Assembly (NCBI GenBank): GCA_016742275.1 | Contig: JACVCD010000013.1 | Span: 62,001-126,000, forward strand | Origin: Gemmatimonadaceae bacterium | GTDB lineage: Bacteria > Gemmatimonadota > Gemmatimonadetes > Gemmatimonadales > Gemmatimonadaceae | Direction: 5' to 3' | Length of the DNA: 64,000 bases | Shown here: piece by piece, positions 1 to 64,000 of the stretch | How the letters are laid out: each line of letters starts with the position of its first letter | Numbering within the stretch: position 1 is the first letter of the stretch | Position numbers and translations under genes: made by a program | The notes under the pieces: generated by a model | What the model was told of the DNA's origin: nothing | Database searches by the model: none | Seen by the model: the letters and a program-made list of their open reading frames with translations, nothing else

Positions 1-1484
1 CCGACGATGATGTGCTGGTGCTCAAGCGTGAAGTCTCCACACAGGGACGCTCACGTGCCTGGATCAATGGATCGTCTGTCACGGCCGCCGTGCTTTCCGA
101 ATTCGGTACGCGCCTCGTGAGTGTGCATGGGCAGCATGACTCGCGTCAGCTGCTCGATGGTGATCATCAACGCGATGTGCTCGATGCGTACGTTCAGGCC
201 GACGATGTACGGCGTCGCGTTGCGGAGGCCCATGCGGCGTTGCATGCGCTGCAGCAGCGCGAGCGTGCGCTGGAGGCCAAACGACAGGAGGCCACGCGCC
301 GCGCGGACTACCTGCGCTACGTCGTGCGGGAAGTCGACGAGTTGAATCCTGTCGTTGGTGAGGATGACACGCTGGATGCGGAGATTCGGCGCTTGTCGCA
401 CGCCGAGGAACTGCAGGGGCTCGCCGCCCAGGCTGCCGCCGCCATTGCGGGTGATGAGCGCGCCGCATTGTCGCGACTTGGTGGTGTGCGGCGTGCACTG
501 CATTCGCTCGCACGCATCGATGCGGACACCGAACGGTTGCAGGCGGGATTTGATGCATCGGTTTACGGCCTTGAGGAGTTGGCCCGTGAACTCGAGCTCT
601 ACGCGGAAAGCGTGGAGGCGGATCCGCGTCGCCTGCGTACGATCGAGAGCCGTCGCGACGCATTGCTTGGGCTCATGCGAAAGTATGGTCCGACACTTCC
701 CGACGTCCTCACGACGGCCGAGTCGGCGCGCGCCGAACTCGAATTGGTCGATAGTGGTGCGCTTGATCTTGCGGCGATTGCTGATGCGCGAGCCGCGGCC
801 GAGGGAGCGCTGGTCGAAGCTGCAGCGGAGCTCACGCGTTTGCGGCAGGGTGGCGCACGGCGATTTGCACAGGCTGTTTCGGCGCTGCTTCCTGAATTGG
901 GCATGCCCAATGGTCACGTCGATGTGGTGCTCTCTCGGCTCGACACCGTTGGTGAGAGCGGTGCCGAATCCGTGCAGTTTGTCGCGACACTCAATGCCGG
1001 AGTTGAACCGCGATCATTGGCACGTATTGCGTCGGGCGGTGAACTCGCGCGCGTGATGCTGGCGCTGAGTACGGTATTGGCGCAACTGCAGCACGTGCCA
1101 ACGCTGGTCTTCGATGAAGTCGATGCCGGCGTTGGCGGTGCGGTCGCGTGGCAGGTCGGTGCGCTTATGCGACGCGTGGCAACGCATCATCAGGTGCTGG
1201 CCATTTCACATCTCGCGCAGATCGCAGCACGTGCGCATCACCATGTCGTGGTGCAGAAGAGCGACGTGGGCACTGTGACGACGGCCGATACGCGCATTGT
1301 GACCGATGACGACCGTATCGTGGAAATCGCTCGCATGTTGGGCGGTGATGCGGACCGCGAAGTGAGCCGGGCGCATGCGCGTGAATTGCTCGATCGCGGC
1401 GCGGAGGAGGTTGCAGCAATTGTGCAAACCTCCGAGCGACCCGCTAACCGCAAGCCCGCTCAGCGCCGCGGAAAGCCCGTATAA
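1..1484 (+). CDS. recN: DNA repair protein RecN, 5'-truncated by window edge
   Basis: RecN is an SMC-like ATPase that acts at DNA double-strand breaks. The frame is open to the window edge (first full codon at base 3), so the N-terminus with the Walker A motif lies outside. Counting from the in-frame GTG at 12, the visible parts are HGQHDSRQLL (residues 39-48), a long helical coiled-coil middle, the ABC signature SGGE (341-344) and Walker B LVFDEVDAG (D368, E369), followed by AISHLAQIAA with the switch His. About 490 residues are present; the family is usually 550-570. The GTG at 12 is not the real start because homology continues upstream of it. The last 25 nt overlap the convergent gene at 1460. 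Confidence 0.95.
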   Translation, partial: DDDVLVLKREVSTQGRSRAWINGSSVTAAVLSEFGTRLVSVHGQHDSRQLLDGDHQRDVLDAYVQADDVRRRVAEAHAALHALQQRERALEAKRQEATRRADYLRYVVREVDELNPVVGEDDTLDAEIRRLSHAEELQGLAAQAAAAIAGDERAALSRLGGVRRALHSLARIDADTERLQAGFDASVYGLEELARELELYAESVEADPRRLRTIESRRDALLGLMRKYGPTLPDVLTTAESARAELELVDSGALDLAAIADARAAAEGALVEAAAELTRLRQGGARRFAQAVSALLPELGMPNGHVDVVLSRLDTVGESGAESVQFVATLNAGVEPRSLARIASGGELARVMLALSTVLAQLQHVPTLVFDEVDAGVGGAVAWQVGALMRRVATHHQVLAISHLAQIAARAHHHVVVQKSDVGTVTTADTRIVTDDDRIVEIARMLGGDADREVSRAHARELLDRGAEEVAAIVQTSERPANRKPAQRRGKPV

Positions 1485-3145
1485 ACGCGAAGCTCGAGAC
1501 GATCACTCGACATGGCCGGTACAAAACCGCCGGAAGCCGAGAGCGGTGTCATGTGTGTGTAGAGCACTTCAGCCGGGAAACGCGAGCGTCCGCGTGCATA
1601 GCTGGCCAGTGTCGAGAACGTGATGCCGAAAGACGCCGCGTTGAACGTACGTGACGGCACCTGCCACGCAGAAGCAATGCTTTCTCCCGCAGGCAGTAGA
1701 TCCGGCAGGGTAGAGGCGTACTCGTCGGCGCCCCATCGGCGGTGCAATAGCGCGGCAGACAAGCCAAAGAACTGTCCAACGGCGACACGCGGTGCGATCT
1801 CAAAGTCCATTCGCTGACCAAGTGATCGTGTCGCGGGGCTGGTATTCACCGCACCGGCAAACGTGCCGGCGATATCCCGTGCCGGTAGTACCACGGCCAC
1901 TTCGTCTTCGAATGGGCGTACAACACGGACGGTGGCACTGACCCACGCCCAATTGTTGATCAGGAGATCGGTGGTGCTGCGTAGCAGCAGCGCATTCGCT
2001 CCCTCACCGATTGGTACATCGAACGCATCTTCGGTTCGATCCGCACCGGCAGTACCAAAGCGCCACCCGGCCGTGATTGTGCTGCGCACACCGCGGCGGG
2101 GTGCGAGCAAACGCTGCATCTGATCGGCTTTGAATGTGTCCCACAGCAGCCAGGTGGCAGCCAGGTCCACATCTCCAATACCGGCGCGACGCGTGCCACC
2201 CAAACGTTGGTAACCCACGCCAAAAGCCGAGTCCGAGGCAATGGCCGCTACGCCTGCCTGACCATAGATGAACGTGGCCGGCGAAGGCGCGGTGGATGTC
2301 ATGGCATCCACGCCGAACGATGTGAAGCCTGTGCGCAGATCACCAAGTGTAGTGGTAATGGCAGTGTGCAACGTGCTTCCGGTGATCGGTACCACTGGGG
2401 AGCCGCCACGCGATGCATCGCCGTATACAGTGATCAGCGCCGTCCGGATATCCTGCGCACGCGTCAGCAGCGCCTGTGCTTCACCCGGTTTGGCACGAAT
2501 GGCATCACAATTGGTGGCCATGGCATCGGCGCATCGCGTGATCTCGGCGCTGAGCTGCATGCGCGCATTGGCGATCTGCGTCACCAGTGCACCGTTGATA
2601 TTGCGAGCGGTCACGCCACTGGTGGCCCCAAACGCCGGATTACCACCAACATTGGCACCAGTGCCGTTGCGATTCAGAATGAACTGTGTGGCATCGCGCG
2701 ACTCCACATATGGCACGACCAGCTTGATCGACAAACGCCGCGAGAAGCCATAGTCGAGTGTGATCGGCGCGATACTCTGACGCACTTCACCACGTGCCTC
2801 GAAAGGCCCCATGGATAGCTGAAAGTTGCTCTGCCCCGTGAGCGTGCGGAGCGCGATCTCCGCACTGGCCAGTTCAGGAAGAATGGTGCTTCCTAGCGCA
2901 TCGGTATTGAGGGAGGCAAGTAACGGCGCCTTGCGGAGAGACCCGTCACTCGTGCGTGCCCACGCGTCCCGGTAATCATTCCATAGACCGCCGAGACCAA
3001 TGCGCAGGCTTCGGCGGGGGATGGGAATCGCGTCATCACCAATGCCGGCGACGGCCTGTGCCTTCGCCGCTGTGGGCACTGCGATCACCGCACATGTCGC
3101 GAGTACGCCAAACAGTACCGCGCGTGAAGCAGAGTATGAGAGCAC
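1460..3145 (-). CDS. Putative outer-membrane beta-barrel protein, unrecognised family
   Basis: This is a 561-residue protein with a clear N-terminal signal peptide: a hydrophobic stretch at about residues 8-27, then AAKAQ as the likely cleavage region. The mature part is rich in alternating polar/hydrophobic strands, Gly, Thr and aromatic residues, and ends in LELRVYTGFPRR, which resembles the last strand of a barrel. Phrases such as LDYGFSRRLSIKLVVPYVES and ELRVYTGF look like porin or transport-type barrels, but I recognise no specific family. A central segment (about residues 190-290) contains helical, Ala-rich sequence that could be a periplasmic plug or insertion. It is transcribed convergently with recN and overlaps it by 25 nt at the stop. 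The function is unknown and the outer-membrane location is inferred. Confidence 0.75.
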   Translation of the reverse strand: MLSYSASRAVLFGVLATCAVIAVPTAAKAQAVAGIGDDAIPIPRRSLRIGLGGLWNDYRDAWARTSDGSLRKAPLLASLNTDALGSTILPELASAEIALRTLTGQSNFQLSMGPFEARGEVRQSIAPITLDYGFSRRLSIKLVVPYVESRDATQFILNRNGTGANVGGNPAFGATSGVTARNINGALVTQIANARMQLSAEITRCADAMATNCDAIRAKPGEAQALLTRAQDIRTALITVYGDASRGGSPVVPITGSTLHTAITTTLGDLRTGFTSFGVDAMTSTAPSPATFIYGQAGVAAIASDSAFGVGYQRLGGTRRAGIGDVDLAATWLLWDTFKADQMQRLLAPRRGVRSTITAGWRFGTAGADRTEDAFDVPIGEGANALLLRSTTDLLINNWAWVSATVRVVRPFEDEVAVVLPARDIAGTFAGAVNTSPATRSLGQRMDFEIAPRVAVGQFFGLSAALLHRRWGADEYASTLPDLLPAGESIASAWQVPSRTFNAASFGITFSTLASYARGRSRFPAEVLYTHMTPLSASGGFVPAMSSDRLELRVYTGFPRR

Positions 3146-3277
3146 GAATCAGAGAGAAGTCGGACAGATCGAAGCGAACCGGCTAGATTAGCTCGCTCAT
3201 GGGGGAGCGTCAACGCAGAAAAGCAGCAGCGAGCCTTCCTCGGTTGTGGACCCTGATTCCAGCACGGCGTACGCGCG

Positions 3278-5131
3278 ATGGCGACGATCCCTTCAGTACC
3301 GTGGCAGCTCACGGGCAATCACTGGTTGACCATCCCCTGCATCAACCCCGCGGACGGTGCCATCCATGCGCTGGGTGTCATGCATCGCGGCGCACGGGCG
3401 GCAATCGAAGTGGCAGGCCACGCCGATTTTGTTTCCGGACACGGTACCCCACTACTACGTCCAGTGTTACGTGTGGATGGTATCGAACAGGCGTTGGCTG
3501 CTGAAGGCATTGCCTGGGAGCGTGCCGTCGGCTGGTTGCCCACATTCACCTGCACGGTTGGCTCGCTGCTCGTAAGGGGAACCATTTTCGCGCCGTATGG
3601 GCGCGACGCTGACATGGCCGGCGCGGTCTATACCTTGGCGGTGGAGAACCGCGGGGCGGCCGAAGTCCACATCGAGATTGCACTCGAGGGCACACTCGGC
3701 CACCGGCAACAGCGAGTGCGGACGGCACGCCCCTTTGATGATGCCCACCTGGTCAGTCAGACCGACGATCAAGTGTTGTTACTCGAGGGGGCGGCCATTC
3801 CCGGATTGGTTGCGGTTGCCATTGGCTGTGATGGCCCTGCGACACTCAAGGCACCGGGGGTGGCCGGAACTGCTCCGCAGCCGTTCGCCATTCGCCGGTC
3901 GATGCGCATTGCTGCCGGAAGTGCGGCCCAGGTGGCGTTCTATCTGGCAGTTGGCCCTGAGCGCGATGGTGCACAGGCCACGGTTGGTGTCCTGCGGCGG
4001 CGCGGATGGCGTGCGCTGCTGTCGGCAACGCGTGAAGCACTGACATCACTTGAGCAGACGACCGGATCGGATTGGGTGGATCGACTGCTCAATCGCAATC
4101 TGCTGTTCGCGTACTTCTATGCCGTCGGACGTGCATTGGACGATGCGCACTACTACCTCGTCCGCACGCGCGCGCCGTGGCATGCGTTGGGGTGCACGGT
4201 GCGTGACTGGGAGGCGCTGATGTGGACGCTTCCTGCAGTCCAACTCGCCGATGGTGCGCTCGCCCGCGAACTACTCGTGCGCGCGTGCGAATTGCACGGT
4301 TACGCACCAGGGCAGGGTATTCACTATCTCGACGGTACACTGTTCCAGCCAGGCTTCACGCTCGAGGGGCCGGCGGCATTTGCCATTGCGACCGATCGCT
4401 ATATCCGCGACACGGGTGATGATCAGATTGTGGATGATCCAATTGTTGCTGATACGCTATATCTCGCCGCCGATGATATCGCGGCGCGACGTGATGAACG
4501 TGTGCCGCTGTTTGCGACTGAGGTGACACTTTCGGGTGCTCCCGCCGCGTTTCCTTTCACGTTGCATGGCAATGCCGCTGCGGCCTTGGCGCTCGACGTG
4601 TTTCGGCGTACGCTCGACGAAGAAGCGGCCGCAGGTGTCGAGGATCCCGCGGCCGTGCGTGCGGCGTTGCGACGGCATTTCGCGATGGAGCGTGCAGAAA
4701 AGGCGCGTCTCGCTACGGCCATCGATCTGGCGGGTGGTACGGCAACCGAAGACGATGCCGTTGGTTCGGTGCTGTGGCTACCGCTTTACGAGGCCTTCGA
4801 CCGAGACGATTCGCTGTTTCGGCGCACGGTACGTGCCGTGAGCAACCGCACGGCACGCGCCGGGACTGAGGCCGGAAAGGATGCTGAAGACACCGGATCG
4901 GGTGTGCCGCCCGTCAGTCAGCCCTTGGTCCCTCGCCTGGCGCAACTCCTCGGCCCGGACGGCGAGTCGGTATTGCCGTGGTTGCGTCGTGCCGCACTGG
5001 ACGGCGGGATTGCTGCCGAAATGATCGACGGGGACGGCCGGGCGACCCACAATGGAGGTGATGCAGCGCTGGCGGGGCTGCTCGCTCACACGCTCTGGTA
5101 CGCGTCCCATGCCCTCGGACTCAAGGGCTGA
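3278..5131 (+). CDS. Hypothetical protein, glycoside-hydrolase-like (six-hairpin type?)
   Basis: This is a 617-residue protein without a signal peptide or membrane segment, so probably cytoplasmic. The first 250 residues look like a beta-sandwich (repeated hydrophobic strands, e.g. VYTLAVENRG and VAFYLAVGPE). The second half is alpha-helical with aromatic-rich loops such as FAYFYAVGRALDDAHYYLVRTR, CTVRDWEALMW and YAPGQGIHYLDGTLFQPGFTLEG. That layout resembles enzymes with an N-terminal sandwich followed by an (alpha/alpha)6 barrel, as in many glycosidases. The acidic residues in the aromatic loops (DWE, DG) could be catalytic, but this is inference. The start is the ATG at 3278; there is no strong ribosome binding site. 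It stands alone between the outer-membrane gene (divergent) and tRNA-Gly. Confidence 0.75.
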   Translation: MATIPSVPWQLTGNHWLTIPCINPADGAIHALGVMHRGARAAIEVAGHADFVSGHGTPLLRPVLRVDGIEQALAAEGIAWERAVGWLPTFTCTVGSLLVRGTIFAPYGRDADMAGAVYTLAVENRGAAEVHIEIALEGTLGHRQQRVRTARPFDDAHLVSQTDDQVLLLEGAAIPGLVAVAIGCDGPATLKAPGVAGTAPQPFAIRRSMRIAAGSAAQVAFYLAVGPERDGAQATVGVLRRRGWRALLSATREALTSLEQTTGSDWVDRLLNRNLLFAYFYAVGRALDDAHYYLVRTRAPWHALGCTVRDWEALMWTLPAVQLADGALARELLVRACELHGYAPGQGIHYLDGTLFQPGFTLEGPAAFAIATDRYIRDTGDDQIVDDPIVADTLYLAADDIAARRDERVPLFATEVTLSGAPAAFPFTLHGNAAAALALDVFRRTLDEEAAAGVEDPAAVRAALRRHFAMERAEKARLATAIDLAGGTATEDDAVGSVLWLPLYEAFDRDDSLFRRTVRAVSNRTARAGTEAGKDAEDTGSGVPPVSQPLVPRLAQLLGPDGESVLPWLRRAALDGGIAAEMIDGDGRATHNGGDAALAGLLAHTLWYASHALGLKG

Positions 5132-5179
5132 TTCGCCAGCTGTAGGGCCTCGGGCGATGCCAAAAACCGGGACGTTGCC

Positions 5180-5208
5180 TTGTTTGTGGCCCAGTGGCTG
5201 AGTACAAT
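5180..5208 (+). promoter_or_regulatory. Sigma-70-type promoter of tRNA-Gly
   Basis: A -35 box TTGTTT (5180-5185) and a -10 box TACAAT (5203-5208) are separated by exactly 17 bp. Transcription would start near 5215, leaving a leader of about 25 nt before the tRNA at 5241. Confidence 0.75.
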
Positions 5209-5240
5209 ACCCGCGTTGGTGCAGGGCAGCAGGATTTGAT

Positions 5241-5313
5241 GCGGGAATAGCTCAGTTGGTAGAGCACAACCTTGCCAAGGTTGGGGTCGCGGGTTCGAGT
5301 CCCGTTTCCCGCT
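5241..5313 (+). tRNA. tRNA-Gly (anticodon GCC)
   Basis: The 73-nt cloverleaf folds fully: acceptor arms GCGGGAA and TTCCCGC, D-arm GCTC/GAGC, anticodon stem CAACC/GGTTG with loop TTGCCAA (GCC at 5274-5276), and a T-arm with TTCGAGT. The discriminator base is T5313. The 3' CCA is not encoded, so it must be added after transcription. A promoter precedes it and a strong terminator follows, so it is a single-gene unit. Confidence 0.97.
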
Positions 5314-5334
5314 CTTTAAATCAGTGGTCTTCGA

Positions 5335-5386
5335 CGACACCGGTCGCCTCTCGTGAGGCCGATCGGTGTCGTTTTTTTTTTTTTTT
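5335..5386 (+). terminator. Rho-independent terminator after tRNA-Gly
   Basis: The outer stem is CGACACCG (5335-5342) with CGGTGTCG (5364-5371). The inner stem is GCCTC with GAGGC around a TCGT loop. An uninterrupted run of 15 T follows (5372-5386). Confidence 0.93.
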
Positions 5387-5439
5387 CGCATGGTGACGTG
5401 CGCTTCACTCTGTCGTCAATGTCTCATAGTCGCGCTCGC

Positions 5440-5586
5440 TTACGAGCGCACGGCTCTCAGACTGTATCCGCGTAGCTGAAGGATCCAGTGGTCCACGCCG
5501 AAGTGGATGAAGAGCGTCACGAATTTATAGCGCTTGAACACCGATTCGGGGCTTTTGAACCGGTATTCCGATAGCGTTTCCAACAC
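5440..5586 (-). CDS. Possible 48-residue small protein, unrecognised
   Basis: On the minus strand a GTG at 5586 opens 48 codons ending at TAA (5442-5440). The product begins with LETLSEYRF, has VFKRYKFVTLFIHFGVDHW in the middle and ends in GYSLRAVRS. It fills the only sizeable gap between the tRNA-Gly terminator and the MHYT kinase gene. About three quarters of its codons end in G or C, as in neighbouring genes, and its composition (many F, Y, H, W) is unlike the Arg/Ser/Ala-rich shadow frames here. No ribosome binding site is obvious. It could be a small protein, a gene remnant or chance. Confidence 0.3.
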   Translation of the reverse strand: MLETLSEYRFKSPESVFKRYKFVTLFIHFGVDHWILQLRGYSLRAVRS

Positions 5587-5603
5587 GCAGGGCTGGGAAG
5601 TCG

Positions 5604-8600
5604 ATGCTTCATGGTTCCGTAAACCCGACAGAAATACTCGATGGGCAGTACCAGCCGGAGCTGGTGCTGCTCTCGTTGATCATCGCGGTATTCTCGGCGA
5701 CCATGTCCCTTAGGTCGGCCCAACTCGCCCGACGCGCTGAAAAGCCACTCTATCGGCATGTGGCGACGGCCACCGGAGCCCTGGCGCTGGCCGGCGGCAT
5801 CTGGACCATGCACTTCATCGGCATGCTGGCCTATGTCGTGCCGGCCGAGGTGCACTACGACCTCTCGCTTACGCTGGCGTCGTTCCTACCGGCCTGCGCG
5901 GCCTCCTGGCCGGCAATGCGTATTCTGGCCAGACCCAAGGTGTCGTTCGGGGCGCTGCTGGGTGCCGGTCTGCTGGTGGGTCTCGGGATCGGCACGATGC
6001 ACTATGCCGGCATGACGGCGATGGATATGTCGCTGGCAATGACGTACGACCCATTCACGTTCGGCCTCTCGATTGTTGTTGCGGCGGTACTCGCCGTACT
6101 CGCGCTGTGGATTCGATACGGACTGCGCGGGACTGCGCTCACGCCACGTCAGCGGTTCGGAGTGAGTGGTGTGGTCATGGGGCTGGCCATCGCCGGAATG
6201 CATTACACGGGCATGGCGGCACTTCGCATTTCTGGCACTCCGGTCACTCCTGCGCATTCATTCCCCATCACCTCCGAGGTCGCTTCGGTCTCGCTGGCGT
6301 TGGTGGCTGTGCTGGTGACACTGCTGGTGTTCGCTACGAATGATCTGATTCGGTCGCGCGAACTCTATCGACGCCTGGAGGAAGGCGAGTCGCGATTGCG
6401 TGCCACACTGGATACAACGGTCGACGCCATCGTCACCATCGATTCACATGGTCGTGTGCAGTCGGTCAATCATTCGGTTGAGCGCATTTTCCTCTGGAAG
6501 CCCGAGGAGTTGATCGGGCAGCATATCAGTGTGCTGATGCCTGTCGAAGCACAGGAACGGCAGACCATGCGTCCCTCGGACGACTTCGTGCCAAGCGCCA
6601 ATCGCATGGTAGGCGTTGAGCGTGAAGTGCTCGGTGTAAAGAAGGACGGAACCGAAGTCCCGCTGCGCTTGTCCGTCGGTCGCGTCGAGTTGTCTGGAGA
6701 AGTGATGTTCGTGTCATTTCTGACGGACATCAGTGAGCGTCGTGCACTCGAAGTGTCACTTCGGGAGACCGCAGATCGCGCTGAACGGGCTGCCGCGGCA
6801 AAGAGCACGTTCCTTGCCAATATGAGTCATGAAATCCGGACACCGATGAACTCCATCATCGGTTTCACCGAGCTGCTGTTGCAAGGTGAACTGTCGGCGA
6901 CACAGCGTGCGCACCTGCGTACGGTACGTCAATCGTCGCGCGCCCTTCTGGCGTTGATCAATGACATTCTCGATACCACGCGTCTCGAGAAGGAAGGGCT
7001 GGTGCTCGAGGTCATTGACTTCTCGCTCAAGGCCCTGGCCATGCAGATCGAGTCGTCATTGCGACTTGGCGCGCAGAACAAGGGGCTGATGCTGACCACG
7101 CACTATCCAGCAGAACTCCCGGAGCATTTCAGCGGAGACCCGCTGCGGCTGTTGCAGGTACTCACGAACCTCGTGGGCAATGCCATCAAGTTCACGGAAC
7201 GTGGTGGTGTCGACGTGTATTTCGCTCAGGAAGGCGAGCACGTCGCTATTCGTGTGCAGGACACCGGCATTGGCATGAGTGCAGAGCAGTTGGCGTCCAT
7301 ATTCGCGCCGTTTACTCAGGCCGACGCATCAATCAGTCGCCGTTTTGGTGGAACCGGGCTGGGGACAACGATCGCCCGCCAGTTGGTTGAACTCATGCAC
7401 GGCACGATCGAAGTGACAAGTACGGTGGGGCAGGGAAGCTGCTTCACGGTACGATTGCCGCTGGCGCCCGGTCAGGCGGGTGAAAGTGCTCGCGCTGTGC
7501 CACAGGCACCGAGCATTCCCGCGCTGAAGATTCTGGCCGCAGACGACGTCCCACAAAACCTCGAGCTGCTCCATGAGCTCATGGTGCGTGATGGTCATAC
7601 GCTGGTAAGTGCGCGCGATGGAGCAGAGGCTGTCCGACTGTTCATGGCCGGGTCCTTCGACTTGGTCATGCTGGATATGCACATGCCAGGAACCGACGGA
7701 TTGGAGGCGGCTCGTCTCATTCGCCGCCACGAGCGGGAAGTGGGTGTGCGTACGACACCGATCCTGGCGCTGACCGCGAGCGTGCTTCCGGAAGATCGTC
7801 GGGCGGCGCACCACGCGGGCATGGATGGTTTTGCGGTCAAGCCCATCGACATGGCAGCGTTGCGATCAGAGATGTCGCGAGTGCTTCGTGGTCGGACGGA
7901 GGAGGAAGCCGTCGTCGAACACGGCGCGCCCATCAACCCGGCGACGGTCGTGCATTGGGAGTCCGCGCTCCGGCTGTGGGGAACACGCGAGCGCGTCGTA
8001 CGGGCCATATCGGCGTTCTCCTCCAGCATTCCAGAGCAGTATCCGGTGCTGAGCGCCATCGACGGCAGTGTTGATCGTCACCTGCTGCTTTCGGCCCTTC
8101 ATGCCGTGCGAGGTGCGGCCGGCAATCTTGGATTGCTGCAAGTCGCACAGATCGCCAGCGACCTTGAGAATCAATGGCGGGCGCTTCCGCCTGGCGTCTC
8201 CGGTCCGGCCATCAATGCACTTCGTGACGCATTGCATGCGGTCGAGTTGCAGGTCGAGCAGGACGGTGAAGACAAGCCGCCGACTCGCCGGGTGGCACAG
8301 AGTTTCACCGGCGAATTCCTGCTCGGAGCCGCGATGAGCAGTGGTGAGCATGAAGTGCCGCCAGCGATGACGGCCGCTGCGGTGCAGGATGCGATCGCGC
8401 GTCTTCGTACGACACTGCAGCGCAGCGAGTTCGATGACGCAACACTCGATCTCGTGTGTCGCCATGCCGAAGGCACGCCGTTGACACCGATTGCCATTCG
8501 ATTGCGGAGCGCCGTCGAGTCCTTTGAATTCGCGCGCGCGGAACGGGAACTCGATGCCTATATCCGTGCTCTGCAGGGGCCGTCGGAGCAAGTGGCATGA
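5604..8600 (+). CDS. MHYT-PAS hybrid sensor histidine kinase with receiver and Hpt domains
   Basis: This is a 998-residue membrane sensor with a complete internal phosphorelay. The N-terminal MHYT domain has about seven transmembrane helices and three signature repeats, MHFIGM (residue 69), MHYAGM (132) and MHYTGM (199); such domains are proposed to bind a metal and sense a diatomic gas. A PAS domain follows (about 260-380), then HisKA with H409 in MSHEIRTP, HATPase with N526 in NLVGNAIKFT and DTGIGM at 553, a receiver (about 645-765) with D691 in MLDMHMPG, and a C-terminal Hpt domain with H833 in LHAVRGAAGNLG. The start ATG at 5604 has GGGAAG a few bases upstream. The stop overlaps the next gene by ATGA, so the two are translationally coupled. 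The signal is unknown. Confidence 0.92.
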   Translation: MLHGSVNPTEILDGQYQPELVLLSLIIAVFSATMSLRSAQLARRAEKPLYRHVATATGALALAGGIWTMHFIGMLAYVVPAEVHYDLSLTLASFLPACAASWPAMRILARPKVSFGALLGAGLLVGLGIGTMHYAGMTAMDMSLAMTYDPFTFGLSIVVAAVLAVLALWIRYGLRGTALTPRQRFGVSGVVMGLAIAGMHYTGMAALRISGTPVTPAHSFPITSEVASVSLALVAVLVTLLVFATNDLIRSRELYRRLEEGESRLRATLDTTVDAIVTIDSHGRVQSVNHSVERIFLWKPEELIGQHISVLMPVEAQERQTMRPSDDFVPSANRMVGVEREVLGVKKDGTEVPLRLSVGRVELSGEVMFVSFLTDISERRALEVSLRETADRAERAAAAKSTFLANMSHEIRTPMNSIIGFTELLLQGELSATQRAHLRTVRQSSRALLALINDILDTTRLEKEGLVLEVIDFSLKALAMQIESSLRLGAQNKGLMLTTHYPAELPEHFSGDPLRLLQVLTNLVGNAIKFTERGGVDVYFAQEGEHVAIRVQDTGIGMSAEQLASIFAPFTQADASISRRFGGTGLGTTIARQLVELMHGTIEVTSTVGQGSCFTVRLPLAPGQAGESARAVPQAPSIPALKILAADDVPQNLELLHELMVRDGHTLVSARDGAEAVRLFMAGSFDLVMLDMHMPGTDGLEAARLIRRHEREVGVRTTPILALTASVLPEDRRAAHHAGMDGFAVKPIDMAALRSEMSRVLRGRTEEEAVVEHGAPINPATVVHWESALRLWGTRERVVRAISAFSSSIPEQYPVLSAIDGSVDRHLLLSALHAVRGAAGNLGLLQVAQIASDLENQWRALPPGVSGPAINALRDALHAVELQVEQDGEDKPPTRRVAQSFTGEFLLGAAMSSGEHEVPPAMTAAAVQDAIARLRTTLQRSEFDDATLDLVCRHAEGTPLTPIAIRLRSAVESFEFARAERELDAYIRALQGPSEQVA

Positions 8601-9607
8601 TGCGAACGGATCAGCGTCCCACGCTGCTGCTGGTGGATGACGAGCCGACCAATCTGCAGGTGCTGCGGCACACGCTGCAGGATCGCTACCGTCTCGTGTT
8701 CGCCCGCGAGGGAGAACGGGCACTGACGCTCGTTCGTGAAGATCCACCGGATCTCATTCTGCTCGACATCATGATGCCGGGGTTGTCCGGATACGATGTG
8801 CTGCGTCGTCTCAAGGCGGAGCCCGTCACGGCAGACATTCCGGTCATCTTTGTCACGGCTCTCGCAGACGCGGCAAACGAGGAGCGCGGTTTGGAACTTG
8901 GCGCGGTGGATTTCATCACCAAGCCATTCAATCCACAGATCGTGCGGGCACGTGTGCGTACGCATCTCACTCTCGTGCGAAGTGAGGAAGTACTGCGCAG
9001 CCGGTTGCAGATTGTGCATTGCCTTGGTACGGCTGCCGAATTCAAGGACACCGAAACCGGCATGCACGTGATGCGCATGAGTCACTATGCGCGGAGCCTC
9101 GCCTTGGCTGTCGGTTACTCTCCCGAATCAGCCAATGATCTCCTCCACGCGGCGCCTATGCACGATGTGGGCAAGATCGGTATCCCTGATGCCATTCTGC
9201 AGAAGCCCGGTGATCTGACGCCGGAAGAGCGACAGATCATGCAGCAGCATACGGTCATCGGTGCGCGAATTCTTGGTGAGCACACCGGCGGCCTGTTGCG
9301 ATTGGCGGCGGTCATTGCGCTCAATCACCACGAACGATGGGACGGTGGCGGGTATCCGAACGGTCTGGCCGGCGATGCCATTCCACATGCCGCACGCATC
9401 GTGGCGGTGGCCGATGTATTCGATGCGCTGACCAGTGTGCGGCCCTACAAGGACGCCTGGAGCACCGAGGACGCCCTGGAGTTCATTCGCAAAGAGCGCG
9501 GGCGGCATTTCGATCCCGAACTGGTGGACGCATTCATGTCGTGCATGCCCGACGTGCTGGCGGCGCAGGTGCGGTGGGCTGATGCGCCGGCGGCGCTGGT
9601 GGCCTAA
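8597..9607 (+). CDS. Response regulator with HD-GYP domain (c-di-GMP phosphodiesterase type)
   Basis: This 336-residue RpfG-type regulator has an N-terminal receiver domain with D57 in LLDIMMPG and K in TKPFNP. The C-terminal HD-GYP domain has H189-D190 in MHDVGKIGIPDAIL, HHERWDGGGYPNGL (GYP at 252-254) and DVFDALTSVRPYK. HD-GYP proteins of this form hydrolyse cyclic di-GMP, and all residues normally needed appear present. It overlaps the upstream hybrid kinase by 4 nt (ATGA), so it is the probable phospho-acceptor of that phosphorelay, linking a membrane signal to c-di-GMP breakdown. The partnership is inferred from context. Confidence 0.92.
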   Translation: MMRTDQRPTLLLVDDEPTNLQVLRHTLQDRYRLVFAREGERALTLVREDPPDLILLDIMMPGLSGYDVLRRLKAEPVTADIPVIFVTALADAANEERGLELGAVDFITKPFNPQIVRARVRTHLTLVRSEEVLRSRLQIVHCLGTAAEFKDTETGMHVMRMSHYARSLALAVGYSPESANDLLHAAPMHDVGKIGIPDAILQKPGDLTPEERQIMQQHTVIGARILGEHTGGLLRLAAVIALNHHERWDGGGYPNGLAGDAIPHAARIVAVADVFDALTSVRPYKDAWSTEDALEFIRKERGRHFDPELVDAFMSCMPDVLAAQVRWADAPAALVA

Positions 9608-9680
9608 AGCTACCCACGCCATTCGGTAAGACGCCGGTTAGTTTGCACTTCAGGGCCTCACCCATGCGGTGATCGGCTGA

Positions 9681-9763
9681 ACCCGGATGGCGAAATGGTA
9701 GACGCGGGGGACTTAAAATCCCCTGATCGCGAGGTCGTGCGGGTTCGAGTCCCGCTCCGGGTA
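9681..9763 (+). tRNA. tRNA-Leu (anticodon TAA)
   Basis: This is an 83-nt type II tRNA with a long variable arm. Acceptor ACCCGGA pairs with TCCGGGT (9756-9762), the anticodon loop CTTAAAA carries TAA at 9714-9716, and the T-arm GCGGG/CCCGC surrounds TTCGAGT. The discriminator is A9763 and CCA is not encoded. No convincing promoter was seen between 9608 and 9680. Confidence 0.95.
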
Positions 9764-9860
9764 TTGTGATAGCGCATCGTTCGAGCGGTGGCACGATTCA
9801 TTGGTTTTCCAATGCGGACAGGGGGCGCGCGACGGGAGCATGTGCGGATAAGTTGTGGGT

Positions 9861-10853
9861 ATGTCCGACGTCGTCACGCTGGCCACCGAACTGCTGTCCA
9901 TCGAATCCACCACCGGTCGCGAACGCGAGGCCGTGGATTTCGTCGCCCGTTGGCTCGTCGCCAACGGATGGAATGTTTCGCTCCAGGAAGTCGAGCCGGG
10001 CCGCTCGAATGTCTGGGCCACTCGCAAGGGCGGAGGAGTCACGTTCTCCACGCACCTCGATACCGTACCGCCCTACGTCGCGCCGCGCCTCGAAGGCAAT
10101 CGCCTCTACGGACGCGGGTCTGCCGATGCCAAGGGATTGGCGGCAGCGATGATGGTGGCGGCGCAGCGCCTTGCCGATTCCGGCGAAGAGCGCGTGGACC
10201 TGCTCTTCGTGGTCGGCGAAGAGAAGGGCAGCCCCGGCGCTCGGGCCGCGAATCGATTGCCCGCGACCAGTCGCTATCTGGTCAACGGCGAGCCCACTGA
10301 GAGCAAGCTGGCGTCCGGTGGCAAGGGCGCGCAGCGCGTGATCGTACGGGTGCGCGGCCGCGAGGCGCATTCGGCCTATGCGCATCTCGGGCAGAGCGCA
10401 CTCGAACCACTGCTCGAACTGCTGCCCAAGCTGAAAGATCTTAAGCTCCCCGTCGATCCCATCCTCGGACCGACCACGTACAACATCGGTGTGCTGCGCG
10501 CCGGTACCGAAGCCAACATCGTGCCTGGCCACGCCGAGGCGGAGATCATGATCCGTCTTGTGGGTGACGTCGCGCCGGTTAAGGAGGCCTTCAGTGCCTG
10601 GGCTGGTGACAAGGCCGAATTGATCTGGGGATCGCACATTCCCGCGCAGCATTTTCATGTCATCAACGGGTTCGAGGTGGAGCCCGTTGCCTACACGAGC
10701 GACATCCCCCTGCTCGATCGCTGGGGGACGCCGCTGCTCTTTGGGCCCGGATCGATTCACGTGGCCCATACGCCCATCGAATACATCGATGTGGCGGAAC
10801 TCGAGGCGTCCGTCGACGCCTATGTCCGCATCGTGAGAACTCTGCTCGCATGA
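9861..10853 (+). CDS. M20-family peptidase, probable succinyl-diaminopimelate desuccinylase (DapE-like)
   Basis: This zinc-dependent M20 amidohydrolase has about 330 residues. Metal and catalytic motifs are present: STHLDTVP (H65, D67), GRGSADAKG, GEEKGSPG (Glu-Glu pair), VNGEPTE, and C-terminal GPGSIHVAHTPIEYI with the last zinc His. The family includes DapE, ArgE and LysK, and sequence alone does not separate them. Placement as first gene before asd-lysC-dapB-dapA-dapD argues for the DapE step, removing succinate from N-succinyl-LL-diaminopimelate. It is shorter than typical DapE (about 375) and closer in size to LysK/ArgE-like forms. The ATG at 9861 is preferred over the GTG two codons earlier. 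The stop overlaps asd by ATGA. Confidence 0.82.
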   Translation: MSDVVTLATELLSIESTTGREREAVDFVARWLVANGWNVSLQEVEPGRSNVWATRKGGGVTFSTHLDTVPPYVAPRLEGNRLYGRGSADAKGLAAAMMVAAQRLADSGEERVDLLFVVGEEKGSPGARAANRLPATSRYLVNGEPTESKLASGGKGAQRVIVRVRGREAHSAYAHLGQSALEPLLELLPKLKDLKLPVDPILGPTTYNIGVLRAGTEANIVPGHAEAEIMIRLVGDVAPVKEAFSAWAGDKAELIWGSHIPAQHFHVINGFEVEPVAYTSDIPLLDRWGTPLLFGPGSIHVAHTPIEYIDVAELEASVDAYVRIVRTLLA

Positions 10854-11926
10854 ACACGCCCGCCAATCGTTGGCCGGTCGCCGTACTCGGCGCAACCGGT
10901 GCTGTCGGTCAGGCCTTTATCCGCCTGCTCGATGGCCATCCCTGGTTCGATCTCGTCGAAGTCGCCGCCTCTGAGCGAAGCGCCGGCAAATCGTATCGGG
11001 ATGCGGCGAAATGGCTGGAAGGACCGCTGCCGGCGAAGGTCGCAGCGTTGACCGTGCGCAATTGCACGCCGGATGAAATCACGGCTCCGATCGTGTTTTC
11101 TGCGCTCGATTCCGGTGTGGCGGGTGAAGTGGAGGCGGCGTTTGCCAAGGCGGGACGTCTCGTGCTGTCCAACGCCAAGAATTACCGCATGGTGGCCGAT
11201 GTGCCGCTGGTAATTCCGGAAGTCAATGGTGACCACCTCGCGGTGCTCGAGCAGCAGCGCGCCAATCGTGGTTGGGCCGGTGGTATCATCACCAACGCGA
11301 ATTGCGCGGTCACGGTGATTGCCGCCGCTCTCGCGCCGTTGCATGCCGCGTTCACGGTCACGAAGGTGTTCGCCACGACCATGCAGGCCGTGTCGGGTGC
11401 CGGCTATCCCGGTGTGGCATCACTCGACATCCTGGGCAATGTCATCCCGTACATCGGCGATGAAGAGCCCAAGATTGAAACGGAGTTGGTCAAGCTGCTC
11501 GGACGTTACGACGGCAAGCAGATCGTGCCGGCCGATATCGTGACCAGTGCGCACGCGAACCGTGTGGCCGTGGAGCATGGGCACACCGTGTGCATGTCCG
11601 TCGCGTTCGCCACCAAGCCAACACCTGAGCAGGCACTTGAAGTTCTGCGCAGCTGGACTGGTATCGAAGCGGTGCGCGGCTTGCCCTCGGCGCCCGAGCC
11701 GGCACTCGTCATCCGCGATGAACTCGATCGTCCGCAGCCGCGTCGTGATGCCAACGTCGGACGTGGCATGGCCACGACTGTGGGTCGCGTACGTGCCGAT
11801 CACCTCTTTGATCTGCGTCTGGTCGCGATGTCGCACAATGTGGTGCGTGGTGCGGCCGGCGGTTCCATTCTCAACGCCGAGCTGCTGGTTGCGACCGGTC
11901 AGCTGGAAGGTCTGCGGGCGTCGTGA
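10850..11926 (+). CDS. asd: Aspartate-semialdehyde dehydrogenase (archaeal/fungal-type)
   Basis: Asd reduces aspartyl phosphate to aspartate semialdehyde with NADPH, the second step of the lysine, threonine and methionine pathways. The 358-residue protein has an N-terminal Rossmann motif VLGATGAVGQ and catalytic Cys152 in NANCAVT. The block QAVSGAGYPGVASLDIL, followed by a GDEEPKIETEL segment, is diagnostic of the archaeal/fungal subgroup rather than the E. coli type. Later, SAHANRVAVEHGHT holds the conserved active-site His region. It overlaps the upstream M20 gene by ATGA and the downstream lysC by GTGA. Confidence 0.96.
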   Translation: MNTPANRWPVAVLGATGAVGQAFIRLLDGHPWFDLVEVAASERSAGKSYRDAAKWLEGPLPAKVAALTVRNCTPDEITAPIVFSALDSGVAGEVEAAFAKAGRLVLSNAKNYRMVADVPLVIPEVNGDHLAVLEQQRANRGWAGGIITNANCAVTVIAAALAPLHAAFTVTKVFATTMQAVSGAGYPGVASLDILGNVIPYIGDEEPKIETELVKLLGRYDGKQIVPADIVTSAHANRVAVEHGHTVCMSVAFATKPTPEQALEVLRSWTGIEAVRGLPSAPEPALVIRDELDRPQPRRDANVGRGMATTVGRVRADHLFDLRLVAMSHNVVRGAAGGSILNAELLVATGQLEGLRAS

Positions 11927-13281
11927 TCGTCTGCAAGTTTGGCGGGACGTCGGTTGCCGACGCCGATGCCATCGGGCGAGTCATCGACATCATTGTCAGC
12001 AAGCGGGAGCAGCAGCCGGTCGTGATCGTGTCGGCGCTGGGCGGTGCCACCAATCAGTTGCTTGATATCGCACACAAGGCGGCCAACGGCGAGCTACTGG
12101 TGGCGGTGCAGATCATCGAGCAACTGCGCGATCGGCATTTGCGCGAAGCTGCAACGTTGCTCGCCGGTACGCCGGATGCTGATGAGGTGGCGCACGATAT
12201 CAGCGTCACCTTCGATGAACTGGCACACCTGGCCGAAGCCTTCCGCACACTCGGCTATCTCACGCCGCGTTCGCTGGATACTGTGGCGGCTATCGGCGAA
12301 TTGCTGTCGTCGCAGATCGTGGCGGCGGCCTTCCGTCAGCGCGGCTTTCCCGGCGTGTATGTCGATGCGCGCGATGTCATGCGCACCAACGACTTCTTCA
12401 CGAAGGCGGAGCCTGATACGGACGGTATTGCAAGCGCGGCACAGCAACGCATCATCCCGCTGCTGCAGCAGGGCAAGATCCCCGTCATGGGTGGGTTTGT
12501 TGGCGCCACCGGTTCACGAGTGACCACCACACTCGGACGCGGCGGTTCCGACTACTCGGCGTCGCTGATTGGTGCCGCCATCGAAGCCACGGCCATCGAG
12601 ATCTGGACTGATGTGGACGGCATGCTCACCGCCGATCCCCGCATCATTCCTGCAGCGCGACTGATCGAACGCATCAGCTTTGACGAAGCGGCAGAACTTG
12701 CGGCGTTCGGCGCCAAGGTGTTGCACCCGGCCACGATTGCCCCGGCTGTACAGTTGGGCATTCCGGTGTTCGTCTTCAATTCGCGCCGCCCGGAAGGGAA
12801 GGGCACGATGATCGCGTTTGATGCACCGCGCCTTCCTGTCCGTGCCATCGCCGGCAAGCGCAGCGCCACGATGGTGAAGTTGCGTTCGTCGCGGATGCTG
12901 TTGGCTCCGGGTTTTTTGCGTCGTGTGTTCGAGGTATTCGAACGTCATCGCACATCGGTGGACGTGGTGACTACGTCTGAGGTATCCGTGTCGGTCACGC
13001 TTGATGACACGCACAATCTGGCAGCCATTCTTCAGGACCTCGCCGAGTTCGGCGACGTGTCGGTGGAACGCCGCAGTGGTGTGTTGGCCATCGTTGGTGC
13101 GGGTATTTCGGATGGTGGTGCAGCGCTGGCGCAGGCTATCGCGGCGCTCGGACCGATTCCGGTGCGCATGGCGTCTCTCAGTGCCACGGGCATCAACTTC
13201 ACGCTCGTGGTTGACGATGAGCAGGTCGTGCCGGCCATGCAGCGCCTGCATGCCGCGTTTTTTGAAGGTGGTGCCACGTGA
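11923..13281 (+). CDS. lysC: Aspartate kinase, lysine-sensitive type
   Basis: LysC phosphorylates aspartate, the committed step of the aspartate family. The 452-residue protein opens with the kinase motif KFGGTSV (residues 5-11), has the GRGGSDYSASLIGAAIEA nucleotide/substrate block and ends in two ACT regulatory domains. The ACT sequence (LLAPGFLRRVFEVFERH, then SVDVVTTSEVSVSVTLD) closely resembles E. coli LysC (aspartokinase III), suggesting feedback by lysine. The GTG start overlaps the asd stop by 4 nt and the stop overlaps dapB by 4 nt. It is monofunctional, with no homoserine dehydrogenase domain. Confidence 0.96.
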   Translation: MIVCKFGGTSVADADAIGRVIDIIVSKREQQPVVIVSALGGATNQLLDIAHKAANGELLVAVQIIEQLRDRHLREAATLLAGTPDADEVAHDISVTFDELAHLAEAFRTLGYLTPRSLDTVAAIGELLSSQIVAAAFRQRGFPGVYVDARDVMRTNDFFTKAEPDTDGIASAAQQRIIPLLQQGKIPVMGGFVGATGSRVTTTLGRGGSDYSASLIGAAIEATAIEIWTDVDGMLTADPRIIPAARLIERISFDEAAELAAFGAKVLHPATIAPAVQLGIPVFVFNSRRPEGKGTMIAFDAPRLPVRAIAGKRSATMVKLRSSRMLLAPGFLRRVFEVFERHRTSVDVVTTSEVSVSVTLDDTHNLAAILQDLAEFGDVSVERRSGVLAIVGAGISDGGAALAQAIAALGPIPVRMASLSATGINFTLVVDDEQVVPAMQRLHAAFFEGGAT

Positions 13282-14003
13282 CGCCCAACACGCGCACGGT
13301 GAAGGTCGCGCTCGTTGGTATGGGGCGCATGGGACGTGCGCTCGATACACTTTCTGTTGAGCGCGGATGTGAAATCGTCGCACGTCTGGATGTTGCCGAG
13401 ATGACTGCCGGCATCACGCGGGATCACTTGAATGGGGCGGAAGTCGCCATCGAGTTCACGACGCCACATACCGCACTGGACAACGCCGCGGCATTGCTTG
13501 CGGTCGGGTGTCCCGTGGTGATCGGCACGACAGGGTGGAATGCGGAGGCATCGCGTCTCGAGGCCCTCGTAGCACAGCATCGGTGCGCAGCGCTATGGTC
13601 ACCGAACTTCTCGCTCGGGGTGCAGCTGTTTCTCGCAATTGCCGAGGATGCGGCGCGTCGCTTGGCCACGACCACCGGTTTCGATGTGCACGTGGTTGAA
13701 ACGCACCACACGGCCAAGAAGGACGCACCCTCCGGTACCGGTATTGCCATCGCGCAGCGAATCGAGGCGGGGTTAGGACAGGAAGTTCCCATCAGCAGCA
13801 TTCGCGTGGGCTCGGTTCCCGGTACGCATGATGTGATTCTCGACGCGGCATTCGAGCAGATTGTGCTGCGACACGAAGCGCGTGATCGGCGCGTGTTTGC
13901 CGATGGCGCGCTCGCTGCTGCGCGTTGGCTGGCCGGTCAGTCTACGGCGCATGTGTTCACCATGCGCGACGTGTTGCAGGGCGCACCTTCACAGGAGACG
14001 TGA
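13278..14003 (+). CDS. dapB: 4-hydroxy-tetrahydrodipicolinate reductase
   Basis: DapB reduces hydroxy-tetrahydrodipicolinate with NAD(P)H. The 241-residue protein shows the Rossmann motif VGMGRMGRAL near the N-terminus, the EFTTPH block, GTTGW, and the catalytic signature ETHHTAKKDAPSGTG (H143/H144, K147/K148). It is slightly shorter than the E. coli enzyme (273), mainly through a short N-terminal half. The GTG start overlaps lysC by 4 nt; dapA follows after 2 nt. Confidence 0.95.
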   Translation: MTPNTRTVKVALVGMGRMGRALDTLSVERGCEIVARLDVAEMTAGITRDHLNGAEVAIEFTTPHTALDNAAALLAVGCPVVIGTTGWNAEASRLEALVAQHRCAALWSPNFSLGVQLFLAIAEDAARRLATTTGFDVHVVETHHTAKKDAPSGTGIAIAQRIEAGLGQEVPISSIRVGSVPGTHDVILDAAFEQIVLRHEARDRRVFADGALAAARWLAGQSTAHVFTMRDVLQGAPSQET

Positions 14004-14005
14004 CG

Positions 14006-14926
14006 ATGTCCTCTCATTCGTCCGCGCGCCTGCGCGGCTGTGGTACAGCTCTCGTCACGCCGTTTACCAAGTCGGGCGCGATCGATGAACCAGCGTTTCG
14101 TGCGCTGGTTGATTGGCAGGTCGAACAGGGCGTGCACATGCTGATCGCCTGCGGCTCCACGGGCGAGGCCGTCACGCTATCGGCCGCTGAGCATCGGCGC
14201 GTGGTCGAGATGACGGTGGAGCAGGTCAACGGGCGGATTCCCGTCATTGCCGGCGCCGGATCGAACGACACGGCACGTGCGATTGCTACGTCGCAGGAAA
14301 TGCGTGCCATCGGAGCTACGCATTTGCTGCACGTCACACCGATGTACAACAAGCCACCGCAACGCGCGTTGCTTGCGCACTTCCGCGCGATTGCCGACGC
14401 GTGCGACTTGCCGATTGTGTTGTACAACGTGCCGGGGCGTACGGCAGTCAACCTCGAAGCCGCGACCTGTCTCGAATTGGCAGAGGATCCGCGGTTTGTC
14501 GCCGTCAAGGAGGCCTCTGCCAACATGACCCAAATCACCACCATCATCCGTGAGCGCCCGGAATCGTTCGGTGTGCTCTCCGGTGATGATGGACTGACAC
14601 TGGCCATGATGGCGCATGGCGCCGAAGGCGTGATTTCCGTGGTATCCAACGTCGTACCGGCGCTCATGGCCCAGCTGTGTGAAGCCATGGAGCGAGGCAA
14701 CATGACTCGCGCACGCGAACTCGATGCGGCGTTGGCGCCCGTGACAGACGCCTGCTTTGTCGAATCGAACCCGATTCCCGCCAAGGCCATGTTGTCACTG
14801 ATGGATCGCATGGAAAATGTGTTGCGTCTGCCACTCGTTCCATTGGCCGAAGCGCACATGCCGCGCGTGCGTCGTGTGCTCGAACAAGCCGGTGCACTCG
14901 ATAGTGCTGGCTCTGCAGCGCGCTGA
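14006..14926 (+). CDS. dapA: 4-hydroxy-tetrahydrodipicolinate synthase
   Basis: DapA condenses pyruvate and aspartate semialdehyde through a Schiff base. The 306-residue TIM barrel shows GTALVTPF, CGSTGEA, YNKPPQ, Y140 in YNVPGRT and the Schiff-base Lys168 in FVAVKEAS. The ATG at 14006 is chosen because AGGAG lies 8 bases upstream and because it gives the family's usual length; an earlier in-frame start at 13925 would lie deep inside dapB. Short spacing to dapB supports co-transcription. Confidence 0.97.
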   Translation: MSSHSSARLRGCGTALVTPFTKSGAIDEPAFRALVDWQVEQGVHMLIACGSTGEAVTLSAAEHRRVVEMTVEQVNGRIPVIAGAGSNDTARAIATSQEMRAIGATHLLHVTPMYNKPPQRALLAHFRAIADACDLPIVLYNVPGRTAVNLEAATCLELAEDPRFVAVKEASANMTQITTIIRERPESFGVLSGDDGLTLAMMAHGAEGVISVVSNVVPALMAQLCEAMERGNMTRARELDAALAPVTDACFVESNPIPAKAMLSLMDRMENVLRLPLVPLAEAHMPRVRRVLEQAGALDSAGSAAR

Positions 14927-14979
14927 ATTCGCTTCTCCCTTCTCACGCACTTCACCGGCCTGTCCGGACCCAGATCGCC

Positions 14980-15831
14980 ATGGCTCTTACACTCGCAGAA
15001 CTCGAAGCCCGCTTTTCCGATCCCCTGCTGCTGGATGGCGGTGCGCCACTCGCGCATGATGCGCAGCAGCTGTTCGATACGGTGATCGCGCACCTCGAGC
15101 GCGGAGACGTGCGCGCTGCACGCAAGGACGAGAACGGGACATGGCATGCGGTGCCTTGGGTAAAGCGCGCCATCCTGCTGGGCTTCCGGCTCGGCAAGGT
15201 GAGCGAGATGGCAAGCTCTGCCCCGTTCAGTTTCCTCGATAAACACACATTCCCCACGCGTGAGTTCCGTGTCGAGAATCAGGTACGCATCGTGCCTGGT
15301 GGCTCTACGGTGCGTCGTGGTGCGTATCTCGCACCAAACGTGGTGTGCATGCCGCCTATGTACATCAACGTGGGTGCGTATGTCGGTCGCGGCACCATGG
15401 TAGACTCCCATGCACTCGTGGGTAGTTGCGCACAGATCGGCGAGCGTGTGCATTTGAGCGCAGCCGCACAGATCGGTGGTGTGCTCGAACCCATCAATGC
15501 GTCGCCCGTCATCATCGAAGATGATGTGATCGTGGGTGGCAACTGCGGTGTGTACGAAGGCACTGTGGTGCGCACGAAGGCGGTGCTGGGTGCCGGTGTC
15601 ATCCTCACCCGCGGCACGCCAGTGTACGATCTCGTAAAGGAAACGGTGCATCGCGCGACCGCGGATCAGCCACTCATCATTCCCGAAGGCGCAGTCGTCG
15701 TACCCGGTGCGCGGCGCGTGACCTCGAGCTACGGCGAAGCACAGGGGCTGTCCCTGCAGACGCCGGTGATCGTGAAGTATCGCGATGACAAGACGGACGC
15801 CGCCACCGCGCTGGAAGCGTGGTTGCGGTGA
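14980..15831 (+). CDS. dapD: 2,3,4,5-tetrahydropyridine-2,6-dicarboxylate N-succinyltransferase
   Basis: DapD succinylates tetrahydrodipicolinate, which places this organism on the succinylase branch of DAP synthesis. The 283-residue protein has a helical N-terminal domain, then a left-handed beta-helix built of hexapeptide repeats (about residues 110-230). Key blocks are RIVPGGSTVRRGAYLAP, MPPMYINVGAYVG and GGVLEPINASPVIIEDD. A 53-nt gap separates it from dapA. Its 3' end overlaps the aroA-cmk start by GTGA. Confidence 0.96.
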   Translation: MALTLAELEARFSDPLLLDGGAPLAHDAQQLFDTVIAHLERGDVRAARKDENGTWHAVPWVKRAILLGFRLGKVSEMASSAPFSFLDKHTFPTREFRVENQVRIVPGGSTVRRGAYLAPNVVCMPPMYINVGAYVGRGTMVDSHALVGSCAQIGERVHLSAAAQIGGVLEPINASPVIIEDDVIVGGNCGVYEGTVVRTKAVLGAGVILTRGTPVYDLVKETVHRATADQPLIIPEGAVVVPGARRVTSSYGEAQGLSLQTPVIVKYRDDKTDAATALEAWLR

Positions 15832-17849
15832 GCGGCCCAGGGCCGCTCACGGTACGCGGTCGCATCCGCGCACCGGGTGACAAATCCATCAGCCATCGCG
15901 CGTTGATTTTTGCGGCGATGGCTGATGGCCCTTCGCGCATTCGCGACATTCTGCCGTCGGCCGATGTGCATGCTACGGCCGGCGCATTGCGCGCCATGGG
16001 TGTGGCAATTCCCGCGCTGTCGGACAACTTCGTACTCGAAGGGCGGGGCGTAGCGAGCCTGCAATCACCGAGTACGGCGTTTGACTGTGCCAATAGTGGT
16101 ACGACGACGCGTCTGCTTGCTGGTCTTGTTGCCGGTCTCGAAGGACGGGTGGCGCGCTTCGAAGGAGACTCAAGTCTCAGTCGACGTCCCATGCGGCGGG
16201 TCGCCGAGCCGCTGCGCCGTATGGGCGCACGCATCGACTTCGAGGGTGCTGAAGGACACGAAGGTTTGCCGATGCGCGTGTTCGGTGCGTCGCTGACCAG
16301 TACCCACTTGGTCAATGCGCATGCAAGCGCACAGGTCAAAGGCGCTGTGCTGCTCGCTGGTCTCGCATCGGGTGTTGGCGTAACAGTCGAAGAGCCGCAC
16401 GCGTCGCGCGATCATAGCGAACGCATGTTACGAGCACGTGGTGTCGCGCTCGACGTCATCGCACAAAACACTGGCAGTACCCTCATCACGCTGGCATCCG
16501 CACAGCAACTCGCGCCGCTCGATATCACGGTGCCATCCGATCCGTCATCGGTCACGTTCTTTGCGGCATTGGCCGCGCTGGCTGATGAAGGTGAGCTGTG
16601 GTTTGAGGACGTGTGTCTCAATCCCACGCGCACTGGCGCATTTGATGTGCTGCAGCGCATGGGCGCCGAGTTTACAATCGAGAATGAACAGGAGTCCGGC
16701 GGCGAGCGTGTTGGTGTCGTGCGCGTGCGTCCGTCAGTATTGCAGGGAACTCAGATCGGTGGCGCAGAGATTCCGCGCTGCATCGATGAGTTGCCAATGA
16801 TTGCCTGTCTCGCGTCGCGTGCCGATGGAGAAACGATCATTGCCGATGCGCACGAACTGCGCGTCAAGGAAAGCGATCGCATTCGCGCTGTCGTCGATAA
16901 TCTTCGCTTGCTCGGTGTCGATGCCGAAGAGCGCCCTGATGGAATGCGCATTGTTGGAAGCAAAAGACCGCTGAGTGGGCATGTGCTCACGCACGGCGAT
17001 CATCGTCTCGCGATGGCCTTTGGCATTCTCGGCGCGCTTCCAGGCAATCACATCACGATCGATGATCCCGGTTGCGTGAGCGTGTCGTATCCGACGTTCT
17101 GGCGTGATCTGGCCACTGTTGTGGGGCCGGCACGAGCGCAGGTGGCGGTTGGAGAATTTGCTGCGGCCGTGCGTACTCCTCTGGTCATTGCGATCGACGG
17201 CCCCGCCGCTTCGGGCAAGAGTAGCACGGCACAGTGGGTGGCACAGGAACTCGATGTGCGGCATGTGGACTCAGGCGCGTTTTATCGCGCCGCGACGTGG
17301 TTGGCGCTCGAGAGCGGTCATGAGCCGGAGACATGGACCGCCGAACATGTGCTTGCTGGCACGCCGCGAATCACGTGGCGTCTGACCGAGCGTTCGGTGC
17401 TTCCCATCATTGACGGTACCGAACAGGATGAAGTGCTCCGCGGGGCCGCCGTGACGCGCCAGGTCAGCCGGGTCGCTCAGATGAGCGAGGTTCGCGCCTG
17501 GGTAAACAGCCAGGTCCGTGAAGCTGGCGCCGCCGTGGACGTAGTGGTGGACGGCCGGGACATCGGCACGGCCGTATTTCCCAATGCCGCGCTCAAGGTC
17601 TTCCTCATCGCCGACAGCTGGGAACGTGCCCGGCGCCGTCTGGTACAACGGCTCGGGCGGAGACCGACGGACGCTGAAATCGCTGAGGAGACGGAGGCGC
17701 TGGTGGCCCGGGACGCGATGGACGCGACGCAGAGCGCTCCCGCCCGCGACGCGGTGACGATCGATACCACCAGCGTGACCCAGGAAGAGCAGGTCGAGCG
17801 AATTGTCGCGCTCGCCAGAGCGACCCGGGAGCGACTCGCTCACTTGTAA
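15828..17849 (+). CDS. aroA-cmk: Fused EPSP synthase (AroA) - cytidylate kinase (Cmk)
   Basis: One 673-residue frame encodes two enzymes of unrelated pathways. Residues 1 to about 440 are AroA (shikimate pathway): GDKSISHRALI, CANSGTTTRLL, GDSSLSRRPM, DELPMIACLA, KESDRI and GDHRLAMAFG. Residues about 450-673 are Cmk: P-loop GPAASGKSS (from residue 458), DSGAFYRAATW, VDGRDIGTAVFP, and a C-terminal lid and NMP-binding region. No stop or start separates the halves. The GTG at 15828 is preferred because it gives the same GTGA overlap used elsewhere in this operon; a GTG three codons earlier is possible. The downstream rpsA neighbour is the classic partner of cmk. AroA-Cmk fusions are known in beta-proteobacteria, so this is unusual but not unique. 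Confidence 0.94.
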   Translation: MSGPGPLTVRGRIRAPGDKSISHRALIFAAMADGPSRIRDILPSADVHATAGALRAMGVAIPALSDNFVLEGRGVASLQSPSTAFDCANSGTTTRLLAGLVAGLEGRVARFEGDSSLSRRPMRRVAEPLRRMGARIDFEGAEGHEGLPMRVFGASLTSTHLVNAHASAQVKGAVLLAGLASGVGVTVEEPHASRDHSERMLRARGVALDVIAQNTGSTLITLASAQQLAPLDITVPSDPSSVTFFAALAALADEGELWFEDVCLNPTRTGAFDVLQRMGAEFTIENEQESGGERVGVVRVRPSVLQGTQIGGAEIPRCIDELPMIACLASRADGETIIADAHELRVKESDRIRAVVDNLRLLGVDAEERPDGMRIVGSKRPLSGHVLTHGDHRLAMAFGILGALPGNHITIDDPGCVSVSYPTFWRDLATVVGPARAQVAVGEFAAAVRTPLVIAIDGPAASGKSSTAQWVAQELDVRHVDSGAFYRAATWLALESGHEPETWTAEHVLAGTPRITWRLTERSVLPIIDGTEQDEVLRGAAVTRQVSRVAQMSEVRAWVNSQVREAGAAVDVVVDGRDIGTAVFPNAALKVFLIADSWERARRRLVQRLGRRPTDAEIAEETEALVARDAMDATQSAPARDAVTIDTTSVTQEEQVERIVALARATRERLAHL

Positions 17850-17872
17850 GGCGCATAGGCCTCGTCTATGTT
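17844..17872 (+). promoter_or_regulatory. Candidate rpsA promoter
   Basis: TTGTAA (17844-17849, overlapping the cmk stop codon) and TATGTT (17867-17872) are 17 bp apart. A start near 17879 would give a leader of about 75 nt before rpsA. Only four of six -10 bases match the consensus. Confidence 0.5.
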
Positions 17873-17953
17873 TCTAGGTTCCCGTATTTCGCACTTCCAC
17901 ACTTTGTCTCGGCGCGGCGAGGGTAGTTCCGCGATCTGGAGAAACCCGACGTT

Positions 17954-19750
17954 ATGAGTACTGAACTGAGCCCTGAGCTCGAAGCTGAGATCGCAGCCGC
18001 TGAAGAAGTCCCAGCGTACGGCAAGCTGACCGCACGCGAGAAGCGCGATATCCAGAAGAGCCAGCTGCGCCCCCTGGCGAACCGCCGCCCCGAGCTCTAC
18101 GAGGAGGACGAATTCTCGTCCGACGAGTACGAGCGCATGATGGAGTTGTACAACGGGACGCTGGCGTCGATCGAAGAGGGTGAGATCGTCAAGTCGCGCG
18201 TCCTCGAGATTCGCGAGAACCTCGTCGTCCTCGATATCGGCTTCAAGTCGGAAGGCACCATTCCGCTTGAAGAGTTCAAGGACATGCCCGACCTCAAGGC
18301 GGGTGACGAAGTCGAAGTCCTGCTCGAGCACCTGGAAGACCAGGAAGGCTCGGTCGTCCTCTCCAAGAAGAAGGCCGACTTCATGCGGGTGTGGGAGCGC
18401 ATTCGCGTGGCCTACGAGAACGACGAGCCGGTGGAAGGCACCCTGGTCAAGAAGATCAAGGGTGGCGTGGTTGTCGATCTCATGGGCGTGGACGCGTTCC
18501 TCCCGGGTTCGCAGATCGCGCTGCGTCGTGTGCCGAACATCGACGAGCTGCTGGGCCAGAAGTACGAATTCAAGATCATCAAGCTCAACAAGCGCCGTCG
18601 CAACATCGTTGTGTCGCGTCGCGTGATCCTCGAGACCGAGCGCGCAGGCAAGCGCGAGAAGCTCATGAAGGAGCTCTCGAAGGATCAGGTGCGGAAGGGC
18701 GTGGTTAAGAACATCACCGACTTCGGTGCGTTCATCGACCTGGGTGGCGTGGACGGTCTGCTCCACATCACCGACATGTCGTGGGGCCGCATCTCGCATC
18801 CGAGCGAGATGGTCCAGATCGGCATGGAGCTTGAGATCAAGGTGCTCGACATCGATTGGGAGCGCGAGCGCATCTCGCTCGGCCTCAAGCAGCTGCAGAG
18901 CTATCCGTGGAAGGATGTTGCCGCCAAGTACCCGGTGGGTACGCGCGTCAACGGCAAGGTCGTGTCCATCACGAACTACGGCGCCTTCATCGAGCTCGAG
19001 CCGGGCATCGAAGGCCTCGTGCACATTTCCGAGATGAGCTGGACGCGCAACGTCCGTCATCCGTCCAAGATCGTGTCCATTGGCGAGGCGATCGAAGCGG
19101 TGGTGCTCAAGGTCGACGAGACCGAAGAGAAGATCTCACTCGGTATGAAGCAGACCGAGCAGGATCCGTGGGTCATCCTGCCGCTCAAGTACCCGGTGGG
19201 TACGCGTATCAACGGCAAGGTTCGCAACCTGACCTCGTTCGGCGCCTTCGTCGAAATCGAGCCGGGCATCGACGGTCTGATCCACATCTCCGACATGTCC
19301 TGGACCAAGCGTGTCCAGCACCCGTCGGAAGTGGTGAAGAAGGGCGACGCCGTGGACGTGGTCATCCTCAACATCGACAGCGAAAACAAGCGTATCTCGC
19401 TCGGCCTCAAGCAGGCCGAAGAGGATCCGTGGCTTCGCATCGGTGAGACCTACCCGGTTGGTACGGAACTCCCGGGCAAGGTTGTGCGCCTGATGGACAA
19501 GGGCGTGGTCGTCGATCTCGGCAACGACATCGAAGGCTTCGTTCCGGTCAGCCAGCTCAACCCGGAAGGCACGGTTACGAACCCGGCCGACTTCACGTAC
19601 GAAGCGATGAACTTCGTCATGCGCGTGCTCGAGGTGGATCCCATCCACCGCCGTATCGTGCTGGCCGTGACGTCGATCCCGGAAGAGCAGCCGCCCAAGC
19701 CGGCCGAGCCGAGCAAGGTGCACAGCTCGGAAGACGAAATCGGTCTCTGA
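17954..19750 (+). CDS. rpsA: 30S ribosomal protein S1
   Basis: S1 binds mRNA on the small ribosomal subunit and aids initiation. The 598-residue protein has a 60-residue acidic N-terminus and six S1 (OB-fold) repeats. The third to fifth are near copies of each other, each with the pattern GTRVNGKV, then FGAF(I/V)E and GL(V/I)HIS(E/D)MSW. The first two and the last are more divergent, as in other S1 proteins. The C-terminus (PEEQPPKPAEPSK) is short and charged. The ATG at 17954 follows CTGGAG at suitable spacing. It lies directly after the cmk half of the upstream fusion, the standard arrangement. Confidence 0.97.
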   Translation: MSTELSPELEAEIAAAEEVPAYGKLTAREKRDIQKSQLRPLANRRPELYEEDEFSSDEYERMMELYNGTLASIEEGEIVKSRVLEIRENLVVLDIGFKSEGTIPLEEFKDMPDLKAGDEVEVLLEHLEDQEGSVVLSKKKADFMRVWERIRVAYENDEPVEGTLVKKIKGGVVVDLMGVDAFLPGSQIALRRVPNIDELLGQKYEFKIIKLNKRRRNIVVSRRVILETERAGKREKLMKELSKDQVRKGVVKNITDFGAFIDLGGVDGLLHITDMSWGRISHPSEMVQIGMELEIKVLDIDWERERISLGLKQLQSYPWKDVAAKYPVGTRVNGKVVSITNYGAFIELEPGIEGLVHISEMSWTRNVRHPSKIVSIGEAIEAVVLKVDETEEKISLGMKQTEQDPWVILPLKYPVGTRINGKVRNLTSFGAFVEIEPGIDGLIHISDMSWTKRVQHPSEVVKKGDAVDVVILNIDSENKRISLGLKQAEEDPWLRIGETYPVGTELPGKVVRLMDKGVVVDLGNDIEGFVPVSQLNPEGTVTNPADFTYEAMNFVMRVLEVDPIHRRIVLAVTSIPEEQPPKPAEPSKVHSSEDEIGL

Positions 19751-19773
19751 GTTCGCTGAGTTCTGATGGAGTG

Positions 19774-19811
19774 AAGGCCCCGGTCGCAGCGATGCGGCCG
19801 GGGCCTTTGTC
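19774..19811 (+). terminator. Terminator after rpsA
   Basis: Near-perfect 14-bp stem: AAGGCCCCGGTCGCA pairs with TGCGGCCGGGGCCTT around a short loop, followed by TGTCTTG. The T-tract is weak but the stem is very stable. Confidence 0.8.
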
Positions 19812-19863
19812 TTGTGTAGTTGCTTGTTCGTTCTATCAATCGGCGGGCCCTACGGCAACGCAA

Positions 19864-19899
19864 AACGGGCACCCTACTCTGTTGAGTAGGGTGCCCGTT
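19864..19899 (-). terminator. Terminator of the first PEP-CTERM gene
   Basis: Perfect 16-bp inverted repeat: AACGGGCACCCTACTC and GAGTAGGGTGCCCGTT around a 4-nt loop. Read on the minus strand it is followed by TTTTGCG, so it terminates the gene ending at 19932; it is 33 nt beyond that stop. Confidence 0.82.
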
Positions 19900-19931
19900 C
19901 CTACCTGCCAATGGCAGGTGCTTAGTCGAAA

Positions 19932-20780
19932 TCAGGCGTTGTTGCGGCGACGCGCCACGCCAACGAGACCGGCAAGGCCAGCGGCAACCAGCGCGAAGCT
20001 GGCCGGCTCGGGCACCTGCGTGCTGCCCTTGTAGGTGATCTGGCCGCAAAGCTTGCGCTCAGCGTCACCGGTAAAGGTGGCCGGAAGGCTGTTGTCCACC
20101 GAACCCTGGCAATAATTGGCTGACGTGTTGGGCTGGTTGTTGGTCCAGTTGTCGAAGCCAGTGTAACGGAACTCGTAGTTGTGCCCGTCGAGCGAAAACG
20201 CCACCGGGTTGTTCATCGCGTACACAGCGATTCCATCGGGCTCGTCGGTGTTGTAGCAACCACCGCCAAGCCACCACGGAAGGCACGAAGTCGAGTACTG
20301 CTCTACTCCTTGGATCTGCAGATTGTTGTTCAACGCGAGCGAACCGTTGGCGAACGTCAGATTCATCGAAAGGTAAGCGCTGACGAGATCATCACCGCGG
20401 ACCTGATCGAAATTGAAGTAGCCGAGGTACAGATTCTGGGTCGATCCGACCGAGCCGAAAGACAACAGGCGATTGTTGCCATTGCTGGCGGGGCCGCCCG
20501 GCCAGTCAACGCTATTGTTTGCGGCGTTGCTGTTGTTGTACTCGTTGATCTCGAAGTCGATGCTCGAGCGGCTGGAGGAGCCGTCGTTGCTGTCCCAGGA
20601 CATCGTGGTCGACGTGCTGTTGGACAGGTTACAGTTCGCGATCGTGACGCGATTGGCGGGGTTCGGTGCGCCGAAGCATGCGGTCGAACCAAACCAGGTC
20701 AGGTTCTGGGCCTGAACCGGTGCGGCGGCCAGCATCGTCGCTGCCGCTGCAAAAAACCACTTGTGATTGCTCTTCAGCAT
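19932..20780 (-). CDS. PEP-CTERM sorting-domain protein, paralogue 1
   Basis: This is a 282-residue secreted protein. The start ATG at 20780 is chosen because it gives a standard signal peptide (KSNHKWFFAAAATMLAAAPVQAQ); an upstream in-frame ATG would add 17 residues lying inside the leader. The C-terminus is a PEP-CTERM tripartite tail: VPEPASFALVAAGL, a hydrophobic helix, then ARRRNNA. In diderm bacteria exosortases cut such tails and anchor or release the protein at the cell surface. The mature part is Asn/Ser/Thr/Gly-rich, with a conserved Cys near the N-terminus (TACFG) and a C-terminal pair (NYC ... LCGQITY) that could form a disulfide. It is homologous to the two genes that follow. The precise function is unknown. 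Confidence 0.88.
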   Translation of the reverse strand: MLKSNHKWFFAAAATMLAAAPVQAQNLTWFGSTACFGAPNPANRVTIANCNLSNSTSTTMSWDSNDGSSSRSSIDFEINEYNNSNAANNSVDWPGGPASNGNNRLLSFGSVGSTQNLYLGYFNFDQVRGDDLVSAYLSMNLTFANGSLALNNNLQIQGVEQYSTSCLPWWLGGGCYNTDEPDGIAVYAMNNPVAFSLDGHNYEFRYTGFDNWTNNQPNTSANYCQGSVDNSLPATFTGDAERKLCGQITYKGSTQVPEPASFALVAAGLAGLVGVARRRNNA

Positions 20781-20831
20781 GGATCCGAGGGTGCTCAGAA
20801 TGGAAGTCGGAAAACGGACGTTCTCAAGCAT

Positions 20832-20847
20832 TGCAGTGTCCGTGCCA
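20832..20847 (-). promoter_or_regulatory. Sigma-54 (-24/-12) promoter of PEP-CTERM gene 1
   Basis: The minus strand reads TGGCACGGACACTGCA, against the consensus TGGCACG-N4-TTGCW; only the first T of TTGC differs. The lower edge is 52 nt from the start codon at 20780. Equivalent elements precede the two sister genes at 55 and 54 nt. Confidence 0.8.
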
Positions 20848-20965
20848 GAACATGAAATATTGTATAACTATCCGTAAGTTGTTGCATTAAATCCACTTAG
20901 AAGAGTTCTTGATATTCCGGCTGTTTCAATTAGCCGTGTCTATTGATAGGCCGAGTATGTGCTAC

Positions 20966-20998
20966 GCATCACCTGTCGCATGAATGCAACATCACAAA
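20966..20998. promoter_or_regulatory. Candidate enhancer (UAS) upstream of PEP-CTERM gene 1
   Basis: The element GCATCAC...TGTCGCATGAA...CAACATCACAAA recurs at 21996-22030 upstream of gene 2. It contains a near palindrome, TGTCGCA-TGAA-TGCAACA. Its edge is 119 bp from the sigma-54 element, against 118 bp for gene 2, which suits a DNA-bound enhancer-binding protein. Confidence 0.5.
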
Positions 20999-21004
20999 TG
21001 CGCG

Positions 21005-21033
21005 AAGGCACTCCATCCGAAGATGGAGCGCCT
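21005..21033 (-). terminator. Hairpin downstream of PEP-CTERM gene 2
   Basis: The stem AAGGC-A-CTCCATC pairs with GATGGAG-C-GCCTT (one mismatch). On the minus strand the loop is TTCG, a stable tetraloop. It lies 38 nt past the stop at 21071. The downstream T-tract is poor, so termination strength is uncertain. Confidence 0.55.
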
Positions 21034-21070
21034 TTTCGCCCGGTCAGAAGACCAGCTCGCCTAGTTCGTA

Positions 21071-21808
21071 TTAGACTTCGCGGCGACGGCGGGCGACGCC
21101 AACGAGACCAGCGAAACCAGCGGCAACCAGCGTGAGGGTCGCGGGCTCAGCGACCTGGGCAGCCTTCTTCTCAAACTGGCCGCAGAGCTTGCCATTGTTG
21201 GCTTCCGTGTACTGACCGGTCGACGGGATGGCGTCGTAGTCCTTGCAGTAGTTGGCGGCGCTACCCGGATGCGGGGTATCGAATCCGACAACGGCAAACC
21301 GGTACTGATCACCGCCAACCGTGAACCAGTCCGACCATGCGCCACCACTGAAGCTGAAGCGCTCAGCCGAACTGCCGCGATCGTCATAGTTGACGGTCAG
21401 TCCAGAGTACGCCCACTCACCAACGTAGCCGGCGAAGGTAAACTCGAACTTCAGCGTGGTGCTGCGATCACCACCGTTGTTGCTGTTATCGGAAAAGTAG
21501 AAATAGCCGAGATTGAACGTGTTCGAGAGATTGTTCGCCCCAAAGGTGAGCGCGCCGGGCGTGGCCCGCTCGAACATGAAATAGTCATCCTGTGAAGAAT
21601 AGGTGCCGGGCATGCTCCACCACGTATTCGTAGCGTTGCTGCTGCATGCCGTTACGCTGTTGCCGTTGGAGCTCTGGTGACCAGTGGTCGAGCCCGACTG
21701 GTTCTGGAAACACGCGTCGACTCGCGTCGCGGACAGCTGAGCGGAAGCCGGGGAGGCTCCGACCGTAGCAGCAATCGAAGCCGCCAGGATGAGGATTTTC
21801 TTGTTCAT
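21071..21808 (-). CDS. PEP-CTERM-type secreted protein, paralogue 2 (AEP variant)
   Basis: This 245-residue protein starts at the ATG at 21808, giving the signal peptide NKKILILAASIAATVGASPASAQ. The C-terminal tail is VAEPATLTLVAAGFAGL, a hydrophobic helix, then ARRRREV, so the usual PEP is replaced by AEP. As in its sisters, there is a Cys near the mature N-terminus (DACFQ) and a late NYC ... LCGQ pair. The middle is rich in Asn, Ser, Gly and aromatic residues (NLGYFYFSDNSNNGGD), resembling beta-sandwich surface proteins. Cleavage by an exosortase is likely but less certain given the altered tripeptide. It has its own sigma-54-type promoter. Confidence 0.85.
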   Translation of the reverse strand: MNKKILILAASIAATVGASPASAQLSATRVDACFQNQSGSTTGHQSSNGNSVTACSSNATNTWWSMPGTYSSQDDYFMFERATPGALTFGANNLSNTFNLGYFYFSDNSNNGGDRSTTLKFEFTFAGYVGEWAYSGLTVNYDDRGSSAERFSFSGGAWSDWFTVGGDQYRFAVVGFDTPHPGSAANYCKDYDAIPSTGQYTEANNGKLCGQFEKKAAQVAEPATLTLVAAGFAGLVGVARRRREV

Positions 21809-21862
21809 GCGGTGGGTCTCAATGGTTGAGAGTGCTCTGTAATCGAACGTACTCGACCATAA

Positions 21863-21878
21863 TGCAGATTGGATGCCA
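21863..21878 (-). promoter_or_regulatory. Sigma-54 (-24/-12) promoter of PEP-CTERM gene 2
   Basis: The minus strand reads TGGCATCCAATCTGCA. The invariant GG and GC are present at correct spacing, and CTGCA matches the gene 1 element. It sits 55 nt from the start codon at 21808. Confidence 0.72.
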
Positions 21879-21995
21879 CAAAACGAAACGTGGATCAATT
21901 TCTTGTAAATCGTTTAAATAAAATAACTTATGGAATTTCCGGATAATCGAATTCCACTTCCATTTGTCGGAAGACAGCGTGCGGAAAGTGTGCGT

Positions 21996-22030
21996 GCATC
22001 ACAGTTGTCGCATGAAGACAACATCAGAAA
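21996..22030. promoter_or_regulatory. Candidate enhancer (UAS) upstream of PEP-CTERM gene 2
   Basis: GCATCAC-AGT-TGTCGCATGAA-GACAACATCAGAAA, sharing an identical 11-mer TGTCGCATGAA with the element at 20966. It contains the perfect 6-bp inverted repeat GTTGTC / GACAAC with a 7-nt spacer. Confidence 0.5.
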
Positions 22031-22035
22031 AACAA

Positions 22036-22067
22036 AAAGGCGCCTTGTCCGAAGACAAGGCGCCTTT
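22036..22067 (-). terminator. Terminator of PEP-CTERM gene 3
   Basis: Perfect 14-bp stem, AAAGGCGCCTTGTC and GACAAGGCGCCTTT; on the minus strand the loop is TTCG and the next bases are TTGTTTTTC. It lies 37 nt beyond the stop at 22105. Confidence 0.88.
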
Positions 22068-22104
22068 CTCACCTGGCCACCAGGCCAGTTACATCATTTG
22101 AAAT

Positions 22105-22932
22105 TTAGACTTCGCGGCGACGGCGGGCGACACCGACGAGGCCGAGGAGACCGGCGCTAACGAGGGCGAAGGTGGCCGGCTCGGAAACCTTCACATCGCC
22201 AACATACTCGATCTTGCCGCAGATATTCTTGGTCTCTGAGCTGCTGCCCAAGCTCTGCGTGAACTGAGAAACATCTCCGTACTCACCGCACTGCGAATTG
22301 CCGGTATCAAAACCCAAGATGCGGAACTGATACTTCTTGTTGTCGGCTTCGAAGTACCGCCAGCCTTCATCCAGCGGAAAGCCAGCCATGTTGTTGGAAT
22401 TGTTGTTTCCAGGCTGATTGATCCAATCGAACGTCACACCCTGGTTGCTTCCGCTGTCGTCGATGTTGGCGCTGACAGCACCGCTGTAGTCGAAGTAGGT
22501 CGACGCCGTCAGGTAGAGACGCAGATTGAATCCCGTCACATAATCACTGGTGTAGCCGCTCGTGTTGCCGTTGACCCAGGACATCGTGCCGAGGTTGAAC
22601 ACCTGGTACGAATTGCCACCAACGGTACCTTCCCATGGCGTTAGCGGCATTGTGCTGGCGTCGCCCGGGCCACCAAAGGCTGAATTCCGCTGGTAGCTCA
22701 GTGAACTCGTGTTCCAAGGCGACTGCGAGTTGGAACGCGATGACCATGAAATCTGGACATTGTTGTCCGAGTTTCCACAATTCGTTTCTACGGTGTTTTG
22801 GTAGTTCGAGCCGCTAGGAAACGCAGGTGACGGGGACGTCCAGCAACCGTTGATACCATGAACGGTTTGCGCCTGAAGCGGCGCCGCCGCGAGCAGAGCC
22901 GCAGCTGGGAGAAGAAAACCGAGCTTCTTCAT
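22105..22932 (-). CDS. PEP-CTERM-type secreted protein, paralogue 3 (SEP variant)
   Basis: This 275-residue protein starts at the ATG at 22932, giving the signal peptide KKLGFLLPAAALLAAAPLQAQ; an upstream in-frame ATG adds only five residues. The tail is VSEPATFALVSAGLLGL, then ARRRREV, with SEP in place of PEP. The mature chain begins near INGCWTSPS (conserved Cys), has many Asn/Ser/Gly and Trp/Tyr residues, and carries the family's late Cys pair (SQCGEYGD ... ICGKIEYVGD). The similarity of tail, signal peptide and Cys positions to the two genes beside it indicates tandem duplication. Likely surface-exposed or matrix-associated; no enzymatic motif seen. Confidence 0.85.
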   Translation of the reverse strand: MKKLGFLLPAAALLAAAPLQAQTVHGINGCWTSPSPAFPSGSNYQNTVETNCGNSDNNVQISWSSRSNSQSPWNTSSLSYQRNSAFGGPGDASTMPLTPWEGTVGGNSYQVFNLGTMSWVNGNTSGYTSDYVTGFNLRLYLTASTYFDYSGAVSANIDDSGSNQGVTFDWINQPGNNNSNNMAGFPLDEGWRYFEADNKKYQFRILGFDTGNSQCGEYGDVSQFTQSLGSSSETKNICGKIEYVGDVKVSEPATFALVSAGLLGLVGVARRRREV

Positions 22933-22985
22933 GATGGAGGAGGGCAATTGGTGGCTGGTGGGTTAATGAACTCGCCGCCATAAAG

Positions 22986-23001
22986 AGCAGATCCTGTGCC
23001 A
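22986..23001 (-). promoter_or_regulatory. Sigma-54 (-24/-12) promoter of PEP-CTERM gene 3
   Basis: The minus strand reads TGGCACAGGATCTGCT, matching TGGCAC-N5-(T/C)TGCW with correct GG-GC spacing. It sits 54 nt from the start codon at 22932. Confidence 0.75.
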
Positions 23002-23102
23002 ATCATCACAAAGCAACATGAACCAGAGTTAAATCGAACAATATCAATGTTTAAACAATCTTCCTGTTTTTGGTAACACATTTGTGACCGGAGACACCTG
23101 TA

Positions 23103-23140
23103 GTATGTATTCGACATCATGTTGTTCACAAAATACATAC
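23103..23140. repeat. Inverted repeat upstream of PEP-CTERM gene 3
   Basis: Perfect 9-bp arms GTATGTATT (23103-23111) and AATACATAC (23132-23140) with a 20-nt AT-rich spacer, centred about 120 bp upstream of the sigma-54 element. It does not match the element shared by genes 1 and 2 except for a TCACAAA stretch, so its role as an enhancer is only positional. The rest of the 311-nt gap (22933-23243) holds the promoter above and the terminator below. Confidence 0.45.
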
Positions 23141-23168
23141 CAAATTCCACCATTTAGATAAAGAAACA

Positions 23169-23196
23169 GGGCGCTCATCCCTAAAGATGAGCGCCC
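23169..23196 (-). terminator. Terminator of the membrane-protein gene at 23244
   Basis: Stem GGGCGCTCATC / GATGAGCGCCC with a 6-nt loop. On the minus strand it continues TGTTTCTTT. Confidence 0.75.
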
Positions 23197-23243
23197 GTCC
23201 CTAAACGCTAAAGGCGCACCAGCGGCGCGCCCATATCACCGCA

Positions 23244-23795
23244 TCACGACTTGTCGTGCACTCCAATGATGAGGCCCACGTCCTCATCAGCCTCGTTCGA
23301 CGCGCTGCGCGATCCCTTGCTGCGGGACGCCGGAGCCGTTGCACGGCTCTTGAGGAAGGACACGAGCGTCAGGTAGCTGAATCCCAGGAAGAACAGCGTC
23401 GTCACGAGACCCACACGCACCGTGGCATTGCGGAAGGCCGCTGACATCGCCGACGTCACGATGGCCTGGAGCTGCTGCGCGTCGAGTACGAACACCACCA
23501 GCGAGCCTGCCAGACCGAGAGCAAACAGCGCGCTTACGGCACCGGCAAAGAGGCTGACAGGCTTGCTCTCAAGACCACGCCCAACCAGCACCAGAATCGA
23601 CGTGCCGAGGAACGGGAGCAGCAGGAGGCTTGAGAGGAAGTTCGCGGCCTGGAAGCGCCACTGGATGTTGGTGAGCTGCAGCGGCCAGAGTTGGGCGCCG
23701 GCCTGCAGGAACGGCACGGTCAACATCAGAATCGCCGCAAGCAGAACAAGCCGGCGGGCGTGAGCGTCATCGTGCAGGTCGAGGAAGTCGGTCAT
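23244..23795 (-). CDS. Small integral membrane protein, unrecognised
   Basis: This 183-residue protein starts at the ATG at 23795 (MTDFLDLHDD). Longer upstream reading would run through 285 nt of Arg/Ser/Pro-rich sequence with no hydrophobic or conserved character, so the short form is preferred. Four hydrophobic segments are visible: VLLAAILMLTVPFL, FLSSLLLLPFLGTSILVLV, AVSALFALGLAGSLVVFVL and VGLVTTLFFLGFSYLTLVSFL. The C-terminal tail (SRSKGSRSASNEADEDVG) is soluble and charged. The sequence between helices 3 and 4 (LDAQQLQAIVTSAMSAAFRN) is amphipathic. No family was recognised. It may be transcribed independently of the PEP-CTERM genes, with which it shares a strand. Confidence 0.72.
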   Translation of the reverse strand: MTDFLDLHDDAHARRLVLLAAILMLTVPFLQAGAQLWPLQLTNIQWRFQAANFLSSLLLLPFLGTSILVLVGRGLESKPVSLFAGAVSALFALGLAGSLVVFVLDAQQLQAIVTSAMSAAFRNATVRVGLVTTLFFLGFSYLTLVSFLKSRATAPASRSKGSRSASNEADEDVGLIIGVHDKS

Positions 23796-24019
23796 GTGAG
23801 GTGAGAAGCAGCGGAGGGAATGGAGGGACGCAATTGCAGAATATGCGCGGAGCAGCCGACAACAGGGCAAAGGACGGGCCAGCTCACTCACACGATACAC
23901 AATTGGCGCTTTGACCAACGTGCCGTGCCAGCAGCGTGACAATGTACTGCGCAAATGTGAGGAATGCTTCAGTCCTTGGCGGGACAGGCCGATAGACCCT
24001 CTGACGCCTTTCGGGGGCG

Positions 24020-24053
24020 CCATTTCCGGGCGCACCGGGGCGGACGGAAATGG
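24020..24053 (+). other. Leader inverted repeat in the 23796-24114 gap
   Basis: The 319-nt gap between divergent genes holds no convincing gene. It contains one clear structure: 9-bp arms CCATTTCCG (24020-24028) and CGGAAATGG (24045-24053) with a 16-nt GC-rich loop, ending about 60 nt before the TonB-C gene start. No T-run follows, so it is not a terminator; it could be an operator or an RNA leader hairpin. A TTGACC at 23911 lacks a -10 box at proper spacing. Confidence 0.4.
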
Positions 24054-24114
24054 TCCCGATGTCGGGCCCTTGTCCGGCACTTACCAGTCTGAATGATCCT
24101 GAGGATCCGAGTCC

Positions 24115-24525
24115 ATGTTTAAGCCGACCCTTCGCGCTGTTGTCGTACCTGTCGTCGCCACGCTCCTGCTCGCGGGCCCGCTCGCTTCGACGGCCGCTGC
24201 GCAGGATGACAAGGTGTACCCGATGTCCGAGTTGACCAATCCGCCGAAGCTTTCGTCGGCTACGCTTGCCGCGCGTCTCATCCAGGAGTCGTATCCGGCT
24301 GATCTCAAGAGCCGTGGCGTGGGTGGCATGGTCGAACTCCAGTTCGTCGTGGACTCCAAGGGCAAAGTTGAGCCCACGTCGGTTGAAGTTGTGGACGCCA
24401 CGCAGACGGCGCTCGGCGAAGCGGCAAAGAAGGTGGTCGCCAAGCTCGAATTCGCGCCGGGCAAGCTCAATGGTTCGGCCGTGAAGACGAAGGTTGTGCT
24501 GCCGATCATCTACAAGCCGAACTGA
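24115..24525 (+). CDS. Secreted TonB C-terminal domain protein
   Basis: This 136-residue protein has a signal peptide (TLRAVVVPVVATLLLAGPLAS, then TAAAQ) and, from about residue 60, a TonB-C domain: SYPADLKSRGVGGMVELQ, FVVDSKGKVEP, then VVAKLEFAPGKLNGSAVKTK and LPI. Classical TonB has an N-terminal membrane anchor and a Pro-rich linker; this protein lacks both and looks freely periplasmic. It may bind TonB boxes or peptidoglycan, or be a stand-alone partner of transporters, but no transport gene is adjacent. It is followed by its own terminator, so it is probably monocistronic. Confidence 0.85.
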   Translation: MFKPTLRAVVVPVVATLLLAGPLASTAAAQDDKVYPMSELTNPPKLSSATLAARLIQESYPADLKSRGVGGMVELQFVVDSKGKVEPTSVEVVDATQTALGEAAKKVVAKLEFAPGKLNGSAVKTKVVLPIIYKPN

Positions 24526-24603
24526 GTCGAATGATCTGATTGTCATCTGCGTGGCAAAGGGGCACCGCTCACGGTCGCCCCTCCTGCCTCACGGGTGAGC
24601 ACA

Positions 24604-24639
24604 GACGCCGGTCCCGATTGGGGCCGGCGTCTCGTTTTT
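24604..24639 (+). terminator. Terminator after the TonB-C gene
   Basis: Stem GACGCCGG / CCGGCGTC extended by CCC/GGG around GATT, followed by TCGTTTTTA. A second GC-rich segment precedes it (24560-24600). Confidence 0.85.
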
Positions 24640-24667
24640 ATGCGACAGGGCGCTAGTTTCCCGCGCC

Positions 24668-26230
24668 ATGACCCAGTCCAGCCAGTCTTCCATGCAGGGC
24701 AAGCTCGATCGCCTTGCCGCCGCGCGTGATGCGTCGGAGCAGGGTGGTGGTGCCGCCCGTGTCGCCGCGCAGCATGCCAAGGGCAAACTCTCTGCCCGTG
24801 AGCGCCTCGACGTGCTCCTCGACGAAGGCTCGTTCGTGGAGATCGACCGCTTTGTCACTTCACGTTCGCTCGCCGAGGGCGAAGCGCCGATCTATGGCGA
24901 CGGTGTCGTCACCGGACACGGACGCATCGAAGGCCGACTGGTCTACGTGTTCAGCCAGGACTTCACGGTCTTCGGTGGATCGCTCTCCGAAGCGCATGCG
25001 GCGAAGATCTGTAAGGTGATGGATCTCGCGCTGCGCAACGGCGCGCCGATGATCGGTCTCAACGACTCCGGCGGCGCACGCATCCAGGAAGGCGTGGTTT
25101 CACTCGGTGGGTATGCCGACATCTTCCTGCGCAACACGTTGGCATCCGGCGTGATTCCGCAGATCTCGGCCATCCTCGGTCCGTGCGCCGGTGGCGCGGT
25201 GTACTCGCCCGCCATCACCGACTTCATCTACATGGTGCGTGGCACGAGCTACATGTTCGTGACTGGCCCCAATGTCGTGAAGACGGTCACGCATGAAGAC
25301 GTGACGATGGAGCAGTTGGGTGGTGCCGATACACACGCTGGCACCAGCGGTGTCGCACACTTCGCTTGCGATTCTGAGTTGGCGTGCCTGCAGCACATCC
25401 GTGAACTCTTCCGGTTTGTGCCGAGCAACAATGTCGATGATCCCCCACGCGGCAGTGGACGCGATCCGCGCGATCGCCGGGAAGAGTCGCTGCTGAACGT
25501 TGTGCCAGAGAATCCGAACAAGCCATACGACATGCGTGAGGTCATCACGCGTATCGTGGACGATGGTCATTTCTACGAAGTACAGCCCGACTACGCGGCC
25601 AATATCCTGGTGGGCTTTGCGCACCTCGGTGGTCAGAGTGTTGGCATCGTAGCCAATCAACCGGCTGTACTCGCGGGTGTGCTCGATATCAACGCGTCCA
25701 TGAAAGCAGCGCGCTTCGTGCGATTCTGCGATTGCTTCAACATTCCGCTTGTCACATTCGAAGACGTGCCGGGATTTCTCCCGGGCGTTGCCCAGGAACA
25801 CAATGGCATCATCAAGCATGGTGCCAAGCTGCTCTATGCGTATTGCGAAGCCACGGTGCCCAAGCTCACGGTCATCACGCGCAAGGCATATGGTGGCGCG
25901 TATGACGTCATGAGCTCCAAGCACATTCGCGGTGACTACAACGTGGCCTGGCCCACCGCAGAAATTGCGGTCATGGGCCCCAAGGGCGCCGTGGAGATCA
26001 TCTACAAGAAGGAGATCGCTGAGGCGGCGGATCCGCAGGCCGCACTTGATGCGCGCGTCGCGGAGTACACGGAGAAGTTCGCCAATCCCTACATCGCTGC
26101 CGCACGCGGCTATGTGGATGATGTAATCGATCCGCGCGATACGCGCCCGCGACTCATCGAAGCACTCGAGGCGTTGCGCGGCAAGCGTGATCGCAATCCG
26201 GCCAAGAAGCACGGCAACCTTCCGCTCTGA
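24668..26230 (+). CDS. pccB: Acyl-CoA (propionyl-CoA type) carboxylase carboxyltransferase subunit
   Basis: The 520-residue carboxyltransferase beta chain moves CO2 from carboxybiotin to an acyl-CoA. Two crotonase-fold halves are visible. The first has [37 protein letters not shown] and [11 protein letters not shown] with [12 protein letters not shown]. The second has [24 protein letters not shown] and [14 protein letters not shown]. It lacks the zinc finger of AccD and is of full PccB/MccB length. It is the first gene of an operon with biotin carboxylase, a methyltransferase and BCCP. Substrate is propionyl- or acetyl-CoA; sequence alone does not settle which. Confidence 0.93.
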
Positions 26231-26238
26231 GACCACGC

Positions 26239-27792
26239 ATGTTCAGTAAAGTGCTGGTGGCCAATCGCGGCGAGATCGCGCTTCGCATCATTCGCGCCTG
26301 TCAGGAACTCGGCGTCAAAACTGTCGCCGTGTATTCCGAAGCCGACGCAAGCGCGCCGCATGTGCGGGAAGCCGACGAAGCCGTACTCGTTGGACCGCCG
26401 CCGTCGAGCCAGAGCTATCTGGTGGGCGAGCGGCTTATCGAAGTGGCCAAGCGCACCGGCGCCGAAGCCATTCATCCGGGCTACGGCTTTCTCTCCGAGC
26501 GTGCATGGTTTGCGCGCGCTGTGCGGGACGCGGGCCTTGTGTTCATCGGTCCGCCGGCCGAAGCCATCGACGCCATGGGCTCAAAGACCGACGCGCGTCA
26601 GTTGGCCATCAAAGCTGGTGTGCCGGTCGTGCCGGGCAACGCCGAGGGCGTGAAGGACGCAGAGGAAGCGCTGGCCATTGCCGAGTCCTACGGTTTTCCC
26701 GTGCTGCTCAAGGCTGCCGCTGGCGGCGGTGGCAAGGGCATGCGTGTGGTGCGGCAAGCGTCCGAGCTGGCGGATGCTCTCGCGAGCGCGCGTCGTGAAG
26801 CAAAGAACGCGTTCGGCGACGATGCCGTGTACGTCGAGAAGTACATCGAGGGGCCGCGGCACGTGGAGATCCAGGTGCTCGCCGACTCGCATGGCAATGT
26901 GGTGCACCTGGGCGAGCGTGAGTGCTCGGTGCAGCGTCGTCATCAGAAGATGATCGAAGAAGCACCGAGTGTAGCCGTATCACCGGAACTGCGCGCACGC
27001 ATGGGTGCAACGGCTGTTGCTGCGGCCAAGGCGGCGGGCTATGTGAACGCCGGTACGTGCGAGTTTCTGCTCGACAAGGATGGGCAGTACTACTTCCTCG
27101 AGATGAACACACGTATTCAGGTGGAGCATCCGGTCACCGAACTGGTGATGGGGCTCGATCTGGTGCAGTGGCAGATTCGAGTGGCGGCTGGTGAGCGCTT
27201 GCCGTTCACCCAGAAAGATTTCACGCCGCGTGGTTGGGCCATCGAGTGCCGCATCACGAGTGAAGATCCATCGAACGGCTTCCTGCCGAGCACGGGCCGC
27301 ATCGAGTATCTGCACTTGCCGAGTGGCCCTGGTGTGCGTTGGGATGGTGGCATCGAAGCGGGCAGCGTGGTTGGTCTGCACTACGATCCCATGCTGGCAA
27401 AGCTCATCGTGCATGCACCGACGCGCGCGCTGGCTATTGCCCGCATGCGTCGTGCGTTGCATGAACTCACCATCGATGGCATCGAGACATCACGCGCATT
27501 TCATTTGCGCGTGATGGATGACGCCGAGTTTCAGCGTGGTGATATCACCATTCAGTGGTTGGAGCAGCGATTGCCAACACTGACTTCACCAACAGACGAC
27601 GCGGAAACATTGCAGTTGGCAGCGATTGCTGCGGCACTCGTAGCACACGAAGAGCGTACGGCAGGGCGCAGCAGTGCAGCACCCAGCGCTTCGGCTGATG
27701 CAAGTGCTGCGACGACGAATGCTTCGGGTGCGTCTGCGCCTGCCTCGTTGACGTGGGCTGGTGTTGCGCGACGTGAAGGGTTGCGCAGTTGA
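26239..27792 (+). CDS. accC: Acyl-CoA carboxylase biotin carboxylase subunit, without BCCP domain
   Basis: This subunit carboxylates biotin with ATP and bicarbonate. The 517 residues comprise the biotin-carboxylase N-domain (KVLVANRGEIALRIIRAC), the ATP-grasp domain with Gly-rich loop KAAAGGGGKGMR, EKYIEGPRHVEIQ, ECSVQRRHQKMIEEAPS, NAGTCEF and EMNTRIQVEHPVTE, and the C-domain with GWAIECRI. Then comes an Ala/Ser-rich low-complexity tail (about residues 470-505). Full PccA/MccA chains (about 660) carry BT and BCCP domains here; this one stops, and those domains sit in the separate gene at 29129. The stop overlaps the methyltransferase start by TTGA. Confidence 0.94.
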   Translation: MFSKVLVANRGEIALRIIRACQELGVKTVAVYSEADASAPHVREADEAVLVGPPPSSQSYLVGERLIEVAKRTGAEAIHPGYGFLSERAWFARAVRDAGLVFIGPPAEAIDAMGSKTDARQLAIKAGVPVVPGNAEGVKDAEEALAIAESYGFPVLLKAAAGGGGKGMRVVRQASELADALASARREAKNAFGDDAVYVEKYIEGPRHVEIQVLADSHGNVVHLGERECSVQRRHQKMIEEAPSVAVSPELRARMGATAVAAAKAAGYVNAGTCEFLLDKDGQYYFLEMNTRIQVEHPVTELVMGLDLVQWQIRVAAGERLPFTQKDFTPRGWAIECRITSEDPSNGFLPSTGRIEYLHLPSGPGVRWDGGIEAGSVVGLHYDPMLAKLIVHAPTRALAIARMRRALHELTIDGIETSRAFHLRVMDDAEFQRGDITIQWLEQRLPTLTSPTDDAETLQLAAIAAALVAHEERTAGRSSAAPSASADASAATTNASGASAPASLTWAGVARREGLRS

Positions 27793-29132
27793 AGGCAGGG
27801 CCGGAGCAGGTGGGCGTACTGACCGTGGAGAACGTGGCAGCCGGCGGTGATGGTGTCGGCCGGCTGAACGGGCTCGCGGTTTTTGTGCCGCGCACCGCTC
27901 CCGGTGATGTAGCGCAGGTGGCCTATCGCATTCACGGTCGCCTTGGGCGCGGACGTGTTCTGCAGGTGCTGACACCATCAACGCATCGCGTTGAGCCACG
28001 CTGCGTGCACTATGTGAACGATCTGTGCGGGGGCTGTCAGGTTCAGCATCTCGATGCGGAAACGCAGCAGCGTTCACGTCAGGAGATCGTGCGCGATACG
28101 CTGGCTCGCATCGGCAAGCGCACGATCCCACTGCCCTCGATTGTGACGGGACGCGAGTGGGGATATCGCACGCGCCTGACCCTTGCACTTCGCAAGCGAG
28201 GCTCCGGCTGGACGGCCGGACTGCATCGCTATGACGATGGCGCCCGCGTGTTTTCCCTGTCGGAGTGCGCGATCGTTGAACCGACAATCGAGGCGACGTG
28301 GCAGGCGCTCCGTGTGTGGGTGGAACGCAATCAGACGCCATTGCCATCGGCACCGCTGCTGCGCCTTTCGTTGCGGCTCGCTGAGAGTCGCGATGCGTCA
28401 GGACAGATCACCGTTGGCGTGTTCGTGGTAGTGCAGGGAGGTGCGAGCTGGCCTACCCAGGATGCCTGGCGTCGTGCCGTTCGTGGCATGGCCCCGCGGG
28501 TGCTCGATGTGTTGTGGACGCCGGCGGACATCGCCGCTGAAGATGTGATGGCGCCCTCTGCATCTGAGGCCACGGAAGCGGCCGAAGCGCGCGCGTTTGC
28601 CCAGGTGAATGCGAGCGTAGCCGACGCCATGCACGAGGTGGTGCTCGAACATGTGCGAACGTTGCAGGGCGTACGCGTGTTCGATGGCTATGCCGGTACT
28701 GGGCGTCTGGCACTGGCATTGGTGGCTGACGCAGAGCGTCGTGTGGTCAGCGTGGAGCTCGATCCGGCTGGTGTGCGGGCCACGGAAGCACAACGTGCAC
28801 TACTGCCGTCCGATGCAGCCGCGCGGCTCGACGTGCAGTGTGAATTGGTCGAGAAGGCGCTTCAGCACACCGCAACAACTGCATTTGCGCCGGATGTTGT
28901 CGTCCTCAATCCACCGCGAGCGGGCGTGGATGTCCGCGTGACCAAGTGGTTGGAATCCAAGGCCGCGTCGAGCGTGCGCGGTGTGGTCTACGTCAGCTGC
29001 AATCCGGCGACCCTTGCACGGGACTTGTCCCGCCTGCCGTCGTGGCGGGTGGAGTCCGTGCAGTGTTTCGACATGTTTCCGCAGACGGCACACGTGGAAA
29101 GTGTGTGCGTGCTGCAGCGGGAGAAGCCATGA
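27789..29132 (+). CDS. RumA/TrmA-family RNA (uracil-5-)-methyltransferase
   Basis: This 447-residue SAM-dependent methyltransferase makes m5U in 23S rRNA or tRNA. It has an N-terminal TRAM domain (VLTVENVAAGGDGVGRLNG, VFVPRTAPGD), an Fe-S cluster motif RCVHYVNDLCGGCQVQH with a further Cys in LSECAIVEP, a SAM motif FDGYAGTGRLAL, NPPRAGV, and the catalytic Cys in VYVSCNPATLARDL. The Cys spacing suggests the RumA (4Fe-4S) branch, but the exact target base cannot be told. The TTG start overlaps the biotin-carboxylase stop by 4 nt; a GTG at 27810 is an alternative. The gene is wedged between two parts of the acyl-CoA carboxylase. Confidence 0.9.
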   Translation: MKAGPEQVGVLTVENVAAGGDGVGRLNGLAVFVPRTAPGDVAQVAYRIHGRLGRGRVLQVLTPSTHRVEPRCVHYVNDLCGGCQVQHLDAETQQRSRQEIVRDTLARIGKRTIPLPSIVTGREWGYRTRLTLALRKRGSGWTAGLHRYDDGARVFSLSECAIVEPTIEATWQALRVWVERNQTPLPSAPLLRLSLRLAESRDASGQITVGVFVVVQGGASWPTQDAWRRAVRGMAPRVLDVLWTPADIAAEDVMAPSASEATEAAEARAFAQVNASVADAMHEVVLEHVRTLQGVRVFDGYAGTGRLALALVADAERRVVSVELDPAGVRATEAQRALLPSDAAARLDVQCELVEKALQHTATTAFAPDVVVLNPPRAGVDVRVTKWLESKAASSVRGVVYVSCNPATLARDLSRLPSWRVESVQCFDMFPQTAHVESVCVLQREKP

Positions 29133-29641
29133 AGTACCTGGTGGATGTGAACGGAAAGCGCATCACGGTGGAACTCGATGGCGCGCAGGTGACGGTCGAT
29201 GGACGCACCGTCGAAGCTTCACTGACGCATGTGGCGGGCACACCGGTGCGTCTGGTGCGAGTCGGGGAACAGGTGCATCGCGTAACGGCGCGTCGTGGCG
29301 CGTCGCGAGGGCAGTGGCTGCTCGATGTGGACGGCTCGCGGGTCGAGGCCGAGGCGCTCGACGAGCGCATGCGTGCCATCAAGGATCTGACGGCAGCGTC
29401 GGCGGCGGCGAGTGGACCGGCCCCGCTGGTGGCGCCAATGCCGGGTCTGGTGGTCCGCATAAACGTCGCCCCCGGCGACACCGTCAGTGCCGGCCAGGGG
29501 CTCGTGGTCATCGAGGCGATGAAGATGGAAAACGAACTGCGTGCCACCACGGCCGGTGTCGTGACTGGCATCCGCGTGCAGTCGGGTCAGGCAGTGGACA
29601 AGGGCACCGTGCTGGTGGATCTCGGTCCTATTCCTGAATAA
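29129..29641 (+). CDS. Biotin carboxyl carrier protein with BT-like N-domain
   Basis: In this 170-residue protein, residues about 95-170 form the biotinyl domain: LVAPMPGLVVRINVAPGD, EAMKMENELRATTAG with biotinylated Lys132, and GQAVDKGTVLVDL. The first 90 residues are mostly beta-strand (VNGKRITVELDGAQVTVDG and similar) and look like the BT domain that in PccA joins biotin carboxylase to the carboxyltransferase. The pair of genes at 26239 and 29129 therefore equals one split alpha chain. The ATG at 29129 overlaps the methyltransferase stop by ATGA; an upstream in-frame start would lie inside that gene. Confidence 0.92.
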   Translation: MKYLVDVNGKRITVELDGAQVTVDGRTVEASLTHVAGTPVRLVRVGEQVHRVTARRGASRGQWLLDVDGSRVEAEALDERMRAIKDLTAASAAASGPAPLVAPMPGLVVRINVAPGDTVSAGQGLVVIEAMKMENELRATTAGVVTGIRVQSGQAVDKGTVLVDLGPIPE

Positions 29642-29655
29642 TCCTTTGATTCATG

Positions 29656-29680
29656 TTGAGGGCGGCCAAGCCGCCCTCAA
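29656..29680. terminator. Hairpin between converging BCCP and mscL genes
   Basis: Perfect 11-bp stem TTGAGGGCGGC / GCCGCCCTCAA with a CAA loop, in a 57-nt gap between converging genes. T-tracts are weak on both strands, but the position suits a bidirectional terminator. Confidence 0.65.
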
Positions 29681-29698
29681 CGTCGGTCAAGCTGGTTC

Positions 29699-30052
29699 TC
29701 AGGCCTTGGTCGGGCTGTTACGGCGCATACGATTCACGCCCTTGATCACCATGAACAGGGTGAACGCCACGATCAGGAATGTGAGGATCTGATTGATGAA
29801 TTGCCCGTAGGCGACAGTGGCCACGCCGGCCTTCCTGGCTTCCTCGAGCGTGGTAAAAGTGCCGTCGCCGAAGGTCAGGAAGCGATTGGAGAAGTCGACG
29901 CCGCCGGTAAGCAGCCCGACCACGGGCATGATGATGTCATTGACCATGCTGTCGACAATTTTCTGGAACGCACCGCCGATTACGACACCGACGGCGAGGT
30001 CCAGCACGCTGCCTTTCATGGCGAATTCCTTGAACTCCGACATCATCGACAT
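29699..30052 (-). CDS. mscL: Large-conductance mechanosensitive channel
   Basis: MscL is the homopentameric inner-membrane channel that opens under hypo-osmotic shock. The 117-residue protein has FKEFAMKGSVLDLAVGVVIGGAF (N-terminal amphipathic helix and TM1), a periplasmic loop with VDFSNRFLTFGDG, TM2 (QILTFLIVAFTLFMVIKGVNRM) and a short cytoplasmic tail. It is shorter than the E. coli form (136) in the C-terminal helix. The ATG at 30052 follows AGGAGCGGCC; an upstream in-frame reading is Arg/Pro-rich and overlaps the rplM promoter region. Confidence 0.95.
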   Translation of the reverse strand: MSMMSEFKEFAMKGSVLDLAVGVVIGGAFQKIVDSMVNDIIMPVVGLLTGGVDFSNRFLTFGDGTFTTLEEARKAGVATVAYGQFINQILTFLIVAFTLFMVIKGVNRMRRNSPTKA

Positions 30053-30219
30053 GGGCCGCTCCTGGCTGAAAGGGTGGGGCGGGCGCAGGGCCGATGTTCG
30101 GCGCCGAGTCCGCTTCGGTGTCGGGAGAGTGGGGACCGGACGGATCGCTGGCAAGGGGCGCGACACCAGTCGCGACGTCCGTTGTGAGGACAGGTGTATT
30201 TCGGACGCCAAAGCCTGCG

Positions 30220-30248
30220 TTGACAACCACTTCAGGCCTGAGTAAGCT
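30220..30248 (+). promoter_or_regulatory. Promoter of rplM-rpsI
   Basis: Consensus -35 TTGACA (30220-30225), 17-bp spacer, -10 TAAGCT (30243-30248), start near 30255 and a leader of about 145 nt. The -10 context AGTAAGCTAC is repeated exactly at the rpsO promoter. Nothing else was identified in the 348-nt gap between mscL (30052) and rplM (30401). Confidence 0.8.
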
Positions 30249-30400
30249 ACGAGTCTGTCCCGTTTTGGCGGGATTGTGTTTATTTCCCCTGTAAATCCGC
30301 CCAATCGCGCCCACGGTGCGAGACGGCAGGTCAGGGTTCACCTCTTTGCCGGAAGCTCCGGATCTCCGGGTTTCTCGCATCACGTACGGATCACGTTAGC

Positions 30401-30850
30401 ATGAAGACCTACAGCGCGACCCCGAAGGATATCGACCGTCGGTGGTACATCGTCGACGCGGAAGGAATGGTCCTGGGCCGTCTCGCGTCGGAAGTCGCGA
30501 AGATCATCCGCGGCAAGCACAAGCCCATGTACACGCCACACATGGACACGGGTGACTTCGTCATCGTGATCAATGCGTCCAAGGTGCAGGTTACCGGCCG
30601 CAAGGCGGAGCAGAAGACCTATTTCAGCCACACCGGCTACATGGGTCACGAGAAGCACACGCCGTATGCGACGATGCTTGCCAAGCACCCGGAGCGCGTC
30701 ATCGAGAAGGCGGTCTACGGCATGCTGCCGAAGACGGCGCTCGGTCGCCAGGTGCTGCGTCGCAAGCTCCGCGTGTTCGCCGGTGCGGAGCATCCGCACA
30801 TCGCGCAGAACCCGGCTACGCTCACTTTCTCCACGGCTGAGGCCAAGTAA
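30401..30850 (+). CDS. rplM: 50S ribosomal protein L13
   Basis: The 149-residue L13 shows [45 protein letters not shown] and the conserved [22 protein letters not shown] block. It binds 23S rRNA early in large-subunit assembly. The stop overlaps the rpsI start by 1 nt (TAATG). The pair rplM-rpsI is near-universal in bacteria. Confidence 0.97.
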
Positions 30851-31239
30851 TGTCGGAACAGATCCACTCCGTCGGCCGTCGCAAGGAAGCGGTGTGCCGT
30901 CTTTATCTCACGCCGGGTTCGGGCAAGTGGGACGTCAACGGCCGTACGCTCGGTGACTACTTCCCGCGTCCGACGCTGGTGTCGGCCATCCAGCAGCCGT
31001 TCACGCTCACGGACACGCTCGGCAAGTTCGACGTGAAGTGCGTGCTCAATGGCGGCGGCATGTCGGGTCAGGCGGGCGCGGTGCGCCTCGCAGTGGCTCG
31101 TGCGCTCGTCAAGATCGACGAAAGCAACAAGAAGAAGCTTCGCGAGTTCGGCCTGCTCACGCGCGATGCGCGTGAGGTCGAGCGTAAGAAGCCGGGCCGC
31201 GCTGGCGCCCGTAAGCGCTTCCAGTTCTCGAAGCGTTAA
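30850..31239 (+). CDS. rpsI: 30S ribosomal protein S9
   Basis: The 129-residue S9 shows GRRKEAVCRLYLTPGSGKWDVNG, GGGMSGQAGAVRLAVARAL, LLTRDAREVERKKPGRAGARK and the C-terminal FQFSKR. The final Lys-Arg reaches the P-site tRNA in the ribosome. It directly follows rplM. Confidence 0.97.
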   Translation: MSEQIHSVGRRKEAVCRLYLTPGSGKWDVNGRTLGDYFPRPTLVSAIQQPFTLTDTLGKFDVKCVLNGGGMSGQAGAVRLAVARALVKIDESNKKKLREFGLLTRDAREVERKKPGRAGARKRFQFSKR

Positions 31240-31248
31240 TCGAGTTTT

Positions 31249-31270
31249 GCCGGTGCCTTCGGGCACCGGT
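31249..31270 (+). terminator. Hairpin after rpsI (weak terminator or processing site)
   Basis: GCCGGTGCC and GGCACCGGT form a stem around a TTCG tetraloop 10 nt past the rpsI stop. The four T lie before, not after, the stem, so it may attenuate or protect the message rather than end it. Confidence 0.4.
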
Positions 31271-31302
31271 CGCTCGACCAGCATATCTCACACGTGGTCC
31301 GA

Positions 31303-31348
31303 GTCGGTGGCGGGTGCTGTACCGCCAGGCGGGACAGTCGCCACCGAC
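31303..31348 (+). promoter_or_regulatory. Structured rpsB leader hairpin
   Basis: Outer stem GTCGGTGGCG (31303-31312) with CGCCACCGAC (31339-31348), 10 bp perfect. Inside it, CTGT pairs with ACAG and CCGCC with GGCGG. The element ends 45 nt before the rpsB start. Leaders of rpsB are autoregulated by S2 in other bacteria; a similar role here is inference. Confidence 0.5.
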
Positions 31349-31392
31349 GCTGACGATCACGGACGCGAATCAAAACCTCACGAACACCGATC

Positions 31393-32358
31393 ATGTCGAC
31401 TCCGTCCCTCGAGCAGCTGCTCGCCGCGGGCGTTCACTTCGGGCACCAGACCCGTCGTTGGAACCCCAAGATGCGCCGGTTCATTTTCGCCGAGCGCAAT
31501 GGCATTCACATCATCGACCTGCAGAAGACGCTCCGTCAGATCGAACTGGCGCAGAAGCTCGTCCGCGAGGTCGTGTTGCGTGGCGAAAACGTGCTGTTCG
31601 TCTGCACGAAGCGCCAGCTGGCTTCCATCGTTCGCGATGAAGCCGCGCGCTGCGGCGCCATGTATGTCACCGAGCGTTGGCTCGGCGGCATGCTGACCAA
31701 CTACCAGACGGTCAAGAAGCAGGTCAAGAAGCTCAAGGAGCTCGAAGCCGGTACGGAAGACGGCAGCCTGCAGAACTACACGAAGAAGGAACAGCTCCTC
31801 ATGTCGCGTCAGCGCGAGAAGCTGTCCAAGTATCTTGCGGGCATCAAGACGATGCACCGTCTCCCCGGGTTGCTGTTCATCATCGACTCGAAGAAGGAGC
31901 GCATCGCGGTGTCCGAGGCCAACAAGCTCGGTGTGCCGATCGTCGCCATCGTCGATACGAATGCGGATCCCGATCTCATCACGGTGCCCATCGCCGGTAA
32001 CGACGACGCCATCCGCTCGGTTGAGCTGATCGCCAAGGTCGTGGCCGACACCATCGACGAAGCGCGCCGCGAAGCGCCGGTCCGTTCGGTGGAAGAAGAA
32101 GCTGAGACGTACACGTTCTCCTCGGATCGCGGCGCTGAGCGCGCGGATCGTGGTGATCGTGGTGGTCGCGGCGGCGATAACCGTGGTGGTGGTGATCGCG
32201 GCGGTGACAACCGTGGTGGTGGTAACAACGATCGTCGCCCGCGTCGTCGTCGCGCGAAGCCGGAAGCGATCGCTGCTCGCCTCAAGGGTGGTGAAGCGTC
32301 CGCCAATGAAGGCGAGGCTGGTGGTGAAGGCGATGCGCCTGCAGGTGGCGCTGAGTAA
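31393..32358 (+). CDS. rpsB: 30S ribosomal protein S2 with RG-rich C-terminal extension
   Basis: This is a 321-residue S2 where 230-260 is usual. The conserved part (residues 1 to about 230) has LLAAGVHFGHQTRRWNPKM, FIFAERNGIHIIDLQKT, TERWLGGMLTNYQT, LPGLLFIIDSKKERIAV and DTNADPDLI followed by PIAGNDDAIRS. From about residue 240 the chain turns into a disordered tail of RG and GG repeats (DRGGRGGDNRGGGDRGGDNR), an Arg cluster (RRPRRRRAK) and an acidic Gly/Ala end. The tail could bind RNA; its DNA contains two near-identical repeats (about 32165-32235). It begins the rpsB-tsf-pyrH-frr cluster. Confidence 0.95.
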   Translation: MSTPSLEQLLAAGVHFGHQTRRWNPKMRRFIFAERNGIHIIDLQKTLRQIELAQKLVREVVLRGENVLFVCTKRQLASIVRDEAARCGAMYVTERWLGGMLTNYQTVKKQVKKLKELEAGTEDGSLQNYTKKEQLLMSRQREKLSKYLAGIKTMHRLPGLLFIIDSKKERIAVSEANKLGVPIVAIVDTNADPDLITVPIAGNDDAIRSVELIAKVVADTIDEARREAPVRSVEEEAETYTFSSDRGAERADRGDRGGRGGDNRGGGDRGGDNRGGGNNDRRPRRRRAKPEAIAARLKGGEASANEGEAGGEGDAPAGGAE

Positions 32359-32429
32359 ATCGCTGGCTGTCCGCACATGATTCGGTGCGCGCATGCATTG
32401 CATGCCGCGCACACGAATGCAGGAACGCG

Positions 32430-32460
32430 ACGCCGCCGGCTACTCCGGCGGCGTTCGTTT
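32430..32460 (+). terminator. Hairpin between rpsB and tsf
   Basis: Stem ACGCCGCCGG / CCGGCGGCGT around a 5-nt loop, then TCGTTTG. It lies 70 nt past the rpsB stop and 62 nt before tsf, so it may partly terminate or attenuate between them. Confidence 0.65.
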
Positions 32461-32522
32461 GAAGGGCCCCGAAGATTATCGATCGCAACTTTCGTTATAG
32501 ACCGCTCTACCAGGACTGGACG

Positions 32523-33407
32523 ATGAGCACAGCAATTTCGGCCAAGGCCGTCGCGGAACTCCGCCAGCGCACTGGCGCCGGCATGATGGATTGCAAGAAG
32601 GCGCTCGAAGAGACCAACGGCGACATGGACGCCGCGATTGAGTACCTCCGCAAGAAGGGCATCGCCAAGGCAGAGAAGCGTGCCGATCGTTCCACGAGCG
32701 AAGGCATCATCGGTGGTGAGGTGTTCAACAACGGCCAGTCCGCTGTGCTCGTCGAAGTGGCCTGTGAAACGGACTTCGTTGCTCGCAACGAAGATTTCGG
32801 CAAGATCGTGGCATCGCTTGTTGCACAGCGCGTGCAGTCGAAGGCTGCGGACACCGACGCGTACCTTGCCGAGCCGATGGCCGGTGGTTCCGAGTCGGTG
32901 GCCGACTACATCAAGTCGGCGGCTGCCAAGACCGGTGAAGCCGTGAACGTGAAGCGCACTGCGCGCTTCGATGCGGATGCCAACGGTCAGGTGGGCATCT
33001 ATCGCCACCACAACGGCAAGCTGGCCACGCTGGTGCAGATCACGGCGTCGTCGACCGAAGTGGCGCAGCACGAAGCCACGAAGGAGCTCGTGAAGTACAT
33101 CGCCGAACACATTGCGGCCTCGGCGCCGATCGCCGTGGATCGCACGGGTGTGCCGGCCGAGAAGCTCGAGAGCGAAAAGCGTGTCGCCGAAGCGCAGGCG
33201 CGTGAAGCCGGCAAGCCGGAAGCAATGATCGAGAAGATCGCGACGGGCAAGGTGGAAGCGTACCTCAAGGACATGACGCTGCTTCCTCAGCCGTGGGTGC
33301 GTGATGCGGCGCTGACGATCGCGCAGCTTGTCGCCGAGCACGCCAAGAAGGCGGGTGGCACGATCACGGTGGACCGTTTCGCTCGCCTGCAGCTCGGCGC
33401 TGAGTAA
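32523..33407 (+). CDS. tsf: Elongation factor Ts
   Basis: EF-Ts exchanges GDP on EF-Tu. The 294-residue protein has the N-terminal UBA-like domain (VAELRQRTGAGMMDCKKAL, DAAIEYLRKKG), the ETDFVARNEDF contact motif and a core with subdomains through to DMTLLPQPWVRD. Length is typical. TATAGA at 32496-32501 could be part of a promoter but no -35 box is seen. Confidence 0.97.
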   Translation: MSTAISAKAVAELRQRTGAGMMDCKKALEETNGDMDAAIEYLRKKGIAKAEKRADRSTSEGIIGGEVFNNGQSAVLVEVACETDFVARNEDFGKIVASLVAQRVQSKAADTDAYLAEPMAGGSESVADYIKSAAAKTGEAVNVKRTARFDADANGQVGIYRHHNGKLATLVQITASSTEVAQHEATKELVKYIAEHIAASAPIAVDRTGVPAEKLESEKRVAEAQAREAGKPEAMIEKIATGKVEAYLKDMTLLPQPWVRDAALTIAQLVAEHAKKAGGTITVDRFARLQLGAE

Positions 33408-33413
33408 CCGTCC

Positions 33414-34184
33414 ATGAGCGATAGCGCTCAGGAAGGATCAGACGTGGCGCAGGCTGAGTCGCCGAACGGTGATTCGCCACTGCGCTTCAAGCGAATCCTT
33501 CTCAAGCTCTCCGGCGAAGCACTCGCCGGAGAGCGTGGGGTGGGATTCGACTTTGATCGGATCGGATTTTTCGCCGACCAGATTCTTGACGTCGCGCGCA
33601 TGGGCGTGCAGCTCGGTCTGGTGATCGGTGGTGGCAACATCGTGCGAGGCACTCAGCTCTCGCAGATGGGTATGGATCGTGTGGGCGCCGACTACATGGG
33701 TATGCTCGGCACCGTGATCAATGCGATGGCGCTGCAGGACGTGCTGGAGAAGCGCGGTATGGACACGCGCGTCATGACGGCCATCCGCATGGAAGAGTTG
33801 GCGGAACCCTATATTCGCCGGCGGGCACTGCGTCACTTCGAAAAGGGGCGCACGGTGATCTTTGCCGGCGGCACGGGCAACCCGTATTTTTCCACGGACA
33901 CGGCGGCTGTGCTGCGCGCCATCCAGATGAAGGCCGATGTGATCATCAAGGCCACCAGTGTGGATGGAGTGTATTCGGCTGACCCGAAGAAGGATCCGAA
34001 CGCCACACTCTACGAGACAATCAGCTATCGCGACGTGATGCTCGAAGAGCTGCGCGTAATGGACCAGACGGCCATTACGCTCTGCAAAGAGAATCAGTTG
34101 CCGCTGGTGGTCCTCAACATCCACCGCCCAGGCGCCATCACCCGCGCCATTATGGGCGAACGCGTAGGGACACTGGTTTCATGA
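33414..34184 (+). CDS. pyrH: Uridylate kinase
   Basis: PyrH phosphorylates UMP to UDP. The 256-residue protein shows [72 protein letters not shown] and [13 protein letters not shown]. About 22 residues precede the conserved start ([20 protein letters not shown]), a polar extension not found in most homologues; an internal start inside this stretch is not evident. It lies 6 nt after tsf and overlaps frr by ATGA. Confidence 0.96.
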
Positions 34185-34735
34185 GCACAACTGCGCAGAT
34201 CGTGAAGGACGCCAAGGCCGGCATGGACAAGGCCATCGAGAACTCGAAGCGTGAGTTCAGTGGCATTCGTTCGGGCAAGGCATCGCCCAACATGCTCGAC
34301 ACCATCAAGGTCGAAGCCTACGGCTCGATGTTGCCGCTCAATCAGGTCGCGTCCATCGCGGCTCCGGAGCCGCGCATCCTCCTCGTCACGCCGTTCGACA
34401 AGGGACAGGCCAAGATCATCGAGAAGGCCATCCGTGAGTCGGAGTTGGGTCTTGATCCGGCACACCAGAATGGCGTGATCCGCGTGCCGCTGCCAAGCAT
34501 GAACGAGCAGCGCCGTAAGGAACTCGTGAAGGTGCTGCACAAGCTTGCCGAGGATGGCAAGATTGCGATTCGTCATGCGCGCACGGATGGGCGCGACAAG
34601 ATGAAGAAGCTTGACGGCGTCTCCGAAGACGACAAGAAGGGCGCAGAGAAGGAACTCCAGAAGGTGCACGACGACGCCATCAGCAAGCTTGAAGTTCTGC
34701 TGAAGGCCAAGGAAGCCGAGATCATGGAGGTTTGA
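34181..34735 (+). CDS. frr: Ribosome recycling factor
   Basis: RRF splits post-termination ribosomes with EF-G. The 184-residue protein shows the tRNA-mimic fold signatures: [65 protein letters not shown] and [17 protein letters not shown]. Length and start (overlapping pyrH by ATGA) are standard. Confidence 0.97.
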
Positions 34736-34805
34736 TTCCGCGTTGCGGATTCCGCACGGCGGATCATTCCTCCATCATCTCACCCCGTCACCGCCTCATT
34801 CCCGC

Positions 34806-35555
34806 ATGACTGATACCGCGTCGGATCTGTTGGCGCGCATCCGCGTGCATGGGGCGGTGCCGCGGCACATTGCAATCATCATGGATGGCAACGGGCGCTG
34901 GGCGCGTGAGCGCCACATGCCCCGTGCATTTGGCCATCGCTCCGGCATGAAGGCGGTACGGGCGGTGGTGGAAGCCTCGCTCGAAGCGGGTGTCGAATGG
35001 CTTTCGTTGTTCGCGTTCTCTCAGGAGAACTGGCAGCGCCCCGAGACCGAAGTCTCCGCGCTCATGGCCTTGCTCGAGGAGTACATCGCTCGCGAGGCGG
35101 CTGAGCTGCGGCAGCAGGGCGTGTGCGTACATGTGCACGGTGATCTCTCTCGCCTCAGTCCACCGGCCGCAGCGGCGGTGGAGCGGGTGCGCCGCGAAAC
35201 TGCGGGTGGCGATCGCCTCGGGCTCAATCTGTTCATCTCGTACGGTGGTCGCGCGGAACTCGTGCGCGCGGCACGCATGTTGGCCGAGGACGTTCAGGCC
35301 GGCCGTTTGTCTCCCGAAGACATCGACGAGCAGAGCATCCATCGTCGTTTGTACACGGCGGAGTGTCCGGATCCCGATTTGTTGATTCGTACCTCGGGTG
35401 AACAACGGCTCTCCAACTTCCTGCTCTGGCAGGTTGCCTATGCCGAGTTGTACATCTCCAGTGCGCTGTGGCCCGATTTTGATCGGGTCGCGCTGTACGA
35501 GGCCATCTGCGACTTTCAGCGACGTGATCGCCGTTTCGGCAAGGTCAGCACCTGA
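34806..35555 (+). CDS. uppS: Undecaprenyl diphosphate synthase
   Basis: UppS makes the C55 lipid carrier for cell-wall synthesis by cis-prenyl transfer. The 249-residue protein shows IMDGNGRWARER with catalytic D27, HRSGMKAV, WLSLFAFSQENWQRP, LFISYGGRAELV and RTSGEQRLSNFLLWQVAYAEL. The ATG at 34806 gives the family length; 21 extra upstream residues (Pro/His-rich) would be needed for the earlier start and are not conserved in character. The 70-nt gap from frr contains nothing definite. Confidence 0.96.
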   Translation: MTDTASDLLARIRVHGAVPRHIAIIMDGNGRWARERHMPRAFGHRSGMKAVRAVVEASLEAGVEWLSLFAFSQENWQRPETEVSALMALLEEYIAREAAELRQQGVCVHVHGDLSRLSPPAAAAVERVRRETAGGDRLGLNLFISYGGRAELVRAARMLAEDVQAGRLSPEDIDEQSIHRRLYTAECPDPDLLIRTSGEQRLSNFLLWQVAYAELYISSALWPDFDRVALYEAICDFQRRDRRFGKVST

Positions 35556-35604
35556 CCGTCGCAGTACCTGAGTTCCTGCCCTTGAACGTCCCCTCCGTCT
35601 GCCT

Positions 35605-36471
35605 GTGAGCGAACTCAGTCGTCGTGTCATCGTTGCGCTGATCGGCGCCCCTCTCGTCATCGGTATCATCTGGCTCGGTGATGCCGCACTGGCCACGTTG
35701 GCGAGTGCCATGGCTGCTATTGGTGCATACGAGTTCTATCGCATTGCGCGTGGTGCCGGTGAAGCGCCGCTGTCTGGTGTGGGTATCGTGCTATCGGCAC
35801 TGATCCCGCTTGCGGTGCACGGGCAATTCCTTGGCGTGATCAATGTGCCACTGGTTGTGCTCCCGCTGGTCGTGGTGGGAATACTGGCACTCACGATCTG
35901 GATGCGCGGCGTGGACGGACGTCCACTGGGTGCTGCGTCGACCACGTTATTCGGCGCGCTGTATACGGGCGGTACACTCGCCTTCGTGTATGCGTTGCGG
36001 TACCACAACTATGCGGTGGGAGATGCGGCCGGTGCGTTGGTGGTGCTCTTTCCCATCATTCTCACCTGGGCCAGTGACATTGGTGCCTACTTCAGTGGCC
36101 GGTTGATTGGCGGACGCAAGCTTATGCCGTCTGTCAGTCCGGGCAAAACGGTGGCCGGTGCCATTGGTGCCATCGTGTTCACCGTGCTGACGGCGTACGC
36201 CTTCACGACGGGCTTGTTGCGTCCACAGGCGCAGTTGGCGTTCACGCCATGGGGCCTCGTGTTGTTTGGTGTGATCGTGAGTGTGGTGGCGCAGGTCGGC
36301 GATCTCGCTGAGTCGCTCATCAAGCGTGAAGGTGGCGTGAAAGACAGCGGATCCATCTTCCCGGGGCACGGCGGTGTGCTCGATCGTCTGGATTCGTTGT
36401 TCTTCGTGCTGCCGGTTGCCTACGCGCTGTATGACCTGCTGTTGATTCCGGCCCCGGGCGTCACCTCGTGA
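35605..36471 (+). CDS. cdsA: Phosphatidate cytidylyltransferase
   Basis: CdsA makes CDP-diacylglycerol for phospholipid synthesis in the inner membrane. The 288-residue protein starts at the GTG at 35605 and has about seven hydrophobic segments. The CdsA signature is LIKREGGVKDSGSIFPGHGG followed by VLDRLDSL near the C-terminus. It sits 49 nt after uppS and overlaps dxr by GTGA. Confidence 0.95.
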   Translation: MSELSRRVIVALIGAPLVIGIIWLGDAALATLASAMAAIGAYEFYRIARGAGEAPLSGVGIVLSALIPLAVHGQFLGVINVPLVVLPLVVVGILALTIWMRGVDGRPLGAASTTLFGALYTGGTLAFVYALRYHNYAVGDAAGALVVLFPIILTWASDIGAYFSGRLIGGRKLMPSVSPGKTVAGAIGAIVFTVLTAYAFTTGLLRPQAQLAFTPWGLVLFGVIVSVVAQVGDLAESLIKREGGVKDSGSIFPGHGGVLDRLDSLFFVLPVAYALYDLLLIPAPGVTS

Positions 36472-37613
36472 GTGTGACGTCCCGTGTCGGTGTAGCGCTG
36501 CTCGGAGCGACGGGATCGATTGGCACCAGCGCGTTGCGCGTGCTCGAGAGACAACGTGAACGGTTTACTCCCGTAGCGCTCACGGCCTATGGCAATCATG
36601 TGGCGTTGGCTTCACAGGTGAAGCAGTTTGCCCCCGACTATGTCGGGCTTGTTCAGGAGTGCCCTGACGCGCCTGCATCTTGGGGGCGCGGTGCCGAGTG
36701 CCTGGTGGAAGCCGCTACGCACCCGGACGCTCAGATTGTCATCAATGCCGTGGTGGGCGCAGCGGGATTACCGGCCACGCTGGCGGCACTTCAGGCTGGC
36801 AAGCGAGTTGCGCTCGCCAATAAAGAAACGCTGGTGATGGCGGGTGAGCTTGTAACGCGTGCTGCCGCACAGCATGGCGGAAGTCTGGTACCTGTCGATA
36901 GCGAGCATTCTGCCATTCTGCAGTGCCTGGCCGGTCGGGAGCGTCATGAAATCCGACGCCTCGTACTGACCGCCTCTGGTGGGCCGTTTCGTAGTTGGAG
37001 CAGCGAACAGATTGCTGCCGCCACTGTTGATGATGCGCTCAAGCATCCGACATGGCAGATGGGAAGCAAGATCACCATCGACAGCGCGACGCTTGCCAAC
37101 AAGGCGCTGGAGGTGATCGAAGCCCACCATCTTTTTGGTGTGCCATATGATCGCATCGATGTCGTGGTGCATCCGCAGTCGATCATCCATTCGTTTGTGG
37201 AATTTGTCGATGGCAGTGTGCTGGCGCAGATGGGAGTGCCGTCGATGGAACTGCCCATTCTATATGCCCTCACCTGGCCGGAACGGGTGCAGGACAATGG
37301 CGTACCATCGTACGACCCCGTGGCGCAGGGCGCGTTGACGTTCGAAGCGGTTCGTCACGCCGAATTCCCGATGTTGCGCCTGGGGATCGCTGCCGGTCGT
37401 CAGGGTGGGGCCGCTCCGGCGGTCTACAATGCGGCGAACGAGGTGGCTGTCGCGCGGTTCCTTGACGGGAATCTGCGCTTCGCGGGTATTGCGAACTGTG
37501 TCGCAAGCGCAGTTTCGTCACTGGGGCACATGCCCGGTGATTCGCTGGACGCGTTGCTCGCGGCCGATGCGGCTGCCCGCGCGCACGTGCAAGCACATCC
37601 AGGGGAGAGTTGA
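36468..37613 (+). CDS. dxr: 1-deoxy-D-xylulose 5-phosphate reductoisomerase
   Basis: Dxr is the second, committed step of the MEP isoprenoid pathway, using NADPH. The 381-residue protein shows LLGATGSIGTSALRVL (NADPH loop), NKETLVMAGELV, PVDSEHSAILQCL, GSKITIDSATLANKALE and HPQSIIHSFVEFVDGS. The GTG start overlaps cdsA by 4 nt and the stop overlaps the rseP start by 1 nt. It feeds uppS, two genes upstream, through IPP. Confidence 0.96.
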   Translation: MSVTSRVGVALLGATGSIGTSALRVLERQRERFTPVALTAYGNHVALASQVKQFAPDYVGLVQECPDAPASWGRGAECLVEAATHPDAQIVINAVVGAAGLPATLAALQAGKRVALANKETLVMAGELVTRAAAQHGGSLVPVDSEHSAILQCLAGRERHEIRRLVLTASGGPFRSWSSEQIAAATVDDALKHPTWQMGSKITIDSATLANKALEVIEAHHLFGVPYDRIDVVVHPQSIIHSFVEFVDGSVLAQMGVPSMELPILYALTWPERVQDNGVPSYDPVAQGALTFEAVRHAEFPMLRLGIAAGRQGGAAPAVYNAANEVAVARFLDGNLRFAGIANCVASAVSSLGHMPGDSLDALLAADAAARAHVQAHPGES

Positions 37614-38800
37614 TGTCGGCACTGTCGGTGTATATCGCGCCTTTGCTGGTGTTTGGGCTCGTGGTCTTTGTACACGAGCTGGGACACTTCCTGGCTGCGA
37701 AGATGTGTGGCGTGTACGCGCCTGTCTTTTCCCTCGGCTGGGGACGTCGTCTGTTCGGATGGCGTCGCGGGGAAACGGATTATCGCGTTTCGCTGATTCC
37801 GCTGGGTGGCTATGTGCGCATGGCGTCCCGCGACGACGACACGATGGCTGGAATCGAAGGCGGGGCGGGCGACCGTGGATCGCTGAATGAAGCGGCGCAG
37901 CGTCCGGACAACGTGCCTGAGGCCCTGTGGGATGAGCAGGCCATGGCGCCATTCGGGCCCAAGGCTGTGCCGGCCAATCGCTGGGTGGAGAACAAGTCCA
38001 CGCTGGCCCGCGTGTTCATTCTGTCGGCCGGCGTGATCATGAATATCCTGCTCACGATCGGTGTCTCGAGTGGGATCTATTACCGGTACGGCCGTCAGTA
38101 TTTGCCAGCAGTGATCGACTCCGTGGTGACAGGTGCGCCGGCTGCGGCGGCCGGTCTTGCGTCCGGCGATCAGATCGTGGCCATCAATGGCGAAGCGGTA
38201 CGCGCGTGGGATGAGGTCATTACCCGGGTTTCGCCGATTACGAGTGGTTCGGTGCGGGTTGAGGTCCAGCGTGGTACGGAGCGTCTCGAGCGCAGCATCA
38301 CACCGGAAGTGGCGGAATCGAAGGACCCCACGACCGGTGAGACACGCACAGTTGGCCGTATTGGCATCATGGTGCGCGATTCAGTGGTTAGGGAACCCGT
38401 TGGCCTTGGTACCGCGATTGCCTCCGGCAGCCGGGCAACCTGGGGCATGACGCAGCAGGTGGTGTCGGTGATCGGTGGACTCGTGTCCGGCGGTGTATCG
38501 GCCGATCAGCTGGGAGGCCCGATTGCGATTGCCCGCACGTCGGTGCAAGCGGCGCGCAATGGCGCGGAAACGCTCTGGTCGCTGATCGCTTTCCTCAGTC
38601 TCAATATCGCCATTCTCAATCTGGTTCCGATTCCAGTCCTGGACGGTGGACAGATCCTGGTGGTGATTGCCGAACGCATCAAGGGCGGCGAATTCAGCAT
38701 GCGGACGCGTGAAGCCTTTGCGCGTGTAGGCGTACTTGCAGTGCTGGCCCTCATTCTGCTGGTCACCTTCAACGACCTGCGCGCGGTTTTCACGCAGTGA
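37613..38800 (+). CDS. rseP: RseP-type site-2 intramembrane metalloprotease with PDZ domain
   Basis: This 395-residue M50 protease acts in regulated intramembrane proteolysis, for example of anti-sigma factors. Visible parts are TM1 with the zinc motif HELGH (H21-H25), GWGRRLFGWRRGETDYRVSLIPLGGYVRM, a second TM, one PDZ domain (VIDSVVTGAPAAAAGLASGD, about residues 165-260), and a late TM with NLVPIPVLDGGQIL providing the third zinc ligand. The ATG at 37613 follows AGGGGAGA; a TTG just before it is less likely. Its place after uppS-cdsA-dxr is typical. E. coli RseP has two PDZ domains; only one is clear here. Confidence 0.94.
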   Translation: MSALSVYIAPLLVFGLVVFVHELGHFLAAKMCGVYAPVFSLGWGRRLFGWRRGETDYRVSLIPLGGYVRMASRDDDTMAGIEGGAGDRGSLNEAAQRPDNVPEALWDEQAMAPFGPKAVPANRWVENKSTLARVFILSAGVIMNILLTIGVSSGIYYRYGRQYLPAVIDSVVTGAPAAAAGLASGDQIVAINGEAVRAWDEVITRVSPITSGSVRVEVQRGTERLERSITPEVAESKDPTTGETRTVGRIGIMVRDSVVREPVGLGTAIASGSRATWGMTQQVVSVIGGLVSGGVSADQLGGPIAIARTSVQAARNGAETLWSLIAFLSLNIAILNLVPIPVLDGGQILVVIAERIKGGEFSMRTREAFARVGVLAVLALILLVTFNDLRAVFTQ

Positions 38801-39243
38801 GGCCCATGGGAGCCGGCCTTCGCCGGATCGGTGCATTGGCGCTGCTGGTTTCTGCAGCGGCCTGCTATCGATCATCGCCGACTCCCTCACCGATTCAGCC
38901 GGTGCTGCCGCGCATTCCGCGGGACGCGCCGCGATTTGAGATCGATAGCGTTACGGACAGTACCGCCACCTTTCGTGTCCAGGAGATTCGCTGGTTACGC
39001 GCGGGGATGCAGAGTTATGTGATCGATCCGCATCAACGTGACGCGCTTGTCGCGCGGATGCGCATCGTGCGCAGTGACAGCCTCACTGCCACGGCATTGA
39101 TCACTTCACAGGTCGGTCGTGTGAAAACCGAGCATTTTGTTCTCGTGCTCGAGCCGCACCGCCCGTGGTGGAAGGCGCGGACTTTCTGGTGGGGCAGTGT
39201 GATTGGCGCTGCGCTCGGGGCCTCGATCGTCGCGTTGCTTTGA
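38797..39243 (+). CDS. Hypothetical membrane-associated protein
   Basis: This 148-residue protein overlaps rseP by GTGA (ATG at 38806 is an alternative start). The N-terminus is hydrophobic and ends in SAAACYRSS, so a lipoprotein is possible, although the bases of a lipobox (L-x-x-C) fit only weakly. A periplasmic middle part follows (DSVTDSTATFRVQEIRWLRAG). The C-terminus has a Trp-rich stretch then a hydrophobic segment (FWWGSVIGAALGASIVALL), a likely membrane anchor. I recognise no family. Confidence 0.65.
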   Translation: MRPMGAGLRRIGALALLVSAAACYRSSPTPSPIQPVLPRIPRDAPRFEIDSVTDSTATFRVQEIRWLRAGMQSYVIDPHQRDALVARMRIVRSDSLTATALITSQVGRVKTEHFVLVLEPHRPWWKARTFWWGSVIGAALGASIVALL

Positions 39244-39274
39244 CCAATTGCTTCCACGCGGTGCGGGCTTCCCT

Positions 39275-41404
<2,130 letters not shown>

Positions 41405-41495
41405 GCGTCCTCCAACCGTGGGACCGACGACTCACGCACCTTTCGCGCGTTGCCGCCACCTCCGAACCATTGTGAGGGGCTGCGGGTGTCGCAAG

Positions 41496-41546
41496 GGACG
41501 CGACACGTGTCGCGTCCTGTCGCGTCCTGCCGCGTCCTGTCGCGTG
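41496..41546. repeat. 22-bp palindrome plus 10-bp tandem repeats (candidate operator)
   Basis: The perfect palindrome has arms GGACGCGACAC (41496-41506) and GTGTCGCGTCC (41507-41517). Its right arm runs into tandem 10-mers TGTCGCGTCC, TGTCGCGTCC, TGCCGCGTCC and a partial TGTCGCGTG. It lies 92 nt upstream of the regulator start (41404), between that gene and the stop of the kinase at 41590. A 10-bp period places copies on one face of the helix. The remaining gap (41405-41495) shows no clear promoter. Confidence 0.7.
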
Positions 41547-41589
41547 TGATCCCGCTCCTGATTGTTTCTTTGTTGCTTCTCGACTGCTT

Positions 41590-43245
41590 CTAGTTGCAGA
41601 GGAGACGGAAGCGCCGCGAGACGGGCGTTCCGTCGGCCTGCGGGCGGGCAATCAGGGTGTCGGTTACGGGGAAACACCGCTGCGCCGACGTCTTCACCTC
41701 GTAGCGACCCGTTGGCAGGAGCAGCATACCGGCACTGTCGGCGCGGGTCTCCAGCGCGATGCCGCCATCGAGCGGCGCGATGGCCACCCGGGCGTCGCGC
41801 GGCTCCACATCGAATTTCACCGTCACGCAGTTACGCACCGGCAATTCGATCTGCAGTTCCTGGCCCGCCTTGACCGGACCAAGCACCGAATCCCTCTCTG
41901 CCCACTGACAGGTGGCTGGGGCGTTCGGCAGCACGGCCCGTACGGTCAGGCGCGCACCGGGTGGGCGCTCACCGGTCCACGAACCAACGCCAACCTGCCG
42001 ATTGTCCACGAAGAGCTGTGCACTGTCATGTGTGAGGAGAGACAGGCTGAAGGTGCGCGGCGTCGCTGCAGGGCGCGGACGGGCAGGGGCCGGCTTCGTG
42101 GCTCCGGAGGCCTGCGTTGTGTCTGACACAATAGGCCCACCGGGCACGGAAACTCGTGGTGCGCTGTCCGATGGGAGCGGCAGGCGACCGGCCGCTGATG
42201 TGTCAGTTGATGTGCCAGGTGCCGAAGGACCCGGCGTTTGCGGGAACAACCCGGCGGGTATCCTGAGCCACAAGCTCAGGGTGAGAAGAGTCAGAATTGC
42301 CGCGGCACCAAACGTGGGAATGACCCAGCGGCGCGATGGCTTGGCTACCGGTGCCGGTGTGTGCCAGGCCTCGATGGTGTGCGAGGTCGAGCGCAGTGTA
42401 CTGGCGCCAGCCTGTGCTGGTGCGGTTGGCAGCGAAGCCAAGGCGTCGACCAACTGCAACGCCGTTGCATAACGCTGTTCGGGCAGCTTGGCGAGAAGAC
42501 GCTGCAGTACGGCATCGAATTCCGGCGAGATCTCGTCGTTGAACTCACGCGCCGATGGCGCCGGTGTTTCGATGTGTTGGCGCGAGATGGCGTACCAGTC
42601 TTCGCCATCGAAGGGCAGGCGACCAGTCGCGGCGCGAAACAGCGTGACCCCCAGCGCATAGAGATCGCTACGACCGTCGACGTCGCCGCCACGCGCCTGT
42701 TCCGGGCTGAAATAGTGTGGGGTGCCCTGGACCTCTGCGGTGGCGTGTTCACCCGTTATTGCCGTCAGGGCGCGGGCCAGACCAAAGTCGGCGACTACGG
42801 CCTGCCCCTCATTGTCGAGCAGGATGTTGTCGGGCTTGATGTCGCGGTGCACGATTTGCGCCGCATGGGCCTGGCTCAGTGCGGCCGCAACGCCGATGCC
42901 GAGGCTGACGCACTCGGTCTCTGGCAGGTGCCCCACGAGTGACAGTCGGCGCCCGAGAGTGATCGGGTACAGATCCATGGCCACGAACGCCGCTCCATCC
43001 ACTGCACCCACGTCACGCACGGACACAATGTGGCGATGGCGCAATCGCGCTGCGGTCGCTGCCTCTCTGCGGAAACGGGCTTCGGCTTCTTCCCGACCTG
43101 CGAATTCCGGCCTCAGGATCTTGAGGGCGACCGGAATCTCAAGATCCTGATCGACCGCCTCATAGACCCACGAAAAGGCCCCCGTCCCGAGGAGACGGAT
43201 GACCCGATACTTACCGATGATTCGCCCCAGATATCGATCGGGCAC
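41590..43245 (-). CDS. PknB-type Ser/Thr protein kinase with transmembrane helix and PEGA-like tail
   Basis: This is a 551-residue membrane kinase. The kinase domain spans about 10-270: glycine loop LGTGAFSWV, K42 in VALKIL, HRDIKPDN (H133-D135), DFG (153-155), and GTPHYFSPEQ then SDLYALG. A linker then leads to a single transmembrane helix (about 308-328) and an extracytoplasmic Pro/Thr/Ser-rich segment. The C-terminus has beta-strand modules (DSAQLFVDNRQVGVG; VKFDVEPRDARVAIAP; LLPTGRYEVKT) that resemble PEGA or carbohydrate-binding repeats. Cys in CQW, NCV, RCF and the final LCN are probably disulfide-bonded outside the membrane. The sensed ligand is unknown. Confidence 0.92.
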   Translation of the reverse strand: MPDRYLGRIIGKYRVIRLLGTGAFSWVYEAVDQDLEIPVALKILRPEFAGREEAEARFRREAATAARLRHRHIVSVRDVGAVDGAAFVAMDLYPITLGRRLSLVGHLPETECVSLGIGVAAALSQAHAAQIVHRDIKPDNILLDNEGQAVVADFGLARALTAITGEHATAEVQGTPHYFSPEQARGGDVDGRSDLYALGVTLFRAATGRLPFDGEDWYAISRQHIETPAPSAREFNDEISPEFDAVLQRLLAKLPEQRYATALQLVDALASLPTAPAQAGASTLRSTSHTIEAWHTPAPVAKPSRRWVIPTFGAAAILTLLTLSLWLRIPAGLFPQTPGPSAPGTSTDTSAAGRLPLPSDSAPRVSVPGGPIVSDTTQASGATKPAPARPRPAATPRTFSLSLLTHDSAQLFVDNRQVGVGSWTGERPPGARLTVRAVLPNAPATCQWAERDSVLGPVKAGQELQIELPVRNCVTVKFDVEPRDARVAIAPLDGGIALETRADSAGMLLLPTGRYEVKTSAQRCFPVTDTLIARPQADGTPVSRRFRLLCN

Positions 43246-43255
43246 GCGTTGGTCC

Positions 43256-43284
43256 TTTACAGGAGAGGCGAAGGGGAGTAAGCT
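43256..43284 (+). promoter_or_regulatory. Promoter of rpsO
   Basis: TTTACA (43256-43261), 17-bp spacer, TAAGCT (43279-43284) in AGTAAGCTAC. The -10 decamer is identical to that of the rplM promoter. Transcription from near 43291 gives a leader of about 70 nt to rpsO. Confidence 0.72.
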
Positions 43285-43359
43285 ACCGTGCTACCGGCAA
43301 TTGGGCGCAACAACCGCTGCGCAAAACACGCGCTGGCAACGGCTGAGAATACAACGACG

Positions 43360-43620
43360 ATGGCGTTCGACAAGGCTTCCACGATCGATAAGTACCGGGC
43401 CCATGAAGGGGACACCGGTTCCACCCGTGTGCAGATTGCAATCCTCACGGAGCGCATCAACTACCTCACGGGTCATTTCCGTACGCATGCGAAGGACCAT
43501 CATGGTCGTCGCGGCCTCCTCAAGATGGTCGGCAAGCGCCGCCGCCTGCTCGACTACCTGAAGCGTACGGACGTGCAGCAGTATCGCACGCTCGTGCAGG
43601 ACCTTGGACTCCGGTACTAA
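43360..43620 (+). CDS. rpsO: 30S ribosomal protein S15
   Basis: The 86-residue S15 has [49 protein letters not shown] and a C-terminal [12 protein letters not shown]. The ATG at 43360 gives the normal length; an earlier in-frame start would add 24 non-conserved residues inside the leader. pnp follows 78 nt later, the common bacterial order. Confidence 0.97.
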
Positions 43621-43639
43621 GCCGGTTTACGTCGCATCG

Positions 43640-43670
43640 TCGCGCGGGGGCAACTATGCCTCCCGCGCGA
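43640..43670 (+). terminator. rpsO-pnp intergenic hairpin
   Basis: Stem TCGCGCGGG / CCCGCGCGA continued by GGC/GCC, with a short loop, then TTTGCG. In other bacteria this position holds a partial terminator and an RNase III site controlling pnp; that role is inferred. Confidence 0.6.
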
Positions 43671-43698
43671 TTTGCGTTCTCATGAGGCAACAAAGCAG

Positions 43699-45900
<2,202 letters not shown>

Positions 45901-47212
45901 CGCTTCGGGCGCTGCGGCGCCCACGCTGCACCGAACGGACCTTCCCAATGGACTGACCGTGCTCTCGGAACACGTTCCGGGAGCGCGGTCGGTTGCTTTC
46001 GGGGCCTGGGTCCGTGCAGCGACATTGCATGAGTCTCCCGAGCAGATGGGTGTTTCGCATCTGCTCGAGCATATGGTGTTCAAGGGCACGCGTTCGCACA
46101 GCGCGCAGGACATTGCGCTGTCGCTGGAAACGCTGGGCGGTTCGCTCGATGCCTACACCGAACGTGAGCACACGTCGTATCAGGCGCGTGTACTCGATGA
46201 ACACCTCGTTGATGCTGCAGGCGTCATCGGCGAGTTGATCTTCGAGCCATTGCTGCGTCACGACGACCTGTCGCTCGAACGCAAGGTGATCCTCGAAGAG
46301 ATCAGCATGGTCGAGGACACACCGGACGACATCATCTTCGACGTGCACAATCGTGCGCTGTGGGGCGATCATCCGCATGGATACGCCATTCTCGGCACGC
46401 GCGATACCGTGCGCGGACTCGATGTCGACGAACTGCGTGCGCTCCATTCACGCGCGTATCACCCCGGGCGCCTGGTGGTTGCGGCGAGTGGTCGCGTCGA
46501 TCATGAGCAATTGCTTGAGGTGCTCGATCGCACGGGTTGGGTACAGCGCCCGCGTGGTGACATGACGCCATTCGCCGTGGATCCCGTAGAAGCTGCGGGT
46601 CCGCACGCCGAACATGTGTTGCGCCGCGACATTGGGCAGACGCACATCGTGTTGGGTGGGCAGGGCATCGCGCACGGTGATCCGCGGCGCTTCGCGTTTG
46701 CCGTGGTGGACATGCTGCTTGGCGGCGGCATGAGTTCCAAACTCTTTCAGCGTGTGCGCGAAGAATTGGGGCTCGCCTACAGCGTGTCGACATTCAACAG
46801 TGCATTTGCCGACACTGGCGCACATGGTGTGTATCTCGCGAGCACACCAGAGAGTGCGCAGGAAGCACTCGATGCCGTGCGTGAAGTGATGCACGAGGTC
46901 GCCAGCAACGGTCTTACTGCTGCTGAGCTGGCCGCGGGCAAACGTCAGTTGCGCGGGCAGTTGGTGTTGTCGATGGAAGGTGTATCTTCGCGAATGTATC
47001 GTGCAGCGACGACCGCGTTGTACGGTGAACCATTTCGTACGGTCGACGAGCTGATGGCACTCGTGGATGCCATTGACGAAGACACGGTGCATGAAGTTGC
47101 CCGTGATTACTTCGCCCCCGATCGTCACGTGCTCGTGAGCCTGGGTCCCCAGGCCGTGCGCTGAGCGATCGGCTCCAGTCTCTGAACAATCCCTCCTCTT
47201 CACGAGCCGAAC

Positions 47213-48328
47213 ATGCGTATCGGGGTACCGAAAGAGATCAAGACGAATGAAAACCGCGTGGCGCTTGTTCCGGCCGGCGCGGAAGCGTTGACTGCCGCTG
47301 GTCACGAAGTGTTCATCGAAACGGGCGCCGGTATTGGCAGCGGTTTCGATGACGATGCATATCGTGCGGTTGGTGCGCAGATCGTGCCGGATGCGGCGTC
47401 GGCGTGGGGCAAGGCTGAACTGCTGCTCAAGGTGAAGGAGCCGATCGCAGCAGAGTGGCAGTATCTGCGTCCGGACCTGACGTTGTTCACGTACTTCCAT
47501 TTCGCAGCAGATGAAGCGCTGACCAAGGCGCATCTGGCGAGTGGGGCCACGTGCATCGCGTACGAGACGGTGGAATTGCCGAATCGCGATCTGCCGTTGC
47601 TGATCCCGATGTCTGAAGTGGCCGGCCGCATGGCCGTGCAGGAAGGCGCCAAGTACCTCGAGAAGCTCTACGGCGGTCGTGGCGTGCTGCTGGGTGGCGT
47701 GCCGGGTGTGGCGCCTGCCAAGGTCGTGATCCTGGGCGGCGGCATTGTGGGTGTGAACGCCGCGAAGATGGCGGCTGGACTCGGCGCCAAGGTTGTCGTG
47801 CTGGATCTCTCGCTCGAGCGTTTGCGCTACCTGAGCGATGTGATGCCGGCCAACGTGCAGTTAGTGCACTCCAACCGTCACAACATCCTCGAGCAGATCA
47901 GCACCTGCGATCTCGTGATCGGTGGCGTGCTCATTCCGGGTGCCAAGGCGCCCAAGCTCGTACGCAAGGCGGATCTGGCGCGCATGCGTCCTGGTGCCGT
48001 CATCGTGGACGTGGCCGTCGACCAGGGTGGCTGTGTTGAGACCATCAAGCCGACCACGCACGAGAATCCGACGTACACGGTGGATGGCATCATCCACTAC
48101 GGTGTGGCCAACATGCCCGGGGCCGTTCCGCGCACGTCCACGCTGGCCCTCACCAACGCCACGCTGCCCTACACCCTCCAGCTGGCCAACAAGGGCTGGA
48201 AGAAGGCACTGACGGACAGCCCGGCCCTGCTCAAGGGGCTCAACATGTCGGCTGGCAAGGTTACGTATGCTGGCGTGGCTGAGGCCTTCGGCATGGACCT
48301 GGCGGATCCGGCCAGCTTCCTGAGCTGA
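47213..48328 (+). CDS. ald: Alanine dehydrogenase
   Basis: Ald interconverts L-alanine and pyruvate with NAD and ammonia. The 371-residue protein shows [18 protein letters not shown], the catalytic Lys in LLKVKEP, the catalytic His in [12 protein letters not shown]-binding [29 protein letters not shown] and [16 protein letters not shown]. Length is standard. It could serve nitrogen metabolism or supply L-alanine to wall synthesis. Confidence 0.97.
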
Positions 48329-48360
48329 CCTTCAGCCGAGCTTTCAGGCAGCTGTTGTTC

Positions 48361-48406
48361 TGCGGCCATCTCGGCGACTTGCCCGGGATGGCCGCATGGC
48401 ATTTTT
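48361..48406 (+). terminator. Terminator after ald
   Basis: Stem TGCGGCCAT / ATGGCCGCA with an 18-nt loop, followed shortly by ATTTTT (48401-48406). It begins 33 nt past the ald stop. Confidence 0.75.
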
Positions 48407-48467
48407 GGGAATCCCGTCCCGGAAGCGTGGCGCCAAGACGTGGTCTAGATCACGCAATAGCAACAGC

Positions 48468-48496
48468 TTGTCCGCATTCGCGTTAACCGATACCTT
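48468..48496 (+). promoter_or_regulatory. Candidate promoter of the mreBCD-mrdA-rodA cluster
   Basis: TTGTCC (48468-48473) and TACCTT (48491-48496) are 17 bp apart, giving a leader of about 66 nt to mreB. The -10 match is moderate. Confidence 0.5.
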
Positions 48497-48568
48497 ACCG
48501 CCAGCCGCCGTACCCCGTTTTTCATCGAGGCGCCCCCGATATTGGGCGCGCCGCCCCGAGCCATCTGG

Positions 48569-49606
48569 ATGTTCTGGCCTTTCAGCAAGTCCAATTCGTT
48601 CTTCCCGGCGAATGCCATCGCCGTTGATCTTGGCACCGCCAACACGCTGATCTACGTCAAAGGCGAGGGGATCGTGCTGAACGAACCCTCGGTCGTGGCG
48701 CTCGATCGCGAAACGAAAAAGATCAAGGGCGTTGGACTCGAGGCCAAACGCATGCTCGGTCGTACGCCGGATGGCATCATGGCCGTGCGTCCCATGAAGG
48801 ACGGCGTAATCGCCGACTTCGACGTGACCGAGAAGATGCTGCGCTACTTCCTTACGCTTGTGATCGACAAGCATGTCTTCAAGGTGAAGCCGCGCGTGAT
48901 TGTGTGTGTGCCGTCAGGCATCACGGAAGTAGAGAAGCGCGCCGTGCGTGACTCCGCGCTTGGCGCCGGAGCGAAAGAAGTGTTCATGGTGACGGAACCG
49001 ATGGCTGCAGCCATTGGTGTTGGTCTGCCGGTGGAATCGCCGACGGGCAACATGGTCATCGACATTGGTGGTGGCACAACGGAAATCGCTGTTATTGCGC
49101 TCTCCGGCATCGTGAGCGACACGTCTATTCGTACGGGCGGTGACGAGCTCGATATCAGCATCGTGCAGTTCATGCGTAAGAACTACAATCTGCTGATCGG
49201 TGAGCCCACGGCGGAGCAGATCAAGATTCAGATCGGATCTGCATATCCCGTGGGTGACGAGCGCGAAATGGAAGTGAAGGGACGCGATCTCGTGTCGGGT
49301 ATTCCGAAAACGGTGCGCGTGCACTCGAGCGAAATTCGCGAAGCGGTGCAGGAACCCATTCAGCAGATCGTTGATGCGGTGCGTCGTGCACTCGAAATCA
49401 CGCCGCCGGAACTGGCATCAGATATCGTGGATCGCGGTATCGTGATGACGGGTGGTGGCGCGCTCATTCGCGGTCTCGATGTGCTGCTCAGTCAGGAAAC
49501 GGGATTGCCCATTCACGTGGACGAAGATCCTCTCACGTGTGTTGTACGCGGTACCGGCAAGATTCTCGACGACGAAGAGAAGTACTGGTCAGTGCTCACC
49601 ACTTGA
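48569..49606 (+). CDS. mreB: Rod-shape-determining protein MreB
   Basis: MreB is the bacterial actin that organises lateral wall growth. The 345-residue protein shows [16 protein letters not shown] (phosphate 1), [15 protein letters not shown] (phosphate 2), [16 protein letters not shown] and [15 protein letters not shown]. The N-terminus [12 protein letters not shown] gives an amphipathic membrane-binding helix. The ATG at 48569 is chosen over one nine codons earlier because of this. First gene of the elongasome cluster. Confidence 0.97.
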
Positions 49607-49623
49607 TGGTGCGTTGAGGCGCG

Positions 49624-50682
49624 GTGCCACGTAATTCAACCCGCAACTCACGCGGAGAAGGTCGACTCGACACCGGTCTCGTGCTGGTGTGTGTCATACT
49701 GGCCATCCTGGCCCTGGTTTCGCCGCGCCGCTCACGCGAGCAGGTGGCGGCTACGTTGCGAGCGACGGTGTTGTCACCGCTCGTGAATCTCGAAGCCCAG
49801 TCGGCAACTGTGCGCGCGGCCGTGATGTCGCGCGGCGCTGTTCTTCAGGCACGTGGTGCGCTGGTTGTTGATACGTTCTCACTGCGCACGGTGCGCGATG
49901 AGAATGCGACCCTGCGCGGCTTGCTTGGTCTGTCGGCGCGATTGCAGGATGGTTTTGTGCCTGCGGAATTGCTGCCACAGCGCACGGGTGATGAGTTCAC
50001 GATGACGCTCACTGCCGGCAGCAATGTCGGTGTTGAGGCATTCGCGCCCGTGGTAACGGCTGATGGCCTCGTGGGCATGATTGCCACTGTTGATCGCAAC
50101 ACCAGCAGTGCGCTGACGTGGGCGCATCCGGATTTTCGTGTCAGTGCGATGAGCGTGGATCAGACAGCATTCGGCATTGTGCAACCACATCTCGCCGATG
50201 GCGCTGAGCGCTGGTTGCTCGAGATGCGTGGTGTGCCATTCCGCGCCAAGCTCGATACGGGCACGCTGATCGTGAGTTCAGGACTTGGGGCTACGTATCC
50301 GCGCGGTATTCCCGTCGGTGTCGTGCTCGGCGAGATCACCACGCCGGAGAAGTGGGCGCGCACGTACCTGCTGCGTCCCGTTGTACTGCCGGAAGCCATT
50401 GGGCCGGTGTTGGTACTCAAGCCGGCCCGCGTGCAGCTCGGTGTGAACGGTGTGTGGACCAGTGTCGTTGCTGCGGACAGCGCCGCACGAGCAGTCGCGG
50501 CAGCGGGTGATTCGATTGCGCGCAAGACGGCGTTCGACGAACTCGCGGCGCGTCGTGCGGTGTTGGATTCGTTGCGTGCAGACAGTCTGGCCAAGGCCGA
50601 TACCATTGGCGGAGGATTGGGGCAGCGTCCTGACACCACGCGCCGTCAGGGGCCGCCACCGCTTGCTCCGCTACGCCGATGA
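49624..50682 (+). CDS. mreC: Rod-shape-determining protein MreC
   Basis: This 352-residue bitopic protein has a short cytoplasmic N-terminus and one TM (LVLVCVILAILALVS). A coiled-coil region follows, then the beta-sandwich core (AEVLPQ-type segment PAELLPQRTGDEF and SVDQTAFGIVQPHLADGAE, then GLGATYPRGIPVGVV). The C-terminal 40 residues are a charged, Pro-ending tail (RRQGPPPLAPLRR). It bridges MreB and the synthases. GTG start; no overlap with mreB. Confidence 0.93.
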   Translation: MPRNSTRNSRGEGRLDTGLVLVCVILAILALVSPRRSREQVAATLRATVLSPLVNLEAQSATVRAAVMSRGAVLQARGALVVDTFSLRTVRDENATLRGLLGLSARLQDGFVPAELLPQRTGDEFTMTLTAGSNVGVEAFAPVVTADGLVGMIATVDRNTSSALTWAHPDFRVSAMSVDQTAFGIVQPHLADGAERWLLEMRGVPFRAKLDTGTLIVSSGLGATYPRGIPVGVVLGEITTPEKWARTYLLRPVVLPEAIGPVLVLKPARVQLGVNGVWTSVVAADSAARAVAAAGDSIARKTAFDELAARRAVLDSLRADSLAKADTIGGGLGQRPDTTRRQGPPPLAPLRR

Positions 50683-50692
50683 GGGATTGCTG

Positions 50693-51202
50693 ATGCGCTC
50701 TCCTGCACCTACTCCGGGTCTTGGCAGCATGCTGCGGGCGTGGGTCGGCTTTTCCTTGCTGATCCTGGCCCAGTTTGGCGTGCGCCCGCTCATTCCCGGT
50801 CGTGTGGCGGTGGACTTTGCGCTCATCGCCGTGCTGTTCTCGTCGGTGCGCATGCGTCCTGGTTTTGCTGCGCTCACCGGCTTTGCGGTCGGTGTGGCGC
50901 TCGATGCGTTGGCGCCGGATAGCTTCGGCGCGAGTGCGCTGGTGCTGACATTGATCGCGTTCGGCGCCTCGTGGCTCAAGGCGGTGTTCTTTGCCGATCA
51001 CGTGGGCCTTACGGGCCTCTTCGTGTTCGGCGGAAAGTGGTTGTTCGACATTGCCACCACGTTGCTGACGGGCGTGTCGAGCGGCACGACCCTGGTGGTG
51101 GCGTTGCTGGTGTGGGCGCCACTTTCGGCGGCACTCACGGCGCTCGTTGCGGTACTACTGCTCGTACTCTTCCGCCCGCTGTATCGCCCGCAGGCGATAT
51201 AG
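50693..51202 (+). CDS. mreD: Rod-shape-determining protein MreD
   Basis: This 169-residue polytopic inner-membrane protein has five to six hydrophobic helices (e.g. GFSLLILAQFGV, VDFALIAVLFSSV, GFAVGVALDALAPD, TTLVVALLVWAPLSAALTALV). VDFALI followed by GFAVGVALDAL is typical of MreD. The ATG at 50693 has GAGG 9 nt upstream and gives the family length; a longer frame reading into mreC is not supported. It lies 10 nt after mreC. Confidence 0.9.
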   Translation: MRSPAPTPGLGSMLRAWVGFSLLILAQFGVRPLIPGRVAVDFALIAVLFSSVRMRPGFAALTGFAVGVALDALAPDSFGASALVLTLIAFGASWLKAVFFADHVGLTGLFVFGGKWLFDIATTLLTGVSSGTTLVVALLVWAPLSAALTALVAVLLLVLFRPLYRPQAI

Positions 51203-51244
51203 CGTGGCCTCGTTTGGGAACCGTTCCCTGAGGGAAGTCGGCTG

Positions 51245-53005
51245 GTGAGTTACCATCCGAATGCGGTGCTGCGCCGCGCCCGTGTTGCGCGCGGTTTGTT
51301 GTTCACGATTTTCCTGCTCCTTGGCGGGTCGTTTTTCCGCGCGCAGGTGCTGCAGAACGCCGAGTACGTGCTGGCGTCCGAGAGCAATCGTTTGCGCGAA
51401 GTGCCGCTGCCGGGTTCGCGCGGCATCATCTACGATCGCAATGGCGAGATCATCGCCGAGAATTTGCCGGGCTATTCGGTTTCAATTCTGAGTCCGACTT
51501 CGGACTCCTTGCGTTCGGCGCTGCGCACGCTGGCCACGGTGGTCGACATTGATTCGGCGCAGCAGGAGCTCGCGGTTCGTCGCTACCAGCGAGCACCAAC
51601 GCGTCCAGCGGTCATTTTCAATGACGCGTCGTTTCAGATCGTGTCGGTGCTCGAAGAGCGGCGTGCGGAATTTCCCGGGCTGATCATTCAGAGTTCGCCG
51701 AAGCGTTATTACCCGGACGGGCCTGCGGTGGCGGCGCTGGTGGGGTACACCGGTGAAATCACCGAAGGTGATCTGGCGAAGGAGCGTTTCGAGTCGTACA
51801 AGGCCGGGCAGCAGATCGGCAAGGCCGGTATCGAGCTGCAGTACGAAGAGAAGCTCCGCGCTCTTGAGGGGCAGCGTTTCGTGGAAGTCGATGCGCGCAA
51901 TCGTGTGGTACGAGACAATGGTGTGCGTCCGGAAGTGCAACCGGAAGCGCCGCCGCCACTCCGTACGCATATCGATATCGATCTTCAGCGATATGCGCAC
52001 GCTTACTTCGGTGACTCGTTGCGCGGGGCAGTCGTTGCACTGGAACCAAAGACTGGTGGAGTGCTCGCGTTGTACAGCGCGCCGAGCTACGACATCAACC
52101 GGTTTATTGGTGGTGCGCCATTCTCGTTCTATAACGCCCTATTGAACGACAAGCACAAACCTCTCTATAATCGCGCTCTGGCTGGAACCTATGCACCAGC
52201 GTCTACATGGAAGCTGGCTACAGCGATCATGGGGTTGGAGCGTGGACTCGTCACGATGGATACGCGCATGCCGGTGCCGTGCACCGGCGGCTATTACTAC
52301 GGCCGCGTGTTCAAGTGCTGGGATAAGAGGGGTCACGGCGACATCACGTTGGCGCAGGCAATCGCAAAGTCCTGTGATGTGTACTTCTACCAGCTTGGGC
52401 TGCGGATCGGCTTGGACAGTCTACTGGCGGGCGGTGTGCGCCTGCGATTCGACCGGAAAAGCGGCGTTGATCTGCCATTCGAGATCAAGTCCACATGGCC
52501 CGCCGACAGAGCTTACTTCGACAAGCAGTATGGCAAGCGCGGATGGAATCCATCAGTCGTGCTCAGTCTGTCGATCGGACAGGCCGACAACGCGCAGACA
52601 CCCATCAACATGGCGAAGTTTTATACGGCGCTCGCCACCGATGGATCTGCCGCCACACCACAAATTGTCGCGCGTGAACCCGAGCGCGAAAAAATCCTCA
52701 ACATCACACCCGAGCAGTTGCAAGGGGTGAAGGACGCGCTGGCCGATGTGCTTTCACGCGGTACGGCGGCTGGCGCCCAGATCAAGGGTCTCACAATTGC
52801 CGGCAAGACCGGTACTGCGCAGGTCAACGGTCAGAAGGACAATGCCTGGTTCGTGGGCTACGCACCGGCCGACAATCCGAAGATCGTTGTCGCCATCATC
52901 GTGGAAGAAGGGTTGCACGGATCATCTGCGGCCCGTGTGGCTACCAAGCTGATGGAGCGCTATCTCAAGGCGTCGTTGACGCTCACGTCGGTGATAAGCG
53001 ACTGA
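51245..53005 (+). CDS. mrdA: Penicillin-binding protein 2 (peptidoglycan transpeptidase)
   Basis: PBP2 crosslinks lateral-wall peptidoglycan. The 586-residue class B PBP has a single N-terminal TM (LLFTIFLLLGGSFF), a pedestal domain (GSRGIIYDRNGEIIAENLPGYSV) and the transpeptidase: S320 in STWK, S376 in SCD and KTGT at 521-524. GTG start at 51245. It forms the elongasome core with RodA, encoded 4 nt downstream. Confidence 0.96.
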   Translation: MSYHPNAVLRRARVARGLLFTIFLLLGGSFFRAQVLQNAEYVLASESNRLREVPLPGSRGIIYDRNGEIIAENLPGYSVSILSPTSDSLRSALRTLATVVDIDSAQQELAVRRYQRAPTRPAVIFNDASFQIVSVLEERRAEFPGLIIQSSPKRYYPDGPAVAALVGYTGEITEGDLAKERFESYKAGQQIGKAGIELQYEEKLRALEGQRFVEVDARNRVVRDNGVRPEVQPEAPPPLRTHIDIDLQRYAHAYFGDSLRGAVVALEPKTGGVLALYSAPSYDINRFIGGAPFSFYNALLNDKHKPLYNRALAGTYAPASTWKLATAIMGLERGLVTMDTRMPVPCTGGYYYGRVFKCWDKRGHGDITLAQAIAKSCDVYFYQLGLRIGLDSLLAGGVRLRFDRKSGVDLPFEIKSTWPADRAYFDKQYGKRGWNPSVVLSLSIGQADNAQTPINMAKFYTALATDGSAATPQIVAREPEREKILNITPEQLQGVKDALADVLSRGTAAGAQIKGLTIAGKTGTAQVNGQKDNAWFVGYAPADNPKIVVAIIVEEGLHGSSAARVATKLMERYLKASLTLTSVISD

Positions 53006-53009
53006 TCAC

Positions 53010-54275
53010 ATGGCCACCACATCCATTCTCAGGCGCCAGTCGGTCGATCTCCCGCTGCTCATCACGGCGCTGCTGCTCAGCATTTTTGGCGTGGCCATGG
53101 TGTTTTCGGCGGGGCAGGTGGAGACACCGCGCCCCGGTATGGCCACACTGTGGCAGAAGCAGGCACTGTGGTTTGGCGCGTCGCTGATTGCGGCATGGGT
53201 GGTTATGCGCGGTTCGGTGCGCCTCATCGAGTGGAGCGCGTGGCCACTTTATGCGCTCGCCTGTGTGCTGCTGCTCATGCTGCAATTCCTCGGCAGTGGA
53301 GCAGGAACAGCGGCCAGTACAAAGCAATGGCTCACCATCGGCGGCGTGCGTCTAGGTCAACCGGCCGAACTCGGGAAGCTCGCGACCACGTTCATGCTGG
53401 CGCGCGTGCTGGCATCGCAGCGCGACACGGTGGCATCACTCCGTGAGTTGTGGAAGCCGCTGCTCATTGTGGCTATCCCATTGTTGCTGGTTCTCGCAAC
53501 CAAGGACCTTGGCACCGCACTCACGTTCATCGGCATCTGTTTCGCCATGCTCTTCTGGGCCGGTGTGCCGTGGCCGTTGTTGCTGATGCTCGCGAGTCCC
53601 GGCATCAGTCTGGTCTTTGCCTTCAGCACCGGCGTATGGGGCGCGTGGTTTCTCGTCCTGATTGCGCTGGTGCTGTGGTACCGCCCATACCTCGTGGAGG
53701 GTGTGGCGCTCGTTGTCACCAATGTCGTGATGGGCGTGGTGGCCCCGCTGCTGTGGGACAAACTCAAGCCTTATCAGCAGAAGCGTTTGCTGGTGTTTCT
53801 CGATCCGTCCATCGACAGCCAGGGCTCCGGCTACAACGTCATTCAGAGCAAGGTGGCCATCGGCTCCGGTGGCATTTTCGGCAAGGGCTTCACGCTCGGT
53901 ACCCAGAAGCGACTCGATTTCATTCCTGAACGACAAACCGACTTCATCTTCTCGATTGTGGGAGAAGAACTGGGTTTTGTCGGGGTGGCATTGGCGTTGG
54001 GTCTCTTCCTCGCCTTGTTTCTGCGCAGCACGCGGGTGGCCAGTCGTGCGTCGGACATGTTTCCCAGTCTGGTGGCCTTCGGCCTCATGTCCGCCTGGTT
54101 CGTGCACGTGGTGGTGAACGTCGGCATGACGCTCAACCTCATGCCGGTCACGGGCATCCCGCTGCCGTTCTTCAGCTACGGCGGATCGTTCCTGATGGTC
54201 AGCTGGCTGGCGGTCGCGGTCATGCTGCGTATCTCGGCCGAGGGGCGCGGCCAGCCGGACGCTTTGGGGCTATAA
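53010..54275 (+). CDS. rodA: RodA, SEDS peptidoglycan glycosyltransferase
   Basis: RodA polymerises lipid II in partnership with PBP2. The 421-residue SEDS protein has about ten TM helices, the catalytic-loop region RLLVFLDPSIDSQGSGYN, SKVAIGSGGIFGKGF, the ERQTDFIFSIVGEELGF loop and a C-terminal GIPLPFFSYGGS signature. The conserved Asp of SEDS enzymes is within the WDKLKPYQQKR-LLVFLD region. Cluster order mreBCD-mrdA-rodA is standard. Confidence 0.96.
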   Translation: MATTSILRRQSVDLPLLITALLLSIFGVAMVFSAGQVETPRPGMATLWQKQALWFGASLIAAWVVMRGSVRLIEWSAWPLYALACVLLLMLQFLGSGAGTAASTKQWLTIGGVRLGQPAELGKLATTFMLARVLASQRDTVASLRELWKPLLIVAIPLLLVLATKDLGTALTFIGICFAMLFWAGVPWPLLLMLASPGISLVFAFSTGVWGAWFLVLIALVLWYRPYLVEGVALVVTNVVMGVVAPLLWDKLKPYQQKRLLVFLDPSIDSQGSGYNVIQSKVAIGSGGIFGKGFTLGTQKRLDFIPERQTDFIFSIVGEELGFVGVALALGLFLALFLRSTRVASRASDMFPSLVAFGLMSAWFVHVVVNVGMTLNLMPVTGIPLPFFSYGGSFLMVSWLAVAVMLRISAEGRGQPDALGL

Positions 54276-54360
54276 AGCTGTAGGAATCCGGTCAAAGCGG
54301 ATCGGGAACCGGACGCAAGGTCTAGCCTTCCGCTGAGCATCTTTCAATCTTTGTAGGTCT

Positions 54361-55230
54361 ATGGCCTGGTTCCGTAAGGAGAAGAAGCCCCGCCAGCCGC
54401 GTCGCGAGCGGCTCGAGATCCCACCTGATACGTGGGAGAAGTGCGAGGCGTGTGATCACACGGACATCCGTGACAAGTTTCTGCGCAATCTCAACGTCTG
54501 CCCGTCGTGTGATTTTCACCGACGGCTGCGGGCGTTCGACTATGCGAACTTTCTGCTCGATGACGGTTCGCTCATGGAAGTTGGCGGCGAACTGCGCTCC
54601 GTCGACCCGCTGGGCTTTCCCGACTATCCCACGCGTCTCAAGCGGGCGCTCGCCAATGCCGGCGACACCGACGCCATCCTGACGGTGACCGGTCAGCTTG
54701 AGGGCATGCCTGTTGGTATCGGCATCATGGACTTTGCGTTCATGGGCGGATCCATGGGGTCTGTTGTCGGCGAAAAGATTGCCCGACTGGGGCAGCGCTC
54801 GCTCGAGAAGAAGCACCCACTGGTGATCGTGTCAGCATCCGGTGGTGCCCGCATGCAGGAAGGCATTCTGTCGCTAATGCAGATGGCCAAGGCGTCGGCT
54901 GTGCTGTCTCAGTTGGCGGAGCGTCGCATTCCCTACATCTCGGTGCTCACGAACCCCACCACGGGCGGTGTGAGTGCCAGCTATGCCATGCTGGGTGACG
55001 CGATCCTTGCAGAGCCGGGTGCGGTGATCGGCTTTGCCGGCCCCCGAGTCATCAAGCAGACGCTCGGTCAGGACCTGCCGGAAGGCTTCCAGACAGCCGA
55101 GTTCCTGCTGGAGAAGGGTATGGTCGACCGGGTGGTGCACCGTAAGGAGCTCAAGGGCACGTTGTCCCGTTTGCTCCGCCACATGAGTGGTCGACCGGCT
55201 GCTGCCGGGTACGCGCAGCAGGACGTGTAA
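54361..55230 (+). CDS. accD: Acetyl-CoA carboxylase carboxyltransferase subunit beta
   Basis: AccD, with AccA, transfers CO2 to acetyl-CoA in fatty-acid synthesis. The 289-residue protein has a four-Cys zinc finger (C28, C31, C47, C50 in KCEACD ... NVCPSC), then the crotonase-fold domain with FMGGSMGSVVGEKI and SASGGARMQEGILSLMQM. No accA is in this window. folC follows, a common pair. A weak spacing of AGGTCT precedes the ATG. Confidence 0.95.
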   Translation: MAWFRKEKKPRQPRRERLEIPPDTWEKCEACDHTDIRDKFLRNLNVCPSCDFHRRLRAFDYANFLLDDGSLMEVGGELRSVDPLGFPDYPTRLKRALANAGDTDAILTVTGQLEGMPVGIGIMDFAFMGGSMGSVVGEKIARLGQRSLEKKHPLVIVSASGGARMQEGILSLMQMAKASAVLSQLAERRIPYISVLTNPTTGGVSASYAMLGDAILAEPGAVIGFAGPRVIKQTLGQDLPEGFQTAEFLLEKGMVDRVVHRKELKGTLSRLLRHMSGRPAAAGYAQQDV

Positions 55231-55325
55231 CGAGGCGTCATCTGGGACAGCAACCCGAACATCCTCTCGCGCCGCCGACGGTCAGCGGCTCGCTGGCTGG
55301 CGGTTCGCCGCATGAGACGTCGGAG

Positions 55326-56600
55326 TTGGCTTATCATGCCGCGCTCCGACGTCTGTTTTCGCGTACCGGTGGTGCGTGGCGGCTCGGTCTCGAGCGTGTC
55401 GCGGCGCTGCTCGAGGGGCTGGGAAATCCGCACCGGCAGTATCCTGTCTTTCACGTAGCGGGTACGAACGGCAAGGGGAGCACGGTCGCCACGCTCGATG
55501 CCATTCTGCGTCATGCCGGTCTTCGTGTGGGCAAGTATACGTCGCCACACCTCGTGGATTTTTCCGAGCGCATCGTCGTGAATGGCGAGCCCATTTTGCA
55601 TGATGACGTGACGCGATGGCTCGACACATGGGAGCCGCTGTTGTCGTCGCTTGGCGCCACGTTCTTTGAGGCCACCACAGCCATGGCTTTGCATCATTTC
55701 GCGCAGTGCGAAGTGGATGTGGCCATTGTGGAAGTCGGGCTTGGCGGTCGTCTCGATGCCACCAATCTCGTGCAGCCCGTTGCAGCCGGCGTGACCCAGA
55801 TTGGCTTCGATCACCTCGAATATCTGGGCGATACGCTGGAGGCGATTGCCGGAGAAAAGGCGGGTATCTACAAGGCGGGAGCCGCCGCGGTCATCGGAGA
55901 AACAAATCCGGCCATCAGAGCTCTGCTGCAAACGCAGGCGCAGTCGGTGCATGCCAGCCCGGTGCTAGTGACTGGCCGTGACTGGCAGGTGGATCAGGTT
56001 ACCGTGGACGCCCGGGGGACCCGTTTTTCCCTCACGGTCGGTGATCGCACCCAAGAGCTCATTACGCCGTTGGTGGGGCAGTTCCAGGCGCACAACTGCG
56101 GTGTGGCGCTGGCCATGCTTCGGGGGGCGGGTGCGCCCTGGGCAGCGCTGGCAGAATCACCTCAAGCCGCACTCGACCGGGTCGCATTGCCCGGACGTTT
56201 TCATCGGTCGCCCCCGTGGTTGTTCGACGTGGCCCACAATGCTGATGGCGCCGAGACGGTGGTGAACAATCTGCTGGCTGTTGGCGTGCCGCATCCTGTG
56301 ACCGCGGTCGTGTGCGTGCTGCGTGACAAGGATTGGCGTGGCATTCTGCGGGCGGTAGCCCGTGTGGCCGAGCGGATCGTGGTGACCATGGCTCCGACCG
56401 CACCGGCGAATCGCACATGGGACCTCCACGAGGTGGAGGCCTGGTGTGCCGCTGAACGACTGCCGGCGACCCGCGTAGACGATTTTTCGAGTGCCCTCGC
56501 TCATGCGCGGGCTGAGGCGGCAACTGTGCTCGTGACGGGCTCCTTCCACACGGTGGGGGATGCCATGGAACGGTTGCAGGTGCCTCCGGTGGCTCGGTAA
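55326..56600 (+). CDS. folC: Folylpolyglutamate synthase / dihydrofolate synthase
   Basis: FolC adds glutamates to folates using ATP. The 424-residue protein has the Mur-ligase-like ATP motif HVAGTNGKGSTVA, KYTSPHLVDFSERI, EVGLGGRLDATN and FDVAHNADGAE. The start is uncertain: TTG at 55326 gives a typical N-terminus (AYHAALRRLF), there is no ATG in frame nearby, and the ribosome binding site is not ideal. A 95-nt gap separates it from accD. Confidence 0.93.
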   Translation: MAYHAALRRLFSRTGGAWRLGLERVAALLEGLGNPHRQYPVFHVAGTNGKGSTVATLDAILRHAGLRVGKYTSPHLVDFSERIVVNGEPILHDDVTRWLDTWEPLLSSLGATFFEATTAMALHHFAQCEVDVAIVEVGLGGRLDATNLVQPVAAGVTQIGFDHLEYLGDTLEAIAGEKAGIYKAGAAAVIGETNPAIRALLQTQAQSVHASPVLVTGRDWQVDQVTVDARGTRFSLTVGDRTQELITPLVGQFQAHNCGVALAMLRGAGAPWAALAESPQAALDRVALPGRFHRSPPWLFDVAHNADGAETVVNNLLAVGVPHPVTAVVCVLRDKDWRGILRAVARVAERIVVTMAPTAPANRTWDLHEVEAWCAAERLPATRVDDFSSALAHARAEAATVLVTGSFHTVGDAMERLQVPPVAR

Positions 56601-56609
56601 CTTTCACTG

Positions 56610-57914
56610 ATGTCACAAAAGCCGTTACCGGGATTTCGCGACTTCTATCCAGAGCAGTTCGCCGAACGAGCCCATATCTTCGAAACCTGGCGCCGCATCG
56701 TGCGGCGCTATGCGTTTCAGGAGTATGATGGGCCGCCGCTTGAGCCTCTCGAACTCTACACGCAAAAGAGCGGCGACGAGATCGTCACCCAGCTCTACAA
56801 TTTCGTCGACAAAGGTGAACGTCCGGTCGCGATGCGCCCGGAGATGACGCCGACGTTTGCCCGCATGGTGGGCGCGCGCGCGCAGGCGCTGCGGAAGCCC
56901 GTGCGGTGGTTCTCGTTACCGCAACTTTTTCGCTACGAGCGTACGCAGAAAGGACGTTTGCGTGAGCACTTCCAGCTCAACGTAGACATCGTAGGTGAAG
57001 CCGATGTGCTCGCCGATGCCGAGCTGGTGTCGATCGCGATCGAGATCATGTCGGCCTTTGGTCTGACCGATCGCGATGTGCGTGCACGCGTGAGTGATCG
57101 ACGTCTGCTGAACGGACTGCTCACGCATCTCGAAATCGCAGAATCTTCCTGGCCAGCTGTGTACGCGGTGCTCGACAAGCTCGAACGGCAGCCGCGCGAA
57201 GTGTCCGCAGAGAAGCTGGCTTCGGCCGGTCTTGATGCGGCCACGGTCGATGTCGTGCTCGGTTTCAGCGAGGTCGACTTTGCCACGATTGCTGCACGGT
57301 ATGGCGAGGCTCCCGCAGTGCGTGAACACGTCGCGCGATTCCGCGACTACCTGTCACATCTCGATGCACTCGGCGTGGGCTTGTGGATCCGTTTCGATCT
57401 CACGATCGTGCGCGGTCTTGCCTACTACACAGGCATCGTGTTCGAGCTTTTCGACAATGTCGGGGAGTTTCGCGCAATCTGCGGTGGTGGTCGTTACGAC
57501 AATCTGCTCAAGTCGCTCGGTGGTACCGATCTTCCTGCGCTCGGATTCGGCATGGGTGATGTGGTGATCGGTGAACTGCTGCGCTCGCGTGGGCTGCTCC
57601 GCTCGAACGCCTCGCCTTTGGCGTTTTGGGTTGCACAGGCTCCCGATACGGCCGATGCACCGCAGACAGCATTGCGTACTGCCACGGCGCTGCGTGCGGC
57701 GGGCTGTGTGGTGGAGTACGCGCTGCGCAGTCAGAAGCTGGACAAACAACTCGAAGCTGGCCGCAAGGCGGAGGCGCGAGCCTTCGTCATCGTCGATCCT
57801 TCGGCGGCCGATGGTGCGTGGCGCGTGAGACGCGCTGGCCATGAGGATCAACTTTTCACGACGCTCGACGCGCTGTGCGCGTGGGCGACCCTGCACCACG
57901 AGTCCACACCATGA
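56610..57914 (+). CDS. hisS: Histidyl-tRNA synthetase
   Basis: This class II synthetase charges tRNA-His. The 434-residue protein shows GFRDFYPEQ (motif 1), [19 protein letters not shown] (motif 2), [14 protein letters not shown] and GGGRYDNLL (His-binding), and motif 3 near [14 protein letters not shown]-terminal anticodon-binding domain follows. It is of bacterial type and overlaps proS by ATGA. Confidence 0.96.
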
Positions 57915-59380
57915 GTGACGACAAGAAGCTGACCACCCGCGCTGAAAACTTCAGCGACTGGTACAACGAACTGGTGCTGCGCTCCGAGCTGGCTGATTAC
58001 TCGCCGGTGCGCGGCTGCATGGTGATCCGTCCGTGGGGCTATGGCATCTGGGAGCGCATGCAGCGCGCGCTGGACGACATGTTCAAGGCCACGGGCCATG
58101 TGAACGCGTACTTCCCGTTGTTCATCCCGGAGAGCTTCCTGTCGAAGGAAGCCGAGCATGTGGAAGGTTTTGCTCCGGAATGCGCCGTTGTCACGCATGG
58201 CGGCGGCAAGCAGCTCGAAGAACGTCTCGTCGTTCGCCCCACGTCGGAAACGATCATCTACTCGATGTTCGCCAAGTGGGTGCAGAGCTATCGCGATCTG
58301 CCGTTGCTCTACAACCAGTGGGCCAACGTGGTGCGTTGGGAGATGCGCACACGTCTCTTCCTTCGCACGATGGAGTTTTTGTGGCAGGAAGGACATACGG
58401 CGCACGCCACGCATGACGAGGCCGAAGAAGAGACGCGTCGCATGCTGGGCGTGTATCGCACGTTCATGGAAGAGTACATGGCCATGCCTGTGATCACCGG
58501 TCAGAAGACGGATGCAGAGAAGTTCGCGGGTGCGCTTCGTACGTACTGCACGGAAGCGATGATGCAGGACAACAAGGCGTTGCAGGCCGGTACGTCGCAC
58601 AACCTCGGTCAGAACTTCGCCAAGGCATTCGATCTGACGTTCCAGAATGAAGCGGGCCAGCAGGATCACGCGTGGAACACCAGCTGGGGCGTGTCAACAC
58701 GCATGATCGGTGGTCTTGTGATGACGCACAGCGATGATTCAGGCTTGCGTCTGCCGCCTCGTCTGGCGCCGACGCAGATGGTCATCGTGCCCATCTGGAA
58801 GACGGACGAAGAGCGGGCGGCCACCATCGAGGCGGCCAAGCGTATCGCCGATGATCTGGGCAGCTTCAAGCGCCCGGACCATGAGCGTATCCGTGTGCAT
58901 GTGGACGATCGCGTCGGTATCAAGCCAGGCGCCAAGTACTATCACTGGGAGCTGCGCGGCGTGCCGCTGCGCATGGAGATCGGCCCGCGCGATCTGGCGT
59001 CATCGAGCGGCATGCTCGTGCGCCGTGACACACGCGAGAAGCGTTCGATTGCGTTCGATACGCTGCGCGCTGAATTGCCGGTGATCCTCGAACAGATCCA
59101 GTCGGACATGCTGGCTGCTGCCCGTGCACGACTCGAAGCCAACAGCATCCGCGGACCCATCACCTATGACCGATTCAAGGAAGTCATGGAAGGTCCCGGT
59201 GCGTTCGTATACGCTGGCTGGAATGGTGACCCGGCGGTGGAAGCGCGCGTGAAGGAAGAAACCAAGGCGACAATTCGTTGCATCCCCGATGCCGAGTTCC
59301 GCTCGCCCGTGGCGCCCACGACGTGCATGGTGACCGGTGAACCCGCCAAGTACGAGGTCGTGTGGGCACGTTCGTACTGA
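57911..59380 (+). CDS. proS: Prolyl-tRNA synthetase, archaeal/eukaryal-type (ProS type 3)
   Basis: This class II synthetase charges tRNA-Pro. The 489-residue protein begins with [26 protein letters not shown] and lacks the large editing insertion of the E. coli form, so it belongs to the shorter archaeal/eukaryal subgroup with a C-terminal extension ([11 protein letters not shown] ... [20 protein letters not shown]) normally carrying a zinc or Tyr end. Motifs: [37 protein letters not shown]-like motif 2 ([16 protein letters not shown]) and [20 protein letters not shown]. The ATG at 57911 overlaps hisS; an earlier start inside hisS is rejected. Confidence 0.95.
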
Positions 59381-59385
59381 ACGAC

Positions 59386-60681
59386 ATGGAATCCTCTGCC
59401 GAGAACGTGCAGCACGACAGCGGCTTTGCCTGGCGTAACGGCGTGCTGCACGCGGAAGGTGTGTCGCTCCCGGCTATCGCGGCGGCGTACGGAACACCGG
59501 CGTATGTCTACAGCGCCGGCACCGTTCGTGAGCGCTTTCGCCGTCTGTCCGACGCGTTCGCTGATGTGCCGCACCACATTCACTTCGCCGTCAAGGCCAA
59601 CTCGAATCTGTCGGTCCTGACACTGCTTCGTGAACTCGGCGCAGGTGTTGATATCGTTTCGGGTGGCGAACTGCAGCGTGCTTTGACGGCTGGGTTCTCC
59701 GGCGACGATGTGGTGTTCAGCGGCGTTGGCAAGACGGTCGGTGAAATCGAAGCGGCGCTCGAAGCTGGTGTGCGACTCATCAACGTGGAGTCTGAAGCAG
59801 AACTTCTGGTGATCGAGGCCGTGGCTGCTCGCCGACAGGTCGTTGCGCCGATTGCCGTTCGGGTGAATCCGGAAGTCACGGTCGAAACACCGCACGCGTA
59901 CATCAAGACCGGGGAGAAGGGACAGAAGTTCGGCATTCCCCGTGATGATGTTTCGCGCCTGCTGGATGTGATCTCCGACTTGCCACATGTCGAGTTGCGC
60001 GGTCTTGGCATGCACTTGGGCTCACAGATCGGCAATGCCGATCCGTTGCGCGATGCGCTGCCGCGGCTTCTTGCGGCCATTGAAGTCGCGCGCGCGTCCG
60101 GCCATCCCGTGCAGTTCATGGATGTGGGTGGTGGGTTGTCGGTTCCGTATGAGCCGGGCGATGTCGCAGCAGACATTGCCGACTATGCCACAGTCGTGCG
60201 CGCAGCGGCTCGTGAAACGGGTCTGACATTGCTGCTCGAGCCAGGCCGCTACCTGGTAGCCGAATCGGGCGTGCTGCTGACAGAAGTCCTGTATCGGAAG
60301 CATGCTGCCGGAAAGGATTTTGTGGTCACCGATGCGGGCATGAGTGATCTCATTCGACCCGCGTTGTATCAGGCCTATCATGGCATTGCTGCCGTGCGAG
60401 AAGTGCAGGGCGCTATCACGGCAGACGTGGTAGGACCCATCTGCGAGTCAGGCGATTTCTTCGCCAAGAATCGCGTACTTCCCGATGTTTCGGCTGGTGA
60501 TCTGCTCGTATTGCAGACCGCCGGAGCGTATGCCTTCACGATGGCATCCAACTACAACTCTCGCCCGCGACCGGTGGAAGTGTTGGTGGACGGTGATCGC
60601 TTTGCGGTGGTTGGTGCACGCGAAACATTTGACGATCTCGTACGCCGTGAGCGTACACCCCTCGAGTGGAGAACCGCCTGA
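59386..60681 (+). CDS. lysA: Diaminopimelate decarboxylase
   Basis: LysA converts meso-DAP to lysine, the last step of the pathway begun by the operon at 9.8-15.8 kb. The 431-residue PLP enzyme shows HFAVKANSN with PLP Lys70, SGGELQRAL, GLGMHLGSQIGN, DVGGGLSVPY, EPGRYLVAE and catalytic Cys353 in GPICESGD. ATG at 59386 is preferred to a GTG at 59362 that would lie inside proS. The stop overlaps the phosphoesterase by 1 nt. Confidence 0.95.
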   Translation: MESSAENVQHDSGFAWRNGVLHAEGVSLPAIAAAYGTPAYVYSAGTVRERFRRLSDAFADVPHHIHFAVKANSNLSVLTLLRELGAGVDIVSGGELQRALTAGFSGDDVVFSGVGKTVGEIEAALEAGVRLINVESEAELLVIEAVAARRQVVAPIAVRVNPEVTVETPHAYIKTGEKGQKFGIPRDDVSRLLDVISDLPHVELRGLGMHLGSQIGNADPLRDALPRLLAAIEVARASGHPVQFMDVGGGLSVPYEPGDVAADIADYATVVRAAARETGLTLLLEPGRYLVAESGVLLTEVLYRKHAAGKDFVVTDAGMSDLIRPALYQAYHGIAAVREVQGAITADVVGPICESGDFFAKNRVLPDVSAGDLLVLQTAGAYAFTMASNYNSRPRPVEVLVDGDRFAVVGARETFDDLVRRERTPLEWRTA

Positions 60682-61193
60682 TGCGCATTGGCTTGCTGTC
60701 CGATACCCATGATCGCGTACCGGCCGTTCGGGCATTGCTCGAGCAGATGGTAGCGGGTGGTGTCTCGCTCGTGATGCATGCGGGCGACTACTGCTCGCCG
60801 TTTTCCTTGCAGCCGTTTCAGGATCTCTCGCTTCCGCTGCTCGGTGTGTTTGGTCGCAATGATGGCGATCGGGACGCACTGGTGGCCGCCGCGCGAACCG
60901 GCTTCGGTGCCGCAGAGCTCTATGAGTCACCACACAGTTTCGACCTTGGCGGCAAGTCGGTGCTCCTCATCCATGATCTCGCGGATGTGCACCAGCGCAG
61001 CATTGATGGGCATGAAGTGATCGTACATGGTTTTGCCCATGTGCCCGAGATGAAGACACGCGGTGATTCTCTTTTGGTGAATCCGGGCGAAGGCTGCGGT
61101 TGGCTGCATGGTGCACCCACCGGCGCCATTCTTGATCTCGATACCAAGGCCGTGGAATTTCTCAAACTCACCGGACCCGAGTGGAAGTACTGA
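60681..61193 (+). CDS. YfcE/MJ0936-type metallophosphoesterase
   Basis: This 170-residue calcineurin-like phosphoesterase binds two metals through [18 protein letters not shown] (usually GNCD), LIHD and VHGFAH (usually GHTH). The fold and length match YfcE-like enzymes, which hydrolyse phosphodiesters with loose specificity. It sits between lysA and guaA with 1-nt overlaps on both sides; its substrate is unknown. Confidence 0.88.
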
Positions 61194-62746
61194 TGTCCAA
61201 CGCCAGCACCAGTCGCATCCTTATTCTCGATTGCGGATCCCAGTTCACGCAGCTCATCGCTCGCCGTGTGCGCGAAGCGCGTGTGTACTCGGAGATCCAT
61301 CCGCCAACGGTTTCCCTCGACTGGATTCGTGAGTGGAAGCCTACGGGCATCATCTTGTCCGGCGGACCGAGTTCAGTCACTGATGTCGGCGCGCCGACGA
61401 TTGCGCGTGAGTTGCTCGATGTGGCTCCGGTCCTTGGGGTATGCTACGGGATGCAGCTGATCGCGCACCTTGAGGGTGGTGCGGTGGTTGGTGGTGGCCG
61501 TCGCGAGTATGGTCGTGCTGAGGTGACCGTAGACGAAGCGGCGGGCATGTTCACGGGCTTCGATGTCGGTGAGAAGACCACCGTGTGGATGAGCCACGGT
61601 GATCATGTGGAAGCAGTGCCGCCGGGGTATGTGGCCACCGCGCACAGTGGCAATACCTGTGCGGGCTTCCGTCATGAGTCCAAGCCGATTCATGCCGTGC
61701 AGTTCCATGCCGAAGTACATCACAGTGCGCGCGGTGCCGATATTATCGGGAACTTCCTGTTTACGGTGTGTCATTGCACGCCAGACTGGACGCCTGGTCA
61801 TTTCATCGATCAGGAAGTCGCGCGTATTCGCGAACTGGTTGGTGAGAAGCAGGTTATCTGCGGTCTGTCCGGTGGTGTGGATTCGAGCGTGGCCGCGGCT
61901 CTGGTGCACAAGGCGATCGGCGATCAGCTCACCTGCATCTTCGTCGACACTGGTCTCCTGCGCCTGCATGAGCGCGAGCAGGTGGAGCGCACGATGGGTG
62001 CGCACCTTGGTATCCGCCTGATCACGGTGCGCGCCGAGGAGCGGTTCCTCACGGCGCTGGCCGGTATTGGTGAGCCCGAGCGCAAGCGAAAGGTCATCGG
62101 TGAGCACTTCATCCGGGTTTTTGAATCCGCATCTGCGGAAGCCGGCAAGGATGCGGCGTTCCTGGTGCAGGGCACGCTGTACCCCGATGTCATCGAGTCG
62201 GTGAGCGCAACCGGCGGCCCGTCGGCCACCATCAAGACGCACCACAATGTGGGCGGCTTGCCGAAGGACATGAAGTTCGCGCTAATCGAACCGTTGCGTG
62301 AGTTGTTCAAGGACGAAGTACGCAATGTTGGGCGTGAGCTTGGCCTGCCGGAGGAAATGGTTGGCCGCCACCCATTCCCGGGTCCTGGCCTCGCGATTCG
62401 TGTGCTTGGTGAAGTCACGCCGCATGCACTCGATGTCCTGCGCCGAGCTGATGCGATTTATCTCGAAGAAATTCGTGCCGCAGGTCTCTATCCGGATATC
62501 TGGCAGGCGTTCGCCGTATTTCTGCCGGTGCGTTCGGTTGGTGTCATGGGTGATGGACGCACGTACGAACACGTCATTGCATTGCGTGCCGTCACCAGCA
62601 CGGACGGCATGACGGCCGACTGGTATCCGTTCCCGCACGACGTGCTCGGCCGCATCTCCAATCGCATCATCAACGAAGTGGATGGCGTCAATCGTGTGGT
62701 GTATGACGTCAGCTCCAAGCCGCCAGCTACCATCGAGTGGGAGTGA
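61193..62746 (+). CDS. guaA: GMP synthase (glutamine-hydrolysing)
   Basis: GuaA aminates XMP to GMP. The 517-residue protein has a glutamine amidotransferase domain (nucleophile Cys84 in CYGMQL, H172 and E174 in FHAEVHHS), the ATP-pyrophosphatase domain ([20 protein letters not shown]) and the dimerisation domain ([17 protein letters not shown]). The usual FHPEV has Ala in place of Pro, with the catalytic His and Glu retained. ATG at 61193 overlaps the phosphoesterase stop. Confidence 0.96.
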
Positions 62747-62759
62747 CAGGGAGACCCGC

Positions 62760-63083
62760 ATGTCGGACATCCAGATCGTCAAGCAGGTAGAGGGATCACG
62801 CGGCCGTTATGTCGCAACCGTGAGTGGACACGAGGGTGAAGCCGAGTTGGTTTTCACTGTGCGTAGTCCGCAGCTGATCAGTGCCGATCACACGGGTTCC
62901 CCGGACACGCTGCGCGGCACTGGTGCGGCGGCAGCGTTGGTTCGCTACCTGATTGATGATGCCCGGGCCAACGGGTTTCGGATTATTCCGCGCTGCCCGT
63001 ATGTGCGTGCGCAGTATCAGCGTCATCCCGAGTGGCAGGATGTCATGACTCTCCCGCCTGGTCATACGCCAGACGATGCGTAA
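62760..63083 (+). CDS. GNAT-like N-acetyltransferase domain protein (YjdJ type)
   Basis: This is a 107-residue small protein with GEAELVFTVRS, the core RGTGAAAALVRYLIDDARANGFRIIPRCPYV and a last YVRAQYQRHPEWQD. The RGTGAAAALV segment resembles the acetyl-CoA-binding loop of the minimal GNAT proteins of the YjdJ group. The ATG at 62760 follows CAGGGAGA. It lies 13 nt after guaA. Confidence 0.85.
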   Translation: MSDIQIVKQVEGSRGRYVATVSGHEGEAELVFTVRSPQLISADHTGSPDTLRGTGAAAALVRYLIDDARANGFRIIPRCPYVRAQYQRHPEWQDVMTLPPGHTPDDA

Positions 63084-63092
63084 GACAGGACG

Positions 63093-64000
63093 ATGAGCTG
63101 GAATCCGGCGCTGGAACCAGGTTGCCCCGACCTGGTTGGCGTTGATGCGATCGAAACGCTCATTGTGCCGCGTGCGCGCGACATCGGGGACTTCGAAGTG
63201 CGTCGCGCGTTGCCTGCACCCAATCGGCAGATGGTGGGCCCGTTCATCTTCTTCGATCAGGCGGGTCCTGCGGAATTGCTGACGGGTCGTGGAGTAGATG
63301 TGCGCCCACATCCGCATATCGGTCTCGGGACGGTCACTTATCTCTTTCAGGGTGAGTTTCACCACCAGGATAGCATTGGCACCAATCAGGTCATCACGCC
63401 TGGCGCGGTGAACTGGATGGTGGCAGGGAAGGGTGTCACGCACTCCGAGCGCACTCCAGCGCTCAGTCGCAATCATCCCAATCGTCTGTTCGGTATTCAG
63501 ACGTGGATTGCGCTTCCTGAGCAACACGAAGAGATCGATCCGACGTTTTCCCATCACGCTGCGGACACGCTGCCCGTGATTTCCGACGCCGGTGTTTCTG
63601 TTCGACTGGTGTTGGGACGCGCATATGGAGAGGAAGCACCAGCGCGTCTCTTGTCCGATGCGTTCTACGCGGATGTCACGCTTGAGCCACACGCGCGATT
63701 GCCATTGCCAACAGATCACGAAGATCGTGGCATTTACGTTGTGGAAGGTTCGATCACGGTAGCCGGGCAGCAATTCGATGCACAGCGCATGATGGTGTTT
63801 CGGCCGGGTGATGCGATCACGGTGGCGGCCGGCGCGCAGGGCGCGCGTCTCATGTTGCTTGGCGGCGCTACCCTGAATGGTCCGCGTTACATCTGGTGGA
63901 ACTTCGTGTCGTCGCGGCGCGATCGCATCGAGGAGGCCAAGGAAGACTATCGTCGCGGTCTATGGGGGCAGGGGACATTCGATTTACCTCCAGATGATCG
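63093..64000 (+). CDS. Pirin-family protein, 3'-truncated by window edge
   Basis: The frame runs from ATG 63093 to the window edge with no stop (302 codons visible). The N-terminal cupin has RPHPHIGLGTVTYLF (metal His pair), GAVNWMVAGKGVTHSERTP (His and Glu metal ligands) and RLFGIQTWIALP. The second cupin has GIYVVEGSITVAGQ and MMVFRPGDAI. All four iron/copper ligands of pirins appear present. Pirins include quercetin dioxygenase-like enzymes and regulators. The start follows AGGACG at close range. Confidence 0.92.
   Translation, partial: MSWNPALEPGCPDLVGVDAIETLIVPRARDIGDFEVRRALPAPNRQMVGPFIFFDQAGPAELLTGRGVDVRPHPHIGLGTVTYLFQGEFHHQDSIGTNQVITPGAVNWMVAGKGVTHSERTPALSRNHPNRLFGIQTWIALPEQHEEIDPTFSHHAADTLPVISDAGVSVRLVLGRAYGEEAPARLLSDAFYADVTLEPHARLPLPTDHEDRGIYVVEGSITVAGQQFDAQRMMVFRPGDAITVAAGAQGARLMLLGGATLNGPRYIWWNFVSSRRDRIEEAKEDYRRGLWGQGTFDLPPDD

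Follow-up and report, generated by a model that had tools for sequence, protein, structure and literature searches.

A predicted sigma-54 regulon for PEP-CTERM genes in Gemmatimonadota, similar in layout to PrsK/PrsR control and different in enhancer and candidate activator

Three PEP-CTERM genes and their upstream regions

The DNA analyzed here, called the window, is a 64,000-nt stretch (C24:62001-126000) of a 4.57-Mb draft genome of the genus Gemmatimonas. Three PEP-CTERM genes lie on its minus strand: gene 1 (19932..20780), gene 2 (21071..21808), and gene 3 (22105..22932), the start-codon ends of which encode MLKSNHKW, MNKKILIL, and MKKLGFLL, respectively. All 3 products carry a signal peptide and exceed the PF07589 cut-off of 20.7 bits (28.3, 21.0, and 21.5 bits, respectively), and the C-terminal sequence of the gene 1 product reads VPEPASFALVAAGLAGLVGVARRR. 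The gene 1 product is weakly similar to the floc_PepA and THxN families, and all 3 proteins stay below the floc_PepA cut-off of 80 bits (NF033554; 37, 12.1, and 14.3 bits). Because the tail of gene 1, which scores 28 bits on PF07589 as a protein, escaped the genome-wide family search, PEP-CTERM gene counts per genome are lower bounds. Each gene is followed on its 3' side by a terminator-like hairpin on the minus strand. The hairpin of gene 3 (22036..22067) is a 14-nt perfect inverted repeat with an A-run on its left (plus strand) and separates this gene from the enhancer of gene 2, and those of gene 2 (21005..21034, imperfect) and gene 1 (19865..19898) were read from the sequence.

The sequence-only reading of this DNA had assigned a sigma-54 (-24/-12) promoter to each gene, and all 3 minus-strand elements were recovered: TGGCACGGACACTGCA at 20832..20847, 52 nt from the ATG of gene 1; TGGCATCCAATCTGCA at 21863..21878, 55 nt from the ATG of gene 2; and TGGCACAGGATCTGCT at 22986..23001, 54 nt from the ATG of gene 3. 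The element of gene 2 is kept in orthologues in which the flanks have diverged, and the -24/-12 boxes of gene 3 are likewise kept in orthologues. The GG, T, and GC are retained in all 3 sites, with GG and GC ten bases apart, and the -24 block reads TGGCAC in two of them and TGGCAT in the third. The same reading had noticed no such element elsewhere in the window, and for exact matches this holds: TGGCAY-N5-YTGCW occurs there at these 3 sites only. Allowing one mismatch gives 11 matches versus 10.3 in shuffles. Across the genome, the strict pattern TGGCAY-N5-CTGCW matches 19 times versus 20 for the reversed control. There is thus no excess, and the evidence lies in the position of the sites and not in their density. 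By our own arithmetic, the chance of a match in 3 given 60-nt windows at the genome density is of the order of 1e-12.

Upstream of each -24 box we found a further element that the sequence-only reading does not mention, an 18-nt palindrome of the form TGTtGC-N6-GCaACA that resembles an enhancer (upstream activator sequence, UAS). It is present as TGTTGCATTCATGCGACA at 20974..20991, 126 nt upstream of the -24 box of gene 1 (19.0 bits), as TGTTGTCTTCATGCGACA at 22006..22023, 127 nt upstream of that of gene 2 (16.8 bits), and as TGTCGAATACATACTACA at 23099..23116, 97 nt upstream of that of gene 3 (14.2 bits, the weakest of the three). These bit scores were obtained with the matrix described below, whose training set consisted solely of sequences upstream of the activator gene in other genera.

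Sigma-54 sites and palindromes across the genus

Positional enrichment was analyzed in 146 non-identical, filtered PEP-CTERM upstream regions of the genus. To count as a site, a sequence had to contain GG-N10-GC, agree with the consensus at 6 or more of 8 additional letters, and lie upstream of the start codon at a distance of 40-100 nt. This rule was set after the 3 window sites had been seen, but it matches the accepted consensus and was applied to genes and genomes other than those from which it arose. Sites were present in 64/146 regions compared with 1.85 +/- 1.46 in dinucleotide shuffles, with near-duplicate promoters weighted equally, and the opposite strand of the same regions gave 3. 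They form a sharp peak 40-80 nt before the start codon and collectively read TGGCAYG-N4-TTGCW, which we take to be the classical sigma-54 consensus. In 306 kb of the genome, both strands included, the same rule finds about one GG-N10-GC-type site per 100 windows of 61 nt. The sequence-only reading had held that an equal density of sites elsewhere would speak against a regulon; the strict pattern indeed shows no genome-wide excess over its reversed control, but the enrichment before PEP-CTERM genes, which that reading had proposed to test, is position-specific across the genus and decides the matter. The rpoN gene it had asked for is present in a single copy (C23:99621; PF04552, 216 bits) with a complete sigma-54 DNA-binding domain.

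A de novo search 5' of the -24 box returned the TGTtGC-N6-GCaACA palindrome with a log-likelihood ratio (LLR) of 293 versus 18-32 in shuffled DNA. It usually lies 80-130 nt upstream of the -24 box (median 115 nt), and GCAACA is enriched in PEP-CTERM upstream regions (64 versus 15 expected). CATGA-N8-TCATG dyads were also considered and rejected, the motif search giving them an LLR of 56 versus 293. When the upstream regions of orthologues are aligned, conservation is concentrated in the palindrome and the -24/-12 boxes, which form islands amid diverged sequence. Genome-wide, the palindrome gave 41 matches versus 31 in the control as a loose pattern, and 13 versus 24 with one mismatch, 3 of these 13 preceding PEP-CTERM genes. 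Since there is no clear genome-wide excess, most single matches are due to chance, and a match carries information only when its position is considered as well. The sole perfect TGTTGC-N6-GCAACA in the genome (C32:15238-15255; L319) has neither a sigma-54 site nor a PEP-CTERM gene in its neighborhood and is probably a chance match.

Some promoters have the palindrome and lack the GC at -12. A de novo search on this set gave tGGCACg.a..TTGa. as the best motif (LLR 163 versus 43 shuffled), that is, a sigma-54 promoter with GA at -12. Of the genus regions, 64 have C and 19 have A as the last -12 base, and none has G or T; accepting GC or GA raises the regions with a site to 83/146 versus 3.6 in shuffles. 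The remaining consensus is better in the GA class (at least 7 letters in 17/19 versus 35/64; Fisher P = 0.0045), and these TTGAW promoters nearly always have a strong TGGCACG-type -24 box. They are located 42-97 nt before the start codons at L031, L033, L057, L070, L087, L122, L134, L161, L165, and L167, among others. Under the strict -12 GC rule, the palindrome and the sigma-54 site are not significantly associated (P = 0.17); when GC and GA are both counted they co-occur (P = 0.0013), a post hoc result, as the GA class was recognized only after looking at the data. About 40% of the PEP-CTERM regions of the genus, and half of those in this genome, where only about 9/18 have a sigma-54 site, lack a recognizable one. 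L032 has a perfect -24/-12 element and no good palindrome, and therefore other activators may act there.

A candidate activator at the exosortase locus

NtrC-family enhancer-binding proteins (EBPs) such as NtrC, NifA, and AtoC consist of REC, AAA+ (with GAFTGA), and Fis HTH domains, and have palindromic sites about 100 bp upstream. The genome encodes about 12 activators with a sigma-54 domain. One of them lies in the window (39275-41404, minus strand). The sequence-only reading placed the activator outside the window, which calls for a qualification: a sigma-54 activator gene is there, although it is probably not the relevant one. It encodes a GAF-AAA+-Fis protein with the loop GAFSGA; judging by the GAF domain, this protein may act like AcoR and have no connection with the PEP-CTERM genes.

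The candidate activator is encoded at C29:343286-344785. It has the domain order of NtrC, NifA, and AtoC, REC-AAA+(GAFTGA)-Fis, with PF00072, PF00158, and PF02954 above cut-off and no NCBIfam equivalog above cut-off among the matches listed, and the palindrome likewise lies about 100 bp upstream of the predicted promoters. What sets it apart from those proteins is its genomic context and the shared sites, which indicate a link to EPS export and PEP-CTERM genes. A histidine kinase gene adjoins it. The same locus contains the single exosortase of the genome (C29:331480; PF09721, 157 bits) and genes over the cut-offs of TIGR02602, TIGR03006, and TIGR03019, including pepcterm_polyde and pepcterm_femAB. 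By the exosortase and these XrtA-associated EPS genes the locus is XrtA-type, with the exosortase below the cut-off of the XrtA-specific model TIGR03109 (174.7 versus 208 bits). A PEP-CTERM gene inside the locus, L042, has its own palindrome and sigma-54 site. The partner kinase (L096:6892-7704) is small (270 aa); it has HisKA and HATPase domains but lacks a recognizable sensor domain. Between the kinase gene and the XrtA-system polysaccharide deacetylase gene lies a citrate synthase gene (L096:7781-9148), which is found near the activator in 21/80 loci and is 88-91% identical in the closest ones.

These 80 loci come from genome records with relatives of the activator, nearly all of them from Gemmatimonadota. 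Of the 80, 73 have the kinase gene next to the activator gene, 50 have a divergent wzc-like gene, and 38 have a gene for an SLBB exporter; within the genus, 21/30 genomes have one strong match to the activator. A de novo search upstream of the activator at 74 loci returned the same TGTtGC-N6-GCaACA palindrome (LLR 334 versus 20 shuffled). The coding control downstream of the EBP also gave a high LLR (192), which corresponds to an unrelated, coding-like motif. We then built a matrix from the 64 loci outside the genus (activator <77% identical), so that no PEP-CTERM promoter of the genus was in the training set. At 12 bits or more, this matrix found sites in 66/144 PEP-CTERM upstream regions of the genus, versus 1.9 in shuffles and 1/144 in coding sequence, and at 14 bits in 44/144, versus 0.4 and 0. 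The reverse test, with a matrix derived from the PEP-CTERM palindromes, found sites at 36/64 activator loci versus 0.68. At 27 palindrome-bearing activator loci, sigma-54-like sites directed toward the EPS operon were found in 10 cases, versus 1 on the other strand. In this genome, the candidate activator has a moderate palindrome nearby (14.6 bits), and its divergent operon showed no clear sigma-54 site. In other lineages, PEP-CTERM genes near the activator (L227, L233, L281, L284, L285, and L288) are likewise preceded by the palindrome, which lies about 200-280 nt from the start codon. Those at L281, L284, L285, and L288, from other Gemmatimonadota, encode proteins with an MRxRxxAx-type N-terminus, lie within 10 kb of the activator, and have the palindrome 214-225 nt before the start.

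Relation to the PrsK/PrsR system and a proposed mechanism

Haft et al. (2006) reported that proteobacterial PEP-CTERM genes are preceded by two motifs, one for sigma-54 and one for an activator, which they linked to PrsK/PrsR/PrsT and, within their set of species, saw only in Proteobacteria (PMC1569441). Their motif 1 has 17 nt, ends in TTTACA, and lies on average 62.8 nt from the -24 box, and prsR sits near EPS/exosortase genes (PMC1569441). The betaproteobacterium Aquincola tertiaricarbonis, which has prsK/prsR, transcribes pepA in an RpoN-dependent manner from an experimentally mapped start, with the promoter TGGCAC / CTGCTT (PMC9850573). Our search of the open literature on PEP-CTERM regulation in Gemmatimonadota found one passing mention, in a transcriptome paper, and nothing further. 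Common to both systems are single-gene PEP-CTERM units with a sigma-54 -24/-12 element about 50-70 nt in front of them, an activator site upstream, and an NtrC-family response regulator in the EPS/exosortase locus. The window sites also resemble the Aquincola promoter, with CTGCW blocks and TGGCAC in two of the three; unlike pepA, the window proteins match floc_PepA only below its cut-off. The system in the phylum Gemmatimonadota differs in its enhancer, which is the 18-nt palindrome and not the 17-nt motif, and in the longer spacing between this site and the -24 box (median 115 nt versus the mean of 62.8 nt; PMC1569441). The link to PrsK/PrsR drawn by the sequence-only reading thus survives only as an analogy, and the prsK/prsR genes it had suggested looking for were absent by curated cut-offs: the best genome score was 396.5 bits for PrsR (TIGR02915, cut-off 502.6) and 105 bits for PrsK (TIGR02916, cut-off 300), the latter from the kinase domain only. 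Since the tests that define PrsK/PrsR failed, we do not file the Gemmatimonadota regulon as a member of that system. The top TIGR02915 homologue (C29:229855) was considered as the activator and rejected: its neighbor is a gene for a membrane histidine kinase and not the EPS genes, and it lacks a good palindrome.

That the matches arise by chance in GC-rich DNA is scarcely credible: the strict pattern shows no genome-wide excess, in line with chance, but the enrichment over shuffles is about 35-fold and specific to both position and strand. It is also highly improbable that the 3 elements are functionless relics of one promoter copied by tandem duplication. The genes are paralogues (34-38% identical to gene 1) that share some repeated sequence in their upstream regions; against this, the flanks have diverged while the palindrome and the -24/-12 boxes persist in the paralogues and in orthologues of other species, and unrelated PEP-CTERM genes elsewhere in the genome and the genus share the arrangement.

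A diverged member of the classical PrsK/PrsR (PEP-CTERM-box) system would explain the EPS/exosortase neighborhood, as known for prsR (PMC1569441), and the form of the window promoters, as mapped at Aquincola pepA (PMC9850573), and TIGR02915 is the second-best NCBIfam model for the candidate activator. We regard this as quite unlikely, because that match (360 bits) is far under the cut-off and exceeded by four other activators of the genome, PrsK was not found above cut-off in the genome, the spacing is larger, and the TTTACA core at the 3' end of motif 1, the part of the logo that was compared, occurs in 9/144 PEP-CTERM upstream regions versus 8.6 expected, while GCAACA is enriched. A possible reading, to which we give limited credence, accepts the sigma-54 regulon as real but assigns the palindrome to some other NtrC-type activator among the roughly 12 of the genome, so that the exosortase-locus activator gene would be just one target of that protein. 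Regulator genes can be preceded by a palindrome that serves a different regulator, and the partner kinase of the locus has no recognizable sensor domain. However, among the eight activator genes of this genome examined with their flanks, the palindrome scores best at the one in the exosortase/EPS locus, and the link between palindrome and activator recurs across the phylum.

Altogether, rpoN, the genus-wide positional enrichment, the footprint-like conservation, and the upstream palindrome strongly support the sigma-54 regulon for PEP-CTERM proteins that the sequence-only reading had proposed. We consider it likely that Gemmatimonadota have such a regulon, working like PrsK/PrsR control with a different activator and enhancer, the activator most likely being the exosortase-locus protein, an assignment based on shared sites and gene neighborhood. 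In the mechanism that we propose, each window PEP-CTERM gene would be a single-gene unit, with sigma-54 RNA polymerase waiting as a closed complex at the -24/-12 element, which lies about 50 nt upstream of the start codon. Dimers of the NtrC-family response regulator, most likely the C29:343286-344785 protein paired with the adjoining histidine kinase, would bind the palindrome about 100-130 bp upstream; once phosphorylated, the regulator would oligomerize, loop to the polymerase, and drive open-complex formation. Because the palindrome lies upstream of both the activator gene and the divergent EPS-export operon across the phylum, export of the matrix polysaccharide and PEP-CTERM surface proteins may be switched on together. 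We lean toward a more specific form of this proposal, in which a Gemmatimonadota-specific matrix regulator, a two-component NtrC-type activator distinct from PrsR, would use one palindrome to co-activate EPS export and PEP-CTERM genes via sigma-54, with a promoter subclass that combines TTGA at -12 with a near-perfect -24 box.

This sigma-54/UAS switch recurs across the genus and points to a regulator in the EPS locus, which would make it a variant of a type of control known to date from Proteobacteria. If true, a second phylum would use the same promoter logic with another activator and another enhancer, suggesting convergent or rewired control. It would also give a concrete activator, site, and target list for a phylum in which very little is known of gene regulation, and a route to asking what PEP-CTERM proteins do in the biofilm matrix.
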